From Methanosuratincolales archaeon (GTDB lineage Archaea; Thermoproteota; Methanomethylicia; Methanomethylicales; Methanomethylicaceae): a DNA stretch of 36,732 nt. Location: positions 1 to 36,732 of the forward strand of contig JACIVQ010000010.1 of the NCBI GenBank assembly GCA_014361445.1. Reading direction: 5' to 3'. Every line of letters starts with the position of its first letter. Within the stretch, counting starts at the first letter, position 1. This document shows positions 1-36,732 of the stretch, piece after piece. Both the position numbers and the translations under genes were made by a program. The notes beneath the pieces are model-generated. The model made no database searches. It had not been told where the DNA came from and saw only the letters and a list, made by a program, of their open reading frames with translations.

Positions 1-899
1 ATCTGAATAAAGATGCAATTCCTATTATATTGAGAAATGTAAAACTGAATGGCTTGGAGGAAAAAGTCGAGGTTGAGCACAGAGATGCCAACCTACTCTT
101 AGCAACGCACTCTGAGCCTGGGAAAAGGTTTGACTTCATAGATCTTGATCCTTTTGGGACCCCAGTTCAGTTTCTCGACTCTGCGATCAGGGCTATAAAG
201 AATGGGGGCATCATTGCCCTCACCGCGACTGATACTGCTCCCTTATGCGGGGTCTACATGAAGCCCTGCCTCAGGAAATACGGTGCCCTTCCATTGAGAG
301 GTGAATTTTGCCATGAGGTCGGTCTCAGGATTCTGATCGGCTCTACTGTCTATGCCTCCATAAAAGAGGACTTCGGGGTAATGGTATTGCTATCTTACAG
401 TGTGGATCATTACTTCAGGGCTTACCTTCAGCTGGAGCTGGGCGCCAAAAAAGCGGACGCATCAGCCTCTTTGTTGGGATACATTTTTTACTGTCCGAGT
501 TGTAGCTGGAGGGGTACAGCACCATTGAGCGGGGAAATGATTTCATCTTGTCCTTTATGCCAAAAACCTCTCAAGAGGGCTGGACCGCTCTGGTGTGGTC
601 CCCTCGGAGATAAGCGATTTATGCAATCTATCTTGGAACAAGATCTATCATCAATGAATACTAAAAAGCGGATTGAAAAGATGCTCCACCTCCTGATCGA
701 CGAATCTGAGATGCCCCCCACCTACTACTCTGTGGACTCTCTCTCGAGCAAAATAAAGCGCGGACCTCCTCCAGTATCATTAATCATACAAAGGCTTAGG
801 GAAAGAGGATATGTTGCCTCTCCTACACATTTCAACCCAAAAGCCTTCAAAACTAATGCCCCGTTGGGCATAATAATGGAGACTATTAAAGAGGCTTAA
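1..899 (+). CDS. trm1: tRNA (guanine-N2,N2)-dimethyltransferase Trm1, C-terminal part (5' end outside window)
   Basis: Frame is open from the window edge (LNKDAIPIILRNVKLNGLEEKVEVEHRDAN...FDFIDLDPFGTPVQFLDSAIRAIKNGGIIALTATDTAPLCG); DPFGTP and the C-x2-C zinc-finger-like motifs (CPSCSWRG...CPLC) are typical of Trm1. Confidence 0.93.
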   Translation, partial: LNKDAIPIILRNVKLNGLEEKVEVEHRDANLLLATHSEPGKRFDFIDLDPFGTPVQFLDSAIRAIKNGGIIALTATDTAPLCGVYMKPCLRKYGALPLRGEFCHEVGLRILIGSTVYASIKEDFGVMVLLSYSVDHYFRAYLQLELGAKKADASASLLGYIFYCPSCSWRGTAPLSGEMISSCPLCQKPLKRAGPLWCGPLGDKRFMQSILEQDLSSMNTKKRIEKMLHLLIDESEMPPTYYSVDSLSSKIKRGPPPVSLIIQRLRERGYVASPTHFNPKAFKTNAPLGIIMETIKEA

Positions 900-1131
900 T
901 CTTTTTCCAACAATTAATAAAAAAGTTTACATAAGGGTGACAGAGAACCCATCAATAACAATATTAAAGTTATACATACATGCATGCTAAAAAATTCTAC
1001 AAAATTCTAATTGTATCATCTTGTGAATCTTGTAAGTGTAAAGCCACAGTTCGCTTGGGAGGAGTCGCCGCCCATTAACCGCTAATATATTTTCGCCCTC
1101 CCTCTTCCCTTTAAAAATCCATCAGAGTATA

Positions 1132-1401
1132 ATGTCTCAGAGGGACCGCGGCAATGATCGGCAACCAAAACCGACACCAAGAGACGCCCAGCCCGCCCCG
1201 CCGTGCCTGGCAGAGGACATCTACGACTTGGAGGTCACTCACTTCGATAACCCGAACAACAGGAAGTGCTACAAGGCGATGAAGGAAAGGAATGCGTCCG
1301 CCAGCACAGTATTCGACTTCCTCTTCGACATTCTGGAGGGGGCGGCACCACATAAACAGGATGACAATCCCTTGAAGCACTTCATACCGATCCCCCTTTA
1401 A
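1132..1401 (+). CDS. hypothetical protein, 89 aa, proline-rich N-terminus
   Basis: ATG ORF between trm1 and the TnpB remnant with an AT-rich TAATATAT element about 45 nt upstream; no family recognised. Confidence 0.4.
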   Translation: MSQRDRGNDRQPKPTPRDAQPAPPCLAEDIYDLEVTHFDNPNNRKCYKAMKERNASASTVFDFLFDILEGAAPHKQDDNPLKHFIPIPL

Positions 1402-1407
1402 ATTGTG

Positions 1408-1664
1408 AACGGGAAATCCCACATGCTTTAGCGGTGGAATGAGAGCGAACATTTATATCATCCCTTTTTTTATCATTATTTTTTGCGTAGGCATGGGGCA
1501 GGCCGAAGTTACGCCTGTGGAGACCGAGACCTCCGTAACCCACCTTCCACACGGGCTCTGCTGAAACGGCCTCATCTGCCGAGGCCTCCGCTGTGGGTGC
1601 GTGGGGATCGAGTCTGGTCGTGGAAGCAGGAAGCCCACGGGCTTCATCCGTGGGTAGCTCACAA
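1408..1664 (+). mobile_element. degenerate IS200/IS605 (IS1341/TnpB-type) element remnant: left-end-like hairpin, TnpB C-terminal tail, right-end hairpin
   Basis: Left-end-like CCCACATGCTTTAGCGGTGGAATGAGAGCGA (1418-1446) resembles 6176-6207. A TnpB-like C-tail GQAEVTPVETETSVTHLPH then (other frame) ...SSLVVEAGSPRASSVGSSQ follows. The right-end hairpin is CCCACGG/CCGTGGG (1634-1640/1648-1654), followed by TAGCTCACAA (1655-1664). Confidence 0.68.
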
Positions 1665-1690
1665 ATTCCCCAGAGCCAGTGCACATGATT
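1490..1690 (+). pseudogene. TnpB C-terminal fragment, frameshifted
   Basis: AEVTPVETETS and VEAGSPRASSVGSS are characteristic of TnpB C-terminal tails; the two pieces are in different frames, joined near 1550, and no catalytic core lies upstream. Confidence 0.6.
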
Positions 1691-1761
1691 TCAACACAAA
1701 AGCAGACAATGCCTGATTCTATCAAATGTAAACAAAAGAAATCAAAAATTAACCAAAGGTA

Positions 1762-1769
1762 TTTATAAA
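1762..1769 (+). promoter_or_regulatory. TATA box for S-layer gene
   Basis: ACCAAAGGTATTTATAAAG: archaeal BRE/TATA-like, about 58 nt upstream of the ATG; SD-like AAGGTGA follows near 1811-1817. Confidence 0.6.
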
Positions 1770-1826
1770 GATTTCATGATACCTCTTCAACAGGCCTACC
1801 CAATAGGCTAAAAGGTGAAATAAAAT

Positions 1827-4800
1827 ATGAAAAAAATATTGAGTACTCTATTATTAGCGACCCTAGTGCTCTCAGTTGTAGCAGTAGCAGGCGTAGTACC
1901 AGTGCACGCTGCTTTTGAGGGGCAACTCAAAACCTCTGCTGAAGCTCAAGGCAACAAGATTTACCTAAACCAGTCCATCGAGATCAGGGTTGTAGACAAC
2001 GACCTAAATTTAAACGTTAGCGATTTCGATTCTGCATCAATAACAATTGATCTACTCGATGCGAACGGAGAAGTAAACGAGACTATTCCGGCATATTTAA
2101 ACGAGACTTTCCCGAACAGCGGCGAGTTCGTAGGTTATCTAATTGTCAACAGCTCTGTAGATATGGAAACCCACACTGAAAATATTCGTGATACTGCTAC
2201 TAATATTACTATATCGGTTCTACCTGGTACTGGCACATATAACGCTACTGTATTCAATTCATCTTTCGTAAAAGAAGGTTGGACGTTCGTGATAACCTAC
2301 CCCGAGGCTGGATCTACTCCAAAGAGCGTCACTCTGACGTATGCTCCTTCATATGACCCTACAAGCGCGGACATCTCTCTAGACAGATCTGGCGACCCTA
2401 TAGTCTACCCATTCGACCACGCATCTATCAAAATGACCGTTAAAGATTATGATCTAAACAAAGATCCGACAGCAAGAGACCGACCTCAAATTCGCATTAA
2501 TATGACGGATTATTCGAATCTTTTGATTAACGACTCGGCGGTGCTAGAATTCGTCGAAACCGGCATAAACACTGGCATATTCGAATGTACGATCGAATAT
2601 AATAACGCTACAACAGACTCATCTAATTTAATATTGGAACTCGAAAACCCCGGCACAGGAGTACCGATAGAGATCCTCTATAATGACAGTAAAAACAACC
2701 CATCTGTGTTCATTCAATTCGCTAAATTCACGCGGGCTTTGGACGTCCCCTCCACATTTACGACCTCTGGCGACTTACTTATAAGGATCCAGGACAACAA
2801 CGAGAACGTGAGGAGCTGGGCTCCCGATTATATAACCGGCTTCGTTAATGTAAGCGTGGGCGGCGACTACGAGGTCATATTAGGAGGGAACTTCACCGAG
2901 ACAGGCGCGGATACGGGCATATTCGAGTATACCCTACGAGTCACCATAGGGGATCACGAAATAAACAGTACAAAGCTAGAGTTTAACGCCGCATCCTTTA
3001 GTGAAACTGTAAATGTTCTGTATAAGGACAGCGCAGGTAATACGTTGGCAAGCACACAGACGAAGCTCTCTACGACGGCAGCCAGTTTGACATCCGATAA
3101 GACCATTTACAAGCCCACGGAGACGGTCACCCTGACACTCACAGCGCCAGACTTGAATGTCGACACTGGATACAACATATACCCAATATCGGTCAGTACG
3201 AACCAACTGATTAAGGAGATACAGGCAGATTTGGATAATGTGAAGGTCGGCAACTTCTCTGTTAAGGTCAACGACGATTACGCAAATGCTACGGGTGGGT
3301 TGACGCTGAACTTTGTGGAGGACGGGACAAACACCGGTATATTCAAGGCATCCCTCCCGCTCGATAAAGTAAAGACAACGTCGGGCGAGGACCTCTCCGA
3401 CGGTGATACTGTTAAGGTCATATGGTACGACCTCATAAACAACGAGGAATCCTCGGTAACATTGACGATCGGAGTGCCTGCCTCGGAAGTCTCAATGGAC
3501 AGGAGCGTTTACCCTGCCCCCAAGGATGGCGATGTAAAGATAAAGATAACCGTCTATGACCCAGACGAAGGTTCATCCTCAACTGTAGACACATTATCCG
3601 ACGCGATCAACATCACGGTCTACTACGCCAATGGGACAATGGTGCCTACTCTAACTGAGTTAAAAGATCTGACCGAGACCGGTCCTGCGAGCTATACCTT
3701 CACATACACCTACACACTTCAATCAACTACAACAACACAGTCGCCCGCGCTCATAGGTGGGACTATCAAGGTAATGTACTCTGATCCCAGTGCAAATAAG
3801 TTGGTCAATGCCACAGCGACGATCTCTAACACGGACGCCTCCATAACAGCCAACGTGACCTCTGCGACCGCTGGCACTGCCATAAAGTTCACTATAAATG
3901 ACCCGGACGCCAACAGGGACGGGACCACCGCTGAGGATTTAGATGCTACTGTTGAATACACGCCGGCCGGGGCGAAATCTGCAACTACAACAACATGGAC
4001 CTTCAAAGAGACAGACAAGTCCACAGGGGTCTTCGAGTACACTATAACACTCCAGAAGGACTTTAAGGTTGAGCCTGGCACAACCATAAAGGTGACCCAC
4101 GTAGACACAACGCCGTCGTTCGTCACAAACCAGATGGCGTCATACACCAACCAGTCCTACTCATGCACTGTCAGTGTGCCGAGCTACACAGGATCGATCA
4201 CCACAGACAAGGACGAATACGGCCCATTCACAAAGATAACGATCCGCGTTACCGACCCTGACCTCAACACAGACATAACCGCCAAGGACCCGGTTGATAT
4301 ATCCTACAAGAAGTCAGGTGTAGTCGGAACATTCACAGTAACACTCACTGAGACCGGCGTCAACACCGGTGTGTTTGAAGGAACTGTTGACACCACAGAA
4401 GATGACATTGGCAGGAGCATTCAGTTCTTCTACTTAGACAATAAAGACGCAAGTGGCAACTCTGTGTACGTATCAAAGACCGTCACTGTCGCAGCCAAGA
4501 CGGGCAGCATAGAGTTCGACAAGAGCTACTACAATGTAGGCGACCTTGCCACTATCACAATAAAGGACAATGACATGAACAGCGTCTCTACAACTAGACA
4601 ACAGATCAACGTGGTTGTAACCTCAACGTCAGATCCCATCGGAACTACTGTAGTAGCGACCGAGACAGACGTCAACACCGGGGTATTCACGGTAACGATA
4701 CAGATATCCTCATCCCCCGCAGAGGCAGGGAAGATCTACGCCAAGGTAGGTGACACCCTCTACGCAGAGTACGAAGATACGTACCCGTCGACCTACACCT

Positions 4801-5204
4801 CCGCCAACAAAACCGCCCAGGTAGTGAAGACAAGCGCTGTTGTGGGCGTACCGGTCGAGAGGCCCGTACCAGCCAGCGAACAGAAGTTCGTAGACCCCAA
4901 CACAGGTGCAGAGAAGACCGAAGGAAAGGTCAATGAGGCCATCGGACTCCAGGCCACCGTTAAGAACGTCGATGCCGTATCAAAGACCTTCACTGCCATA
5001 TTCAAGGTGAAGGACTCTGCCGGAGTGACCATATTCATAAGCTGGATCACCGGCACGCTAGCGCCAGGGCAGGAACTCACGCCAGGCGTCTCATGGACAC
5101 CTTCCGCAGCTGGTACGTACACGGTTGAGGTACTCGTAGTCAAGACCTTAGCAGAGCCAACACCGTATTCAGACATACAGACGAAGGCGCTGACAGTGAC
5201 TTAG
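1827..5204 (+). CDS. large secreted S-layer-like protein (1125 aa) with tandem DxDxN / ETGxNTGxFE domains
   Basis: Signal peptide MKKILSTLLLATLVLSVVAVAGVVPVHA; about eight repeated units; rich in S/T/N and N-glycosylation sequons; no C-terminal TM segment. Confidence 0.8.
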   Translation: MKKILSTLLLATLVLSVVAVAGVVPVHAAFEGQLKTSAEAQGNKIYLNQSIEIRVVDNDLNLNVSDFDSASITIDLLDANGEVNETIPAYLNETFPNSGEFVGYLIVNSSVDMETHTENIRDTATNITISVLPGTGTYNATVFNSSFVKEGWTFVITYPEAGSTPKSVTLTYAPSYDPTSADISLDRSGDPIVYPFDHASIKMTVKDYDLNKDPTARDRPQIRINMTDYSNLLINDSAVLEFVETGINTGIFECTIEYNNATTDSSNLILELENPGTGVPIEILYNDSKNNPSVFIQFAKFTRALDVPSTFTTSGDLLIRIQDNNENVRSWAPDYITGFVNVSVGGDYEVILGGNFTETGADTGIFEYTLRVTIGDHEINSTKLEFNAASFSETVNVLYKDSAGNTLASTQTKLSTTAASLTSDKTIYKPTETVTLTLTAPDLNVDTGYNIYPISVSTNQLIKEIQADLDNVKVGNFSVKVNDDYANATGGLTLNFVEDGTNTGIFKASLPLDKVKTTSGEDLSDGDTVKVIWYDLINNEESSVTLTIGVPASEVSMDRSVYPAPKDGDVKIKITVYDPDEGSSSTVDTLSDAINITVYYANGTMVPTLTELKDLTETGPASYTFTYTYTLQSTTTTQSPALIGGTIKVMYSDPSANKLVNATATISNTDASITANVTSATAGTAIKFTINDPDANRDGTTAEDLDATVEYTPAGAKSATTTTWTFKETDKSTGVFEYTITLQKDFKVEPGTTIKVTHVDTTPSFVTNQMASYTNQSYSCTVSVPSYTGSITTDKDEYGPFTKITIRVTDPDLNTDITAKDPVDISYKKSGVVGTFTVTLTETGVNTGVFEGTVDTTEDDIGRSIQFFYLDNKDASGNSVYVSKTVTVAAKTGSIEFDKSYYNVGDLATITIKDNDMNSVSTTRQQINVVVTSTSDPIGTTVVATETDVNTGVFTVTIQISSSPAEAGKIYAKVGDTLYAEYEDTYPSTYTSANKTAQVVKTSAVVGVPVERPVPASEQKFVDPNTGAEKTEGKVNEAIGLQATVKNVDAVSKTFTAIFKVKDSAGVTIFISWITGTLAPGQELTPGVSWTPSAAGTYTVEVLVVKTLAEPTPYSDIQTKALTVT

Positions 5205-5217
5205 AGGGTGACAAGCG

Positions 5218-6114
5218 ATGCAGACAAGGACAATAACCCTCTTACCTTCCTTTTTCTTGGTACTGTGCCTCCTAGCTGCACCGGTAATGGCTGCTACATT
5301 AACGGTCACAACCGATGCAGATACATACTCTCCTGGTGATACGATCTCTGTCTCTGGGACCGCAGTGGCAAACACAGACGTCACCATACAGCTCCTCAAC
5401 CCCAACGGGCAGCTCGTCGACATAACGTACGTGAGGTCGGGCTCGGACGGCTCGTACTCTACCTCATTCAAGACCCCCTCTACTATGCCCACTGGTCAGT
5501 GGGTACTCGGCACATACACAGTCAAGGCGTTCATGGGTACCCAGACCGCCACCAAGACTATAACCATCCAGCAGAAGATCGCCGTGACCGGTAAGGTCGT
5601 GGACTCTGCTGGTGAAGGAGTCGCTGGTGCAACGGTCACTGTGGGTACCGCCTCAGGCACAACAGGTGCAGACGGCTCCTTCACGGTATCCCTCTCAGCA
5701 GAGGGCACCTACACGTTGAAGGTGACAAAGACTGGGTACTACACATACACAGAGACTGTGACCGCATCCTTGGGGACCAACGATGTTGGCACCATTCAAC
5801 TGACGAGCCTTGAGGACAAGATCGCTGCACTTGAGAGCGAAGTCGGCAATCTGACCGAATCCCTAGAGACTGCCCAAAGCGATATAGCATCCCTAAAGAC
5901 TCAGGTCCAGCAACTCCAAGCTATTACAACCACGGTCACACAACTCCAGAGCACGGCAAATTCACTACAGTCTAGCGTGAACTCGTTGCAGTCTAGCGTG
6001 AACGCACTGCAAGCTACAGTGGCACAACTCCCGGCGTTCTACGCGCTCGCATTCATCGGCATAATAATCGCCGTAATCGCTGTCATCCTTGTATACAGAA
6101 AAATAGCCAAGTGA
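5218..6114 (+). CDS. membrane-anchored cell-surface protein, SlaB-like stalk: beta-sandwich domains, coiled coil, C-terminal TM
   Basis: N-terminal signal peptide; Ig-like domain and a carboxypeptidase-regulatory-like domain (GKVVDSAGEGVAGATVTVGTASGTTGADGSFTVSLSAEGTYTLKVTKTGY); heptads LQSSVNSLQSSVNALQ; C-terminal FYALAFIGIIIAVIAVILVYRKIAK. Confidence 0.75.
   Translation: MQTRTITLLPSFFLVLCLLAAPVMAATLTVTTDADTYSPGDTISVSGTAVANTDVTIQLLNPNGQLVDITYVRSGSDGSYSTSFKTPSTMPTGQWVLGTYTVKAFMGTQTATKTITIQQKIAVTGKVVDSAGEGVAGATVTVGTASGTTGADGSFTVSLSAEGTYTLKVTKTGYYTYTETVTASLGTNDVGTIQLTSLEDKIAALESEVGNLTESLETAQSDIASLKTQVQQLQAITTTVTQLQSTANSLQSSVNSLQSSVNALQATVAQLPAFYALAFIGIIIAVIAVILVYRKIAK
5970..6011 (+). repeat. 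21-bp tandem repeat encoding heptad-type coiled coil (LQSSVNS/LQSSVNA)
   Basis: TCTAGCGTGAACTCGTTGCAG / TCTAGCGTGAACGCACTGCAA. Confidence 0.7.
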
Positions 6115-6129
6115 ATAAAACCGTAACTT

Positions 6130-6145
6130 ACCCTCTTTTTTTATT
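6130..6145 (+). terminator. T-rich archaeal terminator after the cell-surface protein gene
   Basis: CCCTCTTTTTTTATTTTG about 16 nt after the stop codon. Confidence 0.5.
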
Positions 6146-6164
6146 TTGAGTTTTATAAAGCGAG

Positions 6165-6428
6165 TGCCCAGAAAACCTAGAGCTTCAGCTCTGGGATGAA
6201 TGGGCGATTAAATATTTCAGTTTTGAAGTTAAAGTTGAGGATGTTCCGATGACTGATGAAGCCATGTTGGCTGAGGTTTAATGTAGGAATTAGCCCATGC
6301 CTTAACGGGAGGTATGGGATAGCGGGTGTGTGAGCCCCGCGAACCAGCAGATGAGGCAAGAACGCAACGGCGTAAAGCATACTCCAAACGCTGGAAACTC
6401 CCGATTTTAATCGTGATGTAGCTCACAA
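6165..6428 (+). mobile_element. degenerate mini-element with IS200/IS605-like ends (possible TnpB-derived remnant)
   Basis: Nested left hairpin: GCCCA(6166-6170)...TGGGC(6201-6205) enclosing CCTAGAGC TTCA GCTCTGGG. Right hairpin CGATT/AATCG (6402-6413) is followed by TAGCTCACAA (6419-6428), identical to the ends of the other two elements. Confidence 0.5.
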
Positions 6429-6678
6429 CGATCCTTTCCACCTCAGCCTTTATGAAAGGTTGGAGCTTTTCAGTATTTGGTACCTGCTCGCTGCGCCGCA
6501 CGAGTCTCAAAGAGCGCTAATGGTTTCTCGTATCCTTTTAATAGGTCATTTGGCAAGGGGGTGGGGCGTTTCCAGGTCTCTCTGAAGGTCCTCCGCCTCG
6601 TGTAGCATCCCTTGGGCGCCTTCATCCTGTCCCAAAGCTCTCAGAATGGCGGCGTTGCTCTGATAAAGCAGGGCGATC

Positions 6679-6864
6679 CTATCTAGTACCATGAACTCTG
6701 CCGAGGAGTAGGCTCTGAACCTGAAGAAAGCCTTCTATCTCCTCTAATAGGCGAGGCTTTCTTATCCCTGTATTCTCTTCAAGGAACTCCCTTATCACGG
6801 CGCTGAGCGTGGTGTCCCTCTCTCTACAGTACGCATGGGCTTGCTCAAGGAGGCTCTTCGGCAA
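6679..6864 (-). CDS. ribbon-helix-helix / VapB-like DNA-binding protein (possibly truncated or frameshifted)
   Basis: LPKSLLEQAHAYCRERDTTLSAVIREFLEENTG is RHH antitoxin-like; adjacent frame continues ...FRAYSSAEFMVLDRIALLYQSNAAILRALGQDEG. Confidence 0.5.
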   Translation of the reverse strand: MPKSLLEQAHAYCRERDTTLSAVIREFLEENTGIRKPRLLEEIEGFLQVQSLLLGRVHGTR

Positions 6865-7039
6865 CTTAAAGTTTGAGACGACCTTTTCCTCCTTTCATCT
6901 TTTTCCAGCCCTTACTATGGGATCTTTTCAAGAATCTTTCCTTTCAAATTCCCTACAATACCATATTTAGGAGGAGCAATTAACAATGCGTAGCAAACTT
7001 TTTATCTTACGCTTTATTCAGTAGTTTGGATGTGATGTT

Positions 7040-7198
7040 ATGCCATCGCATGGTTCTCTCACAAAGGCTGGAAAAGTAAGATCTCAGACTCCAAAGGTTC
7101 CTGCTAAAGAACGAAAGGGTCTAAGGCCTCTTCATAGGAACAGGAAAAACTACATCAAGAGAGTCCTGTACGCTCCTTCAGAGACTGGCAGAGCATAA
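7040..7198 (+). CDS. rps30e: 30S ribosomal protein eS30 (52 aa)
   Basis: ATG at 7040: [68 protein letters not shown] is the eS30 signature. Absent from the supplied ORF track (shorter than 60 aa). Confidence 0.92.
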
Positions 7199-7230
7199 AA
7201 ATCTGCTACACCCCATTTTTATGAGAAACG

Positions 7231-7270
7231 CCAGAAAACCCACGGGCTTACAGCCTTGGGTAGCTCACAA
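7231..7270 (+). mobile_element. solo IS200/IS605-like right-end hairpin
   Basis: CCAGAAAACCCACGGGCTTACAGCCTTGGGTAGCTCACAA shares CCCACGGGCTT...GGGTAGCTCACAA with 1634-1664. Confidence 0.5.
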
Positions 7271-7419
7271 TTAGCGTAGTAATAAGGTTTTAATCATTAA
7301 AAACCACCCTCCATTTTTAGTCTACATGGTCTCAAGGAAATGGTTAACTTTAAATACAACTTTTATTTCTGTGCAAAATTGTAGAATTTCCAATATGCGA
7401 GGAGGATCTCGAAACAAAA

Positions 7420-7797
7420 GTGATCACTGCATGTGTGGATAAAGAAAAGCAAATCGTTGGCAAACATGTGTACGGAAACCTTTACGGATGCGACCCGAAA
7501 CTCATCGACGATGAATCGTTTCTTAAGAGTATTGTTATAGAGGCTGCGAAACTTGCAAGAATGACCATCTGGGACACAAAAACTTGGAAATTCGGGGGCG
7601 AAAAAGGAGGCGTTTCCGTGATGGCTCTTGTTTTGGAGAGCCATATCGCGATTCACACTTGGAGCGAACTTGGCTACGCAACCGTCGATGTCTTCACTTG
7701 CGGGGCAAAAAGCGATCCCGAGCTTGCCTTTGATTATATCGCCTCAAAACTTAATCCAAAGACCCTCGTAAAACACTTTGCAGATCGATCAAGCTAA
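7420..7797 (+). CDS. speD: S-adenosylmethionine decarboxylase / SpeD-family pyruvoyl decarboxylase proenzyme
   Basis: VGKHVYGNLYGCD, and LVLESHIAIHTWSELGYATVDVFTCG with the E-S autoprocessing site. GTG start as listed, but the frame is open further upstream. Confidence 0.9.
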   Translation: MITACVDKEKQIVGKHVYGNLYGCDPKLIDDESFLKSIVIEAAKLARMTIWDTKTWKFGGEKGGVSVMALVLESHIAIHTWSELGYATVDVFTCGAKSDPELAFDYIASKLNPKTLVKHFADRSS

Positions 7798-7888
7798 CCA
7801 TCCCTAGTATTTTTTGTTTTTTATCCGATGTTGGAATTGGTGCCTGCAACTTAATGCTTAAAAATTCATTAAACTAAAAAGAGATCTT

Positions 7889-8176
7889 ATGATTGAGATC
7901 TCCCAAATAGAAAATTTAAATGCGATAGGCATAAAAGTGTCCATGCCAGGGGCTCCTCCCCTAATCCTCATAAGAGGGACAAGAGGGGCCCTCTTTTGCG
8001 GTTATTTGAACACCGAGGTTGCGGAGAGGTTAGGACTAGCAGCTGCGATCGTAGGCGGTGTAAAGAACTTTGAGGAGATGTTGGAGAAGCCCGTAACGTA
8101 TTCCACCAGAAAGGCTATTGAACTTGGAGTAAAACCTGGCATGAGTGGTAGAGATGCCCTCAATTTGCTAATATGA
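7889..8176 (+). CDS. DUF1805 family protein
   Basis: [64 protein letters not shown]. Confidence 0.75.
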
Positions 8177-9613
8177 CCTTGCCACCCTAATGATCATGTT
8201 AGCTTTGGACCCGCAGTTTACACACAAACCTTCTGGGCCGCTCGCATCACCATATGGCCATCCAAGTACTCTTGCATCCAACTTCGTCTCAAGATCTTGC
8301 CCACATCCAGTATTACCGCACCAATGCAGCTCGACTATCCCTCCCTGAGTCTCGAGCACTTTCTTTGCGTCTTCAAGATTCTCCTTCCTCACGACGCGCT
8401 CATCCAGCCATTGTTTTGCCCTCGCCTTTAGATCTAAATCGATCCTCTCGAGGAGTTTTCTCGTCTCTTCCACCAATCTCGTGCGCTCAACTGTAAGCTT
8501 CTCCAATGAATCCCTTCTGACTAAGACCGCTGTCCCTTTGTCCAAGTCCCTCGGTCCCAACTCAACTCTGACCGGTGCCCCCTTGAGCTCCCACGTGAAG
8601 TATTTGCTGCCAGGGGTCTCTTCTTTTCTATCATCCAATTTAACTCTAAGTCCTTCTTTCTCGAGCTCACCCAAAATTTCCCTGCAAGCGCTCAGAATGT
8701 CCTCCTCCTTTCCTTTGTAAACTATCGGAATTACCACAATTTGAACAGGAGCGACTCTGCTCGGCAAAACAAGCCCGTGATCGTCGCCATGCACCGAGAT
8801 GAGTGCCGCTATCACCCTCTCTGAGATTCCGTAGCATGTTTGCCATACGTACTCATAATTACCGTCTGCCTTCATGTACTTTATATCGAAGGCCTTTGAG
8901 AATCCCTGTCCCAAGAAATGAACTGTTCCGATCTGTAGGACTTTTCCATCTGGCATTATTGTATCAAAGGCTACAGAGTACTCTGCGCCAGGAAACTTGT
9001 CCCAGTCAGGTCTCACTGACTTAACGTAAGGTATCCCTAGTCTCTCGAATATTCTGCTGTAAATCTCTACGCCCTCCCTGACCTGCTCCTCCGCCTCCTC
9101 TCTTGTCGCATGTGCGGTATGCGCCTCTTTGAAGGTACTGACTTCCCTTACCCTTATCATGGGTTTTGTGGCCTTTGTCTCATATCTGAAGACGCTGACT
9201 ATCTGAAATATCTTCACCGGAAGATCTGAGTACGCATTTATCCAAAGCTGAAACATGGGGTATATGGCGGTCTCACTCGTCGGTCTCAATGCTAGCTTTA
9301 CATCGAGGGGCGTGGTGCCACCGTGAGTCACCCAAAATACCTGCTCCTCAAAATTCCTGATATGCTCTGCCTCCTTCTTCAACATGTACTCCGGTATCAG
9401 GAGGGGGAAAAGGACTTCTTCATGCCCCCTCTTTAAGAGCTCCTCCCTGATTACCTCGACGACCTCCTTCCTTATCTTGAATCCGTAGGGCGTCCATACC
9501 CCCGTCCCTTTAACTGGGTATCGGATATCATAAATTGGGGCTTCAGAGATCACTCTGTGGAACCATTCTCCAAAATTTCCTGCCCACTGAGCCCTCTCAG
9601 GAGCCTTGCCCAT
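8168..9613 (-). CDS. proS: prolyl-tRNA synthetase (archaeal/eukaryotic type)
   Basis: [39 protein letters not shown]..., [20 protein letters not shown]-terminal zinc-binding-like region. Confidence 0.95.
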
Positions 9614-10892
9614 TTGAATCTACCTTCCAATAATTGATATAATCTTCTAGGTTCTTTGGCCTCCTTAAAAAATTCACTCTTCCAATCCCCTCGTCAATTT
9701 CTATCTTTCCATAGACCCCATCATAGCCTGGCAGGATCCGGATGCGATTCTCTCTATTCAAAATTATCAGTCTTGCCAAATCTCTCCCACAAACCCTTTC
9801 AAGCTCTTCCATTGGAACCTCCAACAAAACCTGCAACTCATTACTGAATTTTTTTAGGATGTCCCAGTAAGCCCTTTGGACCTCTGCGGAGAATGGATCC
9901 TTGCCTAAATGAGTGGCTATTATGTCGCTGAGAGGTAGAATCTTTATATAACTCTGCCTTTTTTCTGGTATCCCCCCCTCGGGTCTGTCAGCAAGCTCTT
10001 CGACCCTTTCTGCAACTCCCTTAGTCATTTTTTTACCGCAAACTGGGCACACGCCTTTTAACCTGATAGCCTCGTTTGGTGGGACCGATACTTTGCAATT
10101 CCTGTGCCCTGTCCAATGATACTTACCATAAGCCGGATCCACCTCTATAGTTGTCACCCTATTTTTGCCTTCCATTATGGCCTTTGCGATGTCTGAGTAC
10201 GTGAGGTCCTGAACCTCTATTATGTTCGCTTCCCTACCAAGCCTCCAAGGGCTCGGGCTGTGGCTGTCGCTGTTGGACACTAAAGTGAAGGAGTCTAAAG
10301 CACTGACCCTCCAGTTCATAGGCGGGTCTGAAGATAGTCCTGTCTCTAATGCGTAAACATGTGGCGTCTGGTCATCATAACACTCCTCGATCCTGTTGAC
10401 GCCCCCTCTGTCCCCGAAGAGCGAGAACCATGGCGTCCAAATATGTGCTGGGATGACGAGGCACTCCTCCCCGAACTCCACTATCTCCTCGACCAGTTGT
10501 GCTCCTGTCATAGAGAGATTGGGCCTGCCGTCTGCTTCCAAGTCTCCATATTTGGCCAGCCTCTCGCAGACCTGCTCAGCAATCTCGAGCGATGGCAATA
10601 GTATCAGATGATGGATTCTTCTTGTTTTTCTTTCAAATTCAAAGTTAGTGCAGACTTCACCAGAGACCAAAAATCTAGTATTGCCATTCTCCATCCTGTA
10701 GAGCCCGTCTTCCTCCCTTAAACTCTTCAGCTCCTCCCTCCATTTGCGATGAGTAAAATCCCCTGTACCCAGAACGTTTATCCCCTTGACAGAGGCGCCT
10801 CTCTCCAAATTTTTCAAAGTCATATCCTTGCTAGTCGCCCTACTGTATGGGCTATGGATGTGCAGGTCTGCCACAATTCTCGTTGGAACCAC
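9597..10892 (-). CDS. endoQ: PHP-domain endonuclease Q-like protein
   Basis: [56 protein letters not shown] and a C-x2-C module ([25 protein letters not shown]) match archaeal EndoQ architecture. Confidence 0.85.
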
Positions 10893-10975
10893 TCCCTTTT
10901 ATCCCAACATCGCTTATGCAAAAAATTATTAATACGTTCTGCTATAAAACTTGGTTATCACAGGGACGTGCAAAA

Positions 10976-11260
10976 ATGGCGCCTCCTATCTTTGCGAGGT
11001 TTTACATTAATGGTCCTGAACTCTTGCAGAAAATAAAAGAAGTCGCCTCCTCAGAGAATTATCAAATTGCCTTTGAGGATCCTTCAAAGAAAGTGGTCCA
11101 CCTGCATAAAAAAGTGAGGGGCAGAACAATCCATCTGCTGATTCACGTGGGTGATGGTAAGGACCGGAGTATAGCGGTTGAGGTTAAGCCAGGGTACGAA
11201 GGGATATACATGGATTATGGAAGAAGGTTCATAGAAAGCTTGAAAAAGGTTGCAAGGTGA
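10976..11260 (+). CDS. conserved hypothetical protein, first gene of the Ehb train
   Basis: In-frame ATG at 10976 gives MAPPIFARFYINGPELLQKIKEVASSENYQ...; stop lies 6 nt before the ehbA start. Confidence 0.65.
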   Translation: MAPPIFARFYINGPELLQKIKEVASSENYQIAFEDPSKKVVHLHKKVRGRTIHLLIHVGDGKDRSIAVEVKPGYEGIYMDYGRRFIESLKKVAR

Positions 11261-11266
11261 ATCAAA

Positions 11267-11572
11267 TTGGCTTTTATATGGGGAGTACGTTTTTGGTTGC
11301 GTCTGATAAGGGAGATAATGGCTTCCATTATAGATGTAACTAAAAGGTGTTTCAATGGAGATATCGACCCCGTTATAATCCCCATCGACTCTGTCCTCGC
11401 AAAGCCAATTTCACAAACAATGCTGGCAAACAGCATAACGTATACGCCTGGCACCGTTACCATAGAGGTGGATGTGCCAGAGAAGCGCCTTTACGTAGGC
11501 GCCATTAACCCAAGAACCAGAGGCGAGGTCATTCCCTTGGAACCCCACATAGAGAGGTGGCTTGAGAAATGA
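11267..11572 (+). CDS. ehbA: energy-converting hydrogenase subunit A (MrpE/MnhE-like)
   Basis: KPISQTMLANSITYTPGTVTIEVD...LYVGAINPR: MnhE signature; TTG start; followed by overlapping Mrp-like genes. Confidence 0.75.
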   Translation: MAFIWGVRFWLRLIREIMASIIDVTKRCFNGDIDPVIIPIDSVLAKPISQTMLANSITYTPGTVTIEVDVPEKRLYVGAINPRTRGEVIPLEPHIERWLEK

Positions 11573-11871
11573 TTGATATTGCCTCAATAACCGCATTGGC
11601 TGACTCTGTCTTCTTCTGGGGCGCCTTTACCTTTATGGTAGCGGTCGCCATCGCTGGTCTTGGTGCGCTGAGACTCGCATTGAAAGGGGAGGCAGTAACT
11701 TCTCTGATGGGTGTAAGTGCCCTTACAACAGCAGCAGGGGTCAGCTTATACATAATTCAGATCATATTTGAAGTCGAATTTGCTAGGGATACTGCGATAG
11801 CACTCCTTGTCTTGGGTGCCGTGGGCACAATAATATTTGCGAGACTATTCAGGATGGAGGAGGGCGAATGA
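11569..11871 (+). CDS. ehbB: energy-converting hydrogenase subunit B (MrpF-like)
   Basis: Three-TM small protein in canonical order; 4-nt overlaps on both sides. Confidence 0.65.
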   Translation: MIDIASITALADSVFFWGAFTFMVAVAIAGLGALRLALKGEAVTSLMGVSALTTAAGVSLYIIQIIFEVEFARDTAIALLVLGAVGTIIFARLFRMEEGE

Positions 11872-12350
11872 TTAACGAAATATTTGTGATAATTTACGGC
11901 CTTGCAGTCATAGCGTTTGTGGCATGGAATATAAAGAGGGGCACTTTCATAATAGAACCAAGCAAACTCATCCCGTCCTTAATAATAGTTTTTGTTTTGT
12001 TGGTTGTGATTCTAATCTTAAACGGAGTCCCGTTTGACGCAGCCTTGGGCATCGTTGGCAAGGTTGGTGCTGGCGGAATAATGTTCGCTGGAACCGTGCC
12101 CATGATAGGGGCAGCTGTAGGCCTCTTCAGATTTGGGGACGAATACGGTCCAAACATATTCTATGCAAGGAATCACATAACCGGTGTAATAGATACTGTG
12201 GCCTCTCTTGTCATGATATTTGGCGGCCTCTTGATCTTCAGGCTTGACCTGGTTGCTGTTGGTTTCTTCTTCTTCGTACTCATACCTTTCTGTGGAAATG
12301 CGCTTGCTAATGCCTATTATTATAGCTACCATAGGAGGTTAGAAAAATGA
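11868..12350 (+). CDS. ehbC: energy-converting hydrogenase subunit C (MrpG-like)
   Basis: Multi-TM protein, order and size consistent with EhbC; 4-nt overlaps. Confidence 0.6.
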   Translation: MINEIFVIIYGLAVIAFVAWNIKRGTFIIEPSKLIPSLIIVFVLLVVILILNGVPFDAALGIVGKVGAGGIMFAGTVPMIGAAVGLFRFGDEYGPNIFYARNHITGVIDTVASLVMIFGGLLIFRLDLVAVGFFFFVLIPFCGNALANAYYYSYHRRLEK

Positions 12351-12610
12351 TTGAATTATCTTCAAGTTTCATAGTAATGGCTTATGTCATGGTAGTCGCA
12401 ATAACGGTAGGCGCAGTGGCTGCCTTGCTCCAAAAAGATCTCCTTAGGGCTGCATTCATATCGGGCGCAGAGAGCATCGCCCTTGCATTCTTCTTCCAAG
12501 CACTTCTGGCGCCAGATCTCGGTCTAACCCAGGCTATTGTGGGTACCGTACTCCTTCCGGGAATTATAATCCTTGGGATATTCAAAACAAGGAGGACTGA
12601 AGAAGATTGA
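12347..12610 (+). CDS. ehbD: energy-converting hydrogenase subunit D (DUF4040 / MnhB N-like)
   Basis: QKDLLRAAFISGAESIALAFFFQALLAPDLGLTQAIVGT: DUF4040 motif. Confidence 0.75.
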   Translation: MIELSSSFIVMAYVMVVAITVGAVAALLQKDLLRAAFISGAESIALAFFFQALLAPDLGLTQAIVGTVLLPGIIILGIFKTRRTEED

Positions 12611-12981
12611 TAGAGGTCACGATACAATTACTGGGCTTCATCGCAGCTGCCGCACTTGTAGTTATAGGTATAGCTGGCATGCTTTTTCTGGACAACCTAA
12701 TCAAGAAAATAATAGCCTTTACTCTGCTTTCTGACGGTGTAAATCTATTATTGGTCGCTTTGGGCTATGTGGAGGGGGGCGTCGTTCCCATATTGATACC
12801 TGGTATGTCTGTTTCAGAATTTGCAGCGAGGGCCGCTCTAGTCTTTCCGGTCGGGATCGTTTTAACAAACATTGTCATAGGTGTGAGCACAACTGCGATA
12901 CTGGTTGCCTTGGCGATAATGCTCTATAGGCGCTATGGCACACTTAAAGCTTCAAAGGTGCTAAAGGGTGAGAGGCGATGA
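12607..12981 (+). CDS. ehbE: energy-converting hydrogenase subunit E (MnhC/NuoK-like)
   Basis: LLSDGVNLLLVALGYVEGGVVPIL...FPVGIVLTNIVIGVSTTAILVALAIMLYRRYGT: MnhC-like. Confidence 0.75.
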   Translation: MIEVTIQLLGFIAAAALVVIGIAGMLFLDNLIKKIIAFTLLSDGVNLLLVALGYVEGGVVPILIPGMSVSEFAARAALVFPVGIVLTNIVIGVSTTAILVALAIMLYRRYGTLKASKVLKGERR

Positions 12982-14486
12982 GCGCATATCCATCAAACCT
13001 TTGGTCAATCCCGTTACTCGTGGTGATACCGATCCTGGTGGCAGTAGTGGTTAACCTCATCTACAATAGGGCACGCCTCATAAAGGTTATATCTTTAGCC
13101 TCAGCCATTTGCTTAGCATTGATAACACTATTTTCCTCCTATGGCTACCACTGGTTTACAGGACAGCCCGCTCTGCGACCAGAGACCCTTACGTTTACCT
13201 TCGACCCCGGTCTTCCGGCCTGGCGGTTGGCACTGGAGTTTTATTTCGGTCCCCTCCAGCAAGCGATGATATTCATCATGTCCCTGATCTTGATATTTGT
13301 GGTTGCCGTTGCCACCAGCGGACTGACAAAGCGACAAGGTCCATACATGGGCATGATCTTCCTTCTTTATGCATCCGCAGCTATAATAATTATGGTTAAT
13401 GACTTCTACCATTTATGGATCGCAGTGGAGATCGGCAGCTTGGTTGTTGCGGGCGTCGTTGTAGGCTCTGGGACGAGTGTGAGCCACAAGGCTGCCCTCA
13501 AGTATACCTTCTTCTCTGCTCTTAGTGGTGCTGGTCTCGCAATAGCCCTCGCCCTAATATTGGGCCTTACTGGATATCCAAACATCTCAGACGCTATAAT
13601 GTATATTCAATCGGTCAACCTGGGCGAGATGTCTATCATCCTATATGTGGCCTTTGGGTTCTTCGTACTTTCTTGGATATATGCCGGCGGTCTTGCCCCG
13701 ATCCACCCACTCAAATCAGAGGTATATGGGGCTTCTTTCCCACACGGGACAGCCATGCTCCAGACTCAATCAAAGCTAATGCTCGTCGCTATTGGTATCG
13801 TCATGCTGAGGGTCTTCGGAAACCTTCCTTTTGTGAGGGAAGTCATGTTGGCTATAAGCGTGATAACCATGATGCTCGGCGTCGTTATGGCCCTCATCCA
13901 AACCGACTTCAGGTGGATATTGGCATACCTTATAGTCAGCCACAGTGGGCTTGTTACCGTAGGGATCTCTCTCGGGACAACAGAAGGGCTTGTGGGGGGG
14001 ATATTTCAGGCAATAAATGACGTGATTTACATGACTGTACTTTTGCTATGTTGCGAGGCGCTTTACTACTTTGGAGGGAAGACCTCAACAAGACACTCCT
14101 TGGGCTTAGCCAAAAAGGCACCTTGGCTTGGCGTGGCTATAATACTCGGGACGATGGCCGCCTCAGGAATACCTCCGTTCAATGGCTTCCAAAGCGAGAT
14201 CATTTTGATTCAGGCTTCCTTGAAGGCTGGCCTCCCCGAGGTGGCAGCGGTGATCTTGATGGTCTCTGTCACAACATTTATAGCGCTATTCAGGGCCATT
14301 TACCGGTTATTCCTTAAGCCTCCAGAAACCTCGGAACCTATTGTAGAGGCTAAGGTTCCAATGGTCCTTCATGTAGGGTTGTGGGTTCTCGTGGCTATCA
14401 CACTTATAATTGGCATTTATCCCAATATTGTTGTGAGTTTTATAACACCTGTCGCAGAGGCGGTGAGCTTACCATGGTATCTGTAG
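12978..14486 (+). CDS. ehbF: energy-converting hydrogenase subunit F (MnhD/NuoN-like antiporter-type subunit)
   Basis: About 14 TM protein: DFYHLWIAVEIGSLVVAGVVV...ALKYTFFSALSGAGLAIALA...HPLKSEVYGASFPHGTAMLQTQSKLML...GIPPFNGFQSE. Confidence 0.9.
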   Translation: MSAYPSNLWSIPLLVVIPILVAVVVNLIYNRARLIKVISLASAICLALITLFSSYGYHWFTGQPALRPETLTFTFDPGLPAWRLALEFYFGPLQQAMIFIMSLILIFVVAVATSGLTKRQGPYMGMIFLLYASAAIIIMVNDFYHLWIAVEIGSLVVAGVVVGSGTSVSHKAALKYTFFSALSGAGLAIALALILGLTGYPNISDAIMYIQSVNLGEMSIILYVAFGFFVLSWIYAGGLAPIHPLKSEVYGASFPHGTAMLQTQSKLMLVAIGIVMLRVFGNLPFVREVMLAISVITMMLGVVMALIQTDFRWILAYLIVSHSGLVTVGISLGTTEGLVGGIFQAINDVIYMTVLLLCCEALYYFGGKTSTRHSLGLAKKAPWLGVAIILGTMAASGIPPFNGFQSEIILIQASLKAGLPEVAAVILMVSVTTFIALFRAIYRLFLKPPETSEPIVEAKVPMVLHVGLWVLVAITLIIGIYPNIVVSFITPVAEAVSLPWYL

Positions 14487-14800
14487 AAACCTTATTTGAT
14501 AAGGTAAAGAAATGGATCAGTTCTTTTGTGGTGGGCAGAGGGTACACTAACATGATGACGGGGTATATGACTGGGGAGCTTCAGTCATTGGTTTTTGCCC
14601 TTATACTCGCCTCCTTCTTCAGGATATTCTCTATACCGCTGGGCATGATCCTCCTTGTCGCTGTCATCGCAGGGATATTTTACTTCGCTCCTATAATAAC
14701 GACCTTGGAAAAGGAGAACAGCAACGACCTCAACAGGGTTCTATTCTGGGTTGTAATCTATTTTGCGGTTATAATCGCCGTTACATTATGGGGGAGATAA
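14474..14800 (+). CDS. ehbG: energy-converting hydrogenase subunit G-like membrane protein
   Basis: ATG at 14474 overlapping the ehbF end; MVSVETLFDKVKKWISSFVVGRGYTNMMTGYMTGELQSL. Confidence 0.6.
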   Translation: MVSVETLFDKVKKWISSFVVGRGYTNMMTGYMTGELQSLVFALILASFFRIFSIPLGMILLVAVIAGIFYFAPIITTLEKENSNDLNRVLFWVVIYFAVIIAVTLWGR

Positions 14801-14803
14801 TGA

Positions 14804-15655
14804 ATGGATCCATCAGAACTCAGAGGAAAGAGGGGAGTAATCGCTGTAATCGCGCTCCTAATAATTGGCGTAGGTCTGATGTCCTCCTTGGAAAGGCTTG
14901 CTGGGAACGTAAGCCCTGGGATAAGCAGGATCTACAACATCTTGGCCTACTTGGTCGCCCCCAATAATATAGCGACTTGGGTCTATGATTGGCGTGGATT
15001 TGATACATTAATAGAGACTGCAGTTATTTATGTGGGCGCAGTCGTCTCTGCCCTCGCCATAGGCAGGGGAGTCGTCCAAATGAAACATTATTCAGAAGAG
15101 GCTCCAGTGACTTCTCCGCCCTTGGAGTACCGGACTGAATCCCTGACAGTCATCCTGAAACTATTTGGGTTACCTGCTGCCATACTTTTGTTATCTTACG
15201 GGATCATGGTGGTCACTGCTTCTTCTACCTCGGGGGGAGGAGGCTTCCAGTGCGGGGTTATAATGACCTCTGCATACCTGCTGGCAGCCATATTTTACGG
15301 AAAGGAAAACCCGATAAGGTTTGGCAAGCGCTTTCTAATCGGCATAGGTGCCGTAGGCCTTGGCGGCTATACTCTCTTGGGTCTCCCAGGATTTCTGACG
15401 TCCGGATATTGGCAGTATAATGTAGGCGCAGATATCTGGAACCTTGTCTCGCCCACTCTCCACAGCATCTTCGGTGATCCGTTTAGGCTCACCCTGTATC
15501 TTCAAGAGGGTGTATTCTACTCCACCCCTGGCATAATTCCACTCATCAATATCGCTGAGGCTTTCAATGTTATCGGGGCGATTGGGTTGATCTATTTTGC
15601 TTTTCTCTATGGCTGGTCGGAGCAACCAGAAGACCAAGAAAAGGGAGGAAAATAA
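14804..15655 (+). CDS. energy-converting hydrogenase H/I-like subunit, apparent fusion (MbhE-like + MnhB-like)
   Basis: RGFDTLIETAVIYVGAVVSALAIGRG plus VTASSTSGGGGFQCGVIMTSAYLLAAIFYG (MnhB) in one ORF. Confidence 0.7.
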   Translation: MDPSELRGKRGVIAVIALLIIGVGLMSSLERLAGNVSPGISRIYNILAYLVAPNNIATWVYDWRGFDTLIETAVIYVGAVVSALAIGRGVVQMKHYSEEAPVTSPPLEYRTESLTVILKLFGLPAAILLLSYGIMVVTASSTSGGGGFQCGVIMTSAYLLAAIFYGKENPIRFGKRFLIGIGAVGLGGYTLLGLPGFLTSGYWQYNVGADIWNLVSPTLHSIFGDPFRLTLYLQEGVFYSTPGIIPLINIAEAFNVIGAIGLIYFAFLYGWSEQPEDQEKGGK

Positions 15656-15656
15656 A

Positions 15657-15917
15657 ATGATGCCCGGAGATATAACTCCATTTATAATTTCAATAGTCCT
15701 TGGGGTTCTCTTCGGAACCCAATTATCTGGTAAGATCTCCAAGGGGACAACAATCCTGGTCATAATATTTAGTATTGTCGGCGCGCTCCTCTTCGGCGCC
15801 TTCATGTTCACATACTCGATATACGGCGGTTATATTATGCCTGGTCTTGGATTCGCCACCCCTTTGATTGGCGCGACCATAGGGATCCTTATTGGTAAAG
15901 CTCTGAAAGGTGAATGA
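15657..15917 (+). CDS. ehbJ: energy-converting hydrogenase subunit J-like membrane protein
   Basis: In-frame ATG at 15657; MMPGDITPFIISIVLGVLFGTQLSGKISKGTTILVIIF...; syntenic position before polyferredoxins. Confidence 0.6.
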   Translation: MMPGDITPFIISIVLGVLFGTQLSGKISKGTTILVIIFSIVGALLFGAFMFTYSIYGGYIMPGLGFATPLIGATIGILIGKALKGE

Positions 15918-15920
15918 GTC

Positions 15921-16373
15921 ATGTACTTGACAACCTCTGATTGCGACAAATGTGGGAAATGCTGGGAAGCTTGCCCTACTGACTGCATCAAGCACCCAGA
16001 TGGAATCCCGTTCAGTTGCACAACATGCGGTGAGTGCGCACGCGTCTGTCCAACCCAGGCGATCCGGAAGAACAGGTTTGGAGGGTGGTATGTGGACAGG
16101 GCGAGGTGCACACTCTGCGGTCTGTGCGTCAAGCACTGCCCATTTGGTTTTGCGAAGATCGTCTTTGATGAAAATCTAAAGAAAGAGAGGGTAAAGGGGA
16201 TCTGTGTAAGGTGTGGGTTGTGCGTAAAGGTGTGCCCCAAGAACGCCCGTTTCGATCTCGGTAGATACATCCCCCGCCCCATCGACTACTCAATTGTCTT
16301 GGAGATAGCCACTCCAGAGCGTTTGAAGGAGATATTGGAGGGTAAAAAACTGGAGGCTGTGGTTACAAAATGA
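15921..16373 (+). CDS. polyferredoxin with 4 [4Fe-4S] motifs (EhbK-like)
   Basis: CDKCGKCWEACPTDC, CTTCGECARVCP, CTLCGLCVKHCP, CVRCGLCVKVCP. Confidence 0.9.
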   Translation: MYLTTSDCDKCGKCWEACPTDCIKHPDGIPFSCTTCGECARVCPTQAIRKNRFGGWYVDRARCTLCGLCVKHCPFGFAKIVFDENLKKERVKGICVRCGLCVKVCPKNARFDLGRYIPRPIDYSIVLEIATPERLKEILEGKKLEAVVTK

Positions 16374-17008
16374 GCGCTCAAATTCTGAAGTCAGCCCAGG
16401 TCTCAAAGAGGAAGATCTTCCGGGACATGTCAAAGTGTATACTCTGCGGCAGGTGCAGGAACATCTGCCCCACAGATGCCATAAAGTTCACCGTTGAAGA
16501 GAGGGGTCTCTGCACGCATTGTAACCTCTGCGCCGAAGTGTGCCCTGTCAGGGCGATCGATTCCTATGAGGGGAAGATCAAGCCAGAAGAGGCTGGAAGG
16601 CTATACTTCAACACACAATCTTACAATGAGAGGAACATAAAGATCACCTGCGTCATGTGCATGGAATGCTATGAGAAGTGCCCGGTGGGCGCAATAAAAC
16701 TTCATGAGGGCAAGCTACGGATCAGGAAGGGAAATGCCCGCCCAGAAATTATAAACTGCTCCCTCTGCTCACTATGCGCAAGGGTATGTCCTAATGGCGC
16801 GCTGAAGTTTGAAATGAATAGGATCAAGTTGAACCCTGAGCTCTGTACACTCTGCGGGGAATGCGTCAGAGTGTGCCCGCCCCAGACTATGTACCTCAAA
16901 GACCGCTACCCGGCAGGGTACTGTGTAATGTGTGGGCGCTGCATAAAGTCATGCCCAGTGGGGGCTCTGTCCATAAAGACCGTGAGTTGGGGAGGCAACA
17001 TCCTATGA
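16370..17008 (+). CDS. ehbK: polyferredoxin with 6 [4Fe-4S] motifs (EhbK-like)
   Basis: CILCGRCRNICP, CTHCNLCAEVCP, CVMCMECYEKCP, CSLCSLCARVCP, CTLCGECVRVCP, CVMCGRCIKSCP. Confidence 0.88.
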   Translation: MSAQILKSAQVSKRKIFRDMSKCILCGRCRNICPTDAIKFTVEERGLCTHCNLCAEVCPVRAIDSYEGKIKPEEAGRLYFNTQSYNERNIKITCVMCMECYEKCPVGAIKLHEGKLRIRKGNARPEIINCSLCSLCARVCPNGALKFEMNRIKLNPELCTLCGECVRVCPPQTMYLKDRYPAGYCVMCGRCIKSCPVGALSIKTVSWGGNIL

Positions 17009-17454
17009 GCAAATCGGTGGACCTTTGCATAAGATGTGGGACCTGCGTCAAGGTTTGCCCCACAGATGCGATAAAATTCAACCCTATCATCGAAAAAAAA
17101 CCTATCGTAGACGCCTCAAAATGTATCCTCTGCGAGCTTTGTGCCTCTCACTGCCCAGTCGGGGCTATACCAGTTCTAAACGTTCTCCCGGCACGGGAGT
17201 TGAAGCGGTGGTCAGTCTACATAAATAGAAACATTTGTATAGGCTGCGGTCTCTGTGTTGATGCCTGCAAGATAACGCTGAAGGGTGACCACGCCGTGTA
17301 TCTTAAGGACGGACTTGCCTATATTAATGAATCGAAATGCATAGGATGTGGCGCATGTGCCACGACATGCCCAACCGACTGCATCCGCGTTGTGAAGATT
17401 TACAGTACAAAAAGAGTTGCCGGATACGCTAGTGAGGCGGTGGTGATCCCATGA
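17005..17454 (+). CDS. polyferredoxin with 4 [4Fe-4S] motifs
   Basis: ATG at 17005 overlapping the previous stop; CIRCGTCVKVCP, CILCELCASHCP, CIGCGLCVDAC, CIGCGACATTCP. Confidence 0.88.
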   Translation: MSKSVDLCIRCGTCVKVCPTDAIKFNPIIEKKPIVDASKCILCELCASHCPVGAIPVLNVLPARELKRWSVYINRNICIGCGLCVDACKITLKGDHAVYLKDGLAYINESKCIGCGACATTCPTDCIRVVKIYSTKRVAGYASEAVVIP

Positions 17455-17942
17455 TAACTTTCTTGAGGTTGATGTTGCAAGGTGCTTACCGAAATTTTGT
17501 TAGAATAGTGCTGAAGGCAGACAGAGCCACGAGCTTGGAGATACGAAATAAGGTTCTGACACTCTCTGTCCCTGCATGGGAGACTGTTTTGGACGAGATG
17601 TGTATAGGTTGTGCTGGATGCGCTAAAGTCTGCCCGACCCAAGCAATAACCATGGTTAAGCTAGAGAAGCCGGTGGAGATTGCTGAGGGTTACATGCGTG
17701 AGCAGGTCCCTCGCATAGACCTCACGAAATGCATATTCTGTCTCAACTGTCACGATTTCTGCCCCATATACTCTGTCTTTGGCGAGGCTGCGCCTATACA
17801 TGCAAGGGATGTGGGGAGCCCCAAGCTCACTCTCCAAGAAATCTTAAAGAAGCCGATAAGGGCCCCCCCTGAGAAAATTGAGGAACTCAAGAAGCTGATT
17901 CCGCCAGAGACCGTTGAATTCCTAAGAGGAGGTAGGAAGTGA
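17451..17942 (+). CDS. ehbL: 2x[4Fe-4S] NuoI-like subunit (EhbL-like)
   Basis: [12 protein letters not shown] and [12 protein letters not shown]; located immediately before the small hydrogenase subunit. Confidence 0.78.
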
Positions 17943-18391
17943 TGGGCTTAAAGGCTACTGCTAGGAAAAATGCCATACACGCTATGCTGATTTATGCCGT
18001 TGGTTGTAACGGCTGCGACATAGAAGTATTGAATGCCCTTTTGTCTCCAAGATACGACTTGGAGCAGTACAGAGTACTTTTGACTTGGAACCCTAGGGAA
18101 GCTGACGTGCTGATCGTGACTGGATGCGTACCATGGCAGATGGTGGAACCCCTCAAAAAGTTATATGAGATGGTGCCGGAGCCCAAGGCCGTAGTAGCCG
18201 TGGGATCTTGCGCAATTAATGGGAACGTGTTTAAGAATATGGTTGGTGAAATCGGCGTAAATGAAGAAGTAGCAGGTCCAGTCGAGAATATTATCCCAGT
18301 GGATGTTAAGGTTCCGGGCTGTGCCCCAAGGCCTGAGGATATAATCGCTGGGGCGGTAAAAGGTGTACCCAAACTCATGGAGGCGCCATAA
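17939..18391 (+). CDS. ehbM: [NiFe] hydrogenase small subunit (NuoB-like, EhbM)
   Basis: [16 protein letters not shown]...VTGCVPWQM...[10 protein letters not shown]...[12 protein letters not shown]. Confidence 0.9.
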
Positions 18392-18392
18392 A

Positions 18393-19574
18393 ATGACCGA
18401 AAGATCGAAAGACGTTGTCGTTGAGAAGGAGCTTTCATTTGGTCCAGTGCACCCTGCATTGATTGAGCCTTTCAGGATTAGGCTCTTTGTGAACGATGAG
18501 ATCGTTGAGGACTGCGAGTTGACAATAAACATGGCACATAGAGGTGTTGAGCGGCTACTCGAGGGGCTACCCGTAGAGAGGGCCTTACTAATCACAGAAA
18601 GGGTCTGTGGGATATGCTCTAATGTGCATGCTTGGAACTCCGTTAGGGTCATTGAATCAGGTCTAAATATTAAAGTCCCTGAGAGGGCAAACTACATCAG
18701 GGTACTTATCAATGAAGTTCAGCGTATCGCGAGCCATCTGATATTCTTTGGACACGCATTTGAGGTTCTTGGTCATGAGACATTCTCTATGCGCTCCTTC
18801 CTGCTCAGGGAGGTCTTTATGGATCTTATGGCATACATAGGTGGTAACAGGGTCATGCCCTCAGTTCCGGTTATTGGGGGGATAAGACCAAGGGCCGACC
18901 TCACCGAATCACTAAAAAGGGTCATTCTGGAAAGGGTTGATGATTTTGAGAAGAAGTATTTGGAGTTCGTTCAGAGAGTTCTAGCAGACCCCCTTGTAAT
19001 GTCGAGGCTGACAGGGGTCGGTCTACTCTCAAAGGACGAGGCTATCAAATACCATGCCACAGGACCAACTGGCAGGTCTTCAGGTTGGGATTATGACGTC
19101 AGAAGGATGATGTATGAGTACAAGCCTTTCGATTTCAATGTAATCGTCCTCACCGAGGGCGATAACAAGGCGAGGGTAGTCCAGAGAGCTCTTGAGGTAA
19201 TAGAGAGCCTGAAGATCATCCGCCAAGTGGTGAAGAACCTCCCCGAGGGACCCATTGTCAATAGGGACTGGGTACCTGGAAAGATGGACTTCACCACCAT
19301 GTACTTCGAGACCTTTAGAGGGGAACTTATGCACTCCTATGGTCTCGATTCCCAGGGACTAATTCGGAACTACAAAATACGGACCCCCACACCCACCAAC
19401 TTGGCTGCTATGGAGAAGGCCTGCATAGGCGACCATGTGACAGATGCGGTCTTAACAATAGCGAGTTGCGACCCATGTCTCACATGTTGTAATCGCGTCG
19501 AGGTAATAGAGTCTGGCAAAACAAGGATCATGAGCGATATTGAAATTGTGAGAAAGTATGGATGGAGGCGGTAG
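18393..19574 (+). CDS. ehbN: [NiFe] hydrogenase large subunit (EhbN), catalytic cysteines intact
   Basis: GPVHPALIEPFR; RVCGICSNVHAWNSVRVIE; CDPCLTCCNRVEVIE. ATG at 18393 chosen over the listed 18363 start. Confidence 0.92.
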   Translation: MTERSKDVVVEKELSFGPVHPALIEPFRIRLFVNDEIVEDCELTINMAHRGVERLLEGLPVERALLITERVCGICSNVHAWNSVRVIESGLNIKVPERANYIRVLINEVQRIASHLIFFGHAFEVLGHETFSMRSFLLREVFMDLMAYIGGNRVMPSVPVIGGIRPRADLTESLKRVILERVDDFEKKYLEFVQRVLADPLVMSRLTGVGLLSKDEAIKYHATGPTGRSSGWDYDVRRMMYEYKPFDFNVIVLTEGDNKARVVQRALEVIESLKIIRQVVKNLPEGPIVNRDWVPGKMDFTTMYFETFRGELMHSYGLDSQGLIRNYKIRTPTPTNLAAMEKACIGDHVTDAVLTIASCDPCLTCCNRVEVIESGKTRIMSDIEIVRKYGWRR

Positions 19575-19575
19575 T

Positions 19576-20619
19576 ATGGATCCGATGTTATTTATCGCTG
19601 GGATTATCCTTTCGTCAATAATTGCCACAATAATTGCGGTACTTTACTCGCTGGTCCTTCCTGGAATTGAGAGAAAACTCCAAGCGAGGGTCCAGCAGAG
19701 GATCGGTCCGCCAGTCCTGACTCCTGGCTGGTGGGCAGTCCTAAAGTTCTGGTATAAAGGAAAAGCTGAACCTATCGCACAGATGCCTCTCTTCTACAAG
19801 TCCTTAATCTGGCTCGGCATAACAATAGTCCTCCTGCTATTCCTTTTCTCAACCCCCTACTGGTGGGTTGTTTTGGGATGGGGTAGCGTCCTTGGAATTG
19901 CAGGATTTCTCAAACTAGAGGAAGTTCTGTACGTCCTCATGGGCTCACAGTCCCAATCAATTCTGACCACATCTATGCCTATAAACGATCTAGTGAAGGG
20001 TGCAAAGATCAAGGGCATTTTGAGAGAGTTTGTGGAGCAACACTCGGCCGAGCGAGCCCTGAAGATGATGGCAATAGGCTCGCTACCGCTCTACATCGCA
20101 CTGCTGGTGCCTTTCGTAGCTGCTAGGAGTGGCATGATCTCTGACGTTATCAGGGTACAGAACCCTGTCTACTTCGCTTCCTCTTGGTTCTCTTTACCCT
20201 TACCATCAAACCCCGTTATCCTCACGGTCCCAGGTTTTCTTGCAGCGGTTGTGTACTTTGTGGGGTATCTGATACTCTTGAACGAAAGACCATTCAACAT
20301 CCTCAAAGCAAAGATAGACGTCATAGAGGGAGGAGTTCTTGAATATGCTTCAAAACTCAGAGCTGGCTATTACCTTATGCGTAACCTCCTCCTGTTTGCC
20401 CTCTCGAGCATCTTTGTCACCCTGTTTATCGGGATTCCCTTCGATCCTTTCATGCCACTTTGCCTCATCCTGAACATGATCCTCAGTCTTATATTACCCA
20501 TCGCGATGGCAATATTGGTTGCTTTCTCCCCAATTCTCACTTTTAGGCAGATCTATCCAGCAACCGTTGGTCTCTCTGCTCTGGGGGTTCTTGCTTTGAT
20601 CCTTTCTGTGAGTTTGTAG
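19576..20619 (+). CDS. ehbO: energy-converting hydrogenase membrane anchor (NuoH-like, EhbO)
   Basis: LPGIERKLQARVQQRIGPPVLTPGWWAVLKFWYKGKAEPIAQ; LLNERPFNILKAKIDVIEGGVLEYASKLRAGYY. Confidence 0.9.
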   Translation: MDPMLFIAGIILSSIIATIIAVLYSLVLPGIERKLQARVQQRIGPPVLTPGWWAVLKFWYKGKAEPIAQMPLFYKSLIWLGITIVLLLFLFSTPYWWVVLGWGSVLGIAGFLKLEEVLYVLMGSQSQSILTTSMPINDLVKGAKIKGILREFVEQHSAERALKMMAIGSLPLYIALLVPFVAARSGMISDVIRVQNPVYFASSWFSLPLPSNPVILTVPGFLAAVVYFVGYLILLNERPFNILKAKIDVIEGGVLEYASKLRAGYYLMRNLLLFALSSIFVTLFIGIPFDPFMPLCLILNMILSLILPIAMAILVAFSPILTFRQIYPATVGLSALGVLALILSVSL

Positions 20620-20630
20620 GAGGTGTTCTC

Positions 20631-20894
20631 ATGCCTAAACTCGTCATACGTCCTAAACACGTGATAACCCTTGGCGGTTATGTTGTAGAATATAGGGCCA
20701 ACCTGCCCTACAGGGATTACGTCGTCGGGAACCCATTTGACGAACCTGTAAAGATAGAGGCACCCATATACTCAATAGAGGGCATAAAGGCCCTTCAAGA
20801 TCTCGGTCTTGTTGTGGAGCCTGTCGCAAAGTACGATAGGCTAACAGAAAAACTAAAGAAGGTAAAAGCTCTTATAGGATCTGAAACCCAGTAA
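20631..20894 (+). CDS. ehbP: EhbP-like small protein
   Basis: LVIRPKHVITLGGYVVEYRANLPYRDYVVGNPFDEPVKIEAPIYSIEGIKALQDLGLVVEPVAKYDRL; position after EhbO. Confidence 0.65.
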   Translation: MPKLVIRPKHVITLGGYVVEYRANLPYRDYVVGNPFDEPVKIEAPIYSIEGIKALQDLGLVVEPVAKYDRLTEKLKKVKALIGSETQ

Positions 20895-20913
20895 TATAAT
20901 AAAGTGATAATCA

Positions 20914-21213
20914 ATGAAGATCTTGTTCATCGGAGACGGCACTCTATCACAGGGATACAGCCTCTCAGGAGTTAAGGGCATTCCTGTCTCGTCAAAAGAA
21001 GACTTTTTGTCGTCCCTTGAGAGTGCATTGAAGATGGATGATGTAGGAGTAATTTTGGTTGACAGCGACTACTCCTCAATGGCTCGGGAAGTCATCTCAT
21101 CCTTGAAGATCAAGCAGGTCTTACCGGTCATAATGGAAGTACCAGGGAGGAAAACCTCTGCGGAGGTCGATCTTAAGTCGATAATAAGTCGGATGATGGG
21201 TGTCAAGGCATGA
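20914..21213 (+). CDS. atpF: A-type ATP synthase subunit F
   Basis: KILFIGDGTLSQGYSLSGV...DDVGVILVDSDYSSMAREV...LPVIMEVPG. Confidence 0.85.
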   Translation: MKILFIGDGTLSQGYSLSGVKGIPVSSKEDFLSSLESALKMDDVGVILVDSDYSSMAREVISSLKIKQVLPVIMEVPGRKTSAEVDLKSIISRMMGVKA

Positions 21214-21824
21214 GTCAAGAACCATCATTGGAGTCGCAGGTCGATGCCTTCAGGAAGATGGTGGATAAAATATTCGATGAAGCAAAATCCAAGGCTATGT
21301 CGGTTCTTAACGAAGCCGCAGAGAGGGTTGCAAGTCTATTGGAAGAGTCTCAGAGGTTTTCTATTACCAGATCCCAGGAGATCCTCTCAGCTTACCGAGA
21401 GAAGGCTGAGATAGAGTCTCGGAAGGAGATCTCGAGATCTGAAGTCGAGGCACGCATGCACCTCTTGAATTTGAGGGAGTATTATGTTGAGAGGGCCTTT
21501 CAAGAGGCCCGCGCAAAACTCCTTGCTTATTGTGATACTGATGAGTACCTCTCAGACCTAATCACCAACCTGAAAAAACTCTCAAAAACCGTCCCTGTTG
21601 GGGAGATATTGATGAGGAAGAGGGACATAAAACTGATTGGTCGTGATAACCTCAAGAAGATCTTTGGGGGCGATTTGAATATAAAGGCACACCCCATCGA
21701 GATAGGGGGCTTCATCATGGTCTCAGCGGATAAAAAAATAGTCTTAGACAGAACCTTTGAGAATATCCTGAGCAGTGAAAGGCAGAGACTGCGATCGAGG
21801 GTTGCCTCCATACTATTTGGGTGA
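21210..21824 (+). CDS. atpE: A-type ATP synthase subunit E
   Basis: Amphipathic helical N-terminus, C-terminal [39 protein letters not shown]. Confidence 0.9.
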
Positions 21825-21829
21825 TCTTT

Positions 21830-23593
21830 ATGGCAAAGATCGGTAGGATCGTAAGAATAACCGGTCCTGTTGTCCAGGCTGAGGGTGTTGCCGGTCTAGA
21901 GATGCATGAACTTACCATGGTAGGTAATGAGGAGCTGATAGGTGAGGTCGTAAGAGTAGAAGGGAAGATGGCCACAATCCAAGTCTATGAGGATACGGCC
22001 GGTCTGAAGCTGGGCGAACCTGTGAAAGGCTCTGGGATGCCCCTTGCTGTGGAGTTGGGTCCAGGTCTCTTACAGAGTATCTTTGATGGCATACAGCGCC
22101 CATTGACAGTTATAAGAGATGCTACTGGTGATTTTGTCAAGAGGGGGGTTAAAGCTTCCGCTCTTCCAAGGGACAGAAAGTGGCACTTCGTCCCTTTGAA
22201 AAAGAGGGGCGAATACGTTGCCCCTGGAACCATAATAGGTAAGGTCCAGGAGACGCCACTTTTGGAGCACCGGATACTGGTGCCGCCGAACAGGGAGGGA
22301 AAAATTGAATTTATCGCCGAGGAGGGCGAATACACAATAGAAGACTGCATAGCTAAACTTTCGAGGGGGGAAGAGACTTATGAACTCAAAATGTACCATA
22401 AATGGCCCGTAAGAAAGCCGCGCCCTTACATCGAACGCTTAGAACCCTCAGAGCCTGTAATAACTGGTCAGAGGATTATTGACATGTTCTTCCCTGTTGC
22501 AAAGGGCGGGGCAGTCAGCATACCTGGCGGGTTTGGTACAGGTAAAACGATAACATCCCACCAATTGGCAGCGTGGTCAGACTGCGAGGTGATTATATAT
22601 ATAGGATGTGGCGAACGCGGCAACGAGATGACTGAGGTACTCATCAACTTCCCAGAATGGAAGGATCCAAGGAGCGGCAGACCGCTTATGGAGAGGACTG
22701 TCCTGATAGCGAACACAAGCAACATGCCCGTTGCGGCGAGGGAGGCCAGCATATATACGGGTGTGACAATCGCAGAATACTTCAGAGATATGGGATATAA
22801 CGTTGGTGTAATGGCAGATTCGACCAGCCGTTGGGCTGAAGCACTTAGGGAGATCTCAGGCAGGCTGGAGGAGATGCCTGCTGAGGAGGGTTACCCTTCA
22901 TACCTTGCATCAAGATTGGGAGAATTTTATGAGCGAGCCGGCAAGGTGAAATCTCTAAGCGGGCTTTACGGATCTGTAACTTTAGTGGGGGCTGTCTCTC
23001 CTCCTGGTGGTGACTTCTCCGAACCCGTAACCGTTCACACAAAGAGGTTTGTGAGGGCGTTTTGGGCACTGGACAGCGCCCTGGCCAGCATGCGCCATTA
23101 TCCTGCGATAAACTGGTTGACCTCCTACTCCGAGTATATAGACTATGTGGAGAAGTGGTGGAACGAGAGGACTAACGGAAGATGGAAGGAGCTCCGTATC
23201 AAAGCGTTGGACATCCTAAAAAAGGAAGACGACCTCAAAGAAGTCATACGTTTGGTTGGGATAGAATCCCTGCCTGAGACGGAGAAACTTATAATGGAGA
23301 CCGCGAGGCTCCTCAGGGAGGGCTTCTTACAACAGAATGCCTACGATCCCGTAGACACATATTCCTCCCCAGAGAAGCAGTTCAAACTTCTGTCCGCAAT
23401 CCTTGCATTCCATGAGATCTCTCTTAAGGCTATCTCAAAGGGGGTACCTGTCTCAAAGATCTCCTCGCTACCTTCTGTCACAGATTTAGCTAAGCTCAGG
23501 ATGTCTGTGCCAAACGAGAAGGCGGACGAGATAGATCGCTTCTTGGATAGAGTTCAGGCTGATATTAAAAGACTGGCTGGTGAGGGGGTCTAA
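21830..23593 (+). CDS. atpA: A-type ATP synthase catalytic subunit A
   Basis: [16 protein letters not shown]-loop [54 protein letters not shown]. Confidence 0.98.
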
Positions 23594-24973
23594 ATGAGCA
23601 TTAGTGTTGAATACAGAAGCGTTCAGAAGATAAGTGGCCCTCTGATCTTCGTGGAGGGTGTAACTGATGTAGGTTTTAATGAACTGGTAGAAGTGAGGGA
23701 CGCAGAGGGAGGTCTGAGGAGGGGGAGGGTGCTCGAGATAAACAGAGGGGTGGCTGCGGTTGAGGTCTTCGAGGGGACAACTGGTTTGTCCACCACATCC
23801 ACTTCAGTCCGTTTCCTCGGCAAACCTCTTACCATACCGCTCTCTACTGAAATGTTGGGCAGGGTCTTTAACGGACTCGGAGAGCCCATAGATGGTGGAC
23901 CCGCTCCCTTCACGGAAGAGTACAGGGATGTTAACGGTCTTCCAATGAACCCCTTCTCTAGGGACTACCCTACACAGTTCATACAGACCGGTATCTCTGC
24001 TATCGATGGTATGGACACATTGGTTAGGGGGCAGAAACTTCCCATATTCTCTGGTTCTGGTCTGCCCCACAACCTCCTCGCAACTCAAATTGCCAGACAG
24101 GCAACGATTGTTGGTGAGGAAGTGAGTTTTGCAGTAGTATTTGTTGCTATGGGAATTAAGCACGACGAGGCTGCTTTCTTCAAAAGGAGCTTCGAAGAGT
24201 CTGGGGCTCTTAAGAACTCTGCGATCTTCCTTAATCTGGCGGATGACCCACCAGTAGAGCGTTTAGTCACCCCAAGGAGCGCACTCACGCTAGCAGAGTA
24301 CCTCGCATTTGAGCAAGATATGCATGTTTTGGTGATCTTGACGGACATGACAAACTACGCAGAGGCGCTGCGGGAGATAAGCGCCGCTAGGGAGGAGGTT
24401 CCCAGCAGGAAGGGATACCCGGGTTACATGTACAGCGACTTAGCCTCGATATACGAGCGCGCCGGCAGGATCAAGGGAAAGAAAGGCAGCATAACCCAGA
24501 TGCCGGTGCTAACAATGCCGAACGACGACATCACCCACCCAATCCCCGATCTGACTGGGTACATCACCGAGGGTCAGATCGTTTTGGATAGGGATCTGCA
24601 CAGGCGGGGGATTTATCCTCCAATAAACATCCTACCAAGCCTGTCCAGGTTGATGAAAGACGGCATTGGTAAAGGAAAGACGCGCGAAGATCACGGTCCA
24701 GTCGCCAGCCAACTTTACTCGGCATACGCAAGGGCTCAAGAGTTAAGGTCGCTCAGTGCGATAATAGGCGAGGAGGGTTTGACTGAAAAAGACCGCGCCT
24801 ATCTACGCTTCGGAGACAGCTTTGAACGGAACTTCCTGAGCCAAGGTATTGACGAAAACCGGAGCCTAGAGAGAACCCTGGAACTCGCATGGGAGCAGCT
24901 CTCACTCCTGCCAGAGTCTGAGCTCACAAGAATACCAGATCGGTTCATAAAGATCTACTACAAAAGGTCGTGA
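23594..24973 (+). CDS. atpB: A-type ATP synthase subunit B
   Basis: [91 protein letters not shown]. Confidence 0.98.
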
Positions 24974-24979
24974 GCCCCG

Positions 24980-25612
24980 TTGTCCATGAGGGTAGCACCC
25001 TCAAAAATGAACCTTATACGGTTCAAACGGACCCTTGCTTTTCTCAGAAGGGCACACGACCTGTTGGAGGAGAAGCGCGAGATCCTTCTCTTAGAAGTGA
25101 ACAGGAGGATAGGCGAAGCTACAAAGCTCAGGTCTCAGGTAAATGAGCAGTTACGCGAGGCCTACGAGTTGCTAGATGCCGCGAGCGTGGTTGTTGGGAC
25201 AAAAGAGATGAGCCTCATAAGCAGGACTCCTCGATTTTTTTACGATTTATCGGTCTCGAAGAAGAAGATCATGGGGGTTTCTGTACTTTCGTTGGAGCCA
25301 TCAAAAAGATTTAATCCGGTGACTTACGGGATATCAAAACCGACCGTACTTTTGGACCAGTTTATAGAGAAGTTTGACGCGGTCCTGCCTTTAATTGTCA
25401 GGCTAGCCGAGCTGGAGAGCGCGCTAATAAGGCTCGTCGAGGAAGTCAAGAAGACCCAACACAGGATAAACGCTCTGGAACAGTTTTTAATTCCTAGGTA
25501 CCAGAGTATGGTATCAATGATCTCTGCGATCTTAGAGGAGAGAGACCGAGAAGAATTCGTGAGGGTTAAAAAAGTGAAGACCCTATTAGAAAAAAAGGCA
25601 AGGCAGGTGTAG
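24980..25612 (+). CDS. atpD: A-type ATP synthase subunit D
   Basis: VAPSKMNLIRFKRTLAFLRRAHDLLEEKREIL; C-terminal RINALEQFLIPRYQSMVSMISAILEERDREEFVRVKKVKTLL. Confidence 0.95.
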   Translation: MSMRVAPSKMNLIRFKRTLAFLRRAHDLLEEKREILLLEVNRRIGEATKLRSQVNEQLREAYELLDAASVVVGTKEMSLISRTPRFFYDLSVSKKKIMGVSVLSLEPSKRFNPVTYGISKPTVLLDQFIEKFDAVLPLIVRLAELESALIRLVEEVKKTQHRINALEQFLIPRYQSMVSMISAILEERDREEFVRVKKVKTLLEKKARQV

Positions 25613-25615
25613 CGT

Positions 25616-25751
25616 ATGGGTGATGATTTTGTTGAGCAAATAAAGTTTTTGTACGAGTCTAAAAGGTCTGAAATTAAAAAGGAGATTAATGAATCTCTCA
25701 TTAAGCTATCAAAAAGAATTGAAGAGAAGAAAGACGAAATATATAAGGAAG

Positions 25752-25759
<8 letters not shown>
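25616..25759 (+). CDS. 47-aa charged helical protein between atpD and atpK
   Basis: ATG at 25616, 3 nt after the atpD stop: MGDDFVEQIKFLYESKRSEIKKEINESLIKLSKRIEEKKDEIYKEVL*. Absent from the supplied ORF track. Confidence 0.55.
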
Positions 25760-26170
<411 letters not shown>

Positions 26171-26184
26171 TCTGGGTGTCTTTG

Positions 26185-28098
26185 ATGTTGCGCCCAGAGC
26201 GGATGTCGAAGACTACCTTACTTTTCTTAAAAAGCGACACAGAAGAGGTACTGGATTCTCTTAACAAGCAAGGTGCCTTCCACATAACTATTAAAAGTGG
26301 TGATACAACATCCGATGTTTTGAGTAGGGTCTCTACCCTAATGAATCGAATTGATGTCCTGATTGAGCAATCTAGGGCGATCTCCGGACTGTCCGAACTA
26401 CCCTCCCCACAAATTTTTCCGTTCGAAGCACATGACTGGCCCTCTTTTTTACAAGCTGTAGAAAAAGAAGTCGAGGGTTATGAAAACAGGATTAAAGAAA
26501 TTGATCTCTCTATAAAAACCGAGGAGAGGTTTAAATCCTTTATCAGCCTATGGTCTCCATTTATTGAGGGATTAAAAAAAACATTATCCATCGAAACATT
26601 CCCCGCTTTTAAAAGACTTTCTTTTCTAACCTTGTACCAGAAAGAACTCCGCCCCACACCCCTCTCTTTATTGCTCCCACACCCATCTCTGGTGCTGACC
26701 GTCGCCTCAAAACCTGCAATGGTTTTAGTAGTTTTTCTCAAAGAAGATTTTGATAAAATAAGACGCGCAGCAGAAGAGGCTGGCTACGCTCAGATGCCTA
26801 TCTTAGAGGACATGCCTGAAGACTTTAAAGAGATACCAAAGGTAATGGAATCTGCTGAAAAAAAGCTAAAAGAGCTATCTTTAAAGAACGAAGAATTTCG
26901 GCGCTCATTTATGGCCTCATTACCTAGGCTGCTTTATCTCAAGGGGCTTTTGTCCGATGCCAATTCTTTAATTACAATAAGAGAAGGCGCCACTTTTGAG
27001 AAGCGATGGATGATCCTTGAGGGGTATGTCCCTAGCAAGAATTTACCATCTTTAATTAGTGATCTCCAAGCTCGTGTCAATGGACGCATAGTCTTCTCTT
27101 CAAAAGAGGAGCACTCGTCCTCACAAGTACCGGTCATGTTTAGGTACCCAAAGTTCTTTAAATTATTTGAAAGCATCACGAACCTATACGGCACCCCATC
27201 TTATACCGAATTGAACCCGACGCCGATTCTGGCAATCACTTTCCCCTTCTTCTTTGGCCTCATGTTTGGAGATCTAGGTCATGGTTTGATGTTGGCTGCT
27301 TTGGGCTTTATCTTCTATAGATACACCAAATCCCTATCTAAGATCGGCATATTCCTAATGATCTGTGGGATTGCTGGCGCGATTGTTGGTGCTGCACTCT
27401 ATGGCGAAGCCTTTGGAAAACACATAGGTTACCACACTGTATTTTCTCCTGGAGAAGATCTGATGTCTCTTTTCAAATTCTCGCTCTACATAGGAGTGGC
27501 CCAGATCTCTTTGGGCCTAGCCCTCCTGATAATTAACAACTTGATACAAAAAAAGAAGGCAGACGCATTTCTAGTCAATGTACCAAAACTGCTTTTGTAC
27601 CTTCTTTTCATGTACGTCGTTTTCAATTTCGGCCTTAACATAAACCAGTGGTTCACCGGTCCAATTTTCTACATACTCGGTCCAGCAATCTTTATGTTAA
27701 TTGGCAAACCTATATGGGCGCTCATAAAACACGGTAGGAAGGAGTTTCTATCTGTCTTCGGAGAAATTGGATTCGAAGTGTTCGACACTATGATCCGTTT
27801 CGTCTCGAATACAGTATCATATCTGAGGATCTTCGCCATGGTAATGGCCCACATTCAACTAACTGCAGTATTTTACAGCCTTGGTACTATAGCTGGCGAA
27901 GGGATGGTGGGGATGATCTTCTCTGCTATAATGGCCGCCCTCGGCAATATCTTTGTTGTGTTGCTAGAGGGGGTTTTGGTTCTAGCACAGGACCTGAGGC
28001 TTCACTTCTATGAGTGGTTCAGCAAATTCTACGAGGACGGCGGTGTCAGATTTTCGCCATTTAGGCTAACATTTGGAGTGCCTATCATTAAAAGATAG
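26185..28098 (+). CDS. atpI: A-type ATP synthase subunit I (a)
   Basis: LRPERMSKTTLLFL N-terminus (ATG at 26185); C-terminal FPFFFGLMFGDLGHGLMLAALG, FDTMIRFVSNTVSYLRIFAMVMAHIQL. Confidence 0.92.
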   Translation: MLRPERMSKTTLLFLKSDTEEVLDSLNKQGAFHITIKSGDTTSDVLSRVSTLMNRIDVLIEQSRAISGLSELPSPQIFPFEAHDWPSFLQAVEKEVEGYENRIKEIDLSIKTEERFKSFISLWSPFIEGLKKTLSIETFPAFKRLSFLTLYQKELRPTPLSLLLPHPSLVLTVASKPAMVLVVFLKEDFDKIRRAAEEAGYAQMPILEDMPEDFKEIPKVMESAEKKLKELSLKNEEFRRSFMASLPRLLYLKGLLSDANSLITIREGATFEKRWMILEGYVPSKNLPSLISDLQARVNGRIVFSSKEEHSSSQVPVMFRYPKFFKLFESITNLYGTPSYTELNPTPILAITFPFFFGLMFGDLGHGLMLAALGFIFYRYTKSLSKIGIFLMICGIAGAIVGAALYGEAFGKHIGYHTVFSPGEDLMSLFKFSLYIGVAQISLGLALLIINNLIQKKKADAFLVNVPKLLLYLLFMYVVFNFGLNINQWFTGPIFYILGPAIFMLIGKPIWALIKHGRKEFLSVFGEIGFEVFDTMIRFVSNTVSYLRIFAMVMAHIQLTAVFYSLGTIAGEGMVGMIFSAIMAALGNIFVVLLEGVLVLAQDLRLHFYEWFSKFYEDGGVRFSPFRLTFGVPIIKR

Positions 28099-28107
28099 GA
28101 TAAAAAC

Positions 28108-29031
28108 TCAAAACAGGAATTCTGATACGATCCTTCTCGGCTCGATCCCTCTGCTTATGCAGTTGGCTATTCTGATTATATTCATAACTTCAGTCTTTTT
28201 GAGCTCAAGATAACCTATAACGGCAGCCAAGTTTGTGTATCCACCATAGTATGCCCTAGTCAAAACCCCCCTTAAATCCCGCTCCAACTCTCTCTCTAGG
28301 GCCCTTAAATCTTCTTGAAATCCTCCACATCCCAAAGCTACAACTGCTTTCTTGACATCAGGAGCTTTAGCGGCTTCCCTTAGGAGTTTATAATTGAAGC
28401 GCCTCCCTTCAGGTATCAAAAGTTCCTCTAAAGCATCTCTTCTTATATCGTTCTTAATGCCCCTTATTATAGTAGTGAGATTAAACTCATCAACCTTCAG
28501 TCCAATGTATTCTGCAAGAACATCTGAAACCCCTTCCTTGCACTTCTTTAAAAACCTTCTCAACTTGAGTAATCTGCACCTTGTAAACGCCGAGACTATC
28601 AGCCCTGGGACTCCATATTTCTGGAAAATTCTCTCACTCTCTTTTATCTCCTCATCAAACCCCATTTGATGAAGTCTTGAGACAATATCTTTGTATTCCT
28701 TCTCCTTTTTTTCCATGAGGGCCTCTATAAGCTCCTGGGAAGCTTTCCCCTCCTCCATTTCCTGTTCCAACAGTCTGAGGATCCCTCCAGCTTTGGGAAG
28801 AACCTCTACAAACTCTTCTACCTCTTTGTGAAGAGCTTCAAACATGGCCTTCTCAAAACCCTCAAAGTTTAACGGCACACTTAAAGTTAGCAGGGATGGG
28901 TAGTCTTCTTTCAATTTATTAGTAATCTCTTTGAGATCTTTCGAGGATGCCAAATCTAGGATCTGCTGCTCAGAGAGGAGTCTTCCCTTCCTTGCGGCTG
29001 CCTTTACTACTGCGTAGGAGACCTCTTCCAA
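28108..29031 (-). CDS. atpC: A-type ATP synthase subunit C
   Basis: YAVVKAAARKGRLLSEQQILDLASSKDLKEITNKLKEDYP; EFNLTTIIRGIKNDI; EVMNIIRIANCISRGIEPRRIVSEF. Confidence 0.88.
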   Translation of the reverse strand: MEEVSYAVVKAAARKGRLLSEQQILDLASSKDLKEITNKLKEDYPSLLTLSVPLNFEGFEKAMFEALHKEVEEFVEVLPKAGGILRLLEQEMEEGKASQELIEALMEKKEKEYKDIVSRLHQMGFDEEIKESERIFQKYGVPGLIVSAFTRCRLLKLRRFLKKCKEGVSDVLAEYIGLKVDEFNLTTIIRGIKNDIRRDALEELLIPEGRRFNYKLLREAAKAPDVKKAVVALGCGGFQEDLRALERELERDLRGVLTRAYYGGYTNLAAVIGYLELKKTEVMNIIRIANCISRGIEPRRIVSEFLF

Positions 29032-29042
29032 AACTACTCCTC

Positions 29043-29369
29043 CTACGGGATGGTTCTGAACCGTTCCACAGCGACCTTCACAATCTCTTCCACACCTTTC
29101 TCGAGGTTGTTCTCCGCCTTCCTTTTGATGATCTCTCCCTCTTCATAGGATCTCTTCTTTATCTCGGCTGCCTTCCTTTTTGCTTCTTCAATCTTCTCTG
29201 AAAAGACCCTCTCGCCCTCCTTCTGCGCCTCTTCCTCGATCTCCCTCTCAATTTTTTTTGCTTCTTCTTCGGTCCTCCTTACAACCTCGGCCGCAATTTT
29301 TTTACTCTCAGACTCAATAGCATCTGCTTCTTCCTCAACTTTTTTCAGGGCCAGAATTAATCGCTCCAA
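29043..29369 (-). CDS. atpH: A-type ATP synthase subunit H (peripheral stalk)
   Basis: Glu/Lys/Ala-rich coiled coil; located upstream of atpC on the same strand. Confidence 0.75.
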   Translation of the reverse strand: MERLILALKKVEEEADAIESESKKIAAEVVRRTEEEAKKIEREIEEEAQKEGERVFSEKIEEAKRKAAEIKKRSYEEGEIIKRKAENNLEKGVEEIVKVAVERFRTIP

Positions 29370-29370
29370 G

Positions 29371-30177
29371 TCAACACCGCCTCCCTGAGACGATATAGCC
29401 TGTGTGGCCTACCATAATAGTGTCCGGTCTGGTCTCATTGACCTTGACCTTATACCCTCTCATAATCAATTCTACTGCCTTTATATTTATAAACTGCGCT
29501 TTTTCCATTGCATCAACAGTCTTTTCCACCTGGTTTATGGTTGGGCTGAAGCTTACTAACCTGCCTCCGACTCTGAGCGCCTTACGAGCCTCTTCAACAA
29601 CAAGCCAAGGAGTTGCCATATCCAATATCACAGCGTCGACATCCGTCTCGTCTATTCCTTTTGTTATATCCTTGAGCTTAAACTCTACAAACTTTTCTAA
29701 ACCTAAACTCTCCAGATTCTTTTTTGCATTCACTTGGAAATCCTCCCTAACTTCATAGGTGTATACTTTGCCGTTTGGTCTAACCATGTTTGCCAGATAG
29801 CTGGTCAATGCACCACTACCAGTCCCACACTCCACTACCCTAGAACCTGATCTTACATTTGCGATTAAAGCTATGTATGCCATATCTTTTGGGTATATAA
29901 TCTGGGTCTTCCGTGCTATTTTTTCCAAATGATCCAAATAATCTGCAGGAAGGATCTTCAAGGCTACCCCCAAGCTCGTCAAAACTTCTGAGCCATAGGG
30001 TTTTCCTATTAGGTCTTCGATGTTTATAATGCCTTTATGTGTGTGAAACTTCTTGCCCCTCTCAACCTTCAATATCCAGCTCTTGCGGTCATTCAAATAA
30101 AGGAGGACTTCATCTCCCTCTGCCACCAAATCCATAAATATCACCAAATTTGGAGTAGTCTTCTTTTTTCCCTTCAA
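29371..30177 (-). CDS. trmI: tRNA (adenine-N1)-methyltransferase TrmI-like
   Basis: FHTHKGIINIEDLIGKPYGSEV; TQIIYPKDMAYIALIANVRSGSRVVECGTGSGALTSYLA; VDAVILDMATPW. Confidence 0.9.
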   Translation of the reverse strand: MKGKKKTTPNLVIFMDLVAEGDEVLLYLNDRKSWILKVERGKKFHTHKGIINIEDLIGKPYGSEVLTSLGVALKILPADYLDHLEKIARKTQIIYPKDMAYIALIANVRSGSRVVECGTGSGALTSYLANMVRPNGKVYTYEVREDFQVNAKKNLESLGLEKFVEFKLKDITKGIDETDVDAVILDMATPWLVVEEARKALRVGGRLVSFSPTINQVEKTVDAMEKAQFINIKAVELIMRGYKVKVNETRPDTIMVGHTGYIVSGRRC

Positions 30178-30341
30178 TTGATTTCATTCAAATCCCCTAC
30201 AAATCAACGGACTCGGAATTGATATCAACCCTCTATTGAACGTTCAAAATAATAAGAGTTGTCGCCTCGACAGCAACCAAATTGAATCAAAACTCTTATT
30301 TATGGGATTATGTTTTGCTCACACTGTAGGAGTGATTAACC

Positions 30342-31544
30342 TTGCAGAGACCGTTAGAAGGAATACGTGTTTTAAGTGTGACTGGCGCCCTCTTTGGACC
30401 CTACTGCGGGATGCTCTTGGCAGACTTAGGTGCCGAGGTCATAAAAGTTGAACGCCCAGTTTATGGAGATATGAATAGAGAATGGGGCCCATTCTTCCCT
30501 AACGTTCAGGGCCCTGACAAGAGTGGATACTTTGTAAGCATCCACAGGAACCACAAAGGCATAACGCTGAATCTGAAGAATCCAAAAGCGAAAGAGATAC
30601 TAAAGGAGCTAGTTAAAAAGAGCGACGTCCTTATTGAGAACTTCAAGCCAGGGACCTTGGACGAATGGGGCATTGGTTACGAGGAGCTCAAGAAAGTAAA
30701 TCCACGCCTGATTTACGCTTGCGGGTCTGGATTCGGTCACTATGGTCCTTACAGTCAATGGCCGAGCTACGACATCATCGGTCAGGCCATGGGTGGCTTT
30801 ATGGATCTGAACGGGTGGCCCGACAAACCGCCATGCAGAGCAGGATCATCGATAGGCGATATCATAGCCGGAATGTTTCTCTGCATAGGCATACTCGCTG
30901 CCCTCAGGTACAGAGACATCACAGGGAAGGGTCAAAAGATCGACGTTGCACAGATGGACTCCATGATTGCGGTTTTGGAGAACGCAGTAATACGCTACAC
31001 ACTGGAGGGCAAACCACCGACCAGAATTGGAGCAAAGCACCCCACCATAACCCCCTTCGACGTCTTCAAGGCTAAGGACGGGTATGTAGTCATAGCGGTG
31101 GGCAACGAGGCAATATGGAAGAGATTCTGCACAGCGATAGGTAAGCCAGAATGGATTGATGACCCGAGGTTCGCCACAAACCAACTCAGGTGCAAGAACG
31201 AATCCATACTGAAGTCCCTCATCGAGGAGTGGACGCAGGACAAGACCCGATGGGACATAGCCAAGCTACTTCTATCACATGACATACCCTCCGCCCCGGT
31301 GTATAACGTGGCCGAGGCTGTGGAGGATCCGCACACCAAGGCAAGAGAGATGATCGTAGAGGTCGAGCAGCCACAGTATGGTAAAGTCAGGATAGCGGGT
31401 TGCCCAATAAAGTTCTCAGAGACTCCGATAAAAGTCTTCAAGCCTGCTCCATTGCTCGGACAACACACTGAAGAGGTCCTCACAAGTCTTCTGGGATACA
31501 CGAAAGATCAGATAGAGGCTCTGAGGAGAGAGGGTGCAATATAA
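30342..31544 (+). CDS. CaiB/BaiF family (family III) CoA transferase
   Basis: PLEGIRVLSVTGALFGPYCGMLLADLGAEVIKVERP; NHKGITLNLKNPKAKEILKELVKKSDVLIENFKPGTLDEWGIGYEELKKVNPRLIY. Confidence 0.95.
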   Translation: MQRPLEGIRVLSVTGALFGPYCGMLLADLGAEVIKVERPVYGDMNREWGPFFPNVQGPDKSGYFVSIHRNHKGITLNLKNPKAKEILKELVKKSDVLIENFKPGTLDEWGIGYEELKKVNPRLIYACGSGFGHYGPYSQWPSYDIIGQAMGGFMDLNGWPDKPPCRAGSSIGDIIAGMFLCIGILAALRYRDITGKGQKIDVAQMDSMIAVLENAVIRYTLEGKPPTRIGAKHPTITPFDVFKAKDGYVVIAVGNEAIWKRFCTAIGKPEWIDDPRFATNQLRCKNESILKSLIEEWTQDKTRWDIAKLLLSHDIPSAPVYNVAEAVEDPHTKAREMIVEVEQPQYGKVRIAGCPIKFSETPIKVFKPAPLLGQHTEEVLTSLLGYTKDQIEALRREGAI

Positions 31545-31570
31545 AAGCACCCCCACCTCATGGATTTTTT

Positions 31571-32533
31571 GTGGTTGGCTTGTCCAATCGAATCGACGAG
31601 CTCTTAACCGCCGGCTCTTTCATCTCAGGTCAAAAGATTGCGAAAGAGTTTGGAGTGAGTAGGACAGCAGTTTTCAAGAGAGTGCAACAACTCAGAAAAC
31701 TTGGATACTGCATAGAGGGTGTGCAAAAGAAAGGCTACCGGCTTGTGCCAAGGTTTGACGGCCTACTACCACTCGAGATAAAGGTCAGATTAAAGACTAA
31801 GATTTTTGGCAAAGAGGTCATAACTCTGGACTCAGTAGATTCGACTCAAGCTTGCTTAAATAAACTCGCTGAAAAAGGCGCCCCTGAAGGCACCTTAGTT
31901 CTGGCTCTGGAGCAGACCCATGGGAGGGGCAGGATGAATAGGTCTTGGTCATCCCCGAGAGGAGGTCTCTGGTTCAGCCTGCTCCTACGCCCTTCCATCC
32001 CTCCTATGGAGCTTCACAAATTGACCCTACTCTTTGGCGTCGCTATCGTAGCATCCTTAAAGCCATTTGGAATCAATGCGACTTTAAAGTGGCCAAACGA
32101 CGTCCTTGTAGAGCGGAGAAAGCTGTGCGGTATACTCCTTGAAGCCTCAACAGAGGCGGATCGCGTGGGGCACGTTATCGCGGGCATAGGCATAAATGCT
32201 AACAACTCGTTCGCTGACTTACCAAGCGAAATACGCAACTCTGCGGTCTCTATGCGTGACATCCTTGGCACCAAAATAGATAGGGCTGAGTTGTTGTGTG
32301 GGATTTTAAAATACTCGGAAGATCTATACCTAGAGGCTTCAGAAAAGGGCTTCTCAAAGATCCTATCACTCTGGCGCACCAGCTCCTGCACGCTTGGACA
32401 GAGGGTTGAGGTCTTATTACCAGACGGGATTTTAAGTGGACTCGCAGTTGATATAGATGAAGATGGGTACCTAGTGGTCAAGTACCATGGCGGTCTTAAA
32501 AAGATATACTCCGGCGATATCATTCTCCTTTGA
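31571..32533 (+). CDS. birA: biotin-[acetyl-CoA-carboxylase] ligase with N-terminal HTH (BirA)
   Basis: HTH: SGQKIAKEFGVSRTAVFKRVQQLRKLGYCIEGVQKKGYRL; ligase: EQTHGRGRMNRSWSSPRGGLWFSLLLRP, LKWPNDVLVERRKLCGILLE. Confidence 0.95.
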   Translation: MVGLSNRIDELLTAGSFISGQKIAKEFGVSRTAVFKRVQQLRKLGYCIEGVQKKGYRLVPRFDGLLPLEIKVRLKTKIFGKEVITLDSVDSTQACLNKLAEKGAPEGTLVLALEQTHGRGRMNRSWSSPRGGLWFSLLLRPSIPPMELHKLTLLFGVAIVASLKPFGINATLKWPNDVLVERRKLCGILLEASTEADRVGHVIAGIGINANNSFADLPSEIRNSAVSMRDILGTKIDRAELLCGILKYSEDLYLEASEKGFSKILSLWRTSSCTLGQRVEVLLPDGILSGLAVDIDEDGYLVVKYHGGLKKIYSGDIILL

Positions 32534-32535
32534 TG

Positions 32536-33762
32536 TTAGACTCCCTTTGTTAGACTCTTGTCAATGATGAAAAGCCTTCTTCTTATCTCTGCCTGTAAGT
32601 TCTCCGGCAGCCCAGGTAGCCCTGGGTCTAAGAACCCCTTTACTAAGATGCTTATCGCCTCGTCAGGCGGTATTCCCCTGGACATGATGTAATGGAGCTG
32701 TTCCTCTTGGAGCTTCCCTATGGCTGCCTCGTGGGAGAGTTCAGTATCCGAATGTTCGGCAATCAGTTCGGGTATGGCTGTTATGGACGCAGTTGGGCAG
32801 AGGATCATTCCCCTACACTCTAGGTGCCCTTTGGTATCCCTGCTCTGGCCGATTATCTGACCCCTGTTATAAACTTTAGAAGTCCCAGTGGCGACTACCT
32901 TGAATACCGATTCTCCCGAGCTCCCTTCTTCCATTAGTATGATTCTGTTTCCAAGGTCTATTATGGAATCCTTGCTCGCATATATTATGGAGTTGAATTT
33001 TGCCTTTGCCCCCCTTCCCAGCAGATATACTGTTGGGTATGTTTGTATATCTCGGACAGGTTTGATGAGCACATAATTTGATATGAAAACCCCTCCTTCC
33101 TCAACAATCGCACCCGTCCTAGGTCTAACGTAAGTCTCCTCTCCCCAGCTATGTATCATTGTAAAAATAACTTTGGCATTCTTCTTCACGTAAAATTCTG
33201 TTATTCCTAAATGTGCTGCTCTCTTGGCTCTATCCCCTACGGTACATCCCGTAACAATATTGATCTCTGACCCTTCCTCGGCTATAATTATGTTATGTGG
33301 TGCCTGAAGAAGTCCTTCGGAGTCGATAAAAAGGCATGCCTGTACTGGTTGCGTTATCTTCTCATTTGCTAATGCCCTTATGAAATAACCTTTTGTCCTG
33401 TTGAGTTCTGCAGTTGCGGTATACTTGTCCTGCTCTACGGATAGGGCCTTCCAGTAGTACTGCCTTAACCAATCGTACTTCGAGAGGGCATCATCAATCG
33501 GCATTAGCTCTAGACCTTTTATCCTAGACGCAAGTTGCGATAGAATGACCGAATGATCGAGCTGAAAATAGATGCCGCTTTTTTTCTCCGACAGTTCTAT
33601 TCCCACTTCAAGCGCTTTGTCGGGCGCGTCGTCTGGAATGGCATCTCTTGAAACAGCTTGCCCAGTAAATCTGCTAAGGTCAACGTCGTTTCCAAATGGT
33701 GCTTTCTTGTTCAGTGCCTCCATAGCCCTTAGTTTGAACTTCTCCCGCCAGCCCTCATCCAC
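32536..33762 (-). CDS. sufB: SufB/SufD-family Fe-S assembly scaffold (SmsB-like)
   Basis: Beta-helix core NIVTGCTVGDRAKRAAHLGITEFYVKKNAKVIFTMIHSWGEETYVRPRTGAIVEEGG; ECRGMILCPTASITAIPELIAEHSDTELSHEAAIGKLQEEQLHYIMSRGI. Confidence 0.93.
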   Translation of the reverse strand: MDEGWREKFKLRAMEALNKKAPFGNDVDLSRFTGQAVSRDAIPDDAPDKALEVGIELSEKKSGIYFQLDHSVILSQLASRIKGLELMPIDDALSKYDWLRQYYWKALSVEQDKYTATAELNRTKGYFIRALANEKITQPVQACLFIDSEGLLQAPHNIIIAEEGSEINIVTGCTVGDRAKRAAHLGITEFYVKKNAKVIFTMIHSWGEETYVRPRTGAIVEEGGVFISNYVLIKPVRDIQTYPTVYLLGRGAKAKFNSIIYASKDSIIDLGNRIILMEEGSSGESVFKVVATGTSKVYNRGQIIGQSRDTKGHLECRGMILCPTASITAIPELIAEHSDTELSHEAAIGKLQEEQLHYIMSRGIPPDEAISILVKGFLDPGLPGLPENLQAEIRRRLFIIDKSLTKGV

Positions 33763-34501
33763 TTGCTGTCGCCCCCTTTATCAGCGCCTCATAGCCTAGG
33801 GCCTCTATTTTCGGTATCAACTCCTCGTAGGATCCACTCAAAACTATCCTTCCATTGGACATTATGTGAACTTTATTTGGTTTTAGGTACTGGAGTATGT
33901 GTCTGTGGTGGGTTATCACTATAGCTGAACATCTGTTGGCCTCGAGATACTCTCTCAGGGAGCCCCCTAGGATCCTGAGCGAATCTATATCCACTCCGCT
34001 GTCTATCTCGTCCAGAATAATCAGTTTCGGTCTCATGGCAAATATCTGGGCCAACTCGCTTCTCTTCCTCTCCCCCCCGGAGAAACCAACATTTAACTCC
34101 CTATCCATGTAAAGTGAGGGCTCCATGTTGACCTTCCGAAGGATCATCTCAACAAACCCGGTGTCCGATTTCGAAGTCCATGGGTTTATTCCACCCGCCA
34201 GAGCGATCATATCCTTAAGCTTTATGCCCCTGATAGCAGGCGGGGATTGGAAGGCGATAGCAAGTCCTGCCTTTGCCCTCTCGTGAATTGCCCTATATGT
34301 AATATCCTCTCCTCTAAAAATTATCCTCCCCTTAGTTATGTTGTATTGTGGGAAACCTGCGAGTGTTAAGGCGAGAGTAGTCTTCCCCGAAGCGTTGTGA
34401 CCCATTATTGCTACTACCTCTCCCTCATCCACGGTGAGATTAACTCCCCTGAGGACCTCTCTATTATCTATCGATACGTACAGGCCTTGAACTTCAAGCA
34501 T
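33755..34501 (-). CDS. sufC: SufC-type Fe-S assembly ATPase
   Basis: Start set at internal ATG (34501): MLEVQGLYVSIDNREVLRGVNL; Walker A GHNASGKTTLALTLAG; NVGFSGGERKRSELAQIFAMRPKLIILDEIDSGVDID. Confidence 0.95.
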   Translation of the reverse strand: MLEVQGLYVSIDNREVLRGVNLTVDEGEVVAIMGHNASGKTTLALTLAGFPQYNITKGRIIFRGEDITYRAIHERAKAGLAIAFQSPPAIRGIKLKDMIALAGGINPWTSKSDTGFVEMILRKVNMEPSLYMDRELNVGFSGGERKRSELAQIFAMRPKLIILDEIDSGVDIDSLRILGGSLREYLEANRCSAIVITHHRHILQYLKPNKVHIMSNGRIVLSGSYEELIPKIEALGYEALIKGATASG

Positions 34502-35300
34502 CAATTCTGGCGAACCTCCAACACTGCATGTTGCAATCCTTGCAGTCCTCCTCCTCGGCGACAACCCTCCTCTCACCTTTAAGCTTAATGACCTCCTTCC
34601 AAGCATCCTCTAGGTTTTCACCCTCCAACAAATAGCATTTCCCTCCCTCTCCTCCATTAATTCCTCCTCCTCCAATGGGGTAACACTCGCACCCAAACAG
34701 GATATTGAAGGCCTCGACCTCGGTCACAACCTCTCCTGGCAGGGGCATCATGCCAACCGGCATTTTCATAGCGTAGCGGAACTTCCTATTCCCCATCCTC
34801 GGGATTATCTCCCAAATAGAATAAGGAATCAACTTCTCAAGGCTTACTGGGACTATTATCTTCACACCTCTAGAGAGCAACACACCAATACTCATTCCCA
34901 AAGTCCCGCCCGTCTGGGATCCCAGAAATACTCCTGCATTTCCGAAGGGGTCGATAGCGTTTGCCCCCTTGATAAACACATCATTTGGTCCCAAGTCGTT
35001 CAAAACGTCTTTCATTGAGAGCTCTGTTACCTTCCCCTCCCTTATAACCAATTCTCTCAGCCGGGTACTTGGATTGGTAATACACGTCCCGCGAGAGGTT
35101 ATTATCCCTATGGCAAACTTTCCCTTCTCTTTTATCTCTGTCCCCATCACCTCCTCCGCGACAAAAGCATTTGTTGTTCCGAGACATATTACAACGGTCC
35201 CATTCTTCAGGGCATCCCTTACAGGCTCCATCGCAGCAACTGCTCTCCCTATCAGCCTTTTTGCCTCAGAGGGTGTGAGTGTTACAAGCGCCCTTTCCAT
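34494..35300 (-). CDS. conserved protein of unknown function with Cys-rich C-terminus, overlapping sufC
   Basis: VICLGTTNAFVAEEVMG...FIKGANAIDPFGNAGVFLGSQTGGTLGMSIGVL...LFGCECYPIGGGGINGGEGG...EEDCKDCNMQCWRF; stop overlaps the sufC start by 8 nt. Confidence 0.8.
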   Translation of the reverse strand: MERALVTLTPSEAKRLIGRAVAAMEPVRDALKNGTVVICLGTTNAFVAEEVMGTEIKEKGKFAIGIITSRGTCITNPSTRLRELVIREGKVTELSMKDVLNDLGPNDVFIKGANAIDPFGNAGVFLGSQTGGTLGMSIGVLLSRGVKIIVPVSLEKLIPYSIWEIIPRMGNRKFRYAMKMPVGMMPLPGEVVTEVEAFNILFGCECYPIGGGGINGGEGGKCYLLEGENLEDAWKEVIKLKGERRVVAEEEDCKDCNMQCWRFARIDA

Positions 35301-35380
35301 AAATTATCCCGCCATTATACCTAAACCTCAAACTAAAAAGTTATATGTTTTCTCTTTGAATAAGACCCTAAGGTCAGAAT

Positions 35381-36070
35381 ATGCGAAGGCTCTTCTTCCT
35401 CCCCATCGTAGGTGTTATGCTGGCAATATTCTTAATAGTTCTAGTTTTCATGGTGCCTCTCATCTTATTTGGAATTATTGGAAGGACACTCTACAGGTTC
35501 GGTCTGCCGTGGTATGGCTTTTTGCTCTTTTTGATTTTTAGCCTTGTGGGCAGCACCGTAAATGTCCCACTCTGGAAGATTAGGACTGATATCCCAGTCA
35601 TCATTATGAGGTATGCATACTTTATGGGAATACCGTATCCCATCCCATCAATCGAGTCAAAGGAGTCCTACACTACTGTATCTATAAACGTTGGGGGCGC
35701 CCTAATGCCCCTCGTACTTTCCTCTTATTTATTAATAGTCAATTCAGCAGCTATTCCTGCGTCATTTTTTGCAACACTTTTGATTTCAATACTGACTTAC
35801 TTTCTCTCGAGACCAGTTCAAGGTCTTGGAATAGTAGTTCCAGGCTTTATACCCCCGATACTTACAGCGATCTTTGCTTTGTTAGTTGGGGGAGAGTATG
35901 CTCCAGTTGTAGCCTATGTAGGTGGGACTGTAGGTACGCTGTTAGGGGCGGACCTCTTCCACAAGAAGGACTTTAAAAAATTGGGGGCTCCTAACGTCAG
36001 CATCGGCGGCGCAGGGACGTTTGACGGGATCTTTTTGACGGGCTTGATCGCTCTCTTGCTTGCATCGTGA
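35381..36070 (+). CDS. DUF1614-like membrane protein
   Basis: Multi-TM; INVGGALMPLVLSSYLL; GLGIVVPGFIPPILTAIFALLVGGEYAPVVAYVGGTVGTLLGADLFH; GGAGTFDGIFLTGLIALLLA. Confidence 0.75.
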   Translation: MRRLFFLPIVGVMLAIFLIVLVFMVPLILFGIIGRTLYRFGLPWYGFLLFLIFSLVGSTVNVPLWKIRTDIPVIIMRYAYFMGIPYPIPSIESKESYTTVSINVGGALMPLVLSSYLLIVNSAAIPASFFATLLISILTYFLSRPVQGLGIVVPGFIPPILTAIFALLVGGEYAPVVAYVGGTVGTLLGADLFHKKDFKKLGAPNVSIGGAGTFDGIFLTGLIALLLAS

Positions 36071-36079
36071 GGTGGTCGA

Positions 36080-36732
36080 ATGCGCCTAGCGGTACTGTAC
36101 TCTGGTGGAAAGGACAGCAATCTTGCCCTCTACCGGCTTCTGAGGGAGGGGCATGAGATCGCTTCTCTTTTGACTGTAATCCCTGCAAAACCTGACTCTT
36201 GGATGTTTCACCGCCCCAATGTTGAGTTTGCAGGCCTTCAGGCCGAGTGTATGCATTTTCCTTGGTTATCTCTTAGAGTGTCTGGGGAAAAAGAGAAGGA
36301 GGTCACCGAACTTATTCCTGCCCTGTCCCGCCTTAAGGACCAATTGAAGATTGAAGGTATAGCCACCGGTGCTATATCCAGTAATTACCAGAAGAGCAGA
36401 GTGGAGAAATTGTGCAATACCTTAGGTCTGAAGACTATCTCTCCACTATGGGGTACTCCTGAGCTAGAATTACTTTCCGAGATTCTGAATCTTAAGTTCG
36501 AGACTTACTTTACCTCAGTCTCTGCCGAGGGATTGGACGAGGAATGGCTCGGAAAATTGTTGGACTGGAACAGGGTTGAGCGGCTACTCAAATTGAAAGA
36601 GAAGTATGGGCTGAACCCTTCGGGAGAGGGAGGAGAATATGAAACCTTCGTATGTGACTCCCCCCTCTTCAAAAGGAAATTGAAGGTTGTTGAAGCCGAG
36701 ACCACATGGCACCACAACTCTGGAACATGGAA
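36080..36732 (+). CDS. dph6: Dph6-like ATP-pyrophosphatase (diphthine-ammonia ligase family), 3' end outside window
   Basis: MRLAVLYSGGKDSNLALYRLL (PP-loop), GAISSNYQKSRVEKLC, GLNPSGEGGEYETFVCDSPLF; frame open to window end, not in the ORF track. Confidence 0.92.
   Translation, partial: MRLAVLYSGGKDSNLALYRLLREGHEIASLLTVIPAKPDSWMFHRPNVEFAGLQAECMHFPWLSLRVSGEKEKEVTELIPALSRLKDQLKIEGIATGAISSNYQKSRVEKLCNTLGLKTISPLWGTPELELLSEILNLKFETYFTSVSAEGLDEEWLGKLLDWNRVERLLKLKEKYGLNPSGEGGEYETFVCDSPLFKRKLKVVEAETTWHHNSGTW

Follow-up and report, generated by a model that had tools for sequence, protein, structure and literature searches.

The window (the whole stretch of DNA that was analysed, 36,732 nucleotides) contains a short element with a structured left end, a body, and a right-end hairpin (Table 1). 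A sequence-only reading of the same DNA had placed a TnpB tail and a right-end hairpin at positions 1408 to 1664; the element does lie there, but its true extent, given by aligned copies, is 1402 to 1662. The hairpin arms CCCACGG (1634 to 1640) and CCGTGGG (1648 to 1654) enclose the loop GCTTCAT, TAGCTCACAA follows directly at 1655 to 1664, and the flank, AAATTCCCCAGAGCCAGTGCAC, begins at 1663, all as that reading had reported. The element terminates in TAGCTCAC. The frameshifted C-terminal TnpB tail that it described was also recovered: the tnpB-like frame is split by a frameshift in the window copy and is open, as (M)GQAEVTPVEIRTSVTRLPHGFAETVSSAEASAVGAWGSSPVGEAGSPRL or close to it, in copies L003 and L006. 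The window copy lacks the initial C with which the other copies start and, with its first base missing, may be immobile. Of 34 copies, 25 have a hexamer similar to the TATA-like motif of the candidate promoter, its distance differing between copies (a raw count, uncorrected for chance). No relevant Rfam family matched positions 1 to 9000 of the window at E values of up to 1.

Table 1. Features of the window copy of the mini-element
Feature	Position	Strand	Basis
Target/TAM-like motif TTTAA abutting the left end	1397..1401	+	Motif before other copies, pARN4 relative, SisTnpB1 TAM
Whole mini-element, 261 bp	1402..1662	+	Aligned copies in own genome (G000); boundary inferred from pARN4 empty site
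Left end, imperfect hairpin, common to resident tnpB elements	1405..1448	+	Matches tnpB elements of C24, C87, C7, and C8 over query 8-61
Candidate promoter, TATA-like TTTATAT	1452..1458	+	36 bases upstream of body
Putative scaffold resembling wRNA/reRNA: body derived from a tnpB tail, with the right-end hairpin	1488..1662	+	Cross-species covariation; covariance model match to tnpB 3' ends
Right-end hairpin CCCACGG-GCTTCAT-CCGTGGG	1634..1654	+	Read from sequence; helix 7, five pairs changed on both sides
Putative guide (flanking DNA)	1663..1682	+	Analogous to the guide position in reRNA (PMC8612924); no second occurrence in own genome at <=3 mismatches

On one side of the element, an 89-amino-acid frame and its surroundings (1107 to 1345) match C45:36481-36723 at 81% and have no Pfam match. 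On the other side, positions 1827 to 5204 encode a large repeat protein that is apparently secreted and S-layer-like in appearance, with a Pfam match below threshold. Farther along, at 7236 to 7269, there is a lone right-end-like hairpin that ends in TAGCTCAC with the rest of the element absent, probably the remnant of another IS200/IS605 copy.

About ten near-complete copies of the element (79% to 89% identity), together with several fragments, were identified in its own genome, and this recurrence indicates that the segment did not arise by chance. The flanks of these multiple copies are unrelated, and where the flanks were read, TTTAA(C) stands immediately before almost all copies. The same genome encodes three full-length tnpB genes, as well as a tnpB remnant that has both ends in common with the element. 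The element has ends found also on a tnpA/tnpB element in that genome, which is the mark of a non-autonomous member of the IS200/IS605 class, and in this class TnpA recognizes hairpins at the element ends. The lack of a nuclease in the first reading holds for the element itself but not for the genome, where several tnpB genes, including intact ones with similar right ends, were found. The locus is also not a mere tnpB remnant, having its own left end and recurring as a mini-element, and the suggested domesticated single locus proved to belong to a multicopy transposon family, with no sign of domestication found. A single decayed tnpB was rejected as an explanation, the same element with the same ~175-nt body having been found in other archaea.

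The reRNA of ISDra2 consists of the 3' end of tnpB and the right end with ~16 nt of flanking DNA (PMC8612924). Covariance model R1, which was built from elements only and has the window itself as a training row, finds the 3' ends of zinc-finger-less tnpB genes in the genomes that carry these elements, with E values of 1e-8 to 1e-12 (L036, L037, L039, L110 to L115, L125, L147, L148, and L151). The body is homologous to these 3' ends, and their recovery by R1 is the main evidence suggesting that it corresponds to a TnpB wRNA/reRNA scaffold with an enlarged arm. Since the arm of the element is ~60 nt longer than that of the tnpB scaffolds, cross-recognition by TnpB is not assured. We consider it highly probable that the element is non-autonomous, is of the IS200/IS605 type, and has a body resembling a TnpB guide RNA. 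The original idea of an orphan wRNA/reRNA locus is supported at the sequence level by the homology to tnpB 3' ends, by conservation across archaea, and by the occurrence in the genome of intact TnpB genes whose right ends are similar.

The tnpB genes of the element's own genome belong to a group that lacks the usual zinc finger, PF07282 being absent in L037 and partial in L149, with PF01385 present. The motif GTSEGLxYxxPYRDxISA replaces the usual CxxC zinc finger in L037 (1839 to 2999), L149, and L110 to L114, and the candidate RuvC residues are kept. A zinc-finger-less tnpB of this kind, with a similar right end, is present in all genomes that harbor the close family, and in G059 this gene adjoins tnpA. 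This tnpB is found at >=70% identity in 8 of the 398 genomes of the phylum, among them all four close-family genomes (raw figures, uncorrected for kinship and insertion sequence load). No TnpA (Y1 transposase) was found in the element's own genome, the assembly of which is ~90% complete; a Y1 transposase is present in G059, G209, G089, and G007. The 1.8-Mb archaeal genome G209 alone contains 42 OrfB_IS605 matches.

A tail search of these 398 genomes, with a 49-residue query taken from the open-frame copies and not from the window, located the element in four genomes and always as a short element: multicopy in its own genome, G059, and G209 and single copy in G089. A degraded copy is present in G007. 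Among the matches listed from a scan of an 85,000-genome collection were those to Brockarchaeota DRTY-1.bins.18, Terraquivivens tikiterensis, a Nitrososphaeria MAG, and one Methanophagales MAG; in other archaea, the element is multicopy in Brockarchaeota and occurs also in Nitrososphaeria, Wolframiiraptoraceae, and one member of the Methanophagales. Several of the listed genomes are MAGs, and for single copies contig misassignment is possible. The searches gave no complete tnpB gene that carries the long tail, be it in the 398 genomes (for tails close enough to be found by the tail search), among the listed matches of the larger scan, or in viral contigs.

More remote relatives were identified with R1, which gave matches in 48 of the 398 genomes, both at tnpB 3' ends and as stand-alone copies. 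The stand-alone matches include multicopy ones in 2- to 3-Mb genomes of one family. One such element is 88% to 90% identical to sequences in Sulfolobus islandicus plasmids pHVE14 and pARN4 and in Acidianus tailed spindle virus (ATSV), which suggests that this family lies in or near the Sulfolobales. Compared with pARN3, pARN4 has exactly 321 extra bases after TTTTAA with no target duplication, and pYN01 and pB12E5 are likewise uninterrupted at this site. The relative is inserted cleanly and on the 3' side of a short fixed motif; in the element's own family, the motif precedes the copies. In the virus (L250, 2484 to 2656), the stand-alone guide-RNA-like body overlaps a short annotated gene on the opposite strand. 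SMN1 is described as a 320-bp non-autonomous Sulfolobus element said to depend on ISC1733 (PMC3718332), and SMN2 is described as likewise non-autonomous (PMC3839810); according to the same passages, SMN elements are mobilized by an IS200-type or ISC1733 transposase, and these passages make no mention of a guide RNA (PMC3718332, PMC3839810). The pARN4 relative resembles them in its 321-bp length and its setting on S. islandicus plasmids and in ATSV, and it matches R1. Judged by size and setting, SMN1 is probably a known relative.

Three rival readings of the body have to be weighed. The element could be an ordinary MITE, i.e., an internal-deletion derivative of a tnpB element that is moved by TnpA in trans and carries its body as a functionless passenger. 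This is unlikely, although it is the most probable of the three: the ends match those of the resident tnpB elements, some copies are fragmentary, the frame is broken in several, and the TATA-like motif and its distance are variable, but among the copies of the element's own genome, the body changes more slowly than any other segment (mismatches per site, 0.093 in the arm, 0.128 in the right end, 0.181 in the left end, and 0.344 in the linker), and its conservation, paired changes included, extends to distant archaea. The paired changes were scored in a cross-species alignment of 20 rows, each matched letter for letter to its locus, on a structure taken from the window's own fold. In this alignment, 94.5% of the cells are paired and 12 pairs have changed on both sides; the cells with both-side changes number 60, versus 25.5 in shuffles (0/500), with the rows clustered by species and the shuffles blind to relatedness. 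Among the copies of the element's own genome alone, both-side changes are weakly in excess (6 versus 3.3; 120/2000). The stability of the single-sequence fold is no better than that of shuffles (z 0.00), and on this ground folding energy was rejected as sole evidence of structure. The covariation argues for a conserved RNA secondary structure across species and, weakly, within the element's own genome.

Alternatively, the conservation might stem from recent interspecies transfer and exchange of ends with resident elements, with no selection on the RNA. The location of relatives on plasmids and in a virus and the very homogeneous copies of G059 would agree with such a history, as would the left linkers, which differ sharply between copies in a way that could be due partly to recombination. 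We nevertheless regard it as improbable, since the both-side changes keep the pairs between species and since the Sulfolobales-like relatives are strongly diverged and have retained the fold. It is very improbable that the body acts as a single-stranded DNA structure in transposition and not as RNA: it does sit between the end hairpins that TnpA recognizes, but the ISDra2/IS608 model needs only the end hairpins, and the position and skeleton of the body match those of wRNA.

SisTnpB1 cuts beside TTTAA, its tested TAM (PMC10640517), and TnpB has been proposed to cut the donor joint, with repair then restoring the element (PMC8612924). By analogy, the empty site of the window copy would be TTTAA followed by the flank from 1663. 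A search for such a site in the genus of the window copy found trm1 and the downstream stretch on different contigs. The guide had been expected directly after the element end, and the putative guide is placed there by analogy. The element's own genome has no target elsewhere at <=3 mismatches, and none of five 16-base viral matches to the guide is preceded by TTTAA. The hairpin is conserved, but the guide is whatever flanks each copy and is unique in the genome. The sequence-only reading had counted lack of a transcript, of a matching TnpB, and of hairpin or guide conservation against a guide-RNA locus; two of these three do not apply, because a matching TnpB is present and the hairpin is conserved.

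We favor, at a probability of roughly 0.55, a non-autonomous IS200/IS605 element that is moved by TnpA in trans and has retained a guide RNA used by a resident TnpB. In this model, the element would travel as single-stranded DNA, by means of TnpA supplied elsewhere, to a position 3' of TTTAA. It may be transcribed from the candidate promoter into a scaffold ending in 16 to 20 nt of flanking DNA, and a resident zinc-finger-less TnpB may load this RNA in trans. The nuclease would then cut the empty site left by excision, and repair from the sister copy would restore the element, a function for which the RNA may be under selection. The conservation of the RNA part across archaea suggests that the element still borrows TnpB, and we see roughly an even chance that its RNA still functions in trans.

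The element resembles the TnpB wRNA/reRNA systems of ISDra2 and SisTnpB1 in combining a tnpB 3' end with the right end, a flank as guide, and a TAM at the left border; it differs in having no tnpB and an enlarged arm and in being known from sequence alone. Guide-RNA loci without their own nuclease gene are also known among the stand-alone wRNAs of IscB (HEARO), which are similar in the missing nuclease gene but belong to IscB and not to TnpB. The PATEs of haloarchaea, small palindrome-associated elements linked to IS200/IS605, are comparable by description. MITEs carrying TnpB guides were not found in a literature search that covered few subscription journals.

More tentatively, with confidence somewhat short of even, we propose that guide-RNA-only transposons in at least two archaeal phyla, in plasmids, and in a virus persist by guiding the TnpB of another transposon and are thus parasites of an RNA-guided nuclease. 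If this is true, an RNA-guided nuclease has an RNA part that can travel and be selected without its protein partner. It would also offer a direct way to test what TnpB guide RNAs are for: retention of the elements only where an active matching TnpB is present would mean that TnpB serves transposon retention in trans. Such a split between guide and nuclease is a step that has been proposed on the way to CRISPR-Cas12.
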